Below the pieces are notes generated by a model. That model was not told where the DNA came from, searched no databases, and saw only the letters and a program-made list of their open reading frames with translations. DNA of 64,000 bases from Alphaproteobacteria bacterium (GTDB lineage Bacteria; Pseudomonadota; Alphaproteobacteria; Rs-D84), in assembly GCA_017463185.1 (NCBI GenBank), contig JAFTPS010000008.1:62001-126000 (forward strand), read 5' to 3'. A program made the translations under genes and the position numbers. Shown in pieces: positions 1-64,000 of the stretch. Every line of letters starts with the position of its first letter. Within the stretch, counting starts at the first letter, position 1.

Positions 1-186
1 AACATCCCCTGCTTTGACGGTCATCGGGATTAAATCATCGCCCACATATGCACCCGGCCCCGCTGCAATAACACGACCGCGCGACGGTTTTTCCTGGGCG
101 TTATCTGGGATAATGATTCCGCCGGCGGTTTTGTTTTCCTCGGCCAGTCTTTCTAATAAAACATAATTGTGTAAAGGTTTAAACAT
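1..186 (-). CDS. groES: GroES co-chaperonin (3' part cut by window edge)
   Basis: This is the N-terminal 62 residues of the 10-kDa co-chaperonin that caps GroEL and closes the folding chamber in the cytoplasm. Reading leftward from ATG at 186, the protein begins [14 protein letters not shown] and continues through the glycine-rich mobile loop ([21 protein letters not shown]) and the GRVIAAGPG strand, all standard for GroES of about 95 residues. The rest, and presumably groEL, lie beyond the left edge. The AT-rich stretch to its right (187-294) separates it from the divergent HIT gene and should hold both promoters. Confidence 0.95.
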
Positions 187-294
187 AAATATATCTCCAT
201 TCTTATACGCTGTGTAACAGATATAGGTTAAAAAATATTGATTTCAAGTCTATATTTTAATATCCTGAATTATAAACACAAGGGGAATAAAAAT

Positions 295-672
295 ATGTAT
301 GATACAAATAATATCTTTGCGAAAATGATACGCGGTGAAATCCCAACAAATAAAATTTATGAAAACGATTATGCGATGAGTTTTTGGGATATAAATCCTA
401 TGTTTGAAAAGCACGCGCTGGTTATTCCAAAGGGACCATATCAAAACATTCTGGATTTTGCGAAAAATACCAGTGCCAGTGAACAAAACGCGTTTTGGGA
501 TTGTTTTGCCCAGACCGCAGATAAACTGGGGATAAAATGTGAATTTAATTGCCTGGCTAATGCGGGGGCGGACGCACCATTTGTAAAGCAATCTGTATTT
601 CATTTTCACCTGCACCTGGTGGCAGGGGAACGAACCGCCGCATTCCGGGAACTGGTTGCCGAATTTAAATAA
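295..672 (+). CDS. HIT-family (histidine triad) nucleotide-binding protein
   Basis: The product is a 125-residue histidine triad protein, a family of small nucleotide phosphoramidases or hydrolases. The catalytic triad reads FHFHLHLVAG near residue 105, and the N-terminal NIFAKMIRGEIPTNKIYEND segment is typical of HINT/HIT proteins. I chose ATG 295 because AGGGG lies 8 bases upstream and because homologues start near this point; a longer open frame upstream is AT-rich and lacks family similarity. The stop overlaps the first base of the next gene, so the two are probably co-transcribed and coupled. Confidence 0.9.
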   Translation: MYDTNNIFAKMIRGEIPTNKIYENDYAMSFWDINPMFEKHALVIPKGPYQNILDFAKNTSASEQNAFWDCFAQTADKLGIKCEFNCLANAGADAPFVKQSVFHFHLHLVAGERTAAFRELVAEFK

Positions 673-887
673 TGAAAATTTCTGTTCGTGTTATTCCGCG
701 CGCAAAGCTAAATCGGGTTGAGGTTCAGTCCGATGGTACGGTGCGTGTACACACCACCACCGCCCCGACCGATGGCAAAGCAACAGCGGATGTGATAAAA
801 ATGCTGGCGGCGCACTATGGCGTTCCCAAGACCAGCATAAAACTGGTTCGCGGCGCAACATCACGCGATAAGGTGTTTGAGATATAG
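672..887 (+). CDS. DUF167 / YggU family protein
   Basis: This 71-residue protein matches the small DUF167 (YggU) family in length and pattern: a VRVIPRAKLNRV start, then GTVRVHTTTAPTDGKATADV and a SRDKVFEI end (K-x-V-x-I). The family folds as a compact alpha/beta domain and has no firmly assigned function. The gene begins inside the stop codon of the HIT gene and is followed after 3 bases by an intrinsic terminator, so it closes a two-gene operon. Confidence 0.85.
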   Translation: MKISVRVIPRAKLNRVEVQSDGTVRVHTTTAPTDGKATADVIKMLAAHYGVPKTSIKLVRGATSRDKVFEI

Positions 888-890
888 CAA

Positions 891-913
891 AATCCCGTAG
901 CGCGGGATTTTTT
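891..913 (+). terminator. Intrinsic terminator of the HIT-DUF167 operon
   Basis: AATCCCG at 891-897 pairs with CGGGATT at 903-909 across a short loop, followed by a T-run to 913. Confidence 0.85.
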
Positions 914-1039
914 AGTGGTTAGTGTAAGTGGTTAGTGGCGGAATACATAAAAAGTTATTGGTGGCTTTTGTGGGCGAATGCCAAAGGGATATAATTTTAT
1001 TATTTGCATAAAAGCCTAAACATATGCTATAATAATGGC

Positions 1040-1282
1040 TGAATCCAATGGGAATTGGGTTCGGGGCTGTCGTAGGCCTAATCACATCCGGTGCAGAATA
1101 AAGGCGCGTCGTAAATCCGATATGCTTCCTGTGGTTTTGCATCGTTATTTTTCCCTGGCTGTAAAAGCAGTCGGGGGGCTGTTCGCTATACAACAGGGCT
1201 GGCCCGAAAGCGACGGAATCAACGATGTGATGATTTACGAACTCCCCGACCGCCTGAATTTCCACGGCGGTTTATTTTTTTT
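1040..1282 (+). ncRNA. Candidate structured leader RNA / attenuator, copy A
   Basis: This is the first of four related structured RNAs (see also 23427, 43179 and 61219). A promoter precedes it: TTGCAT at 1004-1009, 18-bp spacer, TATAAT at 1028-1033. A small 5' hairpin is CCAAT/ATTGG around 1044-1057. Closing stem P1 pairs 1061-1074 with 1236-1249, with a CTG/ACT internal loop. P2 pairs ATCACATC (1081-1088) with GATGTGAT (1224-1231). P3 pairs CGGTGC (1089-1094) with GCATCG (1139-1144). P4 is 1153-1161/1168-1176. P5 has TCGC/GCGA (1183-1186/1210-1213) around an ACAACAGGGC loop stem. The terminator is ACCGCC 1249-1254 / GGCGGT 1266-1271 plus a T-run. GTCGGGGGG (1170-1178) can alternatively pair with CTCCCCGAC (1242-1250), overlapping P1 and the terminator arm. 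The exported-protein gene starts 16 bases downstream. No known class was recognised. Confidence 0.75.
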
Positions 1283-1298
1283 GAAAACAGAGGGGAAT

Positions 1299-2234
1299 AT
1301 GCGAACTGCGTTTATTTTGACTTTATTGCTGGGGATTGAACACGCATATGCGGTATCCGATTTGAACACGGCAATTGAAAATGTACGCAATTCATGTGAT
1401 GGAATATCGGGTGAATTAAATCACCTGAAAACAATAGCGGGAATAAACACCGCCGTGACGGGTGTCGGCACGGTCGCTGGTGGCGTTGCACTGGGTACCG
1501 GTATCGCAAAAGCAAAAGTGGATAAAGAAGCCGCTGAAAATGAAGAACTTATCGCAGCACTGGAAGACGCGGGTGCGGTTCGTATTACCAGCCTGGATAT
1601 GTTTTATGAAACTTTTGCGGATACATTAGATGAAACAAACACTGCCCAGGGAAAGTTATATGCCACACAATTACGCACCAAGAAAAGTAAATTAGACAAA
1701 AAATCCAAAAACCTGGGGAATTGGCGTACGGGTATGCTAGCCACCAGTACCGCAACAAATATCGCGGGCGTGATTATTGCCGGAAACAATCGGGAAAAAG
1801 GCGATTTGAAATCACAAATTGATAATTGCCTGGCGGCGGTAAAGGTGCTTAGCAATGTACGGATGCAGGCACGAATTTCCAAAACGGCAACGGATGTGGA
1901 ACTGGCACGGGCCGAGGCGATTGTTCGCGCATGCGATGCGTGGTCCACGGTGGATATCAGCAGCATAAACAACAAATCCACAGGCGCGGCGGTATCCAGT
2001 GGGGTTGGTGTGGCAACTGGCCTGGCGGGAACAATAGTATCCTCATCAGCAAATTCGGACAAAGTGCGCGACGGGGACAAGGATAAAGAAAAAAATCTGA
2101 ATACGGCGGCGAATGTATTGGCGGGTGGGACAACCGCGGCCAGTTTGACCGCCACAATATTTAACGCAACACAAATAGGTGCAATAAAACGTGCGGCAAC
2201 GGTTGCCGATGAATGCGAGGGGGCACTGAGATAA
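1299..2234 (+). CDS. Exported protein with glycine-rich hydrophobic segments, unknown function
   Basis: The protein has 311 residues with a signal peptide (MRTAFILTLLLGIEHAYA, likely cleaved after AYA). The mature part carries four Gly/Ala/Val-rich hydrophobic stretches (roughly residues 50-70, 150-165, 225-245 and 265-285) separated by charged, partly coiled-coil segments. This could mean membrane insertion or self-association. I do not recognise a family. ATG 1299 is chosen over upstream in-frame starts because AGGGG precedes it and the signal peptide begins there; upstream starts would run through leader RNA copy A. The next gene begins 1 base after the stop. Confidence 0.7.
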   Translation: MRTAFILTLLLGIEHAYAVSDLNTAIENVRNSCDGISGELNHLKTIAGINTAVTGVGTVAGGVALGTGIAKAKVDKEAAENEELIAALEDAGAVRITSLDMFYETFADTLDETNTAQGKLYATQLRTKKSKLDKKSKNLGNWRTGMLATSTATNIAGVIIAGNNREKGDLKSQIDNCLAAVKVLSNVRMQARISKTATDVELARAEAIVRACDAWSTVDISSINNKSTGAAVSSGVGVATGLAGTIVSSSANSDKVRDGDKDKEKNLNTAANVLAGGTTAASLTATIFNATQIGAIKRAATVADECEGALR

Positions 2235-2235
2235 A

Positions 2236-3282
2236 ATGAAGAAAATATTTATGATTTTTATTTTGTCGTTTTTTACATGCATGCCAACATTTGCCCAAGA
2301 CGAACCAGAAATTATTATCTATGAGGCCAAGGGCAAAACATATTTTATCACGGGCCAATTGTTGGAACAGTTAAAAGCAGATGCTAAAAACACCTGTTTG
2401 GATGGCGTGATGGCCGAAGACAAAGAAACAAACAAATCAAAATATACAAAATTTTATGAATTATTGTTATCCCAATGTCGTCAAAAAATAGCCACATTGT
2501 CAGGTGAATTAAAAGAAAAAGGAACGCTTACGAACATAGTTGATGCCTATACAGCAAATGTTATGTCGCGCCTGTCTATACTTGGTTTGAATCCATTAAA
2601 AATAGAAGATGAATACAAAGGATGTATAATAACGCAAGCAGTCCTGCAAAACCAATTAAAGAAATTATTATCGGGCAACACACAAAAACATCAATATACA
2701 ATGAGCGCAGATATTGATACATGTATAAAAAACATAGAAATTCATTCGGATACCAGTACCTGTCCAATAAAAACATCCGTTGATAATGAATCCGTTATCG
2801 CAAATATGCAAAATATGAATACAGAGTACAGAAACAAAACAATAACCTTTTCCGAAAAGCCCAATATAAAATCGGGACAAGTATTGGTTTTCAACGGTCA
2901 AGTTTTGGTCGTGTGTGATAATGGAAATCCCGTATCCATTATTAAACCAACTTTTTCTGGCTATGTCGCATGCAGGGACGCAGAATTTCAAGCATATCCA
3001 AATGTTGGCAGTACACCCGATGGAATTTATTTGGCAAAAAAAGAAAAAATAGAAGAACCAGAAGACTTAAAGTCGTGGGGCGGGTATAGAATCCCGCTGT
3101 TGCCGGCCCATCAAACACAAACTTACGGTCGTGATAATATGTATTTTCACGGTACCAGTGATGAAAACAAAAGACGTTCTGGCGGGTGTATCAGTTTGGG
3201 GGTGGCCATTGATGATTTTATAGAAGGGGACTGGTTTCAAAATCAGGCAAATGATTTATTGATAATCGTTGATACTCATTAA
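2236..3282 (+). CDS. Exported protein with C-terminal L,D-transpeptidase-like (DUF2778/YkuD-type) domain
   Basis: The 348-residue protein starts with a signal peptide (MKKIFMIFILSFFTCMPTFA). Residues 25-200 form a Cys-containing helical region I cannot assign. The C-terminal part (about 230-348) holds STPDGIYLAKK, then MYFHGTSDENKRRSGGCISLG. This His-(x)n-S-x-GC-I arrangement is the active-site signature of L,D-transpeptidase-like folds (YkuD, or the DUF2778/Tlde1 group), which act on peptidoglycan stem peptides through the Cys. It sits between two exported or membrane proteins behind leader RNA copy A, so a periplasmic wall-modifying role is likely. Whether it is a housekeeping enzyme or an effector cannot be told from sequence. 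Confidence 0.65.
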   Translation: MKKIFMIFILSFFTCMPTFAQDEPEIIIYEAKGKTYFITGQLLEQLKADAKNTCLDGVMAEDKETNKSKYTKFYELLLSQCRQKIATLSGELKEKGTLTNIVDAYTANVMSRLSILGLNPLKIEDEYKGCIITQAVLQNQLKKLLSGNTQKHQYTMSADIDTCIKNIEIHSDTSTCPIKTSVDNESVIANMQNMNTEYRNKTITFSEKPNIKSGQVLVFNGQVLVVCDNGNPVSIIKPTFSGYVACRDAEFQAYPNVGSTPDGIYLAKKEKIEEPEDLKSWGGYRIPLLPAHQTQTYGRDNMYFHGTSDENKRRSGGCISLGVAIDDFIEGDWFQNQANDLLIIVDTH

Positions 3283-3295
3283 AAAGGATAAAACA

Positions 3296-4033
3296 ATGAC
3301 AAATATTAAACAAAAATTAGACAAGGCAAATACAGACATAAAACAAAAGTTATTAGCGCACCTGGGTAAAACTGGCCTGGATTCAGCGTTTCGGGCAACA
3401 ATGGCCAGTGGTATGCTGGGTCTGGTTGCATCAACGGTTGATTTGACTTCTGTTGATGCCAAAAATGATATTGGCCAGGATATAACCATACCACGTGTTC
3501 AAATAAACTTTGATTCCGACCAAATGATTAGCGGATATTCGTATGATTATGCCAAGAAGCACGATATGCTGTGGTCATTCTGGGCAAACATCGTTATGGC
3601 CACATTGCTGTTTTTTGCTTATTTCAAAAAATTAAAAAACAACACAAAACTAGCACAAAAGGCCAACGCCAGATTTCGTGCGGCCGATATACTGGCCCAA
3701 ACCAGCCTGTCTTTTAATGACATAGAGGAAGTTATGCAACAGGCCGACAAAACAGCCGTTTTAGAGATTGTACAAAATTTAACAAAAAAAGACCGCGCAT
3801 TCTTTGATAGTTTTATCGCCGACCCAACAAATATAGAAAAACAAGAATTGGCTATTGCGATTATTAAAACACACTTAAAAACACATCCAAACGAATTGGA
3901 TAAATTGTTTAAGGCGTTTGACCCAAAGACTATTCCCCAAGAAATACGAACAGCATATGAACAAAGCAAACAAAATAATACAATTTCTTGGGAATGGGCA
4001 GTTTCACAGTATAATCAAGGAGCAGAAAAATGA
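3296..4033 (+). CDS. Membrane-anchored protein of unknown function
   Basis: The product has 245 residues. Hydrophobic segments lie near residues 33-48 (weak, FRATMASGMLGLVAST) and 92-110 (clear, MLWSFWANIVMATLLFFAYF), followed by a charged alpha-helical domain of about 130 residues rich in Lys and Glu, probably cytoplasmic. No family is recognised. ATG 3296 is preceded by AAAGGA. The stop overlaps the next start (ATGA at 4030-4033), so translation is probably coupled. It belongs to the 1299-4323 gene string. Confidence 0.6.
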   Translation: MTNIKQKLDKANTDIKQKLLAHLGKTGLDSAFRATMASGMLGLVASTVDLTSVDAKNDIGQDITIPRVQINFDSDQMISGYSYDYAKKHDMLWSFWANIVMATLLFFAYFKKLKNNTKLAQKANARFRAADILAQTSLSFNDIEEVMQQADKTAVLEIVQNLTKKDRAFFDSFIADPTNIEKQELAIAIIKTHLKTHPNELDKLFKAFDPKTIPQEIRTAYEQSKQNNTISWEWAVSQYNQGAEK

Positions 4034-4323
4034 ACAAAAATGATTTAGAAAACCTGGTTGAAGATTACGGCTATTTTGATGCATTCCCCGACGGTGCGTC
4101 CGCGGGGCGCGCATCACAGGCGGTGGAATATATGGCTGTCCTGCCCAAGCATGGTAAGAAACAAGCCCTGATTGACGGGGCGGCGCGCGTGGGTGTTTTA
4201 TTACAAACCGCACGCAAGCAATTCCCAGATGGGAAAATACACGAATGCCTGACATTTCCAACGGCGTATCAACAAAAATTTAAACAACAAATTCGTGATG
4301 TTGTAAAAGCCCGTGAAAAATAA
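4030..4323 (+). CDS. Small hypothetical protein
   Basis: A 97-residue soluble protein overlapping the preceding gene by four bases. It has the balanced composition of a real protein (DYGYFDAFPDG, QAVEYMAVLPKHGKKQALID) and predicted helices, but I recognise no family. A bidirectional terminator follows directly, so it ends the four-gene operon that begins after leader RNA copy A. Confidence 0.6.
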   Translation: MNKNDLENLVEDYGYFDAFPDGASAGRASQAVEYMAVLPKHGKKQALIDGAARVGVLLQTARKQFPDGKIHECLTFPTAYQQKFKQQIRDVVKAREK

Positions 4324-4327
4324 ATAA

Positions 4328-4350
4328 ACCGCCCAATCGGGCGGTGTTTT
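4328..4350. terminator. Bidirectional terminator between convergent genes
   Basis: ACCGCCC (4328-4334) pairs with GGGCGGT (4339-4345). There are T-rich runs on both outer sides, and it separates the 4030-4323 gene from the LOG-family gene. Confidence 0.8.
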
Positions 4351-4900
4351 AATAATTCAAAATTTGTTCGGTCAATTCCGTGATTGAATTTGCGTTGTGC
4401 ATACGATAATCTGACAAGCTTTCAATAAAACCACTGTCCATCATATGTTTTATCAATTCCGAAAAAGGTCCCCAGAAATCGTTCGTATTCAAAAAGAACA
4501 ATGGCTTGGTTGTTTCACCAATTTGCTGCATAGTCATAATATCGGTCAATTCATTCAAAGTGCCAATGCCGCCCGGCAAAATTATAAACGCATCGGACAA
4601 TTCAAACATTATTTGTTTGCGCTCGTTTACACCATCAACAATTTGAACATCTATTTCAGCGTGGGCCGGTTCCTGGCGGGCCACAACATCATCAGTGGAC
4701 ACACCCACCACTTTACCCCCAGCACGCAGGGCCGCCGTTGCAACCGTGCCCATCAATCCAACATCACCACCACCAAATACCATACGGATACCGTTTTTTG
4801 CCAACATTTCACCAACGGCAGCCGCGTCAACAGCAAACTGGGAATCATTGCCAAACTGATGACCACAATAGACCGCAACTGATTTTAATTTCTTTGCCAT
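4349..4900 (-). CDS. LOG family protein (TIGR00730, nucleoside 5'-monophosphate phosphoribohydrolase)
   Basis: The 183-residue protein shows the Rossmann-like LOG fold: SVAVYCGHQFGND at the start, MVFGGGDVGLMGTVA near residue 40, and the diagnostic PGGIGTLNE motif near 108-116. Members hydrolyse nucleoside monophosphates such as cytokinin ribotides and are often misnamed lysine decarboxylases. Length matches the family. It is transcribed divergently from tilS across an AT-rich 47-base gap. Confidence 0.9.
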   Translation of the reverse strand: MAKKLKSVAVYCGHQFGNDSQFAVDAAAVGEMLAKNGIRMVFGGGDVGLMGTVATAALRAGGKVVGVSTDDVVARQEPAHAEIDVQIVDGVNERKQIMFELSDAFIILPGGIGTLNELTDIMTMQQIGETTKPLFFLNTNDFWGPFSELIKHMMDSGFIESLSDYRMHNANSITELTEQILNY

Positions 4901-4947
4901 TTATTTTTCCTTTATTTTTGCGAATTATAACATAAAATATCCGTACA

Positions 4948-5919
4948 ATGAACGAAAAGTTTAAGGATTTTGTTCGGAATTTTTGCGGTCAAAAGCTGGC
5001 CGTGGCCGTCAGTGGCGGGGTGGATTCTGTGTGCCTGTTGCACTGGTTGGTGGAAATGGGAATGGATATTATAGCCCTGCACGTGAATCACGGACTGCGC
5101 GACGCAGCAACGACCGAGGCCACATATGTTATGGGGCTGTGCGAAAAACTGGGGGTGCCGTGTCGGGTATTTCAGTGGGCGGGCAATAAACCCAAAAACG
5201 GATTAGAAGCCGCCGCACGAAACGCACGTTATAAATTTATGACCGATTTTTGTGTTGAACACAAAATTGACGCTTTGTTTGTTGCACACCAGGCGGATGA
5301 CCAAATTGAAACTTTTCTTATGAACCTGGCCCGAGGCAGCGGGGTTGTGGGCCTGGGGGCAATGCGGACGGTGTCATATCGCGATGGGGTAAAAATCGTA
5401 CGTCCGTTATTAAATGTATTTCGCAGCGAACTGATTGATTATTGCAACACACGGGGGATTAAATATTTCAGCGACGAGATGAACTATGATGATAAATATA
5501 CACGTGTAAAAATTCGTCAAAATCGCCATTTGTTGTCCGAGAAATTAGGTATCAGCGATAATCGTATTTTATTGGCAATTGAAAACCTGGGACGGGCGCG
5601 GGATGCACTGGATGGCGATGTTGGGGTGGCAGTTGATTCTGTAATGCGAGATGGCTATGCATATTTTTCAGATTCTTTTCTGTTTGACCTGGGGGCCGAT
5701 ATTAGATTAAAGTTCCTGGGTACATTGATACAACGCATTGGGGGGAATTGTTATCAGCCACGGTTGAATTCGCTGAATATCGCACTAAGTAAATTGCACG
5801 ATGATTGTAAATTTACACTGGCACATTGCACGGTGCGACGACTGGGGAATGAAATCCTGGTTGTACCCGAAGGCGCAAGAGTAAGTATCAGAAAAAAACG
5901 TAAATGTGAGAAAAAATGA
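4948..5919 (+). CDS. tilS: tRNA(Ile)-lysidine synthase
   Basis: TilS converts the wobble cytidine of the CAU-anticodon tRNA-Ile to lysidine so that AUA is read as Ile. The PP-loop AVAVSGGVDSVCLLHWL lies near residues 18-33. HVNHGLR and the HQADDQIETFLMNLARGSG segment are characteristic, as is the later R-x-R-x-x-R-like KYTRVKIRQNRH. At 323 residues it is a short form lacking most of the C-terminal accessory domain, as in many alphaproteobacteria. The stop overlaps the ftsH start (ATGA), matching the common tilS-ftsH operon. Confidence 0.93.
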   Translation: MNEKFKDFVRNFCGQKLAVAVSGGVDSVCLLHWLVEMGMDIIALHVNHGLRDAATTEATYVMGLCEKLGVPCRVFQWAGNKPKNGLEAAARNARYKFMTDFCVEHKIDALFVAHQADDQIETFLMNLARGSGVVGLGAMRTVSYRDGVKIVRPLLNVFRSELIDYCNTRGIKYFSDEMNYDDKYTRVKIRQNRHLLSEKLGISDNRILLAIENLGRARDALDGDVGVAVDSVMRDGYAYFSDSFLFDLGADIRLKFLGTLIQRIGGNCYQPRLNSLNIALSKLHDDCKFTLAHCTVRRLGNEILVVPEGARVSIRKKRKCEKK

Positions 5920-7820
5920 AAAAACAAAAAACACAACAAAACACAACAACCGCAAAAAAACGGGATTCTGGGACCGTGTTTTTGGCGGTATTTGGATTAT
6001 TGTTCCTGGCAATGGCGGGGCGTGCCTTTGTTATTGGTGGTGCGCCAACCGTACCAGGTCAGGCACCCGTGATAAATAGCACTAAACCAGTGGAATTGTC
6101 GTTTTCAGATATTCTGCGCCGTGGGGACGAAATCAAGACGATGAAAATCAATGGCAATGATGCGACGGGAAACCTGGCAGATGGAACGGCGTATCACGCA
6201 ACAATTGCGTATGACCCAGAATTGCTGACAAAACTGTCAGATAATGGGACGGCAATTAGTATTGATACATCCAAAAGTTGGTTGGAACATTTGGGAACCT
6301 GGGTCCCATTGTTGCTGACACTGTTATTTATATTCTGGATTTTCCGCGGGTTACGTGGGGGTGCAGGTGGCGGACTTAGCCGCAGTTTAGTAAATCAAAA
6401 TCCAACTAAAATCACCACGGGCAAGCCCAAGACAACCTTTGCCGATGTGGCGGGAATTGATTCTGAAAAACAAGAATTGTCCGAAATTGTAGATTTCCTG
6501 AAAAACAAGGATAAATATAAAAACCTGGGGGCGCGGGTGCCGCGGGGGGTTCTGTTATCAGGTCAGCCAGGAACCGGAAAGACCTTGTTAGCACGAGCCA
6601 TTGCAGGAGAGGCTAATGTTCCGTTTTTCGCGGCATCTGGTTCGGATTTTTCGGGAATTATTGTGGGGTTGGGTGTTGCCAAAATCAAAGAAATTTTTGA
6701 AATGGCGAAACGCAATGCACCGTGTATCTTGTTTATTGATGAAATTGATGCAATTGGGCAAAAGCGTTCAACCCATTCATACAACGACCAGGACCGCGAA
6801 CAGACCCTGAATCAATTATTGATTGAAATGGATGGTTTTGCCAATGAAAGCGGTATTATCGTTATTGGCGCGACCAATCGCGTTGATATGTTGGACCCGG
6901 CGTTGTTGCGGCCCGGTCGCTTTGACCGCCAGGTTTATATTGAATTGCCAGATATGGCTGGACGACGCGAAATCCTGGATTTATACGCGAAAAAGAAGAA
7001 AATTGGACTGGATGTCAATCTGCAAGACCTGGCACGTGGGACAACCGGATTTTCGGGGGCGGATTTAGAAAACCTGTTGAACGAAGCCGCCTTGCACGCA
7101 GTACGTAGTGGACGCGATGAAATCACCCCAGACGATATAGAAGAAGCGCGTGACAAAATTATTATGGGACCACGCAAAGTACGCAAAATGCGACCACAGG
7201 ATATAAAACTGACCGCATATCACGAAGCAGGACACGCATTCGTCAGTTTGATGTACGAAGACGTCGCCGACCCTATTCACAAGGCAACCATTATCCCACG
7301 CGGACGCGCACTGGGGATGGTGCAGCACTTGCCAATTGATGACAAGGTTTCAATGACAATTGCAGAGGTTCGGGCAAACCTGTCTATTGCACTGGCCGGT
7401 CGCAGTGCCGAGGAATTATTCTTTGGTGCAGACAAAATCACAACCGGTGCGGAAAGTGATATCGCAATGGCGACGCGGCTGGCACGATATTCAATTACAA
7501 CCGCTGGATTGTCCAAGAAAGTTGGCCTGGCGGCGATAAACCAAGTTGGTACATTTGGCACACGCGGGGCGTTGGAAAATGCGTCTGAAAAAACCGCAGA
7601 AATCGTTGATGCAGAAATCAAAGCGTGGCTGGATGCGGCACACGCAGACGCAACCAAAATTTTAACCAAGAATAAAAAGATGGTTGAAAAACTGGCCAAT
7701 GAATTGCTGGCACGTGAAACATTGACTGGAACGGAAATTCGTGAAATTGTTTTTGGCAAAAAGAAAGAAACCAAAAAAACAGTTGAAAAACGCGCAAATG
7801 CAAAATCAAAAAAGCAATAA
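5916..7820 (+). CDS. ftsH: ATP-dependent inner-membrane metalloprotease FtsH
   Basis: The 634-residue protein has two N-terminal membrane segments (about 15-32 and 118-138) flanking a periplasmic domain. The AAA+ module follows with Walker A GQPGTGKT (about 212), Walker B CILFIDEIDA and the SRH region ATNRVDMLDPALLRPGRFD. The C-terminal zinc protease carries YHEAGHA (HExxH). FtsH degrades misfolded membrane proteins and regulators such as LpxC and sigma32 in other bacteria. It follows tilS with a 4-base overlap. The C-terminal tail is Lys-rich and overlaps the start of the MBL gene. Confidence 0.96.
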   Translation: MKKQKTQQNTTTAKKRDSGTVFLAVFGLLFLAMAGRAFVIGGAPTVPGQAPVINSTKPVELSFSDILRRGDEIKTMKINGNDATGNLADGTAYHATIAYDPELLTKLSDNGTAISIDTSKSWLEHLGTWVPLLLTLLFIFWIFRGLRGGAGGGLSRSLVNQNPTKITTGKPKTTFADVAGIDSEKQELSEIVDFLKNKDKYKNLGARVPRGVLLSGQPGTGKTLLARAIAGEANVPFFAASGSDFSGIIVGLGVAKIKEIFEMAKRNAPCILFIDEIDAIGQKRSTHSYNDQDREQTLNQLLIEMDGFANESGIIVIGATNRVDMLDPALLRPGRFDRQVYIELPDMAGRREILDLYAKKKKIGLDVNLQDLARGTTGFSGADLENLLNEAALHAVRSGRDEITPDDIEEARDKIIMGPRKVRKMRPQDIKLTAYHEAGHAFVSLMYEDVADPIHKATIIPRGRALGMVQHLPIDDKVSMTIAEVRANLSIALAGRSAEELFFGADKITTGAESDIAMATRLARYSITTAGLSKKVGLAAINQVGTFGTRGALENASEKTAEIVDAEIKAWLDAAHADATKILTKNKKMVEKLANELLARETLTGTEIREIVFGKKKETKKTVEKRANAKSKKQ

Positions 7821-8442
7821 TTTTGAAATCATACAAATGCCACCACGGAATACTAATTCCGTGGTGGTGTCGTCCGGGGATAAATGCGCGATATTTGACC
7901 CATGGGGACGTGCAAAGGATTGGGAACGGGTGTTGATTGAACGCGGACTGAAATTACACGCGATTTATGCGACACATGCGCACCCAGACCATATTTCCGC
8001 AGCACCTGAACTGTGCCATGCGTTTAATGTGCCGTTTTATGTATCACCCAATGACCGGCCGCTGGTTGGGTGGGGGAATGAAATATTGGATTTTTTTGGG
8101 ATTGGGCATATTCACGCGCATGATGTAAATACCACAGATATAACGCCGGGGAACTATGAAATATTACCGGGGATAAAAATGGATGTCATGGCCACACCGG
8201 GACATACGCCGGGTGGATTGATATATTACTTTCCAGACGCGCACATATTGTTGACGGGCGACACATTGTTTCACGATGGATATGGGCGATTTGATTTTCC
8301 AGGAGGAAACGCCCAACAATTATTTCAAGCAATTCAGAATATAAAGAACCTGAATTTACCCGATGATACATTTGTGGTACACGGTCACGGCATGGATAGC
8401 ACGATTGGATGGTTGCGCAAGAATCATGAGTTGTTCAAATAA
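7798..8442 (+). CDS. MBL-fold metallo-hydrolase (glyoxalase II-like)
   Basis: The 214-residue protein carries the metallo-beta-lactamase metal-binding motif THAHPDHIS (HxHxDH), a distal VMATPGHTPGGL, the LLTGDTLF aspartate and VVHGHG, so all the usual zinc ligands are present. The overall pattern resembles small glyoxalase II-like thioester hydrolases, but the substrate is not evident. The start is uncertain: ATG 7798 overlaps the ftsH end by 23 bases, and an internal ATG at 7837 would also leave the fold intact. It appears to be the last gene of the tilS-ftsH operon. Confidence 0.8.
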   Translation: MQNQKSNNFEIIQMPPRNTNSVVVSSGDKCAIFDPWGRAKDWERVLIERGLKLHAIYATHAHPDHISAAPELCHAFNVPFYVSPNDRPLVGWGNEILDFFGIGHIHAHDVNTTDITPGNYEILPGIKMDVMATPGHTPGGLIYYFPDAHILLTGDTLFHDGYGRFDFPGGNAQQLFQAIQNIKNLNLPDDTFVVHGHGMDSTIGWLRKNHELFK

Positions 8443-8447
8443 AAATC

Positions 8448-8466
8448 CGCCCAATGGGCGTTTTTT
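8448..8466 (+). terminator. Intrinsic terminator after the MBL gene
   Basis: CGCCC (8448-8452) pairs with GGGCG (8456-8460), followed by six T. Confidence 0.8.
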
Positions 8467-8536
8467 ATTTCAAAGAGCAATTTATTAGTGAATAGTGGTG
8501 GATGTTATAAACGTAATTTTATGAATACAAAATTCT

Positions 8537-8588
8537 GTCATCCTGTGCATGGATGACAAAAAATCCCCCGAACGGGGGGGATTTTTTT
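8537..8588. terminator. Two adjacent hairpins, terminator for the small lipoprotein locus
   Basis: GTCATCC (8537-8543) pairs with GGATGAC (8551-8557). ATCCCCC (8563-8569) pairs with the G-run and AT ending at 8582. The second hairpin has A-rich and T-rich flanks, so it can terminate on either strand, including transcripts from the minus-strand lipoprotein locus. Confidence 0.65.
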
Positions 8589-8735
8589 TAGCAACCAGTT
8601 GCAGCACCAATCCATTTAGAAACAGATATATCCTTGTGCAACAGGAAATCGTATTCACAATTACCGGATTTATAAGAACCTGTGCAGGCAGCTAATGTCA
8701 AAACGGCGAACAAAGCCAACATTACTTTTTTCATA
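8588..8735 (-). pseudogene. Small lipoprotein gene with a one-base frameshift
   Basis: ATG at 8735 (preceded by AGGAG) opens MKKVMLALFAV, a typical lipoprotein signal. The expected continuation, LTLAACTGSYKSGN and onward to a TAA at 8588-8590, lies one frame away because of a run of five T (8700-8704 on the plus strand as A). With one T fewer, the gene would encode an intact 48-residue lipoprotein with lipobox LAAC and a Cys-rich end. As given, translation stops after 21 codons. It could be a genuine pseudogene, slippage-dependent expression or a sequencing or assembly error in the homopolymer. Confidence 0.55.
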
Positions 8736-8797
8736 TTTTCTCCTTTGGGTTATTTCAACGTTGGTATTATACAGGACGCTTTTCCCATTTTCAATAC

Positions 8798-9145
8798 TTA
8801 TATAGAATTTTTTATCCAATGTATGCGATGACCGCATACGGCAATTACATCAAATCGCGCGTCGCCCATCCAATTTATCCGCGCCAAATATGTTTCCGCC
8901 GCGCGACGCAAGCGCATCGCCTGGGTTGCAGAGATTGCACCAAAAGCACCTTCAACAGAGGACCGATTTTTAACCTCTATAAAAACAATCAAATTTTTGC
9001 GACGAGCTATAATATCTATTTCTGCGCGATTGGTATTACGACCGGTAATATAACGGGATTCCAGAATTTTGAAACCGTGAAATCGTAAATAATTTCGTGC
9101 CAAAAACTCTGCAAAAAGCCCTTTCTTATAAGAATTAGAACGCAT
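8798..9145 (-). CDS. yraN: UPF0102 / YraN family nuclease-like protein
   Basis: The 115-residue protein follows the YraN pattern: KKGLFAEFLARNYLRFHGFKIL, then NRAEIDIIARRKNLIVFIEVKNRS, i.e. the E-x(n)-D-x(n)-E-V-K core of a Holliday-junction-resolvase-like PD-(D/E)xK fold. Its function is not established. I chose ATG 9145, which overlaps the upstream gene's end by 11 bases; longer starts at 9214 run inside that gene. It is last in the 9135-11415 operon. Confidence 0.85.
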   Translation of the reverse strand: MRSNSYKKGLFAEFLARNYLRFHGFKILESRYITGRNTNRAEIDIIARRKNLIVFIEVKNRSSVEGAFGAISATQAMRLRRAAETYLARINWMGDARFDVIAVCGHRIHWIKNSI

Positions 9146-9908
9146 AGGGTTTGGCCTTGAAATTTTCACGAGCGGACTGGATATTTTTTGCCTGGTCGGT
9201 GGCGTTGCGCCCATAATCGGCCAAGTCTAATTTGCCATAATATGCCGTCATCATTGGGTCATACGAATTAGTGGACGAAATCCATGTATCTGTGCCTGAA
9301 TTTGGCGCACCGTATTTATCCAAAACATTTTGCCAGAAAGCCAAGATTTTATTTTCACGTTGGGCGGCGAATTTTTCGGCATCACCCTCAAGCTCGTTCA
9401 CATCATTGGTATAAACTACACGCCAGACCAGGTTATCGGTAGCGTTGCTGGTGAAATAGACAACAATTTCTTCGCCCGTATTTTCTCGGACCAGATGTAA
9501 TTCAGATGCGTACAACAAGCCACGATTACGGGCCAGACTGTTGATACAGTTTTCCAATTCGGCGGGGATGACTATGCCCTGGCTGCGGCATTCATAATCC
9601 AGGTTATGTTTCCAATTTTTATGGATGGTATAAATTATGCTGTTCTTGGCACGTGGGGCATATAGACCCTTGGTCCGGAAAAACAGTGTTTGGACATCAT
9701 CAAACGGCATCCCCAGCATTATCCCCGCGATATCAAACGAGCCCACCGATGCCACCGTTGCATCGTCGTTCAGCTCAACGGATTCCATTGTGATATCGGC
9801 ATCTTCGCTGTCCACAATAGAGAATTCTTCAAAGTCCCACGAGTCTGCCGCGCAAACCGGCGCACAGAAAGAAATCAATCCCAGTAAAAGCGCAATACGA
9901 CGCATCAT
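9135..9908 (-). CDS. Periplasmic protein of unknown function in a VirB8-like cluster
   Basis: The protein has about 258 residues with a signal peptide (MMRRIALLLGLISFCAPVCA). The acidic N-terminus of the mature part precedes a domain containing IAGIMLGMPFDDVQTLFF, a pattern seen in small periplasmic repeat domains, two Cys and a Trp/Tyr-rich C-terminus. No family is recognised. ATG 9908 has GGGTGG 8 bases upstream. It lies 13 bases after the second VirB8-like gene, so it may be an accessory factor of the same envelope machine. Confidence 0.6.
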   Translation of the reverse strand: MMRRIALLLGLISFCAPVCAADSWDFEEFSIVDSEDADITMESVELNDDATVASVGSFDIAGIMLGMPFDDVQTLFFRTKGLYAPRAKNSIIYTIHKNWKHNLDYECRSQGIVIPAELENCINSLARNRGLLYASELHLVRENTGEEIVVYFTSNATDNLVWRVVYTNDVNELEGDAEKFAAQRENKILAFWQNVLDKYGAPNSGTDTWISSTNSYDPMMTAYYGKLDLADYGRNATDQAKNIQSARENFKAKPYAF

Positions 9909-9921
9909 TTTATTGTCCACC

Positions 9922-10563
9922 CTATTCCAATACAAAATCAAAGACACCGAAACGAAATACCGTCGCGGGGTCACCACCCGATTCCAGTATATGTTCCACA
10001 TATTTGTCAGATTCGCGTAATGTTGGTTCAAAGAATATATCCAGCAATATTATGCCATGTGTTATTTCGGGGGTGGCACTTAAATCATTTGGGGTACGCC
10101 AAGTGTACAAAGTATAGGGCACGGTTGTATATTTACTGTCGTCTGATTTGAATATTGCGTTTGCGTCAATTTCCACCGTACGCAACACATGGGCGGATGC
10201 CAGGGCCTGGATATCCTGGGCAATTTGTGTTTTCCATTTTTCAAACGATGCGGCGGTTGACATTCGGCGCAGGCCCGATTGCCCCGCCATACGCGCATCT
10301 ATGTTCGCCATATCGGGCAACACATAAAACAACTCGGTGATATATTTTTGAATCAGCATATTACGCAATTTGGTATCCCCCAGGTCCGATGGACTGGCCG
10401 GTACGCCGACACGGCGGGCGGGCTGGTTCGCGATTTGGAAAAAGTACTGTTCAACGGTTGATTTACCCGCGGTATCATAGATTGCGCCAGACATTGCCAA
10501 TATGGCGCATATCAGCACCATTAAAATTAAACCAGCGAAAAATGTAATCAGTTTCCTCATCAA
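9922..10563 (-). CDS. VirB8-like (NTF2-fold) inner-membrane protein, second copy
   Basis: A single N-terminal membrane helix (LITFFAGLILMVLICAILAMSG) is followed by a periplasmic domain of about 185 residues. Size and topology fit VirB8/DotI-type assembly factors of type IV secretion systems. The start overlaps the stop of the preceding VirB8-like gene by four bases, which suggests a fixed pair. Sequence similarity to canonical VirB8 is weak by eye, so the family call rests on topology and on the neighbour. Paired VirB8 proteins are known from Rickettsiales. Confidence 0.45.
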   Translation of the reverse strand: MMRKLITFFAGLILMVLICAILAMSGAIYDTAGKSTVEQYFFQIANQPARRVGVPASPSDLGDTKLRNMLIQKYITELFYVLPDMANIDARMAGQSGLRRMSTAASFEKWKTQIAQDIQALASAHVLRTVEIDANAIFKSDDSKYTTVPYTLYTWRTPNDLSATPEITHGIILLDIFFEPTLRESDKYVEHILESGGDPATVFRFGVFDFVLE

Positions 10564-11264
10564 TCTATTCTGTATGCGTTAAAGTCGGCGACATAGTACC
10601 CTAGTGTTGTGGGATATGCCGTTTTGTCATTTCCCACCCGAACAATTGCCAGGATTTTTATCGGCGCAGATATATTGGATTTAATTGTGGCGCGAACCTG
10701 CCATCCGCCTTTGACATCCAACGGAGTCATTCGCAGGGACGATGTATCCAAAGACAATGTTTCACCATTGGCACTGCGCGTCATGTAATCTGGTTTTACT
10801 GTGCCGACAAAACGGCTATACAATCCGTTATCGGTCAGGCAATACAATGTACAGGCGTTTGTATCACGGCCGGCCTTATTCTCGCGGTCGCAGACGGTGG
10901 AGCGGTCGCACTTTTGCCAATTGGCGGCGTTGCGTTCAGCACTTGTGCCAACCTGATACCAGGCACGCATAAATTTGCCAATCACAGATTCCTGTAATGT
11001 GCGGTCGGCGGTCATTTGTTTGTCGCGAAAATGATTATGACCGACAATTTCCCACTGGCCTGTGATATTATTTACCGATATTAAAAATGGGTGGATGGTG
11101 ATGGAACGCTTGACCCACAACAACAGGCCACACGCACAAATAATCAACAGGAATACCGCCATCGTTGCAATCGCCATTGCGCGGGAAACAGCGATACGCC
11201 GTCCCGCTGGAAATGCTGGCACATCAAATTCCGATGGATATTCCAATTTCACCCCCCGTATCAA
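10560..11264 (-). CDS. VirB8-like type IV secretion inner-membrane protein
   Basis: The 234-residue protein has a short cytoplasmic N-terminus, one membrane helix (about 30-52) and a periplasmic domain that opens with HPFLISVNNITGQWEIVGH. This resembles the PYVIxVDxxTG start of the VirB8 NTF2-like domain, which nucleates the VirB core complex. Several Cys pairs within residues 125-150 are unusual and may form disulfides. A small lipoprotein (VirB7-like) lies 4 bases upstream and another VirB8-like gene overlaps downstream. The rest of the secretion system is not in the window. Confidence 0.55.
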   Translation of the reverse strand: MIRGVKLEYPSEFDVPAFPAGRRIAVSRAMAIATMAVFLLIICACGLLLWVKRSITIHPFLISVNNITGQWEIVGHNHFRDKQMTADRTLQESVIGKFMRAWYQVGTSAERNAANWQKCDRSTVCDRENKAGRDTNACTLYCLTDNGLYSRFVGTVKPDYMTRSANGETLSLDTSSLRMTPLDVKGGWQVRATIKSNISAPIKILAIVRVGNDKTAYPTTLGYYVADFNAYRID

Positions 11265-11268
11265 TATA

Positions 11269-11415
11269 CTAGGCCTGGTACACCATAATGCAGGCGCATG
11301 GGCTTAGTTTCAATTCATTGTTGTCATAGCCAACGCCAACCGGTTCGCGGTCATAAACCTGGCCACAGCCGGCCAATGCAATTGCAACGAACAATCCCAA
11401 AAATATTTTTTTCAT
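11269..11415 (-). CDS. Small lipoprotein, VirB7-like
   Basis: The 48-residue precursor starts MKKIFLGLFVAIALAGCGQV, with lipobox ALAGC, leaving a 32-residue mature lipopeptide that ends in a Cys-containing tail (SPCACIMVYQA). Small size, the extra C-terminal cysteines and position directly before a VirB8-like gene fit VirB7, the outer-membrane lipoprotein that stabilises VirB9. This is a context-based assignment. ATG 11415 is used because it begins the signal peptide; the longer frame to 11451 adds charged residues upstream. Confidence 0.5.
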   Translation of the reverse strand: MKKIFLGLFVAIALAGCGQVYDREPVGVGYDNNELKLSPCACIMVYQA

Positions 11416-11472
11416 AAATTGCCCCCTTTCCTTTTTTTGAATTATACGCAATTTACGCGCATAGCGTCAAGA

Positions 11473-13737
11473 TTAAAACTGAGTTTCAAATGACAGCAAG
11501 AATCTTTGTTCACGGTCGTATTCGGTCATCTTTAATGGCCAGCCCCACGAAAAGTTCATCGGCCCCATTGGGGTATTCCAATAAATTCCAACACCAACGG
11601 ATGTGCGCAAATTATCATCAATATCATTTGCACGACCGGCAAAATAGTCTTCATCAGCGGGTGGTTTGCCCAAAATACCATAGTCTGCGAAGACAAAACC
11701 CTTTATCTGGTATTCATCTGGGATAAAGATTGGAAAGTTTAACTGGGTTGAACCATTTAATTTCCATAATCCCCCCAGCGCATATGTTTTATATGCCCAG
11801 TTACGCGAACCAACACCCGCGACATCAAATCCACGCAATGATTCACCACCCAGGAAATAACGATAAACACGGGAAATATAATCCCCCCCCAACGGTTGCA
11901 AGTATCCAAAATCCAAGGACGAGCGCAACTGCCATTTATCATCCCAGAATTTTATCATTCCGATAATATCCGCACTGTATCGCATAAACGATTCCGTGCC
12001 ACCAAATCCGGTATATGCAATCCCCAGATTCGCAACCACCCCAGTATGGGTGTTTTGCTGGAAATTTGTATCCAGATTATAGTATTTCAGGTTTGTCCCC
12101 AGGGTATATAAATTTGCCTTTTGCCAGCCGGAATCCACCTGGATATCATAATTTTGGTCAAATGACGCCGACAGACGTACACTTTGTGTCCAATGGTCTG
12201 TCAATTTCCACCCCATACGGCTGGCAATTGTTAAACTGTCGCGGTCATACCCAAAAGAGCCCAGGGATGAATAGTCATACATTGTGTATGAAACATCAAA
12301 TCCCGCTGATAATTGCCGCCCAAACAGGTATGGTTCGGTAAAACTGAATAATGCCTGCTTCTGGTATTCCGCAATAGAACCACGCAGTTGTACAATCTGA
12401 CCACGGCCCATAAAGTTGCTTTCGGTAATTCCGGCATCAACCATAAACCCGTTGATATTGGACCACCCAAAGCCGCCGGACAGTTCACCGGTGGGCTGTT
12501 CTTCTACCTTGACATCCAGGTTCATCATATTTGAATCTGCGACACGCGTGGGAATCATCTGGACGTCTTTGAAATAGCGGGTGCGCATCAGTTTTTGACG
12601 GCCCTCTTCTATTGTCTGTAAAGAAAATGGGTCACCCGCACGCATTGGCAGTGATTGTTCAATCACGGAATCAAATGTACGAACATTGCCCAAGATATTG
12701 ATAGAATTCAGATAAATACGATTTGTTTTCTGAATCTTGAATACCAAATCAATTGTTTTGTCATCGTCATTTTTGGTCGGGACGGGTTCAACATTGATGA
12801 ACGCATAACCATATTCGGCGACCGCACTGCGCAATGCAGACATTGTTTCATCCACCAGGTCAACATTATATGTATCACCAGATTTCATAGCAATTACATC
12901 GGTCAATACTTCATCTGGGATGTCATCAAATGGGTTATCCACGGTCAATTTTCCGAAATCGTATTGGTCGCCCTCTGACACGGTAAAGACCACGGAATAA
13001 TATTCGCGGTCGGGGGTAAATGTGCCAGTGGTATCGTTTACATTAAAATCAACATAGCCATTGCGTAAATAAAACTGGCGCAACATTTGGGCATCGTATT
13101 GAATACGATCGTCATCAAAAGTATCAAATTGCGTCATAAAACGCCACCAGGCATGTTCACGGGATAAAATCTCGCCGCGAAGGGTGCGATCGGAAAATTT
13201 TTTATTCCCGTCAAAATCAATGTCGGTGATATAGGTCGGGTGGCCCTCTGTAATTTCATAGACAACGTTTATACGATTATCGTCTAATTCAATTTTTTTC
13301 GGTTCTATTTTTGTACCAAAAAATCCCTGGCGTTGATAAATGGTCAACATACGCTGGACATCCGCACCAACGGTGGCCGCGTCATATGATGTGCGTTCCT
13401 TGGTCCGGATTTCCTTTTTCAGGTCGTCGGTTGCGACTTCGTCGTTGCCTTCTATGGTGACCTGGTTGATGATGGGCGATTCAGTAATATCTAGTTTCAG
13501 GACATTACCAGACATTTTTACACTGATTTTGGAAAAGTATCCACTTTCCTGTAATTTTTTTGCGATTTCATTTGCACGCGCGTCGCCAACATTATCGCCA
13601 ACATTTACATCGGATAAAATCCGGATGGATTCGGCATCCATACGCTGGTTCCCCGATACATCTATGCGTGAAACGGTTGCGCCAAATGCGGGCGCAACCA
13701 TTACAGAAAAAATTGCAAACAATGATATTTTTTTCAT
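11473..13737 (-). CDS. bamA: Outer membrane protein assembly factor BamA
   Basis: The 754-residue protein has a signal peptide (MKKISLFAIFSVMVAPAFGA), five POTRA domains (about 21-420, each opening with strands such as SRIDVSGNQRM) and an Omp85 beta-barrel ending in F (LLSFETQF). The barrel region contains the FLGGESLRGF segment corresponding to the conserved loop-6 (V/I)RGF motif. BamA is the central insertase for outer-membrane proteins and would also insert the autotransporter at 56649. The start at 13737 lies just after the rseP stop, in the usual rseP-bamA order. Confidence 0.95.
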   Translation of the reverse strand: MKKISLFAIFSVMVAPAFGATVSRIDVSGNQRMDAESIRILSDVNVGDNVGDARANEIAKKLQESGYFSKISVKMSGNVLKLDITESPIINQVTIEGNDEVATDDLKKEIRTKERTSYDAATVGADVQRMLTIYQRQGFFGTKIEPKKIELDDNRINVVYEITEGHPTYITDIDFDGNKKFSDRTLRGEILSREHAWWRFMTQFDTFDDDRIQYDAQMLRQFYLRNGYVDFNVNDTTGTFTPDREYYSVVFTVSEGDQYDFGKLTVDNPFDDIPDEVLTDVIAMKSGDTYNVDLVDETMSALRSAVAEYGYAFINVEPVPTKNDDDKTIDLVFKIQKTNRIYLNSINILGNVRTFDSVIEQSLPMRAGDPFSLQTIEEGRQKLMRTRYFKDVQMIPTRVADSNMMNLDVKVEEQPTGELSGGFGWSNINGFMVDAGITESNFMGRGQIVQLRGSIAEYQKQALFSFTEPYLFGRQLSAGFDVSYTMYDYSSLGSFGYDRDSLTIASRMGWKLTDHWTQSVRLSASFDQNYDIQVDSGWQKANLYTLGTNLKYYNLDTNFQQNTHTGVVANLGIAYTGFGGTESFMRYSADIIGMIKFWDDKWQLRSSLDFGYLQPLGGDYISRVYRYFLGGESLRGFDVAGVGSRNWAYKTYALGGLWKLNGSTQLNFPIFIPDEYQIKGFVFADYGILGKPPADEDYFAGRANDIDDNLRTSVGVGIYWNTPMGPMNFSWGWPLKMTEYDREQRFLLSFETQF

Positions 13738-13741
13738 ACAA

Positions 13742-14815
13742 CTATCCATTTAATCCAAACACACGAACCAAATCATTCCACATTGTCAATGCGAACAGAG
13801 CCAATATCAACAACCAACCAACCATTATCGCGATTTCCATACCGCGCCCCTGTAATTTGCGGCGGGTAATAGCCTCTATTATCAAAATCAACAGGTATCC
13901 GCCATCCAACACTGGCAATGGCAACAGGTTGATTACAGCCAAATTCACCGACAGCAACGCAATCAGCGACAATAATGTAAAGAATCCAGCCAACATTGCA
14001 CGCCCAGAATATTCAGCAATTGTAATGAACGACCCCAATTGTTTGGATGAACGCTCGCCCGTTATAATTTGTTTCAGGACCACAACCAAGGTCTTGGACT
14101 CATAATATGTTTTGCGCGCACCGGAATACATTGCGCGAAACAGATTCTGGCGGGCGGGGTCGGCCTTTTTACTGCCGTCGGCAATCATTCCCCAACGTTC
14201 AGACGGAGACAATTTTACATTTACTAATTTATCGCCACGCACAATCATAACATCCGCGTCACGACTTGCCGCCAATTCTTTGGCCAGAATCAAATCACCC
14301 CAATTGGAAATCTTTGCATCGTCAATACGAACAATTGTATCACCCGGCTTTATCCCAGCATTAAAAGCAATTGATTCTTGGATAACCTGGCCAACAACAG
14401 GTAATTGCGAATTTCCAACCAAACGCGGTTGAAACATAAACAAAGATGTATAAATTACCCAGGCCAGGATAAAGTTCATCGTAACACCAGCTGCAATAAT
14501 AATAAACTGTTTCCAAGCCGGTGCCGATAGATAATGTCCACGCTTTTTATCAGCGGGCAAATCAGCATATTTTTTGCGATTAAACATATCTTCTTGGCCA
14601 TAAATGGAAACATAGCCCCCCAATGGCAGACACGCAATTTTCCACAAAGTTCCGTGTTTATCGTGCCATTTTACAATCGCTGGGCCAAAACCAATGGAAA
14701 AAGTATCTACACGAACACCCGCCCAACGCGCCGCTAAAAAATGCCCCAATTCGTGAACAAATACCACGATACCTAAAACAATCAATAATGCGACAATTGT
14801 CAACAGAATATTCAT
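13742..14815 (-). CDS. rseP: Site-2 intramembrane metalloprotease RseP
   Basis: The 357-residue multi-pass membrane protein carries the zinc motif HELGH near residue 22, the FSIGFGP segment, a central PDZ domain (about 125-200, GIKPGDTIVRIDD) and the second active-site motif LLPLPVLDGG near 305. RseP cleaves membrane-spanning anti-sigma factors and signal peptide remnants. It lies between cdsA and bamA in the classic alphaproteobacterial envelope cluster. Confidence 0.93.
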   Translation of the reverse strand: MNILLTIVALLIVLGIVVFVHELGHFLAARWAGVRVDTFSIGFGPAIVKWHDKHGTLWKIACLPLGGYVSIYGQEDMFNRKKYADLPADKKRGHYLSAPAWKQFIIIAAGVTMNFILAWVIYTSLFMFQPRLVGNSQLPVVGQVIQESIAFNAGIKPGDTIVRIDDAKISNWGDLILAKELAASRDADVMIVRGDKLVNVKLSPSERWGMIADGSKKADPARQNLFRAMYSGARKTYYESKTLVVVLKQIITGERSSKQLGSFITIAEYSGRAMLAGFFTLLSLIALLSVNLAVINLLPLPVLDGGYLLILIIEAITRRKLQGRGMEIAIMVGWLLILALFALTMWNDLVRVFGLNG

Positions 14816-14849
14816 TTGTACCTTTCCTTTGCCTTTACAAAAATATTGC

Positions 14850-15494
14850 CTATAACATTACCAGCCACACCAATGGCAATGCATAAATCCAGCCGTCAAA
14901 ACGGTCCAGCATTCCACCATGCCCCGGCAGGATATTTCCAAAATCTTTGATTCCCATTTTGCGTTTTATCCAACTGGCGGTTAAATCGCCGTACTGGGAC
15001 AACAGGGACACACCAATCCCAATCCACAACAATTGTGGCATAAAAGTATCCGCCCCTAACAATCCGTACATAACCGACGCAAATGTACCACAGGCAATAC
15101 CCGCAATCTGGCCGGACCAGGTTTTGCCCGCCGACAGACGTTCCCACATTTTATCGCCACCAATCAATCGGCCAAAGAACCACGCACCAATGTCTGCAAA
15201 TGATATAATCATCAACAGCAACAACATAATCCAGGGACGCGCCCCAACGACATTTGCCGCCGCCAATACCACAAATAGCCATACCAAAAATCCGCCAAAT
15301 GACAGCCAATTTTTACGGACCACATCACGCGCGGTATGATTTATACACAATATCATTTCCAGAATCATAAACAACCCAACTATGATTGACAGATAACGTA
15401 CCGCCGAAAAACCAAAGTATTCCGCCACACCCGCCGCAATGGCGATAATCGCCATAATTGAGCCCACAATAATTCTTTGCCCTGTATTTGACAT
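14850..15494 (-). CDS. cdsA: Phosphatidate cytidylyltransferase
   Basis: CdsA makes CDP-diacylglycerol, the precursor of bacterial phospholipids, in the inner membrane. The 214-residue protein has about six hydrophobic segments and the family signature near the C-terminus: SLLSQYGDLTASWIKRK followed by KDFGNILPGHGGMLDRFD. It is shorter than the E. coli enzyme but typical for alphaproteobacteria. It is flanked by uppS (9 bases upstream) and rseP. Confidence 0.93.
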   Translation of the reverse strand: MSNTGQRIIVGSIMAIIAIAAGVAEYFGFSAVRYLSIIVGLFMILEMILCINHTARDVVRKNWLSFGGFLVWLFVVLAAANVVGARPWIMLLLLMIISFADIGAWFFGRLIGGDKMWERLSAGKTWSGQIAGIACGTFASVMYGLLGADTFMPQLLWIGIGVSLLSQYGDLTASWIKRKMGIKDFGNILPGHGGMLDRFDGWIYALPLVWLVML

Positions 15495-15503
15495 AGTTGT
15501 CCC

Positions 15504-16259
15504 CTATTTTTTTGTGCCTGCATAGTTAGCCTTTTTCCCGCCACCAAATCTGCGATTGCGTTTAGCAAACGCGTCCAGTGTGAATTGCCATAATTTTTCA
15601 CTTTTTACCAAATCTGGCCAATGTTCTGGGATAAACAGCAATTCTGAATACGCCAATTTCCACAACAGGAAATTAGAAATTCGGTGTTCATTACTGGTGC
15701 GGACCATCAAATCAATCGGCAACAGGTCGCCCGTATCCAGGAAAGTTTCAAAACTTTCACGCGTGACGGGTTCGCCCGCGGCGATGGCCGCATTTACCGC
15801 GTCAATGATTTCACCCTGGCCCCCATAGTTCAGGGCAAACGCAACCGTACCACCGGTGTTGGCGGCGGATGCATCCTCTAGCTTATCACACAGGTCCGCC
15901 AATTTTTTCGGCAGGCGTTCACGCGAACCAATAATGCGATAGCGCAAATTTTTTTCCACAGCGTGTTTCATATTCTTGTTCAGTTCCGTATAGAACAGGT
16001 CCATCAGGAAATTGACCTCTTCTTCGCTGCGAGACCAATTTTCAGTTGAAAATATAAAGAATGTGATTGTTGACACGCCACGGGCAACAAACCAATCAAC
16101 CAGATTTTCAAAATTTGAAATTCCCGCCTGATGTCCCATCAATGGTGGCAATCCGCGCATTTCCGCCCAACGGCGATTTCCATCACAGATAAATGCAATG
16201 TGCTGAGGCACGGGTGCATTGGTTTGTATGGGATGTTTCTTTTTCAAAAAATTAAACAT
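15504..16259 (-). CDS. uppS: Undecaprenyl diphosphate synthase
   Basis: The enzyme elongates farnesyl diphosphate to undecaprenyl diphosphate, the lipid carrier for peptidoglycan and surface glycans. The catalytic Asp lies in AFICDGNRRWAEMRG near residue 25, and the FIFSTENWSRS and RTSNEHRISNFLLW segments are family hallmarks. Length (251) is normal. It sits between frr and cdsA. Confidence 0.95.
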   Translation of the reverse strand: MFNFLKKKHPIQTNAPVPQHIAFICDGNRRWAEMRGLPPLMGHQAGISNFENLVDWFVARGVSTITFFIFSTENWSRSEEEVNFLMDLFYTELNKNMKHAVEKNLRYRIIGSRERLPKKLADLCDKLEDASAANTGGTVAFALNYGGQGEIIDAVNAAIAAGEPVTRESFETFLDTGDLLPIDLMVRTSNEHRISNFLLWKLAYSELLFIPEHWPDLVKSEKLWQFTLDAFAKRNRRFGGGKKANYAGTKK

Positions 16260-16280
16260 ATCTTTTCTTTTGCGTTGTGA

Positions 16281-16841
16281 TTAGACAGACATAATATCGG
16301 CTTCTTTTTCGCGCGCCAGGGCATCAACCTCGGTCCCGCGTTTATCAAAAACCTTTTGAATATCTTCTTCGTATTTACGCTGGTCATCTTCGGATATTTC
16401 CTTGTCTGCGACGGCGCGTTTGATTTTACCCATTGCGTCTTGACGAATATTACGCATAGAAATCTTTGCTTCTTCGGCGTATTTACCAGCAACCTTGGTC
16501 AGTTCACGACGACGTTCCTCGGTCAAAGGTGGCATATTCAAACGAATTACACCGCCAGCCGTCATAGGATTCAGCCCCAGGCCCGAATCACGAATAGCCT
16601 TTTCAACCACGGGTGCATTGGTGATATCCCAAACGGTCACAGACAGTGTCTGGTTATCAGGGGTGGCGACGGTTGCGACCTGGTTTATTGGCATTTCAGA
16701 ACCATATACCGGCACGCGAATCCCGTCCAACAAATGTACAGATGCGCGCCCCGTACGCAAGCCCGCATATTCATTACGCAAAACATCAATAGTTTGGGCG
16801 GTTTTTTGTTCAACTTCTGACTTTAAGACTGAATAATCCAT
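16281..16841 (-). CDS. frr: Ribosome recycling factor
   Basis: The 186-residue protein contains the conserved GLRTGRASVHLLDGI and PMTAGGVIRLNMPPLTEERR segments. Together with EF-G it splits post-termination ribosomes. It heads the frr-uppS-cdsA-rseP-bamA string on the minus strand, but the usual pyrH and tsf genes are not directly upstream, where two plus-strand tRNA genes lie instead. Confidence 0.95.
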   Translation of the reverse strand: MDYSVLKSEVEQKTAQTIDVLRNEYAGLRTGRASVHLLDGIRVPVYGSEMPINQVATVATPDNQTLSVTVWDITNAPVVEKAIRDSGLGLNPMTAGGVIRLNMPPLTEERRRELTKVAGKYAEEAKISMRNIRQDAMGKIKRAVADKEISEDDQRKYEEDIQKVFDKRGTEVDALAREKEADIMSV

Positions 16842-16922
16842 AATAAAACTCCTTAGGTATAAAAAAGATTAGCAAATTGATTTGACATTTGGCAAGAAGA
16901 AATATAGAATATGTCGCGCAAT

Positions 16923-16998
16923 GGGGTTGTAGCTCAGTTGGTAGAGCACTTGCATGGCATGCAAGGGGTCGTCGGTTCGAGTCCGATCAGCTCCACCA
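16923..16998 (+). tRNA. tRNA-Ala (GGC anticodon)
   Basis: A full 76-nt cloverleaf with encoded CCA. Acceptor GGGGTTG pairs with CAGCTCC, the D-arm is GCTC/GAGC, the anticodon stem CTTGC/GCAAG encloses ATGGCAT (anticodon GGC), and the T-arm is GTCGG-TTCGAGT-CCGAT. Confidence 0.95.
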
Positions 16999-17002
16999 GT
17001 AT

Positions 17003-17080
17003 GGCGGATATAGCTCAGTTGGTTAGAGCGTTGGTTTGTGGTACCAAATGTCGCCGGTTCGAGTCCGGTTATCCGCCCCA
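17003..17080 (+). tRNA. tRNA-His (GTG anticodon)
   Basis: A full cloverleaf with encoded CCA starting four bases after tRNA-Ala. The anticodon stem TTGGT/ACCAA encloses TTGTGGT (anticodon GTG). The extra 5' G (G-1) faces C73, as expected for tRNA-His. The T-arm is GCCGG-TTCGAGT-CCGGT. Confidence 0.95.
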
Positions 17081-17093
17081 TATTTGACGATAT

Positions 17094-17126
17094 CCCCTTT
17101 GAAGCATGTCTTTGAAGGGGTATTTT
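17094..17126 (+). terminator. Likely terminator of the tRNA-Ala/His transcript
   Basis: CCCCTT (17094-17099) pairs with AAGGGG (17115-17120), followed by TATTTTATT, a weak U-tract. Confidence 0.6.
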
Positions 17127-17190
17127 ATTGAAACGACTGTATTTTTATTGTCCAGAAAAAGGTTCGAACTTATCAATTTTTTGATTTTCA

Positions 17191-17290
17191 TTGCTTTTTT
17201 ATGCGTTTTATGGTATAATACGCACCAACAGACGGACGACATTGGTCGTCTTTTTTTTATTACCCGCATTTGCGGGCGTTTTTTTATGGA
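17191..17290 (+). promoter_or_regulatory. Promoter plus tandem hairpin leader of MuF-hydrolase cassette 1
   Basis: TTGCTT (17191-17196) and TATAAT (17214-17219) are 17 bases apart. About 16 bases downstream of the -10 comes a perfect hairpin GACGAC-ATTG-GTCGTC (17235-17250) followed by eight T, and then CCCGCA-TT-TGCGGG (17263-17276) followed by a second T-run. Both look like intrinsic terminators, yet the coding start is only 13-20 bases beyond them. The same arrangement is repeated at 19518-19612, so it is probably a regulatory attenuator. Confidence 0.7.
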
Positions 17291-17298
17291 GAAAAACT

Positions 17299-18444
17299 AT
17301 GATAACACCAAAATTTTTACAAGAACTGATATCGTCGCCTGAATACGGCGATAAAAACAGCGAAACATATAAACGTGCAACAAAGTATATGAACATCTTA
17401 TATCCTGGAACAGTACAGTTTGATGCAACTGGTCGTATGATGCGCACAAAATATGATATGACATTGGAGCAGTTTCATAATGCGCAACATGAAATAGAAA
17501 TGGAGTTCGAGTCCGATAAAAGTGATGCAGAAGCAGAAGTTATGGACACATACGGCGATTATTTTGAAACAATTGGCTTTGATTTCAATATTGAAGATTA
17601 TATCGTTTCTGGCGACCCGATACCGGTCAAAGTTTTAATGCCAGGCGGATATGTTTCAAAACGAAGTCTGGAAACATACGATTTGAATATCCCAGAATTT
17701 GAAATAAAGCCCAAGATATGGGTATGGCACAGCGAACACGGCGAAAATACATGCGATGAATGCTCGGAAAATGATGGGGCAATTTTTGAAAACAAAGACG
17801 ACATACCAGATATCCCAGTTCATCCAAACTGTCGTTGTTGGGTTGAAGAAGTAGAATTGAATAAGGCCGGCAAGAAAATAGGCAGCAAGGTTTATAAAGG
17901 CCAAAAGCCAGAAACACAAAAGGTAACTGATATGAAATTTGAACAAGCGTACAATAAATTACAAGAACCCGAAGGAGACTATACAGACGGAAAAGACCAA
18001 GTTCAAGATGAACCGACTAATATGGGCATAAAACAAAGCACGCTGGATAGATACACTAACAAGCATCCAGACAAAAAATTCCCAGCAGATGTAAAATATT
18101 TAACATACGCACAGGCCAAGGAAATTTATAAAAACGAATACTGGAATAACACAAAAATCCCAGAAATAAAAAACGACAGAATACGTGATGCAGTTTTTGA
18201 TATGAATGTGATGGGTGGTGCCGGAAGGGTTGTTCAACGCACACTAAATTCTTTCTTGGGCGCAAACTTGGTTGTTGATGGTGCCATAGGTAGCGAAACA
18301 ATTAAATCCATAAATGCTATTCCTGATAGCAAAGTCAACGAATTTATGGTCGCACTAAAATCTGAAAGAATAGATTATTTAAAGGGCACACCAAACTGGA
18401 AGACAGCAAAAAATGGCTGGATAAAAAGAGTAAATAAATACTAA
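17299..18444 (+). CDS. MuF-domain protein fused to GH108-type lysozyme (candidate antibacterial toxin)
   Basis: The 381-residue protein has no signal peptide. Residues about 1-125 are an unassigned helical region. Residues about 135-190 form a phage Mu gpF-like C-terminal domain, ending in IPVHPNCRCWVEE with paired cysteines (CDEC). From about residue 213 a GH108-type N-acetylmuramidase follows: EPEGDY corresponds to the catalytic EGGY motif, then MGIKQSTLDRY, IYKNEYW and a C-terminal peptidoglycan-binding part (LVVDGAIGSETIKSI). ATG 17299 has GGAG at 8 bases. It would cut the glycan backbone of peptidoglycan. It resembles the MuF polymorphic toxins carried by phages, but no head genes are adjacent. 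The gene ends directly against a convergent exported protein. Confidence 0.7.
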   Translation: MITPKFLQELISSPEYGDKNSETYKRATKYMNILYPGTVQFDATGRMMRTKYDMTLEQFHNAQHEIEMEFESDKSDAEAEVMDTYGDYFETIGFDFNIEDYIVSGDPIPVKVLMPGGYVSKRSLETYDLNIPEFEIKPKIWVWHSEHGENTCDECSENDGAIFENKDDIPDIPVHPNCRCWVEEVELNKAGKKIGSKVYKGQKPETQKVTDMKFEQAYNKLQEPEGDYTDGKDQVQDEPTNMGIKQSTLDRYTNKHPDKKFPADVKYLTYAQAKEIYKNEYWNNTKIPEIKNDRIRDAVFDMNVMGGAGRVVQRTLNSFLGANLVVDGAIGSETIKSINAIPDSKVNEFMVALKSERIDYLKGTPNWKTAKNGWIKRVNKY

Positions 18445-18879
18445 TTATTGCTTAATCCATGTTCCTTCCAGCGTTGCTTGCATACCACAAAATGTGCTAA
18501 ATGAATCTGCATTGATAAAATGCAGATTCATTTTATCTTCTGACTCAATTTGAAACAATATACCAACAGGAATAAAATATTCTGTATCTGTCTCTCTGTC
18601 ATATTGATATTTTTTGTCTTTGTATTCTGCCTTGTCTCCGCTGATTTCTATTCTACCTTCGACATCACAGATATGTAAATCGTACCAAGATTGCAGCTTA
18701 AAATCGCATGTTGCATCATCGCAGCTAAAAACTTCCAGTGTCCCACCAAAAACAGTGCGCTGGCCATTTAGATACCACTTCCCCGCCCACTTTTGGTTTG
18801 CGTTTTCACATTTTGCCGATTGATGAAGCAGCATACAAAAACATAAAATGGATATAAAAAAACGCGCGTTTCTAGTCAT
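18445..18879 (-). CDS. Small periplasmic protein, candidate immunity protein
   Basis: The 144-residue precursor has a signal peptide (FFISILCFCMLLHQSAKC) and a beta-rich mature domain opening AGKWYLNG, with several Cys (CDDATC). Its stop codon abuts the stop of the MuF-GH108 gene, so the two converge. Size, export and position suggest an inhibitor of the neighbouring hydrolase in the periplasm, but no family such as MliC or PliC is recognised. Confidence 0.5.
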   Translation of the reverse strand: MTRNARFFISILCFCMLLHQSAKCENANQKWAGKWYLNGQRTVFGGTLEVFSCDDATCDFKLQSWYDLHICDVEGRIEISGDKAEYKDKKYQYDRETDTEYFIPVGILFQIESEDKMNLHFINADSFSTFCGMQATLEGTWIKQ

Positions 18880-18988
18880 CTATATGTATTATATTGCTAT
18901 GCCTAACAGGTGTCAATTATGAAAAAATAGATTGTACAAAGGCAATTGATATTGATTTTTATCAATCATATCTTTTATACTGCATTAT

Positions 18989-19375
18989 ATGAAAAAGATT
19001 ATTTTATTTTGTATGTTTTTGATTGGTTGTACACCAACAGACGGTAAATCTTGTGAGTTCTGTGGCAAATGGTCTTTTGACCGATTTGAATATGCCGGAT
19101 ATATAACCGCAGATTGCGATGGGATGGCACAAGGTTATTATGAAAATACCGCAGTTGAAATCAATAATTCAAATATTACTATCGGCGGTTTTGATGTTGA
19201 TGAAAATGCACAAGAAATTCTGGTAAAAAAAGATACAGGCATAACAGAAAAATTTTATGTTGCAAATTCTGATTTGATATACATCTATTTGGATGGATGT
19301 AGGTTTTATTTTCAGCGAGATTATACACAGGTCGCATTGAATCAACCAAGAGCATCACATAATTTACTGGTATGA
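18989..19375 (+). CDS. Small lipoprotein, candidate immunity protein with altered C-terminus
   Basis: The 128-residue precursor begins MKKIILFCMFLIGCTPTDG with a lipobox at LIGC. The mature domain opens CGKWSFDRFEY, similar in layout to the GKW start of the 18445-18879 protein, and is beta-rich. A promoter (TTGATT 18952-18957, TATACT 18976-18981) precedes it. The last 12 or so residues overlap, antisense, a promoterless gene fragment at 19342-19485, so the C-terminus may have been created by a recombination joint. Confidence 0.5.
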   Translation: MKKIILFCMFLIGCTPTDGKSCEFCGKWSFDRFEYAGYITADCDGMAQGYYENTAVEINNSNITIGGFDVDENAQEILVKKDTGITEKFYVANSDLIYIYLDGCRFYFQRDYTQVALNQPRASHNLLV

Positions 19376-19485
19376 TTTTTACTGTTATCTTTTTCAATTT
19401 TAGCTAATATTTCGTTCAACAACGGGCATAAATCAAGCACTTGTTGCACATTTTCGGGTAGAACCGTGTCAAATTCGGGGCCCCA
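19342..19485 (-). pseudogene. 5'-truncated gene fragment
   Basis: The minus frame from 19485 to a TGA at 19342-19344 reads like a genuine helical protein tail (FDTVLPENVQQVLDL, LNEILAKIEKDN) but has an in-frame stop just upstream and no ATG. It looks like the remnant of a gene lost when the cassette was duplicated. The parent family is unknown. Confidence 0.35.
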
Positions 19486-19495
19486 TCATAAAAAG

Positions 19496-19516
19496 CACCC
19501 CATCGGGGTGTTTTTT
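19496..19516 (+). terminator. Intrinsic terminator before cassette 2
   Basis: CACCCC (19496-19501) pairs with GGGGTG (19505-19510) across ATC, followed by six T. Confidence 0.8.
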
Positions 19517-19517
19517 A

Positions 19518-19612
19518 TTGAAATAATTTCGTATTTTATGATATAATATCCGTATTCAGCGGACGACATTGGTCGTCTTTTCTTATTACCCGTACACGCG
19601 GGTATTTTTTAT
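19518..19612 (+). promoter_or_regulatory. Promoter plus tandem hairpin leader of MuF-hydrolase cassette 2
   Basis: TTGAAA (19518-19523) and TATAAT (19542-19547) are 18 bases apart. The first hairpin, GACGAC-ATTG-GTCGTC (19562-19577), is identical to that of cassette 1 and ends in TTTTCTT. The second, ACCCG...CGGGT (19588-19603), is followed by six T. AAGGAG then precedes the start at 19633. Flanking sequence differs from cassette 1, so the hairpins are the conserved part. Confidence 0.7.
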
Positions 19613-19632
19613 TTGAACAAAAGGAGTTATAA

Positions 19633-20238
19633 ATGGAACCTACTTATATATCCGCATTTCCAGGAATCGGCACAACCAGAATGTATGTTGGAAATGATGG
19701 AAATATTTATGAAGCAAGTGGCGGAAGCAGAGCATGGCGTAATAACAACCCAGGTAATCTGGAAGATGGAAAATTTGCACGTAATAATGGAGCGATTGGA
19801 ACAGATGGCAGATTTGCGATATTTCCGGATGCTGCGACAGGTTTTAATGCTATGGCTGGTTTGTTGGCAACAAGCTCTTATCAAAATTTAACAATAGAAG
19901 GCGCAATAAATAGATATGCGCCACCAAATGAAAATAATGTTGAAAACTATTTAAAATCCATTGAAAAGCAAACAGGTTTTCCACGTTCAACGCCAATGAA
20001 TAACCTTTCCAAAGATAATTTATTAAACCTGGCAAAAGCAATGGCAAAACACGAGGGGAATATATCAGGCAAAAAACGCCTTGTTCCTAAACATGAAAAA
20101 TACGTTTGGGTAACAGTTGGCGATGATAAAGTTCGACCAGAGCATGAAGCACTGGACGGCGAAGTCAGAACATGGTATGATACACCACATCCAGGTGAAG
20201 AATATGGATGCAGATGTCATGCGGAAAGTGTTGATTAA
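19633..20238 (+). CDS. Lysozyme-like domain fused to C-terminal MuF domain (candidate antibacterial toxin)
   Basis: The 201-residue protein has no signal peptide. Residues about 30-140 match the phage virion-type transglycosylase/lysozyme pattern: AWRNNNPGNLE, GTDGRFAIFPDAATGFNAM, INRYAPPNENN. Residues about 155-201 form a MuF-type C-terminus: WVTVGDDKVRPEHEALDGEV and a final CRC. The domain order is the reverse of cassette 1 (hydrolase first), yet the leader is the same. The stop is overlapped by 20 bases by the start of a lipoprotein gene. This is the layout of a toxin with a translationally coupled immunity gene. The true substrate bond and delivery route are inferred, not shown. Confidence 0.7.
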   Translation: MEPTYISAFPGIGTTRMYVGNDGNIYEASGGSRAWRNNNPGNLEDGKFARNNGAIGTDGRFAIFPDAATGFNAMAGLLATSSYQNLTIEGAINRYAPPNENNVENYLKSIEKQTGFPRSTPMNNLSKDNLLNLAKAMAKHEGNISGKKRLVPKHEKYVWVTVGDDKVRPEHEALDGEVRTWYDTPHPGEEYGCRCHAESVD

Positions 20239-20719
20239 TTTTTTTATTTTATTATTGTGTGCGGCTTGTACGAAACAACTTGATGAATATACCGGTATTT
20301 TTTCTGACGGCTTACCGATACCAGATAAAACAGAGATTTTCGATTTGTCAGACGGATACGGAACAAAACAAATAGATACTTTCTATATTGATGTTAACGA
20401 TAACGGTACAAAAGACACGATTAAACGTGGACGTTTTGTGACGAGTACCGCACACTCTTATACTTTTTACGATATATATCTTGATAACGGTAAAAAATTA
20501 GAACAATTAACAACTTTGGAGGGAGCGGATTGTTTTTTGCGTGCTTATAAATTTCAAATGCGACCGTTTTTGATAACATGCGCATCAAGAGCTATAGGCA
20601 AAGATTATATAGAACCTACAAAAGTAAAAATTGAAAAATTTGAAATTAAAGATAACAAAATAAAATCTGTATCGTCCAGAGAACATAGACCAATTTGTGA
20701 TGTTAGATATTTATTGTAA
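20219..20719 (+). CDS. Lipoprotein overlapping the toxin gene, candidate immunity protein
   Basis: ATG 20219 begins MRKVLINFFILLLCAACTKQ, with a lipobox at CAAC. The 166-residue precursor has a mature beta-rich domain containing YIDVNDNGTKDTIKRGRF. No family was recognised. The start lies inside the last codons of the MuF-lysozyme gene, so translation should be coupled. A surface-tethered periplasmic lipoprotein is the expected place for protection against a peptidoglycan hydrolase. Confidence 0.6.
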   Translation: MRKVLINFFILLLCAACTKQLDEYTGIFSDGLPIPDKTEIFDLSDGYGTKQIDTFYIDVNDNGTKDTIKRGRFVTSTAHSYTFYDIYLDNGKKLEQLTTLEGADCFLRAYKFQMRPFLITCASRAIGKDYIEPTKVKIEKFEIKDNKIKSVSSREHRPICDVRYLL

Positions 20720-20814
20720 ACAAGTACGTAAAAATATTTTAAATTCTTTCCTGAAATGAAGTAACGTACAAATAGATATTTATTTTTTATCATCTGATTT
20801 GTCATAATGCTCTT

Positions 20815-20925
20815 ATGAAAAGGATGGTGATTTTATTGACTTTATTGATTCCTGTGGCTTTATGGGGGCATCCAATTGACACTTGGATTGATAAAATCAT
20901 TGAATATGAAACAGCTAATAAATGA
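20815..20925 (+). CDS. Very small exported peptide gene
   Basis: ATG 20815 to TGA 20925 encodes 36 residues beginning MKRMVILLTLLIPVALW, a hydrophobic signal-like stretch, followed by a short polar tail (HPIDTWIDKIIEYETANK). No strong ribosome-binding site is visible. It lies downstream of the immunity lipoprotein and could be a trimmed lipoprotein or a remnant. Confidence 0.35.
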   Translation: MKRMVILLTLLIPVALWGHPIDTWIDKIIEYETANK

Positions 20926-20947
20926 TGTATGCTGGGGTAATTTTTGT

Positions 20948-20976
20948 TTGACAGATTACAGTCGATAGTGTAATCA
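20948..20976 (+). promoter_or_regulatory. Promoter with palindromic operator before the restriction enzyme candidate
   Basis: TTGACA (20948-20953) and TAATCA (20971-20976) are 17 bases apart. The spacer is almost filled by an inverted repeat, GATTACA (20954-20960) and TGTAATC (20969-20975), a good place for a repressor to block polymerase. Confidence 0.5.
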
Positions 20977-20994
20977 TTTGAAAAAAGGTTTTTT

Positions 20995-21693
20995 ATGAGA
21001 GATCAATTAGATTTTGCGGTATCAGAGATAAGACGAAATTCTAAATCGCCAGAGCAGCACATCAAAATAACAGAAAGAGAAATATCCGATCACAAAGTAC
21101 GTATTGGGGCAAATTTTCCAAATGTCGCTCTTTTTACAATACCAACGGGAAAAGTGTATGGAGATGTTATGCAAGATATTATCATTGACAGTTTTTTGGA
21201 CGTAAAAAAACATATTGATGATACAAAATATGATGCTGATTGTGGATGTTTAAGACTCGAAATAAAATCATTGAGAGCGATAAATGGTAAAGAAAACAAA
21301 GAGTCTTATATCGTTACAAGAATATTTAACATTGAAGACGACCCTAAAACAAGTATGTTTTCAACTTCGTCATTTCAACAATCCAAACCAAGTTTCTGTG
21401 ATTGGTTTGTTTTTCATATTCTGTATGGTAATGCAGACAGGCTATTTTTGATACCTTCTAGAATGGTCAGCCGCAACTCAGGCAAAAATAACAAGGAACC
21501 GGGAAAAATGCTATTATCTAAGCAACATGGTACAAGTCCTATAGAAGGCCAAATAAATCTTTGTGAAGTTTTGAAATACAAAAACGTTTTTGAAATACCG
21601 AATTATACACACTCAGGAAGGTATAATTTTTTAGATCTAAAGGAACAAATTGACAATAAACTGCAAGCAATCAAATATACACTACCCGAGTAA
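20995..21693 (+). CDS. Putative type II restriction endonuclease
   Basis: The 232-residue protein is encoded tail-to-tail with an adenine-specific methyltransferase, the usual partner arrangement. A possible PD-(D/E)xK core is DADCGCLRLEIKSLRA near residues 79-94 (D...E-x-K). I recognise no specific isoschizomer family. AAGG precedes ATG 20995 by about 8 bases. The gene is markedly AT-rich, like its neighbours, consistent with lateral acquisition. The endonuclease role is inferred mainly from context. Confidence 0.5.
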   Translation: MRDQLDFAVSEIRRNSKSPEQHIKITEREISDHKVRIGANFPNVALFTIPTGKVYGDVMQDIIIDSFLDVKKHIDDTKYDADCGCLRLEIKSLRAINGKENKESYIVTRIFNIEDDPKTSMFSTSSFQQSKPSFCDWFVFHILYGNADRLFLIPSRMVSRNSGKNNKEPGKMLLSKQHGTSPIEGQINLCEVLKYKNVFEIPNYTHSGRYNFLDLKEQIDNKLQAIKYTLPE

Positions 21694-21700
21694 TGATTCA

Positions 21701-23188
21701 TTATGCTACATGCGCGAGGATGCGTTTATTGGCGGGAACAAATTCCATTGGAATAGCAAAATAAAATCTTTTGTTGTTTTTTTTCATATCACTGTACCAG
21801 CTGGTTTTAGAGATAAAAATGATATAATCAAAAATGGAAGAAAGAGGTTCGTTGGTGTTTTTTTTCCACCAATCTATAAAGAAGTCTGTTAAGTTATCTT
21901 CTATACCCGCGACAGGGACAGTTCTGTTTGCACCTGGAGAGACATTGCGATTGCAGTCATATTCACAAAAACCAAAATAATCTGTAGAACTATGAGAAGG
22001 ATTACCCGTAAAATAAAAAGATGGGCATGGGTTAGGGTTTAATTCATATACAAAATTTTTATCTTTTTTTATTTTTTCACTTCTAAAATAATAATGTGAA
22101 ATTTCGCGTCCCATTATCGGCTTGTAATTACTTTTATTCCAAAATTCTTGTAGAATGTTTTCTTTTGCTTGAATGTTTTTTACATACGACAAAATTATTC
22201 GCAATTTTGCTTGTACTATTTCTGTTTCATATGGATTATCAAATACTTTGAGGTGTCTTTTCCCATTAAATTGTAGTAACTGATAAAGTTCCTCTGTTGA
22301 AATATTTTTATTTCCGATTATTTTGCATAATCTAGCTTGAAAATGTTCTAGAGGCTCCCCAGCAACAGACATTAGTAAACTTTCACAAGGAACAGAACCA
22401 AGGAAAGTTTTTTTGAATATTTTTTGAAACGGTATGAAATCTGTGTTTGATAGACATAAATATTCATCTAAATTCGCTTGTTCTCCATCTATAGCAACAT
22501 ATTTCTGCTCATTATTTTTAATATTAGTACTAAAAAGATTGTAACCAGATTCCTTGTGCTTATTTTTTACCAATAACGACAGACAGACCAAATCCTGCGA
22601 AACGTCCTCAAATTCTGTTCCTTTAATGTGTGTTATATTCATGAAGCAACAGGTTTCTTTTAAGAATTGTTTGAAACGACTAAAAAATTTCGAGTTGTTT
22701 TTCAATATTGATTCAGGAATAATATAGTGGATTTCACCATTGCCACCGTTCTTCAGAATAATATCAATTGTGTGTAATATAAAAAATACCACCTCTTCAC
22801 GTATGCCAGGAACATTATATTTTTTTGTAAGCCACTGAAGATGTTTTTTATGTGTTGATAGCGAATGTGCAGGAGTTCTAAAAGGAGGATTCCCAATAAA
22901 AATAAGCTTTTTATTAGTTGTTATACTAAAATCGTAAAAATTCATGTTAAGCAACTGTACAGAATCATCTAAGTACTGAATAAATAGATCTTTGTCTAAT
23001 TCAACTCCTATTTTCTTATTTGGTAAATTCTTCATGCAATGTAAAAAATTACCAGTTCCAAACGATGGTTCTATAATTATTGCCTCGCTAACATCAATAG
23101 TAGATAGAATCTTATTACATATAGAAACAGGAGTAAAAAATTGCCCCAGTATGTATTTGTTGGATTGAACGTTTTTCCTTTCTATCAT
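21701..23188 (-). CDS. N6-adenine DNA methyltransferase (type II-like)
   Basis: The protein has about 495 residues. The SAM-binding motif I reads IIIEPSFGTGNFL near residues 35-48, preceded by LGQFFTPVSI, and the catalytic motif IV is GNPPF near residue 105, both typical of gamma-type N6-adenine methyltransferases. The C-terminal half would carry target recognition. ATG 23188 is chosen; a TTG at 23215 is possible. It should protect host DNA from the convergent endonuclease candidate at 20995. Confidence 0.75.
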   Translation of the reverse strand: MIERKNVQSNKYILGQFFTPVSICNKILSTIDVSEAIIIEPSFGTGNFLHCMKNLPNKKIGVELDKDLFIQYLDDSVQLLNMNFYDFSITTNKKLIFIGNPPFRTPAHSLSTHKKHLQWLTKKYNVPGIREEVVFFILHTIDIILKNGGNGEIHYIIPESILKNNSKFFSRFKQFLKETCCFMNITHIKGTEFEDVSQDLVCLSLLVKNKHKESGYNLFSTNIKNNEQKYVAIDGEQANLDEYLCLSNTDFIPFQKIFKKTFLGSVPCESLLMSVAGEPLEHFQARLCKIIGNKNISTEELYQLLQFNGKRHLKVFDNPYETEIVQAKLRIILSYVKNIQAKENILQEFWNKSNYKPIMGREISHYYFRSEKIKKDKNFVYELNPNPCPSFYFTGNPSHSSTDYFGFCEYDCNRNVSPGANRTVPVAGIEDNLTDFFIDWWKKNTNEPLSSIFDYIIFISKTSWYSDMKKNNKRFYFAIPMEFVPANKRILAHVA

Positions 23189-23261
23189 GTGGGTGATAGT
23201 AGCAAGTTCTATCAATCAATTCAAGGGAATAAAATAATCTTTGTTAAATTCCTATATTGTC

Positions 23262-23312
23262 GTCTTTATCATTGCAAGTGAGTATAAATGACCGTGGCAA
23301 TCCAGTAAATAA
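23262..23312. repeat. REP-like dispersed repeat, diverged copy
   Basis: TCATTGCAAGTG followed by GTGGCAATCCAGTAAATA matches the better-preserved copies at 27568 and 42731, with a changed central part. Confidence 0.5.
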
Positions 23313-23323
23313 AATCCGAATAA

Positions 23324-23382
23324 CAGCCTTCCCCAGTTGGCAAGGCTGGCACCCCTTGTGCAGAACGAAGGGTGTTTTTTTT
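23324..23382 (+). terminator. Two hairpins ending in a strong terminator
   Basis: CAGCCTT (23324-23330) pairs with AAGGCTG (23342-23348). CACCC (23350-23354) pairs with GGGTG (23370-23374), followed by eight T. This isolates the leader RNA B promoter, which begins 10 bases later. Confidence 0.65.
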
Positions 23383-23426
23383 AATTCTGGCTTGACTTTG
23401 TGGGGGTTTATTCCTATGATTTGCGT

Positions 23427-23657
23427 GGATTTCAAAAGTAAGAGAAGTCTGGGACTTAGAAACTCCCGATATAACAATCCGGTGCGGTTTGCATCGTTAA
23501 AATTCGGCGCAATCGCACCGTTTTTGTTCCCGGCATTGGGTCGGGAAGCCTTTGGTTATAGAACAAGGGATTTTCCCGAAAGGCCAAAAGGGCTCATCTG
23601 ATTGTTATGAGGTTTCTAACTTCCCGGCCGCCACAGATTTACTGGCGGCGTTTTTCT
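23427..23657 (+). ncRNA. Candidate structured leader RNA / attenuator, copy B
   Basis: The promoter is TTGACT 23392-23397, a 17-bp spacer and TATGAT 23415-23420. P1 pairs 23451-23463 with 23612-23625. P2 pairs ATAACAATC (23471-23479) with GATTGTTAT (23600-23608). P3 pairs CGGTGCG (23480-23486) with CGCACCG (23514-23520). P4 is TTCCCG/CGGGAA (23527-23532/23542-23547). P5 contains GAACAAGGGATTTTCCCGAAA. The terminator is GCCGCCA/TGGCGGC (23627-23633/23643-23649) plus T-run. GGTCGGGAAG (23539-23548) can alternatively pair over 10 bp with CTTCCCGGCC (23620-23629), breaking the terminator. The glycosyltransferase start at 23789 lies 131 bases further, after another inverted repeat. Confidence 0.75.
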
Positions 23658-23788
23658 TAGATTCTGGAACCCGAACCCTGTCCCAGTAATGGGTGGGCGC
23701 ATACGCCATATACCGAAAGCGTGTGGAATTGGAAATGTACATTTTCCAATTGTTTGAACGCCCATCCAAAAGTTATAAGGAAACCCAT

Positions 23789-24667
23789 ATGCCGAAAGTA
23801 TCTATTGTATTGCCTGTTTATAACGGGGAACGATTTCTTGAACAAAGTTTAGACTCTATACTAAATCAAACTTTTTCCGATTGGGAATTAGTTATTGTAA
23901 ATGATTGTAGCAAAGATAAAACCCCAAAAATTGCAGACCAGTATGCACAAAAGGATGGCAGAATTAGGGTTATTCATAATAAGGTAAATAAAAAATTACC
24001 CGCCTCATTAAATGTTGGTTTTGCACAAACCACAGGCGAATATTTAACTTGGACTAGTGATGACAATATTGCAAAAACTAACTGGCTGGACACATTAGTA
24101 AAATATTTAGACGAACATCCGAATGCAGATATGGTTTCCGCGAGCATGGAACGAATCAATGAAGATGGGAGTATTTTTGACCTGCCACCCGCTAAGGACG
24201 ATAGAAAAGTTATAGATTTGGCATATCGTTGTAATGTTGGTGCTGCTTTTATGTATCGCCGCAGTATTGCCGATATAGTTGGCGAATATGATACAAATAC
24301 ATTTTGTGCAGAGGATTATGATTATTGGTGTCGTATTGCCTTGGCTGGTGAATTACATTATTTGGCCGATAATATATATTCATATCGTATAAATTCAGCA
24401 TCTTTAACTGCGACCCAACAACCACGAATATTACAAAAAAAATCAGACATCCAGAAAAAATACCGAACAGCTTTTATTGATAAATTTAATATGGGCTATA
24501 TAAAGCGAGCCATATTGTCTTATCTGTCTGTTGAACGCAAATGGTCGCCTATGTTCATTGTTTTTGACACATATAAATTTATTCTGCGCCAGGCCACAAA
24601 CATTCTGTTGTTCTGGAATACCACTCTACGCAAAAGAGTTTTTCAATCACTAACAATTAAATTATAA
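23789..24667 (+). CDS. Family 2 glycosyltransferase
   Basis: The 292-residue GT-A enzyme starts KVSIVLPVYNGERFLEQSLDS and has the nucleotide-binding VNDCSKDKT, the metal-binding TSDDN (DxD equivalent) near residue 93 and the acceptor-side AEDYDYWCR motif. It transfers a sugar from a nucleotide sugar onto a surface glycan, probably on a lipid carrier at the membrane. ATG 23789 follows AAGGAAA at 8 bases; the longer frame from 23693 overlaps leader sequence. It heads a three-gene glycan cluster behind leader RNA copy B. Confidence 0.85.
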   Translation: MPKVSIVLPVYNGERFLEQSLDSILNQTFSDWELVIVNDCSKDKTPKIADQYAQKDGRIRVIHNKVNKKLPASLNVGFAQTTGEYLTWTSDDNIAKTNWLDTLVKYLDEHPNADMVSASMERINEDGSIFDLPPAKDDRKVIDLAYRCNVGAAFMYRRSIADIVGEYDTNTFCAEDYDYWCRIALAGELHYLADNIYSYRINSASLTATQQPRILQKKSDIQKKYRTAFIDKFNMGYIKRAILSYLSVERKWSPMFIVFDTYKFILRQATNILLFWNTTLRKRVFQSLTIKL

Positions 24668-24678
24668 AGGGGAAAGTT

Positions 24679-25794
24679 ATGAAAAATATTATTGTAATTC
24701 TAGGTACACGCCCAGAAGCCATAAAATTAGCACCTATTGTATTGGAATTGCGTAAAAATCCAGAATATCGTGTATTTGTTTGTAATACAGAACAACAAAA
24801 AGAACTTTCCAATCAAACATTGGGATTTTTTGGGATAAAAGCAGATTTTAATTTGGATGTAATGCGTCCGAATCAAACATTAGCTGGTGTTCAATCCAGA
24901 ATTTTAACCGCTCTATCCGATGTATATCAAAATAATCATTTTGATGCGACAATTGTTCAGGGCGATACAATGACTGTATTTTGTGGTGCTTTGGTATCTT
25001 TTTATAATCGTGTTCCTGTATTTCATGTAGAAGCGGGGTTACGTTCTTATGATTTATTTGAACCATTTCCAGAAGAGGCAATGCGTCAAATGACATCAAG
25101 AATTACTGATTTGCATTTTGCTCCAACTGCATTGGCATATGATTCATTATTAAAAGAAGACATCGCAAAAGAAAAAATTACTTTAACCGGTAATACCGTT
25201 ATTGATGCTTTGTCATGTTTATCAGACGAAACATTAGAAAACGCAAAGTCCGCATTGATTGCACGTGGCGTTCAGTTAAATGATAAACTTGTATTGATAA
25301 CGGCTCATCGTCGTGAAAATCATGGGGAACGTCTGGATAGAATTTTAGAGGCAATCACAACACTTACCAAACAGTACCCAGACCACCAGTTTGTATTACC
25401 AGTTCATCCAAATCCAAATGTTCATGATAAAGTCTATAATGCACTGGAACACTTGCCAAATGTTATTTTGACCAATCCACTGGATTATCCAGAATTAGTC
25501 TGTTTAATGAAAAATACAAAATTGGTATTGACGGACAGTGGTGGCATCCAAGAAGAAGCCCCAACATTTGGAAATCCTGTTTTGGTTATGCGTTATGAAA
25601 CAGAACGCACCGAAGGCGTTAGTGCAGGGTTTGCAAAATTAGTCGGTGCTGATATTGATAAAATATTATCAGAATCAAATGCAATATTATCCAAAGATAA
25701 ATCCTTGACCCGTCTGGATGGCAGCAAAAATCCATATGGCGATGGACACTCAGCAGAAAAAATAGCACAAGCAATTAATGAATTTTGGAAATAA
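24679..25794 (+). CDS. wecB: UDP-N-acetylglucosamine 2-epimerase (non-hydrolysing)
   Basis: The 371-residue enzyme interconverts UDP-GlcNAc and UDP-ManNAc for surface polysaccharide synthesis. Family hallmarks are GTRPEAIKLAP at the start, VQGDTMTVFCGAL, HVEAGLRSYD, TAHRRENHG and the C-terminal DSGGIQEEAP. Length matches WecB/MnaA. GGGGAAAG precedes ATG 24679. It lies between two glycosyltransferases. Confidence 0.92.
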   Translation: MKNIIVILGTRPEAIKLAPIVLELRKNPEYRVFVCNTEQQKELSNQTLGFFGIKADFNLDVMRPNQTLAGVQSRILTALSDVYQNNHFDATIVQGDTMTVFCGALVSFYNRVPVFHVEAGLRSYDLFEPFPEEAMRQMTSRITDLHFAPTALAYDSLLKEDIAKEKITLTGNTVIDALSCLSDETLENAKSALIARGVQLNDKLVLITAHRRENHGERLDRILEAITTLTKQYPDHQFVLPVHPNPNVHDKVYNALEHLPNVILTNPLDYPELVCLMKNTKLVLTDSGGIQEEAPTFGNPVLVMRYETERTEGVSAGFAKLVGADIDKILSESNAILSKDKSLTRLDGSKNPYGDGHSAEKIAQAINEFWK

Positions 25795-25805
25795 GGCGAT
25801 AAGAA

Positions 25806-26993
25806 ATGTTAAAGACATTATATTTTAAGTTGCGAAATTTTGTAACTGCTAGACCTTTACGCAAATATATTGCAAAAAGAATTAATGAATCTAAGTTCAA
25901 AAAACTTGTTGCTATGATAGAATCACAATATGGTGAACGGGCCGTACTAATTTTTCAGGTAGCAATGTTTGATTCTAAGGGTGAAAAATGTTTTAATGGT
26001 GGTGCAGAACGCTATGTTACCGACCTAGCAAATATTTTATCAGATTGCAATTACGAGCCTATACTGGTGCAAAAAGGGGAAAACAATAATAAAATTTGGG
26101 AACGCCAGGTGGGCAAATTACGCATATTTGGATTACCTGTTTCAGAATATATACATGCGATACGTTTTTTTAAGAAATATAAGTTTGTAATATATTCTGG
26201 TGCGCTACAATGGGGAAAAAAATTACATCCTAATATTTTAATATCACATGGAATAACCTGGGATACACATAGTAAAAATGTGGATACGAAACAAATATTT
26301 AATATTTTCCAAGATGTAGATAAATTTGTTTCCGTTGATACAAATACTATTTCTTGGCTACGAACAACTTTTTCAAAAACTCTAAAAGATTTTGATGCTA
26401 ATTATATTCCAAACTATGTTGATACAAGTATGTATTTTCCAAATAAACGTAATGCGGATAACAAAATTCATATAACATTTCCAAGACGCGCATCCCCAGA
26501 ACGTGGCTATTGGTTGATGAGTGCCGCCCTCCCCCCAATATTGGAAAAATATAAAAATGTTATTTTTGATTTTGTAGGATTTGCTCACGGAGAAGAAATA
26601 CAGAAAGATATTTTACGTTTAGAGCAACAATATCCGGGGCGCGTAAAACATTGTATGGTAGGTCCAGACGATATGCCCAAAATATATCAAAATACAGACA
26701 TATCATTGATACCAACTATTTATGCCGAGGGTACGTCTTTATCTTGTTTGGAAGCCCAAGCCTGCGGTAATGTGGTAATTGCAACAAATATCGGAGGATT
26801 ACCAAATCTAATTTTCAATGGCTTTAATGGCCTGTTGATAAATCCAAAAGGTCAGGATTTAATGAAAGCTTTAGATAAAATTTTGGCGAATGAAAGTTTA
26901 AGAAAAACTTTATCTGAAAATGCTGTTAAAGTTGCACATGCTTTTGATAAAACAAAATGGATAGACGCTTGGACACAAATACTAACCGCATAA
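25806..26993 (+). CDS. Family 4 (GT-B) glycosyltransferase
   Basis: The 395-residue protein has a GT-B layout. The N-terminal half includes GGAERYVTDLANIL, the usual acceptor-side glycine loop. The C-terminal half has FPRRASPERGYW and the E-x7-E-like nucleotide-sugar site (EGTSLSCLEAQACG). Acceptor and donor cannot be deduced. It is the last gene of the glycan cluster and is followed by a terminator shared with the convergent tail-fibre gene. Confidence 0.8.
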   Translation: MLKTLYFKLRNFVTARPLRKYIAKRINESKFKKLVAMIESQYGERAVLIFQVAMFDSKGEKCFNGGAERYVTDLANILSDCNYEPILVQKGENNNKIWERQVGKLRIFGLPVSEYIHAIRFFKKYKFVIYSGALQWGKKLHPNILISHGITWDTHSKNVDTKQIFNIFQDVDKFVSVDTNTISWLRTTFSKTLKDFDANYIPNYVDTSMYFPNKRNADNKIHITFPRRASPERGYWLMSAALPPILEKYKNVIFDFVGFAHGEEIQKDILRLEQQYPGRVKHCMVGPDDMPKIYQNTDISLIPTIYAEGTSLSCLEAQACGNVVIATNIGGLPNLIFNGFNGLLINPKGQDLMKALDKILANESLRKTLSENAVKVAHAFDKTKWIDAWTQILTA

Positions 26994-26996
26994 AAA

Positions 26997-27018
26997 ACGC
27001 CCCAAAGGGGGCGTTTTA
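26997..27018. terminator. Bidirectional terminator between GT4 and tail-fibre genes
   Basis: ACGCCCC (26997-27003) pairs with GGGGCGT (27008-27014), with A-run left and T-run right. Confidence 0.8.
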
Positions 27019-27495
27019 ATATCCAAATGCCATCCAACTTCTTTCTGCTGTATCATATGCGGCTCCATTCCAACGAATTTGAACCAAAATACCAGTTGTT
27101 TTTTTTATTCCATAACATATTGATATATTACCAGTGTTTTCATTTATCATTATTGGTGTTACAGAAAAGCTATAATTTGAATTAGAAAAAGGTATTAAAA
27201 AATTTATTCCCGCAACATTGGATATGCCGCCCTGCTCTATCCAGCCGGATTTATACCTGCGATACCAGGAGTAATTATTTTCCGCGGTGGAGGATTGATA
27301 TGCAACCACATAATCCGCGGAGCTCAGGTCGGTTGGAACACTGTCCGCACGCGCCAGGGGCGTCCCGCCCGGGGTCAACCCGTCGTGAACACGGACTGTG
27401 TTGGTTGTTGTGTCTACGGTCAATTCGCCCGCAGCACCGGTGAAAGTATTATGTTCGGTCGCGGTGCCGCGCCGGAACTGTATTTGCTTTGACAT
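27016..27495 (-). CDS. Phage tail fibre-like protein
   Basis: The 159-residue protein opens with QIQFRRGTATEHNTFTG, AGELTVDTTTNTVRVHDG, a domain common at the N-terminus of phage tail fibres and tropism proteins. The C-terminal part (WYRRYKSGWIEQGGIS...) resembles receptor-binding tips of gp37-like fibres. It is short, so it may be a compact fibre or a deleted one. It marks the left limit of the phage-like region. Confidence 0.7.
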   Translation of the reverse strand: MSKQIQFRRGTATEHNTFTGAAGELTVDTTTNTVRVHDGLTPGGTPLARADSVPTDLSSADYVVAYQSSTAENNYSWYRRYKSGWIEQGGISNVAGINFLIPFSNSNYSFSVTPIMINENTGNISICYGIKKTTGILVQIRWNGAAYDTAERSWMAFGY

Positions 27496-27524
27496 TGTGT
27501 TTCCTTTTTGTGTAATTGTGTGAG

Positions 27525-27665
27525 ATATGGGTATTAGTTATTAGTCAGTTGGTTATTAGTGCTTTTTGTCATTGCGAGCGTAGCGTGGCAATCCAGTAAA
27601 TAGAATCAAATAGGAATATATAAAACTGGATTGCCGCGGGGCTTGCGCCCCTCGCAATGACAAGG
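27525..27665. repeat. REP-like palindromic element with degenerate TTAGT repeats
   Basis: Outer arms GTCATTGCGAG (27568-27578) and CTCGCAATGAC (27651-27661) and inner arms GGCAATCCAGT (27587-27597) and ACTGGATTGCC (27625-27635) form a long imperfect palindrome. Degenerate TTAGTCA/TTATTAG repeats precede it at 27531-27560. To 27800 there are further inverted repeats (GGAATTCC) but no gene. Confidence 0.75.
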
Positions 27666-27804
27666 AAGTATTTTACAAAGTAAATTTTTTGTTGTGTAAA
27701 AAATATGAGTATAAATCCCCCCACCCCGGAATTCCAACGCCGATAAATCGTCGGGAATTCCGCCCGCCCCACACAAGGGGGCAGGGAAAATCCCGCTGGA
27801 ATTT

Positions 27805-28044
27805 TTATTTGATAACGGCCGTTTTTATTAGATTTAGGTCTTCTTTGATATCGTCTATTTTTATTTGAATTTGGCCTATGCCGGTTTCCAGAATCGTGGT
27901 GCGGTTTTCCAGGGTTGTTATACGCGTGTCTACGCGTTCCAATTCCGCCAAAGATGAATCTTGGCGCGCAACCCAATATATCGCCCCAGCAATAAATACA
28001 ATTAAAAACCAAGCCCCACGCAAGTTATCCAATACATTATTCAT
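27805..28044 (-). CDS. Small membrane-anchored coiled-coil phage protein (spanin/holin-like)
   Basis: The 79-residue protein has one membrane helix (AWFLIVFIAGAIYWVA) followed by a heptad-like coiled coil (LERVDTRITTLENRTTILE). This topology fits inner-membrane spanins or small phage holin accessories, but no family is certain. ATG 28044 overlaps the end of the upstream gene by four bases; the longer frame from 28095 lies inside it. Confidence 0.5.
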   Translation of the reverse strand: MNNVLDNLRGAWFLIVFIAGAIYWVARQDSSLAELERVDTRITTLENRTTILETGIGQIQIKIDDIKEDLNLIKTAVIK

Positions 28045-28238
28045 TGCGATTGCCCCGTGGTTATGTGGTTTTCTATTTGCCGGACCAGGGCGCATTGAGC
28101 CGCGTGCCAGCGCAAATCGCCGTCTGATGCGTTGGGTCCCAGGGTGCGTTCCAATGTTATCGCACGCAGGTGGCGCAGCACCGCCGCACCGTGCGTGGTC
28201 ATAAATGCACGGGCATAATCGGTTGAAATGTTCGTCAT
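28041..28238 (-). CDS. Small phage protein, Bbp19-like
   Basis: The 65-residue protein (AFMTTHGAAVLRHLRAITL ... RWHAAQCALVRQIENHI) fits the small Bbp19-type phage protein pattern: an N-terminal helix, a Gly-Pro turn and an R/A-rich C-terminal helix. It overlaps the portal gene stop by four bases. Function is unknown; in podoviruses such genes accompany the portal. Confidence 0.5.
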   Translation of the reverse strand: MTNISTDYARAFMTTHGAAVLRHLRAITLERTLGPNASDGDLRWHAAQCALVRQIENHITTGQSQ

Positions 28239-29473
28239 TGTGTTATCCCCCCAGTCAATGTTTCCAGTGCACTTATTTGAGCAATGGGTGCAATGTATTT
28301 TAATTCGGCGTCGCTGTTCAGGCGGATTGGGTCTATCAGCCCACGACGCGACAAAATCTGTAAACCACGGTCACACAGTGGACGAATGAATTCGTGCAAA
28401 ATACGACCGTATGTAGCCCCAAGTATACGCATCATATCTGCGTTACGTGCCATGATTTCGGTGGCGGTCATTTCTTTTTCACTAAGCAGGCCCAAGCGAT
28501 CTGCCAGCAAAGTATGACGAATGCGTTCACGCAGGTCTTTTAATATCAACTGGGACACATCAAAATCTGCGCCACTGGTCAATGGGGTCAGACCAGATGA
28601 ACCAACAGCCTTGGGGATAATGCTGCCGGGGGTCAAATTGATGTTGTTCAGGTTGATTACACCGTCATCATCCGCCATCCAGATGCCGGAAACGGCAATT
28701 GTGGCGTTCTTTAAGACCAGTTCTACGACTTTGTTTGCGGTCTTGATATCGGGCAGTGCGCGCAAGACTGGACCGCGACCATACAATTCGCCAGATGCCA
28801 CAGACCAGCGAAAGATAATATATGGATTGGTTTCAAATGTGCCTGTGGATACTATATTATTTTCAATGTCGCCACCCACATCCAACCAGGCGGTAAAGTC
28901 AGAACCAATCAAACTTTGCACCAATTTTAATGGTGTTTCTGGGTCGCGAGTAATCGCTTCACGAATATCTGATGGTGGTGTCCATGTTGGGAAACGCGCC
29001 AAAACATCGCGGGCGGGCATTGATGTAGTGTGAAAGACTGCGTTTGGTAGAATTGCTATATCATTTATCGGTATCGCCGTAAATGTAAAGGCAGATGATG
29101 CGCCAATCGGTGTTTCTGCCATAAACAAACACGCCGTACCCAACACCACCAAATCCATATAACACTGGTGAATAACAGTATAAAAATTTGAATCGTTCAG
29201 GTGTGCTCGCAGGGCAGCGGTGGCCGTGTCTGGGTTCGGGGAAAGTTCACTTTCTGGGACCAGGGTCAGCCATAATGATTCTGGGGGGGTCAACAATGTA
29301 TAAATTGATGCCGCCAGATTATCGGTCGCATCCGCCGCCGTACCATCATAAAGCGTGGCCAATTCGTTATCGTCGGTTGGCATAGTATAGCGACGCGCAG
29401 CATCCCAGCGATTTATCCACGGGGCGCGAGCATCCAATGCACGTTTGTATAAATTTTGCAGGTTTTGTTGCAT
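28235..29473 (-). CDS. Portal (head-tail connector) protein, T7 gp8-like
   Basis: The 412-residue protein shows the podovirus connector pattern: RWDAARRYTMP, LYDGTAADATDNLAASIYTLLTPP, NPYIIFRWSVASGELYGRGPV and a C-terminal helical segment with EKEMTATEIMARNADMMR. The portal is the dodecameric gate for DNA entry at one capsid vertex. ATG 29473 is chosen since homologues start with a short helical N-terminus like QQNLQNLYKRALDARAPW; the frame upstream overlaps the terminase half. Confidence 0.88.
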   Translation of the reverse strand: MQQNLQNLYKRALDARAPWINRWDAARRYTMPTDDNELATLYDGTAADATDNLAASIYTLLTPPESLWLTLVPESELSPNPDTATAALRAHLNDSNFYTVIHQCYMDLVVLGTACLFMAETPIGASSAFTFTAIPINDIAILPNAVFHTTSMPARDVLARFPTWTPPSDIREAITRDPETPLKLVQSLIGSDFTAWLDVGGDIENNIVSTGTFETNPYIIFRWSVASGELYGRGPVLRALPDIKTANKVVELVLKNATIAVSGIWMADDDGVINLNNINLTPGSIIPKAVGSSGLTPLTSGADFDVSQLILKDLRERIRHTLLADRLGLLSEKEMTATEIMARNADMMRILGATYGRILHEFIRPLCDRGLQILSRRGLIDPIRLNSDAELKYIAPIAQISALETLTGGITQ

Positions 29474-29498
29474 TCGTTTTATCCTTTTTTTAGTTAGT

Positions 29499-30341
29499 TT
29501 AAATCTTGAAATCCATTTTGGCCCAATATGTACTGGCTTTACCGATAGATGGGCGTACCGATATTGGAGTGTCCGCAATTGCACCAGCGATTGCGTCCAA
29601 ACCATCATCGTGCGTATTCGTTGCACCATTTGGGGAAAAGCCCAACATTTCAGCCAACAATGGGGTATTTCGCACGCGAGTATGTGCGTACAGGCGACCT
29701 GTGGTTAAAACAGGTTCTATGGCATCCAGTATCCGGTCCACTTTGGTCCGGGTATTGGATATACGATTGATATAAATATCTATCCCCATTTTGGTTGCCG
29801 CATTTCGCATAATTTCTGGCAAGCCGCCACCTATGCCATTGGTTTCCACAGAAATTCGCCGGATATCATTATCGCGCATAAAATTCAGCACCATATCACA
29901 CTGATATGACAGCGGATATTCCGTGCTTTCTGGAACTGTCAGATATAAAATATCGTGAATGAATATACATCTGTTTTTATCATCGCGGTATAGCAAAACA
30001 CAAACACTGTTATCGCGGCTGGCTCGTCCAGATGAAGGGTCCCAATATAAACACATCCCTGTTATTAGGAAATTCCCCAATTTTGCAGTATGCGCATCAA
30101 ATTCTGTTTCGTAAAAATGCAAGCCACCGGGGTCCAAACGCGCACGATCGGCCGATACAAATTCCAACATCATCTGGGCTGAAAAATGACGAGCCCCCAC
30201 AATTTGACGCATTTCATCCACACGTTGTATCGGAAAAACTTCTGGCCACGCTGATACGCCATTAGCATCAACTATCGGAATTTTCAATGTTTTATATCCA
30301 GATAAAAAAGGCGTTGAAAAAGCATTTTTTTCATATACCAT
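29499..30341 (-). CDS. terL: Large terminase, C-terminal (nuclease) half
   Basis: This fragment contains the stretch FLSGYKTLKIPIVD, WPEVFPIQRVDEMR and ARHFSAQMMLEFVSADRARLD, which in intact phage terminases directly follows the GTPHT ATPase segment. The RNase H-like nuclease follows with WDPSSG and a distal DDGLDAIAGAI. The N-terminal ATPase half is at 33724-34329 on the same strand, 3.4 kb away. The start is uncertain: ATG at 30341, or 30368 and 30398, which overlap the divergent dnaB start. A separate protein could still be made if a promoter exists here. Confidence 0.8.
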   Translation of the reverse strand: MVYEKNAFSTPFLSGYKTLKIPIVDANGVSAWPEVFPIQRVDEMRQIVGARHFSAQMMLEFVSADRARLDPGGLHFYETEFDAHTAKLGNFLITGMCLYWDPSSGRASRDNSVCVLLYRDDKNRCIFIHDILYLTVPESTEYPLSYQCDMVLNFMRDNDIRRISVETNGIGGGLPEIMRNAATKMGIDIYINRISNTRTKVDRILDAIEPVLTTGRLYAHTRVRNTPLLAEMLGFSPNGATNTHDDGLDAIAGAIADTPISVRPSIGKASTYWAKMDFKI

Positions 30342-30366
30342 TGCCTTAAAAGGAAAGGATTTAGAC

Positions 30367-31938
30367 ATGGATTTTACCCCCAAAACTTTGCCGACCAATT
30401 TAGAAGCCGAACAGGCAATATTGGCCGCGGTACTGATGAATAATCGGGCATTGGAACGCGTGTCTGAATTCCTAAAACCCGAACACTTTTCACATCCAGC
30501 GCACCAAGAGATTTATAAATTGGCCGCACGTCAATTCGCCGCCGGAATTCCATTTGATATTATTACCGCCAAAAACTATCTGGACCAACAGGGCGTGTTG
30601 GAATCGGTGGGCGGTGTTGAATATTTGACACAACTGGCGGGCGCGGGCGCGACGGTTGTAAATGTAGAACAATATGGTCGTCTGGTTTATGAAAGTGCAC
30701 TGCGGCGCGATCTGATTGCATTGGCCCAAGATATCAAAGACCAAGCGTTTATAGAGGACCTGGACAATCCCGTTGCACGCCAGATTGAAATGGCCGAACA
30801 AAAATTATTTAATATGGCAACCGCCTCGGTATCCGAGCGCGAGGTATCATCAATAGCAAGTGCCCTGCAAGCGGCCCTGGCCGAGGCAGAAACCGCATAC
30901 AAGGCCGACGGACAGTTATCAGGCCTGACCACCGGATTAGATGCATTAGATAAATCAATTAGCGGTCTGCATCACAGTGATTTGATTATTATTGCAGGTC
31001 GTCCCGCAATGGGAAAAACAACACTGGCAATGAATATGGCGTTTAATGCAGCAAACGCAATTGCATATGGGCGCGCAAATCCGAATTATAAAGGTGCGGT
31101 GGTATTTTTCAGCCTTGAAATGTCTGCGTCCCAATTGGCGGCACGTGTATTATCATCGCAATCCAAAGTACCCGCCAGTGCAATGCGTGAAGGAAATCTG
31201 ACGGACGAGGATTTCTTGAAAATGTCGCAATATTCAGACGCTATCAGTCGCGTACCATTGTTTATTGATGATACGCCCAGTATGTCTGTGCCAATGATAC
31301 GAACACGTGCACGCAGATTAGCACGCAAATGCGGTGGAATTGCATTGATTGTAATTGACTATTTACAGTTGATGACATCACCCGGTGGCAAAAACAAAGA
31401 CAATCGTGTTCAGGAAATTTCTGAGATTACACGAGGGCTGAAAATGCTGGCCAAAGAATTAGATGTGCCGGTTATTGCCCTGTCACAGTTGTCACGTAGT
31501 GTTGAAACCCGTGATGACAAACGACCAATGCTGTCGGATTTGCGTGAATCGGGGTCTATTGAACAGGACGCGGATATTGTTATGTTCACATATCGTGAAG
31601 AATACTATTTACAAAATCGCGACCCATCGGAACGCGTGTCAGAACGCACCACCAAAACCACAACCGTTGATAACTGGCGCGAGAGATATGAAAAATCGCG
31701 TGGCAAGGCAGAGGTTATCATCGGCAAAAACCGTCACGGACGCCCAGAAACAGTTCGCACCGCATTCTTTGGCGATTACAGTTTGTTTGATAATCTGGAT
31801 GAATTTGAAGCACGTGGTCCCAACAGTGATTTCGCCCAACCCGCCCCAACAATTACAGCGGACAGTCTGCCCACAGATGATGTATATGCACCAACAGCAC
31901 TGAACCCAGATGATATTCCAGACGACATGCCTTTATAG
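30367..31938 (+). CDS. dnaB: Replicative DNA helicase DnaB
   Basis: The 523-residue protein has the N-terminal DnaB domain (PTNLEAEQAILAAVLMNN), a linker, and a RecA-like helicase core with Walker A AGRPAMGKTTLAMNMA, Walker B IALIVIDYLQLM, the arginine-finger region DLRESGSIEQDAD and KNRHGRPET. It unwinds DNA at the chromosomal fork. Its length and conservation look like the housekeeping copy rather than a phage one. It runs opposite to the surrounding phage genes. AAAGGAAAGGA lies upstream, and its 5' end overlaps that of the terminase nuclease half. Confidence 0.93.
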   Translation: MDFTPKTLPTNLEAEQAILAAVLMNNRALERVSEFLKPEHFSHPAHQEIYKLAARQFAAGIPFDIITAKNYLDQQGVLESVGGVEYLTQLAGAGATVVNVEQYGRLVYESALRRDLIALAQDIKDQAFIEDLDNPVARQIEMAEQKLFNMATASVSEREVSSIASALQAALAEAETAYKADGQLSGLTTGLDALDKSISGLHHSDLIIIAGRPAMGKTTLAMNMAFNAANAIAYGRANPNYKGAVVFFSLEMSASQLAARVLSSQSKVPASAMREGNLTDEDFLKMSQYSDAISRVPLFIDDTPSMSVPMIRTRARRLARKCGGIALIVIDYLQLMTSPGGKNKDNRVQEISEITRGLKMLAKELDVPVIALSQLSRSVETRDDKRPMLSDLRESGSIEQDADIVMFTYREEYYLQNRDPSERVSERTTKTTTVDNWRERYEKSRGKAEVIIGKNRHGRPETVRTAFFGDYSLFDNLDEFEARGPNSDFAQPAPTITADSLPTDDVYAPTALNPDDIPDDMPL

Positions 31939-32039
31939 GAACGGTCATTGGTAATTGATTATATATAAAATTTACTTGCGCAGACATCAAAAATTGACTA
32001 TTATTTTGTCAAGAAATAGTTATTTTTAGGAGTTGCGCT

Positions 32040-33047
32040 ATGGCCCAAGAAGAAATTATATTTCCAAACAATATCAGAAACATTCGCTTAGCGAATGGAA
32101 TGAAAATGACTGAACTGGCCCGCCAGGCGGGATTGTCGTTATCCGCGGTTTCAAAAATTGAAAAGGGGGTACGTCGCCTGAACCAGAAACAATTGCTGAA
32201 CATTTGTAATATTCTGGGTTGTAAATTATCCGATATTTTCATCAAAGAATCTGATGATGTGGCCGGCCAATGGCAAAATGAAATCAAACGGCGTCTAAAC
32301 GATAACGAAGACAGTGGTTTGAAAGTTTTTGGCAGTGGCCTGCGCAAAATTCGCCAGCAATCAGGCAAGACAATCGCACAAGCAGCCAAAGAGGCGGGAA
32401 TGACCCTGTCGGTCTATCATAAGATAGAAGTAGGTCAGCGCGAAATCTATAAAAATGAAATTGAACCATTGGCAAAATCCTTTGCGATGGGGGCCGAAGA
32501 CTTATTTGATAAAATTGCAACACTGTATAAGTCCGGCGAACTGAACAAGCAAATTAGCAAGGTCAAAGAACGTGTTAAATCCGTTTTAATTCCGGGCAGT
32601 CCGCTGTCTGGGATTGATATGCACGGCAGTTTGTATGGTGCAAAATTATATGACAGTGCACGAAAGAAACTGGTTCCTGTGTTTGGTGTGCCGGCGGGCA
32701 AATCAATTGCGTTCAAAAAATCTGACAAGACTATGATTGTTGCTCCTATGTCATTAGAGGGACGCAAGGGAATCTATGCCGTTGTGCCAAATTCCAAACG
32801 CTTGGGCGGTTTTATACCGGAAAAATCATATGTTTTTGCCGATGCCACAACAGAACCCCAAGTTGGCGATTTAGCAGTTGCCGTTGATGTGGATTTTGAC
32901 ACACTGGAAAACGATGTTGCGGCAAATGCCCAGATTGTCAGTGTGCGCCAGGATTCTAAGGGCAAAGTATTTGGACAAATTTCCAGCCCAGAGGAAAAAG
33001 TAGCCGCCAAAACAATGCACAAGGTTGTTATGATTGTTATGGAGTAA
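32040..33047 (+). CDS. Transcriptional regulator with two XRE-type HTH domains and S24-like C-terminus
   Basis: The 335-residue protein has one XRE helix-turn-helix at about 10-62 (MKMTELARQAGLSLSAVSKIEKG) and a second at about 98-152 (TIAQAAKEAGMTLSVYHKIEVG). The C-terminal half (about 190-335) has the layout of an S24/LexA-like beta fold (VPVFGVPAGKS ... EPQVGDLAVAV), but no clear Ser/Lys dyad is visible, so self-cleavage is doubtful. A promoter TTGACT-17-TAGTTA and AGGAG precede it. It sits between dnaB and an unknown gene inside the split terminase. Confidence 0.75.
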   Translation: MAQEEIIFPNNIRNIRLANGMKMTELARQAGLSLSAVSKIEKGVRRLNQKQLLNICNILGCKLSDIFIKESDDVAGQWQNEIKRRLNDNEDSGLKVFGSGLRKIRQQSGKTIAQAAKEAGMTLSVYHKIEVGQREIYKNEIEPLAKSFAMGAEDLFDKIATLYKSGELNKQISKVKERVKSVLIPGSPLSGIDMHGSLYGAKLYDSARKKLVPVFGVPAGKSIAFKKSDKTMIVAPMSLEGRKGIYAVVPNSKRLGGFIPEKSYVFADATTEPQVGDLAVAVDVDFDTLENDVAANAQIVSVRQDSKGKVFGQISSPEEKVAAKTMHKVVMIVME

Positions 33048-33076
33048 AACATCAAACCACCAGGAGAGGGAATTTA

Positions 33077-33727
33077 ATGAAAGCCAAAATTATAGCAACG
33101 GCACAAAGACTGTTAAATCTGTATCGCCAGGAACACGTTATCCTGGGTGGATGGGCGGCGGTAAATCACGTATTCGTGGATGAAGCCACCGACGATGTTA
33201 TCGCGGAACTGCGCGAAATGCCAAATGGCAAATTGTTGGCACGACATATTGAAAACCTGCGGCGCGGTGTGACACCAATGGATGGGATTGAACGCGACCT
33301 GTTGCCATATGGGGGACAGATGAGCGAAACAATATCATCCATAAATCTGACACAATCGCAATGGCGCGAATTGGAATATGGACTGGAACAATTTACACCG
33401 GACCAAAACGGTTTGGATATGATTCAAAATCTGGCTGTGGTGCGTCAATTTGGCGACGAATGGATAGGTGCTATAAAATCTGCGATTGCAACGCGACCGC
33501 ACCTGGGGGATAAATGGAATGTTGTTGTCCAGACGTACAAGGCGTACAATCTGTGGAATCAGGCCAATCAAATCCTGGGGCAGCCACTGACCGAACGCAG
33601 CCAGGCAGAAATCCAAGCCGATATGCCCGAATATGAAACATATCTGCCGATGTTTGGAGATGCGGGGAATGAGTTGCTGGGGAAACTGCGTACATTTATC
33701 AGCAGTATGAAAACACCAGAGAACTAG
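33077..33727 (+). CDS. Hypothetical protein at the right edge of the dnaB cassette
   Basis: The 216-residue soluble protein is Gln-, Leu- and Asn-rich and mostly helical (ARHIENLRRGVTPMDGIERD, NLWNQANQILGQPLTER). I recognise no family. AGGAGAGGG precedes ATG 33077. Its TAG stop forms the palindrome CTAG, which is also read on the minus strand as the stop of the terminase ATPase half, so the cassette boundary lies exactly at this codon. Confidence 0.7.
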   Translation: MKAKIIATAQRLLNLYRQEHVILGGWAAVNHVFVDEATDDVIAELREMPNGKLLARHIENLRRGVTPMDGIERDLLPYGGQMSETISSINLTQSQWRELEYGLEQFTPDQNGLDMIQNLAVVRQFGDEWIGAIKSAIATRPHLGDKWNVVVQTYKAYNLWNQANQILGQPLTERSQAEIQADMPEYETYLPMFGDAGNELLGKLRTFISSMKTPEN

Positions 33728-34329
33728 TCTGCATCAGTTGTCCTGTATATTGTATCGGTAGTATGCGGTGTGCCAATATAAATCATTGTGCCGGTGGGCG
33801 ACAATATAAAATCCAGTTCACGCAACCGTTCACGCAGATTTTCACGTTTTGATGCGGTGTTAGATGTGTTTGGAACTTCTATGTCATCACAGATTATTAA
33901 ATCGGCACGCATTCCCGTTATGTTTCCATAAATTCCCTGGCATACGACAGATGGCTCGCGAATACCAATGGGGCGATTTACGGTTATATGGTTCGTTGCC
34001 CATTCTTTTTTTACCCGCGGTATTAAATCTGTGCAATACGGATGATTTTCCAGGATATGCCGGATATGTGATACCATACGAGATGCCAATGTATTTCCCG
34101 CCGATAAAATTAAAATCCGTGTTTCCGGTCGCAAATACAGAACACAGGCCGCAAAAATCCCCACAACGGTTGATTTACCAGAATGCCGAAATGCCATCAG
34201 TAATCCACGATGGGGCGCGTTTTCCCATACTTCCACCAAAAACGCCATTATTCGCCGATGATGCGCGGGTGTGGTCAGCCCTAGGACACGATTCCATTCA
34301 TCCAGAAATCTATAAAATTCCGTAATCAT
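33724..34329 (-). CDS. terL: Large terminase, N-terminal (ATPase) half
   Basis: The 201 residues contain MAFRHSGKST (a deviant Walker A typical of terminases), the Walker B-like ADLIICDDIEV and the coupling motif segment TGTMIYIGTPHTTDTIY. The frame ends at TDAD followed by a stop made by the edge of the dnaB cassette. The remaining nuclease domain is encoded at 29499-30341. As in other terminases this half would power DNA packaging at the portal. The gene starts 20 bases inside the fibre N-domain gene. Confidence 0.85.
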   Translation of the reverse strand: MITEFYRFLDEWNRVLGLTTPAHHRRIMAFLVEVWENAPHRGLLMAFRHSGKSTVVGIFAACVLYLRPETRILILSAGNTLASRMVSHIRHILENHPYCTDLIPRVKKEWATNHITVNRPIGIREPSVVCQGIYGNITGMRADLIICDDIEVPNTSNTASKRENLRERLRELDFILSPTGTMIYIGTPHTTDTIYRTTDAD

Positions 34330-34858
34330 CGCAGGTTTCGTTTGGTGCCGCGTCCGTTATAGAACCATAATCATTTATCAGATATGGTTGTGCATTTTCC
34401 AACACCGATAACAGATTCCGATACAATCCCAGAACCGCCCCACCCGATAATTTATCAGATATGACCGAATGAGTATAGTCTATCAATGATTTTATATTAT
34501 CGTGCTTATTTGCCCATTCAGCCAAGTCCACTTCTATGTTGCGCAGGTCCTGAAATGCCGACAATAAAAAATTAAAATCTGAATTCAGATTTTCTGGGTC
34601 TATTTTGGCGGTGGGTTGATAATCAATCGTACGCGACAAAGATATTTGGCGCAAGATATCAATCCTGGTATCAGTGGCGGGCGCATCATCAAACACCACA
34701 TTGCCACCGGAAAAATCTTCGTTCGGCATAATGGCGTATGGTGGGGTTGTAATTGCGCCTTCGTTCAACAGGACGCGGATATCCGCGACCTGGAAAAAAG
34801 GAAAGGAAAATGAAAATTCGGTTGCCACGCCATCGGCAATATAAGATATTTTATACAT
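34310..34858 (-). CDS. Tail fibre N-terminal (T7 gp17-like) protein
   Basis: The 182-residue protein begins YKISYIADGVATEFSFSFPF, then IRVLLNEG, FDDAPATDTRIDILR and DPENLNSDFNFLLSAFQDL, which is the particle-binding domain of T7-type tail fibres. No long shaft or tip follows, so it may be an adaptor for a separate fibre such as the one at 27016. Confidence 0.8.
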   Translation of the reverse strand: MYKISYIADGVATEFSFSFPFFQVADIRVLLNEGAITTPPYAIMPNEDFSGGNVVFDDAPATDTRIDILRQISLSRTIDYQPTAKIDPENLNSDFNFLLSAFQDLRNIEVDLAEWANKHDNIKSLIDYTHSVISDKLSGGAVLGLYRNLLSVLENAQPYLINDYGSITDAAPNETCDDYGIL

Positions 34859-34876
34859 AGCGTATACCCCCGATTA

Positions 34877-35224
34877 TTAGCCTACAATACTGTCAAATCG
34901 CGACAGCCAGTTTTTTAATAAATTCGGCTTTGTGGCACGCGCAGATTTTAATTTAGCCAGATTATTTTTGCGTTTTTCATCATACGGTTGTTCGGTTTCG
35001 GATTTAAGACGTTTTAGGACCGCGCCCTCGGTCATGCCGGCGGCAGACATCCCAGACGCACCATACTTTGCACGTTGGGCGGCCAGGGTCTTTTTTACCA
35101 GGTTGGTTTTTGTGGCTTCGTCCGCGGCCATTTGCGCCAGGATTTCTTGGCGGGTGGTTTTGGCTGATTTTTTGGCGTCTTTATAGTCCAAGACGCTTGT
35201 TATATCGGATACAAGTTGTCCCAT
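34877..35224 (-). CDS. Small virion-associated or internal phage protein
   Basis: The 115-residue protein is basic and helical (Lys- and Ala-rich; GASGMSAAGMTEGAVLKRLKSE). Small proteins of this kind with a GxSG-xxxxG core are common between the nozzle and fibre genes of podoviruses and are thought to be internal virion proteins. The family is not certain. Confidence 0.5.
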   Translation of the reverse strand: MGQLVSDITSVLDYKDAKKSAKTTRQEILAQMAADEATKTNLVKKTLAAQRAKYGASGMSAAGMTEGAVLKRLKSETEQPYDEKRKNNLAKLKSARATKPNLLKNWLSRFDSIVG

Positions 35225-35248
35225 AATTTTTTTACCTTTTCTGTATTA

Positions 35249-36964
35249 TTAAACTGTGTACCAACCGTATATCGTGACCGATAATACGGTTATTGGTTGT
35301 GGGGCGCACCCGTGAATACGCCACGGGGCAAAAATAGTTTCGTGCGTGGTTCCCAACTGGGATTTGAATACATCGCCACTATATCCGCTGTTGCCGTCGT
35401 CATATATTTCATTTGGCAGCACAATGTGGCAACCGTTGATTGATATGGTTTTGGTATCCAGCACACGAGCGGATATTTTACGTATTCGCAAACGACGCAC
35501 ATTATGATTTGACACACGCAATGGCAATGCGGCGGCCGTGAATGAAAAATTGTATGATGTCGCATCGCTAAGTGCGCTATCATCAAAATATTCCAAATAC
35601 ACCCCGTCATCACGCGATACGGCAACATATGTTTTATCATTGCATACCGCAACTGATAAAAATTTTCCCTGGGTTGTGTATGTACCCCACGCGGAAATCC
35701 CCAGTGAAGAATTTTGATTCAACACGGCCATAACACCATCATCGCGCACAACAAACAATCGTCGCGTGGCATCGTTGTATGCCATATCAATTGGTGATTG
35801 CATTAAATGCTTAGCATAGGCACACAAATCATTTGCATTATAATTTTCACCCAACGCGTCCAGACTTAGTTCACGAATATCGCGACCAGTGGCGGCAATG
35901 AATACGGTTGCGCCCTCTATCTTTTGCGGGGCCAGATAACGCGCAGATATGGACCCCACCGATGTATGCTGTTTTATATCAACCGATGACGGGGTCAATG
36001 GTTTACTGGATATTGCCCATTCACCAGTCGTAGTCAGAATTTGCAGATTATCACTGCTGACAACGGTGCAAATCTGTTGACGCTGTTGCGACAGTAAAGT
36101 CAATGAAATCGCTTCATCATCCAAGCCCGTTCCAGTATTAAAATTATTATGCGCCCCAACCGCCGACATCCATACGCCGGATGGCCACGTGCGCGAGCCA
36201 CCAAACACCAATCGGTCCTGGTGAAATGTGATACTGCACGGCCAACCACGACGAGTGCCAAAGGCGGCCTCGCGCCAGTCTGATATGGCGGTACTGGGGA
36301 CCGTATAGGCACCATTTGTGTATGCCACGACCTGGGTCGGATTGACGTATTCCGTTATCAACCATTGCCGGTCCAATAAAAATAGACGACCACCAACATT
36401 TTCCGCCGTCCAGAAATCAGAATTTGTTGTAAGCGTCGCATAATTTGTGCCGCTCGTATTGGATGACACAGTAATCTTGATATCAGACGCATCATCAAAT
36501 TTCATAAACGGTATATAAAGCGACATATCATCATCGCCACGCGCAAATGAAAAATCGGACAGGATAAAACTATCATCATTATAGCGCAATGTTTGTGGTA
36601 CAAAATCCGGATGAACGAATATCATGGTACCAAATCGTTGGGCAAACTGTAATTTTGCCAAACTATCTTTATCCCACGGCGTGGGTAAATGCTGGGACAA
36701 TTCATTGTTGTAAAAAATATCCATATATCCATCTGACAGAGCCAAGATATAATCACGGTCGTCCGCCACGGAAAAAGAAATCAGACGCCCCACATCTGGC
36801 AACCCAGCCACACGGCGCAATCCCGCACGACGCGACAAGCCGCCGCCCGCCAGAACATCCATATTTTCCAACACCGACAATCCGTTGATATTATCGTGGG
36901 CATAGAATTGGGACGAAACTTCGCCATTGGAAAATGAATTTTGTGTTTTTATAAAATCACCCAT
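35249..36964 (-). CDS. Tail nozzle-like structural protein (tail tubular protein B type)
   Basis: The 571-residue protein starts with FSNGEVSSQFYAHDNINGLS and GGLSRRAGLRRVA, then has WREAAFGTRRGWPCSITFHQDRLVFGGS. This beta-propeller-like pattern is shared by tail tubular B/nozzle proteins of T7-like and related podoviruses. ATG 36964 is preceded by GGGGGAA at 9 bases. It follows the adaptor gene, as in the T7 order gp11-gp12. Confidence 0.75.
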   Translation of the reverse strand: MGDFIKTQNSFSNGEVSSQFYAHDNINGLSVLENMDVLAGGGLSRRAGLRRVAGLPDVGRLISFSVADDRDYILALSDGYMDIFYNNELSQHLPTPWDKDSLAKLQFAQRFGTMIFVHPDFVPQTLRYNDDSFILSDFSFARGDDDMSLYIPFMKFDDASDIKITVSSNTSGTNYATLTTNSDFWTAENVGGRLFLLDRQWLITEYVNPTQVVAYTNGAYTVPSTAISDWREAAFGTRRGWPCSITFHQDRLVFGGSRTWPSGVWMSAVGAHNNFNTGTGLDDEAISLTLLSQQRQQICTVVSSDNLQILTTTGEWAISSKPLTPSSVDIKQHTSVGSISARYLAPQKIEGATVFIAATGRDIRELSLDALGENYNANDLCAYAKHLMQSPIDMAYNDATRRLFVVRDDGVMAVLNQNSSLGISAWGTYTTQGKFLSVAVCNDKTYVAVSRDDGVYLEYFDDSALSDATSYNFSFTAAALPLRVSNHNVRRLRIRKISARVLDTKTISINGCHIVLPNEIYDDGNSGYSGDVFKSQLGTTHETIFAPWRIHGCAPQPITVLSVTIYGWYTV

Positions 36965-36982
36965 TCTGTGTTCCCCCAAATA

Positions 36983-37501
36983 TTAAAACCGTATATTGAC
37001 CAACGAAAAATCATCAATTCGTGGTGATGGTGAAATAGAACTGTCCAGATATTTGGCGGATTGTAATTCTGATTCATATAATGCCGCCAGCATACGAAAG
37101 ACGGTTTGGTCGCCGACCAATGGAATACAAAATTCCATTGCCAGTTTCGTTGCAACCAATGATACAAAGTATCCCGGAAATTCAGACGGCGCGACACGCG
37201 TAGTTGCCAATATGTTTATAGAATCCCCAGATGCAACAATTCTGGTGCCAATAATTTGACCTGGGCATTTTATGACACGCAATACATTTGTTGGGATTTC
37301 AAAATCGCCGTCGGTGGTTGGTGTCAGGTCAAAAGATTTTATCGCAAAACGCCACGGATGTGCGGCAATCAGTGCATCAACAACCGGGTCAAACAATGTG
37401 CGTGATAACTGGGCGGCGGTGCTGTCATCGGTCAGGGATGATATAGTGGGTTCGCCCAACTTTAACAACGCCATTGAGCATAAGTCTATTTTTGTAAGCA
37501 A
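36983..37501 (-). CDS. Tail adaptor protein (tail tubular protein A type)
   Basis: The 172-residue protein opens with TKIDLCSMALLKLGEPTISS and has DPVVDALIAAHPWRFAIKS, the pattern of gp11-like adaptors that ring the portal and connect it to the tail. ALYESELQSAKYLD near the end is the usual C-terminal helix. It lies directly before the nozzle gene. Confidence 0.8.
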   Translation of the reverse strand: MLTKIDLCSMALLKLGEPTISSLTDDSTAAQLSRTLFDPVVDALIAAHPWRFAIKSFDLTPTTDGDFEIPTNVLRVIKCPGQIIGTRIVASGDSINILATTRVAPSEFPGYFVSLVATKLAMEFCIPLVGDQTVFRMLAALYESELQSAKYLDSSISPSPRIDDFSLVNIRF

Positions 37502-37567
37502 TTTTGCCCCCTTAAAATTTTATAAATAAAAAATTGGACCGACGGGTGCCGGTCCCAAAAGTACAAA

Positions 37568-37798
37568 CTACGCCAATGCAACGGTTGTCACATTCAAATC
37601 TGTGATATTGATTTGTTTGATTGCGGTACTGTCGGATGAATTGATGATAATAATGTCGCCAATATTCATCAATGTTTTCACATCATTAAAATAGCCATTT
37701 GCCGCAATCGTGGACAGGGTTTCAGATGCACTGTAATGCCACAAAGTAAATCCATTTGCATATGCGATAACTGATAAATTCTTGTTTTGAAATGCCAT
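37568..37798 (-). CDS. Small phage structural protein (decoration-like)
   Basis: The 76-residue protein carries NGFTLWHYSASETLSTIAANGYFNDVKTLMNIGDIIII, a domain that recurs beside major capsid genes of podoviruses and in some tail proteins. A capsid decoration role is plausible but unproven. It follows the capsid gene after 29 bases. Confidence 0.55.
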   Translation of the reverse strand: MAFQNKNLSVIAYANGFTLWHYSASETLSTIAANGYFNDVKTLMNIGDIIIINSSDSTAIKQINITDLNVTTVALA

Positions 37799-37827
37799 AA
37801 GATATTTCCTTTTTTTTGCTTTATTTA

Positions 37828-38649
37828 CTATTGAACATCAGAACATTTGACACGCACAATGCCATCGCCATCAATCAATACCGCACCCTGGGACATACTG
37901 TTGCTGATAAAGTGCGCAGCACGTTCACCATGCCAGGAAATGTCTGATTTGACCTCTTGCCCACAAGCGTGGCCAATACTGGACGCGTGATAGATAAAGC
38001 AATCACGGCTCTCATTGGACAATGGCAAACCATTATGTAATACCCATGTAATCCCCAACCATTTGCGGGATTCTGACCCATTTAACAATGGTGTTGTATT
38101 GCCAACATAATCGGCGGATACAAATTCATCCAGCGACAGTAACTGATTCCACTGGTGCACACCAACAACGGCAAAACGGCGACCATCGTCTGGGACATCG
38201 TTGGTATTCAACACTTCCAATGCAGACAGAATCAAATCCTTGGTCAGGCCCGTTGAATAATCACCGACATTCTGGGATGCGGCGGACATTGCACCGATAA
38301 TCAATTCATCGGTTTTACGCCCCAAGGCATAGGCACCGGCGGATGCAACAACGCGACGCTCGTCAATATTTGTTTTTAATTCATCCAGGCTGTCAACCCA
38401 ATCGCCGGCATAATAATCCAGCAATGTACATTCAACTGGTTCGTGATTCAGATTCATTACCGGGACAATACCGTGGCGTGATTTAGTGCTGGCGGTGCCA
38501 CGACCAACTTTTTGAAAAGTAGTGGACGCACCAACAACACCCGATTTACTGCGAACGGTTGAACGCAATTTTGTTCCCATTTGCTGATAAGCCAAATGGA
38601 CGTCTGCCTCAAACTGTTTTACAAAAACATTGTCTATGGAAACGGACAT
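37828..38649 (-). CDS. Major capsid protein
   Basis: The 273-residue protein has the pattern of podovirus capsid subunits of this length: QFEADVHLAYQQMGTKLRSTVR at the N-terminus, a central DYYAGDWVDSLDELKTNIDER and KTDELIIGAMSA, and RRFAVVGVHQWNQLLSLDEF. It lies between the scaffold and adaptor genes, as expected. No obvious truncation. Confidence 0.8.
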   Translation of the reverse strand: MSVSIDNVFVKQFEADVHLAYQQMGTKLRSTVRSKSGVVGASTTFQKVGRGTASTKSRHGIVPVMNLNHEPVECTLLDYYAGDWVDSLDELKTNIDERRVVASAGAYALGRKTDELIIGAMSAASQNVGDYSTGLTKDLILSALEVLNTNDVPDDGRRFAVVGVHQWNQLLSLDEFVSADYVGNTTPLLNGSESRKWLGITWVLHNGLPLSNESRDCFIYHASSIGHACGQEVKSDISWHGERAAHFISNSMSQGAVLIDGDGIVRVKCSDVQ

Positions 38650-38774
38650 TAGAAAAAATCCTTTGGTTAAAAAAATTAAAATTGGTTATATTCAGATTTC
38701 GTTTTTGGTTATGCAAAATCTTTGCGCCAAATAACAAAAAGTTTGGCCGGGTTCGCAATTTACGAATTGTCCGA

Positions 38775-38812
38775 TAAAAAAAATCAGTCAGACTGATAAT
38801 CATCTGACTGAT
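38775..38812 (-). terminator. Terminator upstream of the capsid gene
   Basis: On the minus strand, ATCAGTCAGA and TCTGACTGAT (38783-38792/38803-38812) form a perfect 10-bp stem followed by eight T (38775-38782). Confidence 0.75.
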
Positions 38813-38824
38813 ATTTTTATTATT

Positions 38825-38845
38825 AAAAACCCCGCGATTGCGGGG
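38825..38845 (-). terminator. Terminator of the histone-like gene
   Basis: CCCCGC (38830-38835) pairs with GCGGGG (38840-38845); the minus-strand U-tract is at 38825-38829. Confidence 0.75.
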
Positions 38846-38851
38846 TAAATA

Positions 38852-39310
38852 TTATTTTTTCTTGCAGCATGCTTTTTTAGCGACTGGCTTTTTTGCAACC
38901 GGTTTTTTTACTGCTACTTTTTTAACAGCAACTTTTTTCGCCGCTGGTTTCGCTGCTGCTTTTTTAACAGCAACTTTTTTTGCAACTGGTTTCGCTGCTA
39001 CTTTTTTAGCAACAACTTTTTTTGCAACCGGTTTTGCGGCTGCCTTTTTAACAGCAACTTTTTTTGCAACCGGTTTCGCTGCTACTTTTTTAACAGCAAC
39101 TTTTTTTGCAACCGGTTTTGCGGCTGCCTTTTTAACAGCAACTTTTTTTGCAACTGGTTTTGCGGCTGCTTTTTTAACAGCAACTTTTTTTGCAACTGGT
39201 TTTGCCACTGCTTTCTTTGCAGGGGCTGCTTTTTTTGCAACCGGTTTCGCCGCTGGTTTCACAGCCGCTTTTTTTGCTGCTGTTTTTTTACCCAAACCAA
39301 ATAATGCCAT
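38852..39310 (-). CDS. Lysine/alanine/proline-rich histone H1-like protein
   Basis: The 152-residue protein begins MALFGLGKKTAAKK and then consists of about six near-identical 14-residue units of the form AVKKAAAKPVAKKV, ending KKPVAKKACCKKK. This is like bacterial H1-type or AlgP-like tails that bind and compact DNA through charge. The gene has its own terminator and a palindromic operator upstream. It lies between scaffold and capsid genes of the virion module and is transcribed with them. Whether it is a host nucleoid protein or serves virion DNA is open. Confidence 0.8.
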   Translation of the reverse strand: MALFGLGKKTAAKKAAVKPAAKPVAKKAAPAKKAVAKPVAKKVAVKKAAAKPVAKKVAVKKAAAKPVAKKVAVKKVAAKPVAKKVAVKKAAAKPVAKKVVAKKVAAKPVAKKVAVKKAAAKPAAKKVAVKKVAVKKPVAKKPVAKKACCKKK

Positions 39311-39341
39311 TCTTTCTCTCCTTTCATATATTATTTTGGAT

Positions 39342-39362
39342 AGAACAAATCCGTTTTGTTCT
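39342..39362. promoter_or_regulatory. Palindromic operator candidate before the histone-like gene
   Basis: AGAACA (39342-39347), nine bases, TGTTCT (39357-39362). The half-sites match those of the palindrome at 42285-42308 next to the repressor gene. Confidence 0.45.
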
Positions 39363-39420
39363 TACTTTATATTTTATATAAAACAAGAATATTAGTAAAG
39401 AAGAAAGTGAATTTTTTTTC

Positions 39421-40077
39421 TTATGAATATAATTTTTTGAAACCGTTTTCTATTTTGCGAATGTATTCTGGGTCGCGGTCACGCCAATATTTTGGGTCGT
39501 GCATCATACGACGCAAATCAGAATCAGATAAATTATTTGTGTCATTTTTATCGGTGTAAATATTGGGTTCCATTGATTGCATCATCTTGTACACGCTTTG
39601 GATTCCCTGGGGTGTAGTGCACAGCGCATCAAATGCATCGCGTGGTAAAAATCGTGAACCAAAATCATTTATTGCATGCATTGCATCATTCATTTTTTCA
39701 TCATCACCAAAAAAAATTTTTAATTCGTTTATTGCACTGTTTTCATTTTGCGTGGAATATAATTCTGATATCACAGGTGATAGAAATTCATTTGCAATGT
39801 CATAAATTTTTTCAACCTGATTTTTTGTTAGACCTATTTCATGAAATTTTTTTCGCAATCCATCATCATCAAACAAATCATTTGTTGGATATTCATCCGC
39901 ATTGTCAGGCACCCCAATTGCACGATTAAATTTTAATCGCGCTTCTGAATCACTGTCATCGGTTGGGATGGAAATCATAGTTCCAATTTTTCGTTCCAAT
40001 GCCGCATATGATTTTAATAATGCGTCTGTGTTTAATGTACCATCATCGTTCTGAAATTTTTCAGGAATTTTTTCCAT
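39421..40077 (-). CDS. Capsid scaffolding protein
   Basis: The 218-residue acidic helical protein (EKFQNDDGTLNTDALLKSYAALERKIG, then IGVPDNADEY) has the N-terminal pattern of podovirus scaffolds (T7 gp9-like), which direct capsid assembly and leave before or during packaging. ATG 40077 follows AAAGGAAAC; longer starts run through the holin-like gene. It lies upstream of the histone-like and capsid genes. Confidence 0.75.
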   Translation of the reverse strand: MEKIPEKFQNDDGTLNTDALLKSYAALERKIGTMISIPTDDSDSEARLKFNRAIGVPDNADEYPTNDLFDDDGLRKKFHEIGLTKNQVEKIYDIANEFLSPVISELYSTQNENSAINELKIFFGDDEKMNDAMHAINDFGSRFLPRDAFDALCTTPQGIQSVYKMMQSMEPNIYTDKNDTNNLSDSDLRRMMHDPKYWRDRDPEYIRKIENGFKKLYS

Positions 40078-40267
40078 TGTTGTTTCCTTTGTTTTCATTA
40101 GACCGGCGCAGAAAATATATCCCGCCCAGTGTGAATATTGCCTGACACATTGTGAACAGGTCTGTATCACCAACCAGATATGCCGCAACAGCTGACAAAA
40201 TTCCGGTGGCTGAAATTATATATGTGCGATAGCCAGACAACTGGCCACCACGTAAAAACTTTCGCAT
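40061..40267 (-). CDS. Small membrane protein, holin-like
   Basis: The 68-residue protein has two hydrophobic stretches (TYIISATGILSAVAAYLVG and FTMCQAIFTLGGIYFLR) and a charged tail, like small phage holins found beside endolysins. Its start overlaps or abuts the endolysin stop. It would permeabilise the inner membrane for the SleB-type enzyme. Confidence 0.6.
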   Translation of the reverse strand: MRKFLRGGQLSGYRTYIISATGILSAVAAYLVGDTDLFTMCQAIFTLGGIYFLRRSNENKGNNNGKNS

Positions 40268-40277
40268 CAATCCCCCG

Positions 40278-40688
40278 TTATAAATAAAACAGTATTCCGT
40301 CCACATCATCTATATACCCCAGTGCTGTCGCCCAATCGGGTATAGAATCTGTATGATGAAATTTGGTTGCGCCAAAACAGCAATCCGGCAACGTACCCAT
40401 CAACATACGCCGTGCCACACGCAGGCACATTTGAAAACCACGATTTGATGGTTTAACACTTAAACGCGAATGAAATACCGAATCTGGATTCAGCGCGGTA
40501 AAAAGTTCACTGTTCACAATCAGACTTTCAATTTCCACACCCGTGCCACGAGCCCGGTTTGCAATCATTGATGTTAAAGCCTCTGCTACATGTAATGACG
40601 ATGCGCCCGTTTCCGCATATACCAGGCGCGCAACACGATACGCCAATGACTGGGATGGGTCCGGGTTGGATATCTGTGTCAGTTGCAT
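40278..40688 (-). CDS. Cell wall hydrolase, SleB-type endolysin
   Basis: The 136-residue protein shows the SleB/CwlJ (hydrolase_2) pattern: RLVYAETGASSLHVAEALTSMIANRA with the catalytic Glu, then a C-terminal GATKFHH segment. Such domains cleave peptidoglycan glycan strands. ATG 40688 follows GGGGGT at 6 bases. It is the most upstream gene of the virion operon. Confidence 0.75.
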   Translation of the reverse strand: MQLTQISNPDPSQSLAYRVARLVYAETGASSLHVAEALTSMIANRARGTGVEIESLIVNSELFTALNPDSVFHSRLSVKPSNRGFQMCLRVARRMLMGTLPDCCFGATKFHHTDSIPDWATALGYIDDVDGILFYL

Positions 40689-40707
40689 TTTTACCCCCAT
40701 AATTTTG

Positions 40708-40763
40708 CAAAAAAACCGCGATAGAAATCGCGGTTATAAAAAAGTCCACACTAGTGTGTGGAC
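40708..40763 (-). terminator. Tandem terminators after birA
   Basis: GTCCACAC/GTGTGGAC (40744-40751/40756-40763) followed on the minus strand by six T, and AACCGCGAT/ATCGCGGTT (40714-40722/40727-40735) followed by seven T. They separate birA transcription from the endolysin gene. Confidence 0.75.
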
Positions 40764-40852
40764 AGAATCCGTGCTGTTTATGTACCCTATGTTATCATAA
40801 AATCATATAAAAGTCAAGACTATATTTTATACCCCGCAGAAATCCAGGATTT

Positions 40853-41539
40853 TTATACACTTATTTCATCGCCATACACCAAAATATATCGTGTATCGCG
40901 ACGCAATAGCAACGCGCCATTTTCGTTTATTCCGATAAGTTCGGCTGGTTCGCCTTGATACTTTACGGTTGTGTTCAGCATTGCCGCCAAATCGGTCCAA
41001 CGTTCACGCACACGCGCAAAGTCCGCACGCATCCATTTATCCAGATTTCGCATCAGGCGATTTAACAATTCTGTTTTTGGGACATCTGAATAAATATCCA
41101 TTTTGGTTGTTTCATACGATGCGGAAACCGTTGGATTTGATTTTATATTGATACCAATCCCGACAATTACAAACGGCCCGGAATACTCAATTAAAATCCC
41201 AGAAATCTTTTTATTGTCCACCAAAATATCGTTTGGCCATTTGATTTGTGGATGAATACCAAAAGATGCAATTGCTTCGGCAGCCGCAACAGCCACCGCA
41301 TAGGACAGGCGCGGGTCACGTTCGGGGGATGCGAAAATAAAACTGGCATACAAATTGCCATGGTGTGACACCCAGGTGCGACGATGACGACCACGCCCGG
41401 CGGATTGAGCCGCAGCCACAATTGCCGTGTGGTCAGTGGCCCGACCCGCATCAATCAAATTATGTGCATAGGTTTGCGTACTGGGGATTTTATCAAAAGA
41501 TATCAGTTTATAATTTGCCAATACTGTACACCCCACCAT
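40853..41539 (-). CDS. birA: Biotin--[acetyl-CoA-carboxylase] ligase
   Basis: The 228-residue enzyme lacks the N-terminal DNA-binding domain of E. coli BirA and so acts only as ligase. Motifs are STQTYAHNL, QSAGRGRHRRTW (biotinyl-AMP loop), IKWPNDILVDNKKISGIL and VIVGIGINI. It attaches biotin to carboxylase carrier protein. The start is uncertain: ATG 41539 overlaps the upstream gene by 32 bases, while TTG 41521 has GGTGGGG at about 9 bases. Confidence 0.9.
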   Translation of the reverse strand: MVGCTVLANYKLISFDKIPSTQTYAHNLIDAGRATDHTAIVAAAQSAGRGRHRRTWVSHHGNLYASFIFASPERDPRLSYAVAVAAAEAIASFGIHPQIKWPNDILVDNKKISGILIEYSGPFVIVGIGINIKSNPTVSASYETTKMDIYSDVPKTELLNRLMRNLDKWMRADFARVRERWTDLAAMLNTTVKYQGEPAELIGINENGALLLRRDTRYILVYGDEISV

Positions 41540-41984
41540 TATTTAGTATAAATTCATGACCGTATGTTTTTCGCAACTGATAAATTGCCGTATCAACCGT
41601 ATGCGTTGTGGCATCCGGCGCATAACCCAGCGCATTTTTTAACTGGGCCGCGGTCATTCCGCCCGTTTTATACAACCATACAACAATCTGGGTTTGCAGA
41701 CGCGGCAGATTGACATCGTGGCTAAATATGCGACGCAAAATTGCGGAATTATCACCTGCCCCCAGGATAACAGCCTTTAATTCCATTGCCGATAATGTGG
41801 AATTGATATCAAGGTTATCAAAATTGATATCGGTTGAGGTTGGTGAATCCAGGACCACCGCATTCAAATCCCCCAGGATTTGCCGCCAGACCGGGTCTGA
41901 TGAAAAAATACGAACACCATTTAACATATGCAAATCATAGCCCCCATATCGCCCCTTGTCCAATAAAAACCGCAATGTATTCAT
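41508..41984 (-). CDS. Hypothetical protein with C-terminal winged-helix domain
   Basis: The 158-residue protein has an unassigned N-terminal half (about 1-80). Its C-terminal half reads LPRLQTQIVVWLYKTGG, AAQLKNALGYAPDATTHTVDTAIYQLRKTYG, GGVYSIGKL. This resembles the trans_reg_C winged helix of OmpR/PhoB-type regulators, but no receiver domain precedes it. It overlaps birA and follows the repressor gene by 30 bases. Confidence 0.6.
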   Translation of the reverse strand: MNTLRFLLDKGRYGGYDLHMLNGVRIFSSDPVWRQILGDLNAVVLDSPTSTDINFDNLDINSTLSAMELKAVILGAGDNSAILRRIFSHDVNLPRLQTQIVVWLYKTGGMTAAQLKNALGYAPDATTHTVDTAIYQLRKTYGHEFILNNGGVYSIGKL

Positions 41985-42014
41985 TGCGGCTGTGGGGTGT
42001 CGAAACCAGTGAAG

Positions 42015-42260
42015 TTATTCGTGAACAGGTTCGGGCGTATCAATAAACTTGGTAAAGTCTTGAATTTTAGCCCCTGTTGACGACAGTATTTTTGAAATAC
42101 TGTTGGTTGACGGCCATCTGGGTTGACCTTCCTTGGACCAGCGTTTGCTTTTATTAAAAGTCGTTGGGTCCAAGCCACTGCACTTTGCCAGACCGGAACA
42201 AGACATTCCGTGTTCTGTTGCAAAGCGTTCTATTGCACGCCACACATCTTCATGTGTCAT
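42015..42260 (-). CDS. Truncated S24-type repressor (HTH domain only)
   Basis: The 81-residue protein, MTHEDVWRAIERFATEHG, SGLAKCSGLDPTTFNKSKRW and RWPSTNSISKILSSTGA, matches the N-terminal DNA-binding domain of the common alphaproteobacterial S24-family repressor of about 200 residues. The autoproteolytic C-terminal domain is absent. ATG 42260 is the usual start of the family. A palindrome at 42285-42308 sits just upstream and is probably its operator. Without the S24 domain it cannot be induced by RecA-type cleavage. Confidence 0.75.
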   Translation of the reverse strand: MTHEDVWRAIERFATEHGMSCSGLAKCSGLDPTTFNKSKRWSKEGQPRWPSTNSISKILSSTGAKIQDFTKFIDTPEPVHE

Positions 42261-42284
42261 TTTTTTCTCCCTCTGTTTCACGAA

Positions 42285-42308
42285 CTAGAACACAAACTTT
42301 TGTTCTAG
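42285..42308. promoter_or_regulatory. Palindromic operator candidate before the repressor gene
   Basis: CTAGAACA (42285-42292), eight bases, TGTTCTAG (42301-42308): a perfect 8-bp inverted repeat at a spacing suited to a dimeric HTH protein. Confidence 0.55.
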
Positions 42309-42467
42309 CACGCATTGATTTTATTCCAGAAACACAAAGCGTTCCACAAGCACCATTTCCTAGGAATCCAGGAATAAAATGGGAAAAAATATATCAAAAA
42401 TAAATATACTAAATTTTTTTTTGACAAAACACTTGACAAATCTCTAAATATGTATTACATTTCGATT

Positions 42468-42655
42468 CGTCAAAGGGACAAAACCCGATGACCAGATGCG
42501 AAAGCACCTGCGGGGACCAGAGGTTCAGACTCCCTCCTACATTCTCTCTCCTCTGGCCTGTGGTCCCCCAACAAGTTTAGAGTGTCCAATTTCTTTTTCT
42601 CCTTTCCTTCCTTTCGGGACACTCGGAAATACCGCCGGCAACGGCGGTGTTTTTC
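42468..42655 (+). ncRNA. Small RNA with two pyrimidine-rich hairpin loops
   Basis: A consensus promoter (TTGACA 42433-42438, 17 bases, TACATT 42456-42461) leads into an RNA of about 190 nt with no ORF. Hairpin 1 joins GGGGACCAGAGG (42512-42523) to CCTCTGG and TGGTCCCC (42550-42568), with a loop containing CTCCCTCCTAC. Hairpin 2 joins GAGTGTCC (42580-42587) to GGACACTC (42617-42624), with a loop TTCTTTTTCTCCTTTCC. The terminator is ACCGCC/GGCGGT (42631-42636/42643-42648) plus T-run. Both loops are complementary to Shine-Dalgarno sequences (GGAGG, AAAGGAG), like AbcR-type riboregulators of Alphaproteobacteria. Confidence 0.65.
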
Positions 42656-42663
42656 TTTTTTGT

Positions 42664-42970
42664 GCAAGTGGTTAGTGGGGGCATTAGTATTAGTCATTGG
42701 TCATTAGTCATTAGTTATTAGTGTTTCTTTGTCATTGCGAGCGAACGTAGTGAAGCGTGGCAATCCAGTAAAATAGCATCAAATAATGTCCACCGCCCGG
42801 GTTCACCCACGCAAATGAATGTTTGCGCGGGGCCCGAAGTGGCTGGGAGTGGCGAGCATATTGCGAGCCGAGGGGTGGCTATAACCAAGCCCCATATTTA
42901 GCCACCCCCTGACGCACTTTCGTGCGCCATCCCCCGCCAAAGGCGGTGGACATTATTGGATTCTATTTAC
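42664..42970. repeat. REP-like repeat and palindromic (MITE-like) element
   Basis: Degenerate TTAGTCA repeats (about 42690-42722) lead into GTCATTGCGAG (42731-42741) and GGCAATCCAGT. An element of about 200 bp follows with imperfect terminal arms 42769-42797 and 42942-42970; the core AATAATGTCCACCGCC is inverted at 42942-42957. Inside, GGGGTGGCT and AGCCACCCC form a nested hairpin. There is no coding potential. Confidence 0.7.
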
Positions 42971-43143
42971 CACTACCCTGGCCTGCGGCCACCCCTTCGC
43001 CAAGCGAAGGGGATTATTTTGCTTATACCCGGGTCCCGTGGGCATTACCCACAAAAATTTACAAAGTAAATTTTGTAAAATACTAATAGAACAATAATAA
43101 AAATCCGGGTAGTGGGATGTAAGTGATGGGAAATATTTATAAT
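42971..43143. other. Non-coding stretch, nothing recognised
   Basis: AT-rich and GC-rich patches alternate (CCCGGG, TTTACAAAGTAAA-like inverted repeats also seen near 27672). I see no gene or promoter before the leader RNA C promoter at 43144. Confidence 0.5.
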
Positions 43144-43178
43144 TTGATTTTGTTGTAAGAAATGGATAACATTGTTCT

Positions 43179-43430
43179 TGAATCAACAGGGATGTTGACT
43201 CAGGGACCTAGAAAATCCCGTAATAGTGCGATGCGTAATGCTGTTGCGCATTGAATCCGACAAATAAAAAATGTCGGCGACCATTGGCGCGCCGTATATT
43301 TTTGTTTCCCGACTGAATATATCGGTCGGGGGTCCGTGATTATACAACAGGGCTCGCCCGAAAATCGCGGGGTCATTTCACTATTATGATTTTTCTAATC
43401 CCCGACCGTCAAATCCTTTGACGGTTTTTG
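43179..43430 (+). ncRNA. Candidate structured leader RNA / attenuator, copy C
   Basis: The promoter is TTGATT 43144-43149, 17 bases, TAACAT 43167-43172. A 5' hairpin is TCAAC/GTTGA. P1 pairs 43203-43215 with 43391-43403. P2 pairs TAATAGTG (43221-43228) with CACTATTA (43379-43386). P3 pairs CGATGCG (43229-43235) with CGCATTG (43247-43253); an additional CCGACA/TGTCGG hairpin follows. P4 is CCCGAC/GTCGGG (43308-43313/43325-43330). P5 is CCGTGAT/ATCGCGG around ATACAACAGGGC. The terminator is ACCGTCAAA/TTTGACGGT (43405-43413/43417-43425). CGGTCGGGGG (43323-43332) can pair over 10 bp with 43399-43408, disrupting it. The coding start is 22 bases downstream. Confidence 0.75.
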
Positions 43431-43452
43431 TTTAACAAAAAAAGGGAAAGGA

Positions 43453-44184
43453 ATGAAAATCAGAAATTTATTGTTGGCATCGTGCGTGATGTGCGCCGTG
43501 CCTAGATTGGTAAACGCCTGGTCAACCACTGATATATCCAAGGTTAAATCAGCATATGCCACAATTTTAACTAATTGCAAATCCAATTGCAGTTCGTCCT
43601 GTATTGCGATTACGGCCGTGTCAAATGGATACGGCACATATAATACAATATTACAAGGCAGTTCTGGCGGAATATGCAGATGTGTCATGGCGGGATACAG
43701 TGCCGATAACTGCGAAGAGATTAAACGCATAACCTGTACAAATGATACACAAGCCTCAACAATAATTGGCACAACAAACCTGTGGTACACACGCACATGG
43801 AACAGTTCCACCAGCACATGTAACACCACCAGTAAATTTTATTGTAAATCCGGATATTATGGAACCGCCACGGGTGCAAACGCCGGATGCAGTGTATGCC
43901 CCGGCAATGCAACCTGTCCCGGTGATAAAGAACAAAGCAATGTTTATTGTAATAAAGGATATGTGGCAATTACCACCAGTTCTGTTGGATCAGGATGTCG
44001 TACATGTAGCGTCACCGGTGCATATACGGACAGCGCGTTGACCACCGCCGCCGTGGCAACGACAGCGGGGTTGACCCTGTTGACACAGGCGACTAATGCC
44101 GCGTCCTGCTATTTGCCGGCGGGTACATATTATGACTCAACGGGTCAATTTACAATTACCCAGGACCAGGTATGCTATTATTAA
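43453..44184 (+). CDS. Exported cysteine-rich surface protein
   Basis: The 243-residue precursor has a signal peptide (RNLLLASCVMCAVPRLVNA). The mature protein is Thr/Ser- and Cys-rich with motifs such as SGYYGTATGANAGCSVCPGNATCPGD, resembling the GCC2/GCC3 (ephrin-receptor-like) and EGF-like Cys-rich modules of surface proteins. Function is unknown, with adhesion or host contact possible. AAAGGGAAAGG precedes ATG 43453, 22 bases after the leader RNA C terminator. Confidence 0.65.
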   Translation: MKIRNLLLASCVMCAVPRLVNAWSTTDISKVKSAYATILTNCKSNCSSSCIAITAVSNGYGTYNTILQGSSGGICRCVMAGYSADNCEEIKRITCTNDTQASTIIGTTNLWYTRTWNSSTSTCNTTSKFYCKSGYYGTATGANAGCSVCPGNATCPGDKEQSNVYCNKGYVAITTSSVGSGCRTCSVTGAYTDSALTTAAVATTAGLTLLTQATNAASCYLPAGTYYDSTGQFTITQDQVCYY

Positions 44185-44188
44185 AAAA

Positions 44189-44210
44189 ATCCCCCAAATG
44201 GGGATTTTTA
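44189..44210. terminator. Bidirectional terminator before glyS
   Basis: ATCCCC (44189-44194) pairs with GGGGAT (44200-44205), with A-run left and T-run right. Confidence 0.8.
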
Positions 44211-45569
44211 TTCATTTACTATTTCCAGGATACGTTTTGGAACATCGGCGATTGCAACACGTTCCTGGGCCATTGTATCACGATAACGCAGGGTGACAGT
44301 GTTATCTTCCAATGTCTGGTGGTCAACTGTTATGCAAACCGGGGTTCCAATTTCATCGTGACGACGATAGTTTTTACCGATATTGCCAGAATTTTCCAAT
44401 TCTATGCGACCAATACCCAATTTACGCAAATCACCGACTATATTATTGGAAATATTCAACAGTTCTGGTACATTGCGCGCCAATGGGATAACCGCAGCCT
44501 TGACTGGGGATAATTTTGGCTTTAATTTCAGCACCACGCGCGATTTACCATCGCCCAGATCTTCTTCATTATACGCTTCTATCATAACAGCCAGCATAGC
44601 GCGATTTGCACCCATTGCTGTTTCAATCACATACGGAATAAAGTTTTCGCCGGTTTGCGGGTCACTGTACGATAATTTGGTTGTACTGTCGCGGTTTTCC
44701 AGAACATTCGCATTGATTTTAAATTCAGATTGGGCCTTGGTATGTGAGCCCAGGTCAAAATCCTGGCGGTTATGAATCCCTTCTACTTCGTCAAAGCCAT
44801 CGGGGAACGCGTATTCAATGTCAACAGCGGCCTTGGCATAGTGCGCCAATTTTTCATGCGGCAAGAAACGCAATTTTTCAGCCGGAATCCCCAGCGCATT
44901 CACCCACCACGCCATACGCGTTTCCATCCACATTTTATGGAACTTTTCGTCATCGGATGGATTGACAAAGTACTGCATTTCCGCCTGTTCAAATTCACGC
45001 ATACGGAAAACGAAACCACGTGGGGAAATTTCATTACGGAACGCTTTGCCAATTTGGGCAATACCAAATGGCAATTTATGTGGTTTTGCATCCAAAACAT
45101 TTTTGAAATTAGTGTATGTTGTGGTTGCTGTTTCTGGACGCAGATATGCATTTATTGCCCCATCGGCAGTCGCCCCGATGGACAGCCCCATCATCAACTG
45201 ATATGCACGTGGTTCTGTGATTTCCGTACTGCCACAGTTATCACACTTGGACGGGTCACGCATTTTATCCTGGCGCATGCGGGCACCACATTTTTTACAT
45301 TCAACCAATGGGTCGGAAAAGCCCGCTTCGTGTCCGGAATATTTCCACAACAGGCGGTTTGAAATCAATGCCGCATCCAGTCCCTCAATATCATCGCGAG
45401 AATAAATCATCGCGTTCCACCAGGCATTGCGAATATTTTTCATCAATTCAACACCGTATGGACCATAATCATATGCACCACCCAGACCACCATAGATTTC
45501 CGAACCCGTGAAAATAAAACCGCGTCGCTTGCACAGTGCGACAATATCATTTACTGTTTTTGCTGGCAT
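44208..45569 (-). CDS. glyS: Glycyl-tRNA synthetase, homodimeric (eukaryal/archaeal-like) type
   Basis: The 453-residue class II synthetase charges tRNA-Gly. It starts with DIVALCKRRGFIFTGSEIYGG, YDYGPYGVELMKNIRNAWW, has RNEISPRGFVFRMREFEQAEMQYF (motif 2) and MGANRAMLAVMIEAYNEE (motif 3), and a zinc-like CKKCGARMRQDK...CDNCG insertion. This is the single-subunit alpha2 type, whereas most alphaproteobacteria use the unrelated glyQ/glyS alpha2-beta2 enzyme, so the gene may have been acquired. Confidence 0.93.
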   Translation of the reverse strand: MPAKTVNDIVALCKRRGFIFTGSEIYGGLGGAYDYGPYGVELMKNIRNAWWNAMIYSRDDIEGLDAALISNRLLWKYSGHEAGFSDPLVECKKCGARMRQDKMRDPSKCDNCGSTEITEPRAYQLMMGLSIGATADGAINAYLRPETATTTYTNFKNVLDAKPHKLPFGIAQIGKAFRNEISPRGFVFRMREFEQAEMQYFVNPSDDEKFHKMWMETRMAWWVNALGIPAEKLRFLPHEKLAHYAKAAVDIEYAFPDGFDEVEGIHNRQDFDLGSHTKAQSEFKINANVLENRDSTTKLSYSDPQTGENFIPYVIETAMGANRAMLAVMIEAYNEEDLGDGKSRVVLKLKPKLSPVKAAVIPLARNVPELLNISNNIVGDLRKLGIGRIELENSGNIGKNYRRHDEIGTPVCITVDHQTLEDNTVTLRYRDTMAQERVAIADVPKRILEIVNE

Positions 45570-45646
45570 TTTTTTAACCCCTAAATTTTACTGACTTATT
45601 ATATTATACGGATTTCACCAATTTGCAACAGAGAAATTAAAGTTTA

Positions 45647-46888
45647 TTACTTGCAAACTGCAATATATGGCGGCAAAGAGCGAGCAGTATCTATTTCACC
45701 ATCACCACAATCCAGACAATTAAACTTGCGATTTTGGGAATGCGCTCGGTCCAACGGCACAACCGCATCCGCCACCGCTTCAACATTTGCAACATATGAC
45801 GCATTTGGAAAACCAAAGTAAAATGCACGCGACGGACCCGAACATGTACGTGTCGCCGCTGGATAGCACCGCGGGTCGGCCACACGCGATGGGTCTGGGA
45901 CACAAAACGATGTACAAGTGTCATAGTCCGTTATCAATTTTTCGCAATCCGTACACGATGTTTGCGGAACACGCAAAGTCGCCCCCATAACGCCATAGAC
46001 CGCATTTTGGGTTATATTTTCACATTTTTTTGTGTCTGCGGTATTTGTTGGGTCAGTCACACATTCCCATTCCAAAGTATTATAATTCAGTCGTGCTACC
46101 ATATCACTGGGGCAACTTTTTTCCGGAAATGGATTTATGCATTCCCATACACTGTCCACCATAACCGCCGTCTGTGTTTCCGCACACAATGGCTTGCGCG
46201 ATTCATCCGCCACACATTCCAACAAATCGGAATCCCAAATCATATCCCCGCCACAATCGGTTTTTACATTATAACCAACACACTGCCAACGGCCAAAACG
46301 GTATGTTTCTGCCGTACCAGTGGGACATACTACGTCCGCCCCCAGGGTCACTTCGTATTCGGTTGCAGCATCCGGAATTTCATATTGGGTCAAATATATC
46401 AGTTGCCCGTCAATCAATTCCATCTGTTCCACAATTGCGGTCGGAACAGCGCGTTTTGCCGATGTGCCACCCGCCACAATGCGCCCATCCATATACAGGC
46501 CAAATGTACCAGCGTCCGCATAGTATGTTTCCAAAATTTCCATCATATTGTTATAAAGGGTCTCGTCCAAAGGGGCAGTGACCGTTATAATATAACTGAA
46601 TGCCGGTTTTTTATTTTTTACAATTTTACATTCAGTAATTTTCAGTGATGCGTTCAAGCAAATAAACTGGCTGTTTATGCCATTTTGTTCAATGCATTGG
46701 TCCGCAAATTCAGTGCCGTTTATTTGGGCATTTTGTGTTGTGGCGGCACACTGGGCAATTGCGCGCAAATCGGATTTTGTTATCGCATATTCGGTTTCGG
46801 TCTGGGTAGCATGTTGGCTGGGGCTGTCCATTATATAATAGCCCGCCATAAACAACATGACCAAAAACATTATAAAAATATTCATCAT
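45647..46888 (-). CDS. Membrane-anchored Cys-rich extracytoplasmic protein
   Basis: The 413-residue protein has an N-terminal membrane helix (MNIFIMFLVMLFMAGYYIM) without a clear cleavage site, then an exported part of about 390 residues with many Cys, including CTDCEKLITDYDTCTSFC and CLDCGDGEID. The first 150 mature residues contain a pilin-like layout (TKSDLRAIAQCAATTQNAQ), but no prepilin peptidase motif is present. No family is recognised. It is transcribed divergently from lptE. Confidence 0.55.
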   Translation of the reverse strand: MMNIFIMFLVMLFMAGYYIMDSPSQHATQTETEYAITKSDLRAIAQCAATTQNAQINGTEFADQCIEQNGINSQFICLNASLKITECKIVKNKKPAFSYIITVTAPLDETLYNNMMEILETYYADAGTFGLYMDGRIVAGGTSAKRAVPTAIVEQMELIDGQLIYLTQYEIPDAATEYEVTLGADVVCPTGTAETYRFGRWQCVGYNVKTDCGGDMIWDSDLLECVADESRKPLCAETQTAVMVDSVWECINPFPEKSCPSDMVARLNYNTLEWECVTDPTNTADTKKCENITQNAVYGVMGATLRVPQTSCTDCEKLITDYDTCTSFCVPDPSRVADPRCYPAATRTCSGPSRAFYFGFPNASYVANVEAVADAVVPLDRAHSQNRKFNCLDCGDGEIDTARSLPPYIAVCK

Positions 46889-46957
46889 TCCCTCTTGCGA
46901 TTTATAAAAAGTCTAGGTAATATACAAATAAATTGCAACAGGAAATCCGGCATTGCT

Positions 46958-47437
46958 ATGAAAAAAATTTTAATTATTTTATCTGTATTGATTATTGCGG
47001 CGTGTGGTTTTCGGCCGATGTATTCGGGCGACGATACCGATATTTATGTCGCGCCAATCAGTGGTATCAATGGCATAGAATTACGTAATGCATTGTGGGC
47101 TAGATTTGGTGGTCAACGGGACGAAAACGCAAAATATCACCTGGTGGTAAAATTAAATAATCCCGTCACCCAATATAAAGCAATTGAACAAACTGGCGAT
47201 GCCACATGGCAGGAAGTGTCACTGAGCGCATCATACACCCTGACATCTGACGGGGTGGAAATTGCCAGCGGCTATGACAGTGCCGCGGAATCATATACTT
47301 TTGTGCGCTATTTGGTTGCGTCCAATGCATCGTATAATAACGCGGTTCAAAATACTATCAATGTTTTGGCGGAAAAGATTGGAGCACGCACAATCGCGGA
47401 AACATATCAGCATTCTATGTCGGGTACGGATAAATAA
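46958..47437 (+). CDS. lptE: LPS assembly lipoprotein LptE
   Basis: The 159-residue precursor begins MKKILIILSVLIIAACGFRPMY, with lipobox IAAC and the GFRP(L/M)Y that typifies alphaproteobacterial LptE. LptE plugs LptD in the outer membrane and guides LPS to the surface. ATG 46958 is used since it starts the lipoprotein signal. The stop overlaps the first base of holA, a conserved pairing. Confidence 0.88.
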   Translation: MKKILIILSVLIIAACGFRPMYSGDDTDIYVAPISGINGIELRNALWARFGGQRDENAKYHLVVKLNNPVTQYKAIEQTGDATWQEVSLSASYTLTSDGVEIASGYDSAAESYTFVRYLVASNASYNNAVQNTINVLAEKIGARTIAETYQHSMSGTDK

Positions 47438-48426
47438 TGAAGTGGAAAGACCCAGATTTTAATAACGGTATCGCAAATATTCGTGCGGTTTTAATATATG
47501 GACCGGACGCGGGCCAGGTTGATGAATACTGCGACCGCGCAATTGAAAAATTGGCGATTGAAAAAGATAACCTGTTTGCGTTGGATTCCGATGAATTACG
47601 CGAAAAACAGGACGCTTTGTTTGCGGAAAGTTGTACACCGTCTATGTTCGGCGGGCGTAAAATGGTAATTATTTCAAATGCGGGCGACAGTGATACAAAG
47701 CAGATAACCGAACTGATTGCACACCCAGGGTTATGTGCAACCGTTATCGTTGCCGCGGGCGATTTGCGCGCCGGCGGGGGGTTGCGTGCATTGTTTGAGG
47801 GGGGCGATAATATTGCCGCCCTGGCTTGTTATACGGATGACGCAAAAACATTGGCGCAACTTATTCGCAACGAACTGTCCGCAGCCGCCGGCATTCAACA
47901 AATTACCCCCGATGCAATGGCGTATATGACATCACACCTGGGGGGAGACCGTGGAATTACACGCGGTTTTTTAACTAAAATTGCCCTGTATGTTGATGAC
48001 AAGCGCATTGTGGAACTAAGCGATGTGGAAAAATGCCTGCCTGACACGGGGGCGGCTAATATGGATGATTTTCTGTACTCTTTGACCGCGGGCCATATTC
48101 AACAGACTATGATGGCGTTGGACCGATTGTTATACGATAACACCGAACCCAATATGCTGGTGCGAATGCTGGATGGGCATTTTAAGAAATTGATGACGGC
48201 GGTGGTTGATGGACAGTTGCCACGCTTGTTCTGGAAAGTGGCGGATAAGTTTAACTTGGCGATTAAAATTTGGCCTGCGAGCGAAATTACAAATGTGTTA
48301 AATCGCCTGAATGTATTGGAAAAGCAATTGCGCACCACCGGTATGCCGGGCGAGGTTTTATTACGCGACTTTGCATTAAAATTATCAGCGCGTGCGGCAA
48401 AATTAGCAATCAAAAGAAGGAACTAG
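47437..48426 (+). CDS. holA: DNA polymerase III delta subunit
   Basis: The 329-residue clamp-loader subunit has the AVLIYGPDAGQVDEYCDRA start (AAA+ fold with degenerate Walker A), LFAESCTPSMFGGRKMVII and the C-terminal collar domain (ANMDDFLYSLTAGHIQQTMMALD). It opens the beta clamp for loading. It follows lptE with a one-base overlap. Confidence 0.9.
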   Translation: MKWKDPDFNNGIANIRAVLIYGPDAGQVDEYCDRAIEKLAIEKDNLFALDSDELREKQDALFAESCTPSMFGGRKMVIISNAGDSDTKQITELIAHPGLCATVIVAAGDLRAGGGLRALFEGGDNIAALACYTDDAKTLAQLIRNELSAAAGIQQITPDAMAYMTSHLGGDRGITRGFLTKIALYVDDKRIVELSDVEKCLPDTGAANMDDFLYSLTAGHIQQTMMALDRLLYDNTEPNMLVRMLDGHFKKLMTAVVDGQLPRLFWKVADKFNLAIKIWPASEITNVLNRLNVLEKQLRTTGMPGEVLLRDFALKLSARAAKLAIKRRN

Positions 48427-48429
48427 GTA

Positions 48430-49194
48430 ATGTTAGCATCTGTTTATGCCCCCAAGGATTTTAAGCGTCTGCGTGCGTCGGGCGATTTGGTCGCGCGCTG
48501 TTTTGATTTTATCACCCCACATATTCGGGCGGGTATTTCAACCGGTGAAATTGACCGATTGGTTGCACAATTTTTGAAAGAGAATAACGCCCGTTCGTCT
48601 GACCTGGGATACCAGGGCTATCCAAAAAACATCTGCACATCGGTCAATGATGTAATTGTTCATGGCATTCCCAGCGATGATTGTATATTAAAAGACGGCG
48701 ATATTGTGAATGTTGACCTGACCGCCGAGTATAAGGGTTTTCACGGCGACGCATCGCGTATGTTTATGATTGGCAATGTAACCCCCAACGCACGCAAACT
48801 GGTACAGGTGTGCCAAGATGCACTGAATGCGGCAATTTCAATCTGCGCACCGGGTGTACCGCTGTCTGAAATCGGCAAAACGATAGAGGCTGTCGTCACC
48901 CCACACGGATTTTCAATTTCACGCGACTTTGTTGGCCATGGCATAGGCAAAGTTATGCACGACGACCCACAAATCTATCATTTTTATGATAAACGATGGG
49001 ATAAAGTCAAAATGGTACCGGGCCTGGTATTTACAATTGAACCAATGATAAACACAGGTTCGGCTGAATGCAAAATTGACCCAGACGGATGGACCGCACG
49101 CACGGTGGATGGGGGACTGTCCGCGCAATGGGAACACACCATCGGCATTACAGAGGATGGCGCAATTATATTTACCGAAAAAATGATGCAGTAA
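48430..49194 (+). CDS. map: Methionine aminopeptidase, type I
   Basis: The 254-residue enzyme removes initiator Met. The metal-binding sites are visible: GDIVNVDLTAEYKGFHGD (two Asp), GHGIGKVMHDDP (His), FTIEPMI (Glu) and WEHTIGITEDGA. The substrate-side His is in HGIPS. Length and order (map-radC) are standard for Alphaproteobacteria. Confidence 0.95.
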   Translation: MLASVYAPKDFKRLRASGDLVARCFDFITPHIRAGISTGEIDRLVAQFLKENNARSSDLGYQGYPKNICTSVNDVIVHGIPSDDCILKDGDIVNVDLTAEYKGFHGDASRMFMIGNVTPNARKLVQVCQDALNAAISICAPGVPLSEIGKTIEAVVTPHGFSISRDFVGHGIGKVMHDDPQIYHFYDKRWDKVKMVPGLVFTIEPMINTGSAECKIDPDGWTARTVDGGLSAQWEHTIGITEDGAIIFTEKMMQ

Positions 49195-49877
49195 TGGCTG
49201 ACCAAGATTTACTTTTTCATAGTGGTCACAGGGCGCGCCTGAAAGAAAAATTTCAAAGCGATAAACTGACGGATTCTGAAAAATTGGAACTGTTGCTGAC
49301 CTATGCAATTCCACGCCGTGATGTACGACCATTGGCACGCGCGTTGGCCAAGCATTTTGGTGGCGAATATTATGTGTTTGCCGCGCCACTGAATGCACTG
49401 ATTTCCTTTCCGGGCGTTGGGGCAAATACTGCAATATTGATAAAACTGGCCCACAGTCTGAATATGCTAAGTTATACCAAGAAATTACAGACCGAGCCCG
49501 TATATCGCCAAAACCAAACGCTGATTGATTTTCTGCGGGCGGAAATGTCGGGACTGGACCACGAAGAGTTGCGCGTATATTACCTGAATCAAGACGGGAT
49601 GGTTTTTCATCATGAAACACATTCCAGGGGAACAATTGATGCAACTAATTTCTTTCCGCGTGAAATTGCAAAAACGGCCCTGAATTTGAATGCTAGTCAT
49701 ATCATCCTGGTTCATAATCACCCATTGTCGGATAATACCTTTTCCAGTTCCGATATAAACAGCACCAAGGAATTAGCTTCCATTATTAAACCATTGGGAA
49801 TATCGTTGTATGACCATTTTGTTGTCACAGGCAATGGCGCGGTACATTCTATCAAGGATTCAATTGCCTTCCGCTAG
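49194..49877 (+). CDS. radC: RadC/JAB-domain DNA repair-associated protein
   Basis: The 227-residue protein has an N-terminal helix-hairpin-helix region (about 20-85, ISFPGVGANTAIL) and a C-terminal JAB/MPN+ metalloprotease-like domain with HIILVHNHPLSDNTFSSSD (H-x-H-P-x7-S-x2-D) and an upstream Glu. The function of RadC remains unclear. ATG 49194 overlaps the map stop. It ends convergently with the 49860 gene (18-base overlap). Confidence 0.9.
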   Translation: MADQDLLFHSGHRARLKEKFQSDKLTDSEKLELLLTYAIPRRDVRPLARALAKHFGGEYYVFAAPLNALISFPGVGANTAILIKLAHSLNMLSYTKKLQTEPVYRQNQTLIDFLRAEMSGLDHEELRVYYLNQDGMVFHHETHSRGTIDATNFFPREIAKTALNLNASHIILVHNHPLSDNTFSSSDINSTKELASIIKPLGISLYDHFVVTGNGAVHSIKDSIAFR

Positions 49878-50312
49878 GGGCGTTTCCACAACACCAGAAT
49901 CATAGATATCAAAGTTTTCATACTGGTTTGTGTCAAATTTTATATTTCGCCTTGCCAGCATTTCATTGATTTGCGATATTGGCACAGTTATTGTGTCACA
50001 ACCACGTGCAAACAAATCATCACCATAAATCAGATTTATTATTGGCCCCGAAAGACTTAAAATACCAAATATTAAAATCAGATTACGCAGGTTCGTAAAA
50101 ATATCATTCTTGGCCCCGCGAATCATAGACAAAGCCCAACCTATGATTAAAATTCCCGTCACGAATGTGACCGCGAACCAGGCGTAATCCGCAAATGTTT
50201 CAAACGCACGCAGGATACAGGATGGGGCTTCCATCAATATATTTGTGCCATCGGTTTGCACATTATGAAAACCGGAATTGGTCAGTAATCTGATAATTGT
50301 GTCTGTATTCAT
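49860..50312 (-). CDS. Two-helix inner-membrane protein, unknown
   Basis: The 150-residue protein has two strong membrane helices (about 41-60, WFAVTFVTGILIIGWALSM; about 75-95, LRNLILIFGILSLSGPIINLIYG) flanked by polar termini. A secretion or conjugation channel component is conceivable given VirB-like genes elsewhere in the window, but there is no direct motif. It starts 1 base after the stop of the 50313 gene, so the two form an operon. Confidence 0.55.
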   Translation of the reverse strand: MNTDTIIRLLTNSGFHNVQTDGTNILMEAPSCILRAFETFADYAWFAVTFVTGILIIGWALSMIRGAKNDIFTNLRNLILIFGILSLSGPIINLIYGDDLFARGCDTITVPISQINEMLARRNIKFDTNQYENFDIYDSGVVETPLAEGN

Positions 50313-51326
50313 TTATTTCTTGGATGCGGCCGTTGTAAAGAAACCCGGCATGGAAAAGTCATCGTCGTTTGCGGCAATACCCGCCCAACCAAACAAATCA
50401 CCCATAAAACTGTTGTCGTCACGTTTTATTTTTTTGAACGGCAGGATATTTTTTAACTTTCCAATTTTTCCGTGACTTTCCGCCCGTGGGGTTGGGACAA
50501 TTTTATCCTGGTTTTCGGCAAATTCGGATGCCAATTGTTCCAATGTTGCGTCTGCAGAATCCGCTTCGTCAAACATCGGCATTTCATCCATAATTGGGGA
50601 TTGGTCATCTGTGTCCGTGGGGTGTAATTCTTCACGCAGTGGCGTCATACTTTCCAGCAACTGTTCCAATGTTTTTTCAACAGGTGCACGAGGTGCTTCG
50701 TCCATCATTTCAACTTCGTCAACAGAAACTGTTTCGGTGACACTTTCCGCGACAAATGGCTCTTCTGCAGCTGTGGTGACGGTAATTTCAACCGGTTCGG
50801 TCACAATATCCTTTTCTATAATTTCCGGCTTTTTATCCACATCAACCGACACCGTTTCGGACGCGTCATCTGTGGGAGCGTCCTGATTTGCGGCCAGGAT
50901 AGATAAAATTGGGATTACTTTTTCCGCCTCTGTCGTTGTGGGGGTGGTATCTGGCTCAGCAATATTTTCAACGGGACCACTTTCCGCAATATCCACCTCT
51001 GCCGTCACGGCTTTACGGGCGCGCGATTTGCGGGCGGACTTTACCGGCTCTGGTACGGATTCAATAATTGGTTGAATTTCGGAAATTTGTTCGGGAATCG
51101 GGCTGGAATCATGTTGTTCGGTGGATTCAATAATTGGCGTATCAACGGGTTCTGTTGCCCCTTTCATATTAGTATTAGTCAATGCACAGTCCGCATCAAC
51201 CGGCACGCCAAACATAATCGTGTCCATCCCCAGGCCCAACGCCCCACGTACCTGGTCAAAAGCGGCACGAATTTCCGCCATATCAAAGACTTCACCACCC
51301 GAAATATAAATGATTTTTGTTTTCAT
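50313..51326 (-). CDS. Acidic low-complexity protein, unknown
   Basis: The 337-residue protein has a short folded N-terminus (TKIIYISGGEVFDMAEIRAAFDQVRGALGLG), a long Glu/Thr/Val/Pro-rich acidic linker (about 60-270) and a conserved-looking basic-to-acidic C-terminus (KIGKLKNILPFKKIKRDD, FGWAGIAANDDDFSMPGFF). It is probably an intrinsically disordered tether. No family is recognised. ATG 51326 begins the folded part. It is transcribed with the membrane protein at 49860. Confidence 0.55.
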   Translation of the reverse strand: MKTKIIYISGGEVFDMAEIRAAFDQVRGALGLGMDTIMFGVPVDADCALTNTNMKGATEPVDTPIIESTEQHDSSPIPEQISEIQPIIESVPEPVKSARKSRARKAVTAEVDIAESGPVENIAEPDTTPTTTEAEKVIPILSILAANQDAPTDDASETVSVDVDKKPEIIEKDIVTEPVEITVTTAAEEPFVAESVTETVSVDEVEMMDEAPRAPVEKTLEQLLESMTPLREELHPTDTDDQSPIMDEMPMFDEADSADATLEQLASEFAENQDKIVPTPRAESHGKIGKLKNILPFKKIKRDDNSFMGDLFGWAGIAANDDDFSMPGFFTTAASKK

Positions 51327-51409
51327 AAATCCATTCCCCCGCAATACATGTGTATAGTATATCACATTTTGGGGTTGAACGCATATAAAAAATGTCTTAA
51401 ACTAAAAAT

Positions 51410-51619
51410 ATGGCAGATATTAAACAACACATTTTCCAGGAACTGGCATCACTAGAAGAAGCGGCTGCTCGTCTGCGAGGAACCGCCGTCGCCGCTGGGA
51501 AACAAACGGATTTAGAGGTTGCAATCCTGACCGAACAGGTCAAAAATCTGCGGGATAAAAATGCCCGTGCAACTGATATGATTGAGCAATCTATATCTAT
51601 ATTAAAGAAGTTAAAATGA
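51410..51619 (+). CDS. Small coiled-coil protein (DUF4164-like)
   Basis: The 69-residue protein is a single coiled coil (FQELASLEEAAARLRG ... VAILTEQVKNLRDKNARATDMIEQSI). In alphaproteobacteria a DUF4164-type coiled-coil gene precedes zapA, as here with a four-base overlap. It may act with ZapA at the division ring. Confidence 0.65.
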   Translation: MADIKQHIFQELASLEEAAARLRGTAVAAGKQTDLEVAILTEQVKNLRDKNARATDMIEQSISILKKLK

Positions 51620-51894
51620 GTGTAGTATCCATACCAATTGTGAATAAAAATTATCCCATGGGCTGTGAAGACGGCCAGGAAGCCCGCCTGTTGGAATTGG
51701 GGAAAATGGTTGATACACGTGCGCGCCAGATTCTGGATAAAATTGGTCCTTTGCCGGAAAGTGCATTATTAGCGACGTTGTGTATAGTCCTGGCGGATGA
51801 AGTTCGTTCCCGCCCTGCCCCCGTCGCAACCGAGGCTGACTTGAAAGAAATCTTGGCTCGCATCCGTGAAATAAAGCACAAAATCAGCCAGTAA
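51616..51894 (+). CDS. zapA: Cell division protein ZapA
   Basis: The 92-residue protein shows the ZapA pattern: VSIPIVNKNYPMGCEDGQEARLLELGKMVD, then a C-terminal coiled coil (LKEILARIREIKHKI). ZapA cross-links FtsZ filaments. It overlaps the preceding coiled-coil gene by four bases and is followed by a strong terminator. Confidence 0.85.
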   Translation: MSVVSIPIVNKNYPMGCEDGQEARLLELGKMVDTRARQILDKIGPLPESALLATLCIVLADEVRSRPAPVATEADLKEILARIREIKHKISQ

Positions 51895-51899
51895 AAAAA

Positions 51900-51922
51900 A
51901 TCCCGCCGATGGCGGGATTTTT
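51900..51922. terminator. Bidirectional terminator after zapA
   Basis: ATCCCGCC (51900-51907) pairs with GGCGGGAT (51911-51918), with A-run left and T-run right. Confidence 0.85.
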
Positions 51923-53180
51923 ATTGATGGTGCTTGGCAGCATAGGCCAAGACATAGGGAACGAATTTATCGGCATGTGCGCCGCCCAGCCATGTACGCG
52001 GGATTAAAATACTGTTTTTCTGGCCAGCGGATAATTTAGGGCGAACTTCACCATTGGCGGCATTTATAATCTGGGGCAAATTTACCGATACCGCATCCAT
52101 AGTATGGGGAAGGATAAATGTAATCGTGTCCCCAGTTCGTAATTCATTTCTTAATTCAAGGGTGATATTTTCGTCATCCACCGCCGTTATTACACCCGCT
52201 GCGTGAAAGTCCGACGAACTGCGCGTTGTTTCATAGTTATGCGCACTGGGCCCCAGCGGTCCGTCAAAAAACGCCGTTGTATAACCGCGTGTTTCCAGAC
52301 GATTTAATTCCGCCATAAAGGGTTCTGGGTCAAAATTTTCGGAATCCGCCACATACGCATCCATCGCACAGCGATATGCGTGAACAACCGACCCAACATA
52401 GTATTCGGACCGATTGCGACCTTCTATTTTCAAACTATCTGGCGCAGCATCAATCACCTCGCCCAGTCGTGGCATCAGACACAAATCGCGTGAATTCATA
52501 ATGTATGCGCCACGTTCGTCCTCTTCTATCGGCATTTCAATACCTGATTCACGTTCGCGCAAAATCACATCGTATTTCCAGCGGCACAGTTGCGCACACG
52601 CCCCACGGTTCGCCGGACGACCAGTTATAAAATTAGACAATAAACAACGCCCAGAATACGACATACACATCGCACCATGTACAAAGATTTCCAGGCCAAT
52701 ATCGGGGCACTCTGCACGAATATTTTTAAATTCGTCATGTGATACTTCGCGCGCCAAAACACACAATTTTGCGCCCGCATTTTGCCAGAACTTCACGGTT
52801 TTTGCCGAACAAATGTTCGCCTGGGTTGAAATGTGGATAGGCATATCTGGGAAATTTTCACGCACCCACATCACAATCCCGGGATCAGATACAATCAACG
52901 CATCAGGTTGCAAATAACGAATAGTTTCCGCCACACGTGGCATATTTGCATATTCGTGGTCGTGCGCAAACAGGTTAAACGCCAAATATACTTTCTTGCC
53001 CGCGGCGTGCGCCAGTTCTATTCCTTGCTTTACTTCGTCGGTTGTGATTTTTGCACGTGCCCGCATAGAAAACCCAGGAAGGCCGGCATAAATAGCATCT
53101 GCGCCATATAAAATGGCGGTTTTAAAAGCGTCCAGCGTACCTGCCGGCGCCAATAGTTCAGGTAGTTTTTTCGTATTCAT
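51921..53180 (-). CDS. U32 family peptidase-like, tRNA hydroxylation protein (TrhP/YegQ-like)
   Basis: The 419-residue protein has the U32 signature (LEIFVHGAMCMSYSGRCLLSNF then GACAQLCRWKY) with conserved Cys ligands, an N-terminal TIM-barrel-like LLAPAGTLDAFKTAILYGADAIYAG and a C-terminal beta domain. Members of this subgroup hydroxylate tRNA uridine 34 (TrhP) or 23S rRNA (RlhA), using prephenate-derived chemistry in E. coli. Length favours TrhP. No obvious operon partner. Confidence 0.85.
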   Translation of the reverse strand: MNTKKLPELLAPAGTLDAFKTAILYGADAIYAGLPGFSMRARAKITTDEVKQGIELAHAAGKKVYLAFNLFAHDHEYANMPRVAETIRYLQPDALIVSDPGIVMWVRENFPDMPIHISTQANICSAKTVKFWQNAGAKLCVLAREVSHDEFKNIRAECPDIGLEIFVHGAMCMSYSGRCLLSNFITGRPANRGACAQLCRWKYDVILRERESGIEMPIEEDERGAYIMNSRDLCLMPRLGEVIDAAPDSLKIEGRNRSEYYVGSVVHAYRCAMDAYVADSENFDPEPFMAELNRLETRGYTTAFFDGPLGPSAHNYETTRSSSDFHAAGVITAVDDENITLELRNELRTGDTITFILPHTMDAVSVNLPQIINAANGEVRPKLSAGQKNSILIPRTWLGGAHADKFVPYVLAYAAKHHQ

Positions 53181-53227
53181 ACCCCCTATTCTGCCCGAAA
53201 TAAATACAAAGGCAAGGGAATTTTATA

Positions 53228-54283
53228 TTAAACTAAGGTTCTAGCAAGAGAAACATGAGTAGATATATACCGCGCCATAAAATCCCAGTCTGGGTCGCCA
53301 TTTGCCTGGACGGGCAATTTTATATTTAATTTCGCCAATTTATCCGCAGACAACATTTTGCTGTAATTAAAGTGACTGCCTATTTTTTTCAAAACCGTAC
53401 AAATAAATAACGCATTATGTTTATTCAGATTTTCATTATACAGTTTTAATACAGACGAACCAGCACCACCACGCCCTGCAAAATCACGTTCTTGATAAAA
53501 AGCACTACCGTCTAGGGGACTAACCGTTATACAATTTCCACGATCCAAATTTGCTTCGCGTTCCGCATTAACATATCTTTCAACCCCATTATTAAAATTT
53601 CCAGACGCAACAAATGGTATCGTGCCATCATCATAGTTTTTTGCACTGCGTGCAACGGGGCGAACAATCTGAAACAGTTGCCCGACATTAAATTCCGCCC
53701 AATCGGATGTTTTTACTTCACGTTTTTCATTCTTAAATTTTTTTACTCTTACAAAATCAATCTGTGTGTGTGTGTAGATTTCTGCGATAAATTGCTCCAT
53801 ATAGTCCCAGTCCGGCTTTCCATCTGGTGTTGTTGGCAGATAAATTGATTCTGTTGCCAATGCCTTTTGCGACCGTTTTTTTGCATAAGAATACCCTATC
53901 AACCAACCGTTTTTATTTATAAGCGTAGCCAAAAACAACGCAATATTTTTGGACATCTTGAACTTTGGTCGCAATATTTCCACGTGATCACTGGCGGAAA
54001 AGTCCTTATCTTGATAAAAGCACGATCCCAACACAGCACTATCAACTGTCAAGCAATTACCCAATTCGGTTTTGATGGCATAATATCCAAATATCCCATT
54101 ATTCGTCGCTTGGGTTGTGACATAAGGGTATTCACCATCGCCACTGGATTCTAAAACCAGTTTTTTGGTTGTTGTGCTGCCTGATATGTCAAACAAATCA
54201 GTCAGTTTGAATTTAGTCCAGTTTGAAATATCAACTGGTTTTGGTTGATTGTTATTTTTAATATAAGATAATAACCCACCCAT
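53228..54283 (-). CDS. Restriction-modification specificity subunit (BcgI B-like)
   Basis: The 351-residue protein contains two target-recognition domains of the HsdS type: about 18-165 (WTKFKLTDLFDISGSTTTKK, YPYVTTQATNNG) and about 190-345 (WAEFNVGQLFQIVRPVAR, IPFVASGNFNNGV), each followed by helical spacers. It starts in the stop codon region of the methyltransferase-nuclease gene (ATG 54283, or GTG 54286), so the two are coupled. Size fits the B subunit of BcgI-type enzymes. Confidence 0.8.
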   Translation of the reverse strand: MGGLLSYIKNNNQPKPVDISNWTKFKLTDLFDISGSTTTKKLVLESSGDGEYPYVTTQATNNGIFGYYAIKTELGNCLTVDSAVLGSCFYQDKDFSASDHVEILRPKFKMSKNIALFLATLINKNGWLIGYSYAKKRSQKALATESIYLPTTPDGKPDWDYMEQFIAEIYTHTQIDFVRVKKFKNEKREVKTSDWAEFNVGQLFQIVRPVARSAKNYDDGTIPFVASGNFNNGVERYVNAEREANLDRGNCITVSPLDGSAFYQERDFAGRGGAGSSVLKLYNENLNKHNALFICTVLKKIGSHFNYSKMLSADKLAKLNIKLPVQANGDPDWDFMARYISTHVSLARTLV

Positions 54284-54285
54284 CA

Positions 54286-56010
54286 CTAGTCCGCCTTTAC
54301 ATTAGTAATTGTTATCTTAAAGTCTTTTTCGTCTATTTGCGCTTCAAATAAAACATAATCTAAAACCGTTTTCTTAAAGTCTTTTTCGTCTATTGAAAAC
54401 TCTTGTTCTGGCATTTTATAACACAACGGCTCCGTTGCCAAAAGCCACTGGACAGAAGCATCTCCTGACTGTTTGTAAATTACATCAGCCCAATAATCTT
54501 CCAGCGCCGGCCATTTTTTTCTGATATCGTGCCGCCCCTGATTTTTAACCGTTTCGAAACCATCGTCTGGAATCCAACACGAGAAGATCTGCTTGTTTTC
54601 ATGTTTTTCATGGGCTTTGAATATAAATATTGACGTGCTAGCACCCGCCATACCCGCAAAAATATCAGGTAATTTAATTATCTTTTGCAATGTGTGATTT
54701 TGCAAAATACGCTCTGCTTTTTTCTTTTCCACCACTAATTTTTGGTCTGGCAAAATAAATGCACAAATTGCGCCGTCCATGACATTATCTAGTACATTTT
54801 CTACTATCTCCATACAACCATATTTTTTTTCGTATGGCGGATTCATTAACACACGCGTTATATTTCGTTCACGAATCCATTGACCGACCGCTGGCGTGCG
54901 ACTATCGTCGTGTGTCAAATTTGTCTTTCCATCTTTATGAATCAGCATATTGGCACACGCCAGTGTAAAGACCTCTTTGTCAAACTCAACCCCGAACAGG
55001 TGTTCATTTTTTATTTTCTTGACTGCCGCTTCATTCGCATTACCACCAACTTCACGTATCATATTTGCCATAGCCTTGGTCAAAAAAGCACCACTGCCAC
55101 AACAGGCATCTAAAACCCTATCTTTATGCGTTGTTCCCGTTATACGATACATCAGCGATGTTATGTGATCTGGGGTAAAAACCTGTCCCGCTTCGGATTT
55201 GCCCTTATACCGAGTAAATTCATTAAAAAATATCCCCATAACATCTTCGCCGTTCCAATAATCGGAATTCAAATGTTCAGAAATGGCATTCACAGAATCT
55301 ATAAAATCATCTATAGCATTAGCATTTTCAGAAAAATTACATTGAATCGACTTATACGACTCTTCTATTAAATCCAACTTTTGATTTATTCGTCTAGAAT
55401 CTTGATACGATTGTTTTAATGTCGATAAAACTGATGTATTCAACGTATCCCAGTTCATACCATGATACAACAATGCGCCATATCGCTTAGCAACCAATGC
55501 GCATGCTGTAAAAATCATACGATGATTTAAATTTTTTATACCAAAGTTAAAATGCAAGTTATCGTTTATTTTCTTGGTAAGTGTATAAATCAAATTCTTA
55601 TCAATTGAAGTCTGATTATACAGCTTCAAATAATACTCTTTCGCAAACAGTTGATTCTGCAAATCTAGTTTTCGACCATCTTTATAAACAACGGTATCAT
55701 ATCCGTTATACAAAATGCCTATAACTTTGTCATAGCGCCGTTTTGCAATATCTACATTCTTTTGTAATTCTCTAACCCATTCTTTTTTAGACAAATCTTT
55801 ATCCGACGACTTTGTTTCAAGAATAATTGCCGGCTCATTTCTACTCTCAGGAAAGAACCAACCGTCTGGCTTATCTACTATACCTTTGAACCCCAATTTA
55901 TTAAATGTGGTCAACTGACCAACACCCGCAACACACTTTTCAGAATTACACAACCCCAAAATTTGCCCCGCCTCTGTTCTAACTTCATCTTCTGTCTTGA
56001 ATTTAGCCAT
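54286..56010 (-). CDS. Fused nuclease-N6-adenine methyltransferase (BcgI A-like)
   Basis: The 574-residue protein combines an N-terminal nuclease-like segment with KPDGW (about 46) and AIILETKSS (about 64), fitting a PD...(E)xK core, and a gamma-type methyltransferase with AGQVFTPDHIT, motif I DACCGSGAFLTK and motif IV MNPPYEKKYG. A DNA-specificity subunit follows. This A-plus-B architecture is typical of type IIB/IIG systems such as BcgI, which cut on both sides of a bipartite site; no separate HsdR is present. Confidence 0.75.
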   Translation of the reverse strand: MAKFKTEDEVRTEAGQILGLCNSEKCVAGVGQLTTFNKLGFKGIVDKPDGWFFPESRNEPAIILETKSSDKDLSKKEWVRELQKNVDIAKRRYDKVIGILYNGYDTVVYKDGRKLDLQNQLFAKEYYLKLYNQTSIDKNLIYTLTKKINDNLHFNFGIKNLNHRMIFTACALVAKRYGALLYHGMNWDTLNTSVLSTLKQSYQDSRRINQKLDLIEESYKSIQCNFSENANAIDDFIDSVNAISEHLNSDYWNGEDVMGIFFNEFTRYKGKSEAGQVFTPDHITSLMYRITGTTHKDRVLDACCGSGAFLTKAMANMIREVGGNANEAAVKKIKNEHLFGVEFDKEVFTLACANMLIHKDGKTNLTHDDSRTPAVGQWIRERNITRVLMNPPYEKKYGCMEIVENVLDNVMDGAICAFILPDQKLVVEKKKAERILQNHTLQKIIKLPDIFAGMAGASTSIFIFKAHEKHENKQIFSCWIPDDGFETVKNQGRHDIRKKWPALEDYWADVIYKQSGDASVQWLLATEPLCYKMPEQEFSIDEKDFKKTVLDYVLFEAQIDEKDFKITITNVKAD

Positions 56011-56163
56011 ATTCCGCCCTTTCTCAATCTAAAGTCACTAAGCGTATAATACACCAAAAAACAATAAAAAGCAAACCATACAGCCCCGCACAACTGCTAA
56101 ATAAGGCTTTTATGATTTTTTTGCTTGCGTTGCGCGCGTGGATATGTATAATTGTGGGGCATT

Positions 56164-56239
56164 GCCGGTTTAGCTCAGCTGGTAGAGCGGCTGATTTGTA
56201 ATCAGTAGGTCGTTGGTTCAAGTCCGACAACCGGCACCA
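56164..56239 (+). tRNA. tRNA-Thr (TGT anticodon)
   Basis: A full 76-nt cloverleaf with encoded CCA. Acceptor GCCGGTT pairs with AACCGGC, the anticodon stem GCTGA/TCAGT encloses TTTGTAA (anticodon TGT), and the T-arm is GTTGG-TTCAAGT-CCGAC. Confidence 0.95.
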
Positions 56240-56244
56240 GATTC

Positions 56245-56266
56245 CCGCGGATTTCCGCGGTTTTTT
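56245..56266 (+). terminator. Terminator after tRNA-Thr
   Basis: CCGCGGA (56245-56251) pairs with TCCGCGG (56254-56260), followed by six T. Confidence 0.85.
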
Positions 56267-56269
56267 ATT

Positions 56270-56648
56270 TGTTTTGAAAATCACTATTTTTTGAATTTTA
56301 TGGCATTTTTTTGTGTTTTTTGGAATAAAATGTCCCAAATTTGGACCAAAAAAATCCCCATAAAAGCCACAGAAAACCGCGATAAAATCATCGGCACACT
56401 AAAAATTTTTTTATGGTCCAGTTTTGGTCCAGCGCCTTGTAATTTTTTGCCCCGACAACGGCCAAATGTTTTTATGGTACAGTCATGCCACCCAACAACC
56501 AAATCGCTGACACAGGGCATTTATTGCGCAGAAATACGGCAAAAAAGCATTCTTTTTACACAGAAACCAAATTTTAACCCGACAATCATAGGGGGGGTAT
56601 GGGATACCGTCCCTCTGATTTCCACAATTTGTGCAAATTACATATTTG
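56270..56648. other. Non-coding stretch between tRNA-Thr and the autotransporter
   Basis: The stretch is AT-rich with short inverted copies of TTTGGACCA/TGGTCCA (around 56340-56430). I find no convincing gene, and open frames here look random. It could hold an attachment-site scar of an element integrated at the tRNA, but I see no repeat of the tRNA 3' end in the window. Confidence 0.4.
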
Positions 56649-59600
56649 CTAGAACGCAAATCTTATTCCAGCTTTCAGATTCATATAACTGTCGCTGTCG
56701 GTAAAGTATTGTGCATTACCGTACAGGTTCAATCGACCGCTGTCATACTTGAATCCGATTGTTGCTGCACCACGATAATCGTACAAGTTATCATCATACA
56801 GATTAAATGTACCGTCCATACCACGTATGCCCAATTCAATGTTATAACAATCGCCAAATTCACGATATGCCATCAGTCCCGTATTGAATGATAATCTGGA
56901 ATTGTCTGCAAGTGTACGATCATATTTTGCATACAGTCCCAAACCGGCTTCTACTGATACCAGATTTGAATCTGGGATAATCAGACCATACATCTTGTTT
57001 TCTTCATGTCCGCTTTGGTTATAAACAATTGTATTCAACCCCAGGTTCGGTGCAACAGTCCAATTACCAAAGGTCAAAGGATACCGGATGTCGTTCATCA
57101 AGCCAAAGATACGCTTTTCAATATAACCCTCATAAGACATGTTATTGAATCCCTGACGATTATATTCGCTGCGTGCAAAGCCCATCTTTGGATTCACAAT
57201 AACTTCATACCCAGAGTCAGTATAGGTCATTGGCATATAGAACAGCCCGATTGTATTCTGGCGGTTGATGCCATCGTCGTTACCGGTGCTGATATTTGCC
57301 ATTGATATCCCATAACCCATTTTCCATTTGTCTGAAATACGGTCAATCGACAGGCCATAACTGCCCGAACCAACACCGCTTTGATTGCTGAACGAGAAGT
57401 AATTTACACCACCGCTGATATCGACATCATCACGACCACTGGTTTCAAACAGCTGTTCATTCATGGAAAAGTTCATTTCACGCATAGCCGCCAAATCTTC
57501 GTTGGCAAACTGATTGAATGCACCGAGGCCTGAGAACCCATTCAAAGCCCCCATAAATGCAGCATTTGTGCCGATAGACTTCAAATCACCAAACAAATCG
57601 GTATTATTGCCTGTTGCATAGTTGCGTTCCAAAAATGCAGCCAAAGATTTGTTGTCTGTGAATTCATCAAACCCACGCATAGTCATAACAACATCGTGCC
57701 CGTTACTGGCCAATCTCGCATTAAACAAAGCAGATTCAGATACCAGATTCAAACCAGACACATCACCTGCATCAATCATGTTTTCGGCCACATAGGTTGT
57801 CTGATTACCACTGGACACCAATTCGCTGGATATATTCAAGTCGCCAGTTATCGCATCCGTTGCCACAAATCGAGAACCAGCGGCGGCACGTACAGTTCCA
57901 CCCATTGAGTTCAAACTAAGTGTATCTGCAGACATCGTCCCCGCATTTACCAAGGTTGACCCATTTAAGACTATATAATTGCCGGTATTGCAATCAGCAC
58001 CGCTACACACATCGCCATTTAATGTGATTGTAGCAGTGATTACCGCATCCTGATAATTATAAACCGTTGAACCACTCTCAGCGTATATACCATAAGCTTC
58101 GCCATCAGCTGCTATATTAATTGCACCATAATTGGTTACGACACTACCCGATTTAGCATAAATTCCAAATGCTTTACTGTTTGCGTTCATAGCAGGTTCA
58201 TATAAAGTCCCATCGGTGTCCACATACAAATTCTGTGTTATGTTGATTTCACCAAAATTATCTATAACGGAGCCCTCGCCACCATACATACCGACGGCAA
58301 TGCCACCACCAATATTGTTTATATTTATTATACCGCCATTTGTTATGCTGCCACTGTTTGTAACCATACCATACGCATTACCCGTCCCAAGATTTTGTAT
58401 ATTGATATTGGAATTTGCTGTTCCTTGCTTGCCATTTTCTGCCATAGTTGTGCCATACATACCATAAACATTTCCATTCACATAATTGATTAAATCTATA
58501 TTTGCATTAACTGCCCCTATACAATATCCATCCCAACATTCATTTTCAATATTTGCGCCAAACATGCCATACGCGGCGCCAGAGCCCTTATTTAGTATTT
58601 TTATACTCCCGCTGCCGTTTCGCGATGCATTCACAGCTAAACCCGAAGTTGTATACATACCATACGCATTACCAATACTATTGTTTGATATAACAATCTG
58701 ACCATTTGCCTCCTCAGGTCTTGAGGTATTGTTACCCGCACTGTAAGCATTGTATATTTTATCACCATACATTCCATAAACATTACCCGAAGAATCATTT
58801 GTTATATTTATATTGCCATTAGCTCTCATTTGCAAATGGCCGTTATATGCGTTGTAGGTTGAATCAGAGCCACTAAACATACCAAAAGCATTACCCTCCG
58901 CCACATTTTTAATCGTTATGTCCCCTGTGCCATATTCTGCATTTACTGAATCATATATAGAACCATAATAATCTCCGCTACTTATAACATACATACCATA
59001 CGCATTCCCTGCACCGTTATTCACTATATTTATTTTTGCATAAACGCCCGAAAAATAATCATGCTCCACACTGCTCAATACATTTGAAACGTGTGTATTT
59101 CTTAAATGCGGCCCCCACATACCATACACATTACCGTCGCCCATATTATTTATGTCTATCGTTGCGATTGGCCGAAAAGATTCACCCCCATGCGTCCTAT
59201 TATTATAATTTACATATGAATTTACGGAAAAGGACGGTGTGTCTGCACTAACATCAGCCATACTATTGTAGATACCATAAACATCCCCATTGCCAATATT
59301 GGAAATAGTTATTCCACCGCCCGATGCCAAATTTTCTGAATCGCTAGAATTAGCAGTTAACTCACCAAGATTATTTGTATGTTTGACCCCTACAACATCC
59401 CCATCACCACTATTTTTGATATATATTATGCGGTTATTACCAATACTTACTGGCCAACCGCCATTTTGGACATCGTCAATTAATATTGCTGTAACATTGC
59501 TGTCTGTAGAATTATTTATGTTTACTATGCTATAATACGATGACTGCGAAGAATTAGATATTCCTACAATATCTTCTTCTGACGTCGAATTATTTATCAC

Positions 59601-60749
59601 TATCGAATCTCTTCTTTGGCGACATCCTGCGCTGGTCCAATTTGTATACCCAGGTTCACAAATACAATTTGAGCCATCACTGTACGCATGGGGTCCACAA
59701 TTTGATAAGTCATGACAGCCAACCTCAGATTTCCAATTCCCATATCCTGAGACACATATGCATTTAGTTTCAGACCAATTAGCGTTTGCACCACATTGTA
59801 TTGGTTCGCACTCTTTATAAACCACATCACCAGATTGACAGGTGTTCCCTGTTTCTTGATACATGCCTGTGCAAGAAGTGGTATTATACGAGCAATCTGC
59901 AGGTGTGTCACATAAATATTCTGTCCAACCGTTTTCACAAGAACAGCTATCTGTGACTTGAGAGCCATGCACACAATTTAATTTCTGATACACTTGCCCA
60001 TTCTGCTCAATATAATTATCACTGTCTAATACACATTGCACATATATTTTATCGCCAGATTGGCATGTGGCACCTGTTGCAACATACCCATATGCACACG
60101 AGACGGTCGTATAAGGACACACCTCTGGCACATCACAATTTTTACCACTCCACCCAGCATCACAAACGCATCCCTGTTCAGACCAAACGCCATGCGCACC
60201 ACACTTAATCGGTTCGCACTCTTTATAAACCACATCACCTGATTGACAAACATTTCCTGTTTCTTGATACGCCCCAGAACACGATGTTGTTTGATAATCA
60301 CAAGTTGATTGCACACAGCGTTTATAAACAGTTGTCCCAGACAAACATATGTCACCTAAAACTTCATCATAACCTGCACCACATTCTTTATGATAATCAG
60401 CCGAGCATGTTTGCGCCACATCGCACTTAAACCATACGCCCGTTCCATCATCAACATTACAATAGTCTGCGCTATTTTTTACCCATCCATCTGGACACGA
60501 ATCTGAATAGCCATATAAATATCCGCGCTCCCTACAGGATGCATTCTGGTTTTGATTCGCTTCGAGCTTGTTATCATCATCGCTTGAGCCACTTCCTCCC
60601 GACATAGTAACAGCACTACCGACAACAACGGCTGCACCAACACCAGCCAATGACCACTTACTAAGCTCGAATAGAGACCATGGTTTACTTGCTGTCACTA
60701 CTTTTTGAATAAAGGCTTGATATTGTTCTGCAGGTATTTTTTTATACAT
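56649..60749 (-). CDS. Large autotransporter with EGF-like Cys-rich head and YGMYG repeats
   Basis: The 1366-residue protein has an N-terminal helix plus hydrophobic segment (WSLAGVGAAVVVGSAV) as export signal. A Cys-rich, EGF-like region (about 70-385) follows, with duplicated blocks such as ETGNVCQSGDVVYKECEPI and CVCDAGWSGKNCD. A passenger of about 600 residues has roughly a dozen repeats centred on GNVYGMYG or GNAYGMY with N-rich beta strands. The C-terminal autotransporter barrel (about 1085-1366) ends in ...LKAGIRFAF, with the terminal Phe that BamA recognises. The start overlaps the end of the ankyrin-like gene by 52 bases. It is likely a surface adhesin. Confidence 0.85.
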   Translation of the reverse strand: MYKKIPAEQYQAFIQKVVTASKPWSLFELSKWSLAGVGAAVVVGSAVTMSGGSGSSDDDNKLEANQNQNASCRERGYLYGYSDSCPDGWVKNSADYCNVDDGTGVWFKCDVAQTCSADYHKECGAGYDEVLGDICLSGTTVYKRCVQSTCDYQTTSCSGAYQETGNVCQSGDVVYKECEPIKCGAHGVWSEQGCVCDAGWSGKNCDVPEVCPYTTVSCAYGYVATGATCQSGDKIYVQCVLDSDNYIEQNGQVYQKLNCVHGSQVTDSCSCENGWTEYLCDTPADCSYNTTSCTGMYQETGNTCQSGDVVYKECEPIQCGANANWSETKCICVSGYGNWKSEVGCHDLSNCGPHAYSDGSNCICEPGYTNWTSAGCRQRRDSIVINNSTSEEDIVGISNSSQSSYYSIVNINNSTDSNVTAILIDDVQNGGWPVSIGNNRIIYIKNSGDGDVVGVKHTNNLGELTANSSDSENLASGGGITISNIGNGDVYGIYNSMADVSADTPSFSVNSYVNYNNRTHGGESFRPIATIDINNMGDGNVYGMWGPHLRNTHVSNVLSSVEHDYFSGVYAKINIVNNGAGNAYGMYVISSGDYYGSIYDSVNAEYGTGDITIKNVAEGNAFGMFSGSDSTYNAYNGHLQMRANGNINITNDSSGNVYGMYGDKIYNAYSAGNNTSRPEEANGQIVISNNSIGNAYGMYTTSGLAVNASRNGSGSIKILNKGSGAAYGMFGANIENECWDGYCIGAVNANIDLINYVNGNVYGMYGTTMAENGKQGTANSNINIQNLGTGNAYGMVTNSGSITNGGIININNIGGGIAVGMYGGEGSVIDNFGEINITQNLYVDTDGTLYEPAMNANSKAFGIYAKSGSVVTNYGAINIAADGEAYGIYAESGSTVYNYQDAVITATITLNGDVCSGADCNTGNYIVLNGSTLVNAGTMSADTLSLNSMGGTVRAAAGSRFVATDAITGDLNISSELVSSGNQTTYVAENMIDAGDVSGLNLVSESALFNARLASNGHDVVMTMRGFDEFTDNKSLAAFLERNYATGNNTDLFGDLKSIGTNAAFMGALNGFSGLGAFNQFANEDLAAMREMNFSMNEQLFETSGRDDVDISGGVNYFSFSNQSGVGSGSYGLSIDRISDKWKMGYGISMANISTGNDDGINRQNTIGLFYMPMTYTDSGYEVIVNPKMGFARSEYNRQGFNNMSYEGYIEKRIFGLMNDIRYPLTFGNWTVAPNLGLNTIVYNQSGHEENKMYGLIIPDSNLVSVEAGLGLYAKYDRTLADNSRLSFNTGLMAYREFGDCYNIELGIRGMDGTFNLYDDNLYDYRGAATIGFKYDSGRLNLYGNAQYFTDSDSYMNLKAGIRFAF

Positions 60750-60991
60750 TTGTGTTCTGTATTTGCACCGGTTTCTTTTAATAAATTATACGCATCAACA
60801 TCGCCATCTTTAATTGCGGAACACAGTGCGGTATTTCCAGTTGAGTCAACGACATCAATGCTTTCAATCTTTTTTAATTCTGTTGTGCTTTTGCTTTGGG
60901 CCAACAAATAAATATCTGTTGTGTTATATGCCGCTAAACCAGTTGTGCACATCCCAAAAAAACACAAAAAATACAATAAAAATTTTTTCAT
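60698..60991 (-). CDS. Small exported ankyrin-repeat-like protein
   Basis: The 97-residue precursor has a signal peptide (MKKFLLYFLCFFGMCTTGLA). Its mature part contains one to two ankyrin-like repeats (VVDSTGNTALCSAIKDGDVDAYNLLKETGAN). ATG 60991 is chosen because the signal begins there. The gene starts 17 bases after the terminator of leader RNA D and its 3' end overlaps the autotransporter start, so both surface genes should be read from the RNA D promoter. Confidence 0.7.
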   Translation of the reverse strand: MKKFLLYFLCFFGMCTTGLAAYNTTDIYLLAQSKSTTELKKIESIDVVDSTGNTALCSAIKDGDVDAYNLLKETGANTEHKCIKKYLQNNIKPLFKK

Positions 60992-61008
60992 AGGTCGCCC
61001 CCACATAA

Positions 61009-61219
61009 TAAAAAGACCGCCATGGGAATTAGGCGGCTGGGAGTTTGCAAATCACTTCATTACTGATTCTGTGGTCTTTATATATACACCAACAGCCCCC
61101 AGCCATAACAGCTAGGGATGATAACGATGCAAAAAGCACCGAATACATCAGATTACGATGCTTTCGCACCGAATGAAGTAGGCTTGCAACAGCCCAAAAT
61201 CCAATTCCCATTGGATTCA
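61009..61219 (-). ncRNA. Candidate structured leader RNA / attenuator, copy D
   Basis: Minus-strand promoter: TTGATT (61254-61249), 17 bases, TAGAAT (61231-61226). The 5' hairpin CCAAT/ATTGG (61214-61201) is identical to copy A. P1 joins 61196-61184 to 61050-61038 with the same CTG/ACT internal loop as copy A. P2 joins ACTTCATT (61179-61172) to AATGAAGT (61061-61054). P3 joins CGGTGC (61171-61166) to GCATCG (61130-61125). P4 is 61117-61111/about 61104-61096. P5 is a shorter variant lacking the ACAACAGGG motif. The terminator CCGCC/GGCGG (61036-61017) ends at about 61009. GGCTGGGGG (61104-61096) can pair over 9 bp with CTCCCAGCC (61043-61035). The ankyrin-like gene starts 17 bases downstream. 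Confidence 0.75.
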
Positions 61220-61384
61220 TTTCATATTCTACACCTAAAAATAATAAAAATCAATTACCACCTGTTAGGGTGGGTGGGGGATAGTATGTTATATGGTATG
61301 TTATAGGGTATGTGAATAATATACATGGGGACATTGGTGGGGTATATTGGTCTGGCACATATACCCTACACATTACACAGTGGC

Positions 61385-62866
61385 TTACAGTGGCATATCA
61401 TCTGGGACCACTGATTCTGCCGTCGATTCTGCCATCTCGTTCATTATGCGTCCTGCCTCTTGAAACACTTTTTCATACATAATTTTTCGCTGTTCAACGG
61501 ACATATTCGTGTCATCCACGGGCTTTGCATTCAAAATTGAATTTTTACGCAGGATGCTGCACAGTGAAAATTGGTCGTCATCTTTATCGGTATGTTCTGC
61601 GTTTGTTTCCACTGTTGGTGCGCAAGGCGGGACAACGGGACAAGGCATTTCAGGCGCGGCCTCCACTGTTTCATATTCAGCCGTTTCATCGGGCAAATAA
61701 CATTGAAACGCATCTTCAAAGGCCGCCAATTCATAACCGCGGGCAGTTTTTGCCCCAACGCGCTTTTGGACTGGTCTTATATTAAAACCATGCAGCATGT
61801 TTGCTAATTTTACATTGGTTAACACGACATGCCCATATTGCCTGTCGCCCCATGGTCGACTTTCGCAACGATACAAATGCCCCAACAGGTCCTTGGTTGC
61901 TATAAAATCACAACCAATGTTATTGAATACATCACGAATATCGGCCAACAACTGAATTTCCAAGACTTCGGCATCATCGTTTTTTGGAACCAAACAACCC
62001 GCAGCATAAGTTAATTCATCTACCAGGGCTGGCGATATTAAATACGCAATGGCAAATAACGGTTCCCATATATCCTTGGCACGATCGTGCAGGAATTTGG
62101 GCATCGTGGGGTTAATTTCACCAATTACGCTGGCATTATCCCGCATAAAACGCATGCACATGCTGCGCAATTGTTCAGTGTGGGACACCAATGCATTTGG
62201 ACGCAATCTTTCCACAGTGTCGCTTGGCTTTTTACGCCGCATTACAACCGTGATACTGCGGTCCATTATGGTGCTGTCGCGTTCACCAATGCCTGCAATT
62301 GCCATCGCACTAAAACACGCAAATCTTTTGGGCAAATAACCACACTTGGTATCAATATTGCGAACCACATGTCCGTTTTTCTGATATCCTGCATTTATAA
62401 CGCTGCGCATTGTTTGGTCCCCATTCATGAAACAATCGGCCTCGTCAATTAACAAGGTTGGATGCATGGCATCAATGCAGCGAAACACGCCAGCCGCAGT
62501 TATACCTGCAACATTCAATGGTCGATAGACCGTCATTTCCAACAACTGCAACAATTGGGTTTTACCACACCTTGGAACAGGCGAATAAATACACAACCGT
62601 GGTGTAAAATAAAACGCATCCATGGCATATGTGTGCAGCACCCAAAACGGCAATGCGCTTGACGCGCCATCGGGCAGGACCAAAAAGCGTTCGAACAATG
62701 CTTTCAACGCACTTACTAATTCCATGCCATCTACGGGTTCAGGCCATAGTGTCGGCATTGGTATATCTTGACTGTTATTGTTTTTCATATTATTATCCTT
62801 GTGAGTCTTTTGTGAATCCGTGCCAGTTTGGGCGGATTCATTTTTTGTTAAATTGTCTGCTGTCAT
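61385..62866 (-). CDS. DUF3631-type ATPase (mobile-element replication protein)
   Basis: The 493-residue protein has Walker A YSPVPRCGKTQLL near residue 95 and Walker B TLLIDEADCF near 138, followed by IAGIGERDSTIMDRSI. These are hallmarks of DUF3631 proteins, which occur in integrated plasmids, phage satellites and genomic islands and often act with or as a primase-helicase. The N-terminus is Asn/Lys/Thr-rich and the C-terminus acidic. It lies directly after an excisionase-type gene, so it likely belongs to an integrated element. Confidence 0.75.
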   Translation of the reverse strand: MTADNLTKNESAQTGTDSQKTHKDNNMKNNNSQDIPMPTLWPEPVDGMELVSALKALFERFLVLPDGASSALPFWVLHTYAMDAFYFTPRLCIYSPVPRCGKTQLLQLLEMTVYRPLNVAGITAAGVFRCIDAMHPTLLIDEADCFMNGDQTMRSVINAGYQKNGHVVRNIDTKCGYLPKRFACFSAMAIAGIGERDSTIMDRSITVVMRRKKPSDTVERLRPNALVSHTEQLRSMCMRFMRDNASVIGEINPTMPKFLHDRAKDIWEPLFAIAYLISPALVDELTYAAGCLVPKNDDAEVLEIQLLADIRDVFNNIGCDFIATKDLLGHLYRCESRPWGDRQYGHVVLTNVKLANMLHGFNIRPVQKRVGAKTARGYELAAFEDAFQCYLPDETAEYETVEAAPEMPCPVVPPCAPTVETNAEHTDKDDDQFSLCSILRKNSILNAKPVDDTNMSVEQRKIMYEKVFQEAGRIMNEMAESTAESVVPDDMPL

Positions 62867-62868
62867 GA

Positions 62869-63105
62869 TTACGCCCCCTTTCTGATTCTGCCTGTGGATG
62901 ATGGGTTTGTAGAAACCCAGTCAAAGAATTTGGTTTCATCAATCAAAATCTTGGCACCAACACGGTGGATTACCCCCATGTCATTCAGTCCATTGAATGG
63001 GCTGTGGAATACCAGGTCCCTGATGCTGCCCTCAGAAAATGCAGGGTGTTTTTTTGCAAATTGTTTTACTGTTAAGTAATGCGGAATAATTATTGCTGAA
63101 TTCAT
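62869..63105 (-). CDS. Excisionase/AlpA-like DNA-binding protein
   Basis: The 78-residue protein matches helix-turn-helix domains of excisionase type: LTVKQFAKKHPAFSEGSIRDLVF, then RVGAKILIDETKFFDWV. Such proteins bind element ends or regulate early genes. It is encoded two bases upstream of the DUF3631 gene. Confidence 0.75.
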   Translation of the reverse strand: MNSAIIIPHYLTVKQFAKKHPAFSEGSIRDLVFHSPFNGLNDMGVIHRVGAKILIDETKFFDWVSTNPSSTGRIRKGA

Positions 63106-63247
63106 ATATATTTTCCTTTATTTTGGTATTTTTTTACAAACCGTTGGTCTTTGCCGACGTCTTTGATAAAAACAATATAAGGCAACAAAACGCGCATTGC
63201 ATACTAGGTAGCGACACGCTTTTTTATTTAATGAACTCAGCAGAAAA

Positions 63248-64000
63248 TTAGGATTTTTTAATAAAATTCTTATGATACGGCAATATTGCAGAACCGCGTT
63301 CTGCCTTTAACCTTTTTACAAATTCAGCGGCCTTAGCCATACTTACTTCAAAATCTTTGTTAATTCCGTCTTTTAATTGCAAAATGCTGTCACAATCAAA
63401 ATAACGACCTTTGTCGTATTCTTCAACAAACTGTTTATACAATTCATCAAAATCGGTGAGTTTTTGGCGATATCGCCCAGTGGACTGGTGATGTGTTCTA
63501 ATTCCTATTTCCCTTTTGAACATACGCAAAACATGTGCAATTTTATATTCCTTGTCATTCAGCCCTGTATCCAACGCCAGTTCGCGACACACATACATTG
63601 CCAGCGCAGAATATAAAATTTCTGGGCTAATCCTTATATCATCAACGGGCGGAATGGCCTTGGCATAAAATTTACGCAAATATGTTTTTAATGTTTTTGG
63701 AATCCACGATGATGACATCCGCGACATTTTTATTTCGGATGGCTTATCCCTGTGTTTCAAAATCAACTCAGCACTTAAATGATTCGCGCAGCCAAAATGC
63801 AACAATGAACGCGATAAATATCCCAAAATCGTCACACTGTTTATATTGTGCAAATCATCAGGGCAATAGTGTTCAATCAATTCAAAACAATAACCCAGCA
63901 ATTTATTTAATTGCACCAACTCTTTGCGCGACATATTAACATAATCAGTTTTCTTAAAAACTGTTTTATAAGCCAATTCTAAGACCGCTTTATATTTTTT
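63248..64000 (-). CDS. Hypothetical protein of an integrated element (5' end beyond window)
   Basis: The frame is open from the right window edge to a stop at 63248. The visible ~250 residues are basic and helical (SRKELVQLNKLLGYCFELIEHYC, KLTDFDELYKQFVEEYDKGRYF). No family is recognised. A TTG at 63976 is a poor start and the frame continues upstream, so I treat it as partial. It lies upstream of the excisionase-like and DUF3631 genes on the same strand. Confidence 0.55.
   Translation of the reverse strand, partial: KKYKAVLELAYKTVFKKTDYVNMSRKELVQLNKLLGYCFELIEHYCPDDLHNINSVTILGYLSRSLLHFGCANHLSAELILKHRDKPSEIKMSRMSSSWIPKTLKTYLRKFYAKAIPPVDDIRISPEILYSALAMYVCRELALDTGLNDKEYKIAHVLRMFKREIGIRTHHQSTGRYRQKLTDFDELYKQFVEEYDKGRYFDCDSILQLKDGINKDFEVSMAKAAEFVKRLKAERGSAILPYHKNFIKKS

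Follow-up and report, generated by a model that had tools for sequence, protein, structure and literature searches.

C4-like leader RNAs whose terminator overlaps the closing stem precede about 56 genes of an alphaproteobacterial genome

C4 is the type of antisense RNA directed by phages P1 and P7 against their antirepressor gene. In the phage P1 record, a1, b1, c4, a2 and b2 are annotated in this order before icd-ant, and Rfam recognises both c4-a1b1 and C4 there, with its isrK model overlapping a1b1 and the early hairpin (in our P1 locus L370, the isrK model overlaps a1b1 and the early terminator at 2231-2312). In the P1 sequence, a1 lies in a hairpin loop and is followed by b1, a hairpin with a U-run and a P4-like hairpin (ACGCCC..GGGCGT), after which comes the closing stem of C4, with b′ in the loop of the last hairpin and a′ adjoining the 3′ arm of the stem. 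RNase P cuts C4 at this closing stem, and b′ blocks a ribosome-binding site (PMC5320573). Two further phage RNAs work through early termination: in the phage P4 CI RNA, antisense pairing with seqA and seqC leads to premature termination, and IsrK, which is terminated at its T1, targets the read-through RNA in trans (PMC4825925). C4-derived RNAs are also found in many copies in one genome, as in the Group 1 C4-like sRNAs of Acinetobacter baumannii, for which processing at the closing stem was inferred from read coverage (PMC5320573). Finally, sRNA-Xcc1 as isolated is 88 nt long, and its ends have been mapped (PMC2996969); Rfam, where it is family RF02221, known from Xanthomonas integrons and numerous phages of proteobacteria, lists no clan for it.

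The DNA analysed here (the window, 64,000 nucleotides) is part of a 1.04 Mb genome in 15 contigs and holds four leader RNAs, copies A to D, whose strands a′ and b′ we name as in phage P1. Copy A, on the forward strand, is preceded by the -10 box TATAAT (1028-1033), 6 nt 5′ of the leader; all 24 hand-anchored copies have, directly 5′ of the leader, a -10-like hexamer with no more than 2 mismatches. The RNA 5′ end is formed by hairpin H1 (GAATCC..GGGTTC, 1041-1062, placed by alignment of the copies), followed by hairpin H2 (1065-1078), whose loop a1 (TCGTA, 1070-1074) pairs with a′ (TACGA, 1236-1240), and by b1 (ATCACATC, 1081-1088), whose partner is b′ (GATGTGAT, 1224-1231). Then come the P4 hairpin (1153-1176, arms 1153-1161 and 1168-1176) and, overlapping its 3′ arm, the 5′ arm of a helix that we call P1x (1170-1178), which was described in the initial annotation as the alternative helix and corresponds to the closing stem of a C4-type core. 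The interior of this core (1179-1235, defined by its match to RF02221) consists of P2 (UAUACAACAGGG..CCCGAAAG) and then P3 with b′ in its loop. The P1x 3′ arm (CTCCCCGACC, 1242-1251) runs into the intrinsic terminator T2 (1249-1283; ACCGCC at 1249-1254 with GGCGGT at 1266-1271, then U-rich), so that ACC is common to both.

The other leaders have the same order, namely a hairpin with the a1 loop, b1, a hairpin, P4 and the C4 core with b′ and a′. Copy B (23428-23658, forward strand, 80 bits with our covariance model R1) has a1 at 23456-23465, b1 at 23471-23479, P4 at 23527-23547, b′ at 23600-23608, a′ at 23609-23619, P1x at 23539-23548 and 23620-23629 and T2 at 23627-23658. In copy C (43179-43433, forward strand, 98 bits with R1 and 45.7 bits with RF02221), the corresponding positions are 43209-43215 (a1), 43221-43228 (b1), 43308-43330 (P4), 43379-43386 (b′), 43391-43397 (a′), 43323-43332 with 43399-43408 (P1x) and 43405-43433 (T2). 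Copy D lies on the reverse strand (61007-61219, 57 bits with R1), with a1 at 61189-61184, b1 at 61179-61172, P4 at 61117-61097, b′ at 61061-61054, a′ at 61050-61045, P1x at 61104-61096 and 61043-61035 and T2 at 61037-61007. The helix that had earlier been drawn as P1 does exist as pairing, although as two long-range interactions, a1:a′ and b1:b′, rather than one helix; a1:a′ joins the loop of the second 5′ hairpin to the strand just 5′ of the P1x 3′ arm.

Used as a DNA query, copy A finds many related places in the same genome. The model R1, built from 24 copies of this genome, matches about 56 copies in it (34-106 bits), which we read as stretches around the matches; the four leaders first described are real copies and a small part of the family. 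Of 99 related genomes, 75 have R1 copies, most of them in the same genus, and at least one copy is present in 24 of 289 genomes drawn evenly from the class. The copies fall into two subfamilies. Subfamily I carries UAUACAACAGGG..CCCGAAAG in P2 and includes window copies A, B and C, with D as a shortened form; subfamily II usually has the closing stem GGUCAGGAGG..CCUCCUGACC and a different P2 loop, and a search for it in viral contigs found none.

Re-reading of the sequence bears out the alternative pairing first proposed for each window leader: GTCGGGGGG (1170-1178) with CTCCCCGAC (1242-1250) in copy A, 9 bp with one G-U; GGTCGGGAAG (23539-23548) with CTTCCCGGCC (23620-23629) in copy B and CGGTCGGGGG (43323-43332) with TCCCCGACCG (43399-43408) in copy C, each 10 bp with one G-U; and GGCTGGGGG (61104-61096) with CTCCCAGCC (61043-61035) in copy D, 9 bp with no G-U. 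P4 and the terminator are likewise present in all four. Across the 56 copies of this genome, the P1x arms pair with their own partner at a mean of -18.6 kcal/mol, compared with -15.2 kcal/mol when partners are swapped within the subfamily (z = -10.5, 0 of 5000 permutations as low), in a test that shuffles partners within subfamilies and involves no fitting to the covariance model. P1x is 94% paired in 24 of these copies, with double substitutions in 5 of 10 pairs, and 97.4% paired in 62 copies from other genomes, where 8 of 10 pairs are doubly substituted and where covariation between alignment columns lends support to the closing stem, P2, P3 and the terminator, the alignment of these 62 copies being fitted to the model. 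Furthermore, in 24 genus relatives the same own-versus-swapped comparison gives z = -7.6 for P1x, -4.1 for a′ and -7.2 for b′. Chance complementarity of the P1x arms is rejected by the permutation result (z = -10.5) and by the covariation in other genomes. A role of the P1x 3′ arm as an anti-Shine-Dalgarno sequence was also considered and dropped, the signal being weak in this genome (z = -2.9) and failing to recur in the genus relatives (z = -0.8).

P4 forms a stem of at least 5 bp in all 56 copies and is itself supported by own-versus-swapped pairing (z = -6.4, 0 of 5000 permutations as low), more weakly in subfamily I (-2.7). Directly 3′ of the closing stem lies T2, an intrinsic terminator found in 56 of 56 copies, whose 5′ arm consists of the last 3-4 nt of the closing stem, the next purine and two pyrimidines. 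T2 and P1x share 3-4 nt in 55 of the 56 copies, and the mean T2 energy of -11.3 kcal/mol falls to -4.3 kcal/mol once P1x holds the common bases. Together, the competition of P4 and P1x for one strand and the overlap with T2 across the copies make the switch geometry genuine and recurrent in this genome; regulated read-through itself is predicted. With only 3-4 bp in common, P1x and a 6-bp terminator could nearly coexist. Nested folding, which leaves pseudoknots aside, places the P4 state lower by 9.2 kcal/mol on average over all 56 copies and favours it in 46 of them, a calculation outside which pseudoknots and co-transcriptional folding lie and which leaves the state in the cell undecided. 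A further early hairpin with a U-run, T1, is called between b1 and P4 in 40 of the 56 copies and in 26 of 34 phage-type loci.

The mutually exclusive switch of the initial annotation thus stands in its geometry, with P4 and P1x competing for one strand and P1x weakening T2, but not in the reason given for its conservation, which was antitermination. In agreement with what had been claimed, no homologue that keeps P4 and the terminator but loses P1x was found among 60 relative copies. However, a terminator follows the closing stem in only 3 of 34 phage-type sRNA-Xcc1 loci, compared with 56 of 56 copies here, and P1x is present with no abutting terminator in two loci of a class relative (L230 and L241) and in the c4 gene of phage P1. 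In such terminator-less loci P1x closes the core of a C4 antisense RNA, and selection on it is therefore independent of the terminator; conservation of P1x as proof of antitermination is rejected, as phage-type loci keep P1x and lack T2. Judged from these comparisons, P1x is best read as the stem that closes a C4-type antisense RNA and not primarily as an antiterminator. The loci L230 and L241 (genome G091) are of phage type, with a2/b2-like strings before a Rha/antirepressor-like gene. In another genome (G072), copies repeated in one contig (L245) keep the closing stem and the following GCC, with the terminator undetected; they are possibly an intermediate between the phage type and the terminator type.

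The arrangement resembles classical intrinsic attenuators, such as the leaders of amino acid operons, in having three competing strands and a terminator before a gene, but no leader peptide was identified, and the second strand is part of a conserved independent RNA fold. A plain attenuator acting in cis, with P4 and P1x only deciding whether T2 forms, no action in trans, and the likeness to C4 reflecting a common fold, would account for the full exclusivity of P4 and P1x, the shared nucleotides and constant presence of T2, its weakening by about 7 kcal/mol when P1x holds the bases, and the absence of detectable a2/b2 within 130 nt downstream. Such a device would, however, need neither private a1:a′ and b1:b′ addresses nor the full P1-like order of parts, and P1x is also kept in phage-type loci that have no terminator; we regard it as unlikely.

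The kinship to C4 is seen in the architecture. From H1 through a′, the parts of the window leaders follow one another as in C4 of P1 and P7 (RF01695) together with c4-a1b1 (RF03163), and IsrK, c4-a1b1 and the 5′ half of the leaders look, from the overlap of the isrK model in P1, like one element. Unlike C4 of P1 and P7, the leaders have a larger P2 with a conserved internal loop, an intrinsic terminator overlapping the closing stem, about 56 copies, and genes for exported proteins rather than antirepressors; they also show no a2/b2 at the ribosome-binding site, and RF01695 has no match in this genome at E <= 10. Copy A matches sRNA-Xcc1 (RF02221) at 1170-1258 with 30.7 bits, end to end over model positions 1-87, and the outer stem of the model is exactly P1x. 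The leaders align with it over its full length, including the closing stem, the AUACAA internal loop, the third hairpin and the a′ spacer. There are 14 such matches in this genome, all covering positions 1-87 (best 47.3-47.6 bits); copies of this genome score 24-48 bits, and none reaches the gathering cut-off of 53 bits. The kinship with C4 therefore rests on architecture and on sub-threshold scores. With no a2b2, no RF01695 score, no antirepressor gene and RF02221 scores below the cut-off, we treat the leaders as a variant that would work like C4, not as a member of the family.

The RF02221 core itself occurs in at least 120 stretches of genomes, mostly proteobacterial, and at least 120 in viral contigs. 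At these loci, the sequence 5′ of the Rfam model holds the same 5′ half (a1b1) as the window leaders, and many repeat both target strings at the ribosome-binding site of the next gene, the next genes including the Bro-N, ORF6N, P22_AR_N, AntA, pRha-like and SymE families (loci L100-L179, for example, have a1b1 upstream, a2b2 at the next ribosome-binding site and an antirepressor or SymE gene). P4 is weakly supported in these loci (z = -2.0), and phage P1 has one. Rfam sRNA-Xcc1 thus looks, from its sequence context, like the central part of a longer C4-type leader; its loci differ from our leaders in carrying a2/b2 and in mostly having no terminator after the stem.

The P2 internal loop (UAUACAACA..GAAAG) is among the best conserved sequence of the leaders, whose stems vary, and many of the associated genes have a similar destination, as might be expected if the loop bound a small molecule and biased P1x against P4 as a riboswitch. 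A similar loop, however, is also found at loci of phages, integrons and prophages where antirepressor and SymE genes follow and no common metabolite is expected; the loop of subfamily II differs; and copy A has no match to an Rfam riboswitch at E <= 10. A riboswitch is thus very improbable.

The a and b strands form addresses that are private to each copy. In the 56 copies, pairing with the 5′ domain is strongly own-specific for both a′ (z = -12.0) and b′ (z = -10.2; 0 of 5000 permutations in each case), the 56 copies have 56 distinct a/b combinations, and the combined a/b pairing has a mean of -17.7 kcal/mol with the own partner versus -8.3 kcal/mol with other copies; these orthogonality figures are probably underestimates, as the automatic a1/b1 locator takes the wrong hairpin in several of the copies. 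Within 130 nt downstream, the same 56 copies give no signal for a2 or b2 (z = -0.7 and +0.7), so that canonical translation control by a2/b2, on which the P1 mechanism centres, went undetected over this distance. By comparison, 28 non-redundant phage-type loci show both kinds of pairing, with z = -5.9 and -7.7 upstream and z = -2.0 and -5.1 downstream; downstream pairing is weak in the 24 genus relatives (z = -1.7 and -2.5). The family in this genome therefore kept a1b1 and shows no a2b2.

We consider it probable that in these leaders a C4-type module has become a self-addressed attenuator, repeated in front of about 56 genes, most of which encode exported proteins. The leader RNA would start from a sigma-70-type promoter; its 5′ part would carry the private targets a1 and b1, and T1 with its U-run could stop transcription there. 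The 3′ part would be the C4 core, with a′ and b′ strands that find a good match only in their own a1 and b1. In the precursor, pairing of a1b1 with a′b′ would go together with a P4 that holds the closing stem's 5′ arm and with formation of T2, leaving the gene off. In the alternative state, P1x would form, break P4 and take the last 3-4 nt of the T2 5′ arm, giving read-through, and possibly allowing RNase P to release the C4 core. Indeed, the three nucleotides after P1x are a purine and two pyrimidines in almost every copy of this genome and in most phage-type loci, which is compatible with RNase P cleavage. The P4 and P1x states would thus control read-through, with P1x as the element coupling C4 folding to transcription termination and hence to expression. 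Furthermore, the released C4 or the T1-terminated a1b1 RNA presumably acts back on its own locus, by analogy with C4, the P4 CI RNA and IsrK. As in IsrK of the Salmonella prophage Gifsy-1 and the CI RNA, there is an early terminator, and short and read-through RNAs would share complementary sequences (PMC4825925); those RNAs, however, are single loci for phage development or toxic phage genes and lack a large set of separately addressed copies. The A. baumannii Group 1 sRNAs are by description highly similar to one another, whereas the leaders end in terminators and carry private addresses.

C4-type RNAs, sRNA-Xcc1 and multicopy C4-like sRNAs are already known. In a literature search that covered few subscription papers, we found none linking sRNA-Xcc1 to C4 and none describing dozens of C4-type leaders that end in a terminator and stand before genes for exported proteins. 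We tentatively suggest that a phage-immunity RNA may have been domesticated and multiplied across this tiny genome into about 56 mutually insulated, self-addressed attenuators of exported proteins, each responding to its own transcript alone, through which surface genes could be switched independently. If so, an RNA for control of lysogeny can become a large host regulon, with one copy per about 18 kb of genome, and nature would have supplied a set of dozens of near-orthogonal RNA regulators. The results also suggest that sRNA-Xcc1, studied in plant pathogens as a trans-acting, virulence-linked sRNA, forms the core of a C4-type antirepressor/SymE leader, which opens another way to test its 'targets'.

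Downstream of copy A lies a gene (1299-2234, forward strand) for a 311-aa protein with a signal-like N-terminus and no Pfam family above the cut-off. Copies B and C, on the same strand, precede a family 2 glycosyltransferase (23789-24667; PF00535, E 3.3e-36) and a 243-aa cysteine-rich protein with a signal-like N-terminus (43453-44184), and copy D a small protein, also with a signal-like N-terminus (60698-60991, reverse strand). A hydrophobic N-terminus is found in 42 of 55 first downstream ORFs compared with 10 of 51 other ORFs of the window (Fisher p 3.5e-9), in support of the leaders standing mostly before genes for putatively exported proteins. Pfam matches above the cut-off (Chlamydia PMP repeat, OmpA, trypsin-like protease, Listeria-Bacteroides repeat, RgpF, two glycosyltransferases and one HTH protein) are largely of predicted surface type, and no antirepressor domain was found in 30 scanned downstream proteins.

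This strong bias toward exported proteins bears on whether the leaders could instead be free-standing sRNA genes with an ordinary terminator, their C4 part hitting unlinked targets and the downstream gene being expressed from elsewhere. The 88-nt sRNA-Xcc1 with its mapped ends (PMC2996969) and the multicopy C4-like sRNAs of Acinetobacter (PMC5320573) are precedents for such genes. In most copies, however, the start codon lies about 15-35 nt past the terminator, with a Shine-Dalgarno-like sequence present and little space for a separate promoter between the two. Furthermore, an exact search of this genome with the a/b address of copy V, the sole address searched genome-wide, found no second site. 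Free-standing sRNA genes therefore seem quite improbable, and attenuators addressed to their own locus remain our preferred reading.

Short, cysteine-rich, exported proteins with no Pfam family often lie downstream of the leaders (43453-44184 in the window; loci L021, L022, L029, L032 and L035) and are probably an undescribed set of surface proteins. At one locus of this genome (L069, C1:34539-34891), two leaders stand in tandem before one RgpF-like gene, with the terminator that ends the first lying about 115 nt upstream of the second core.
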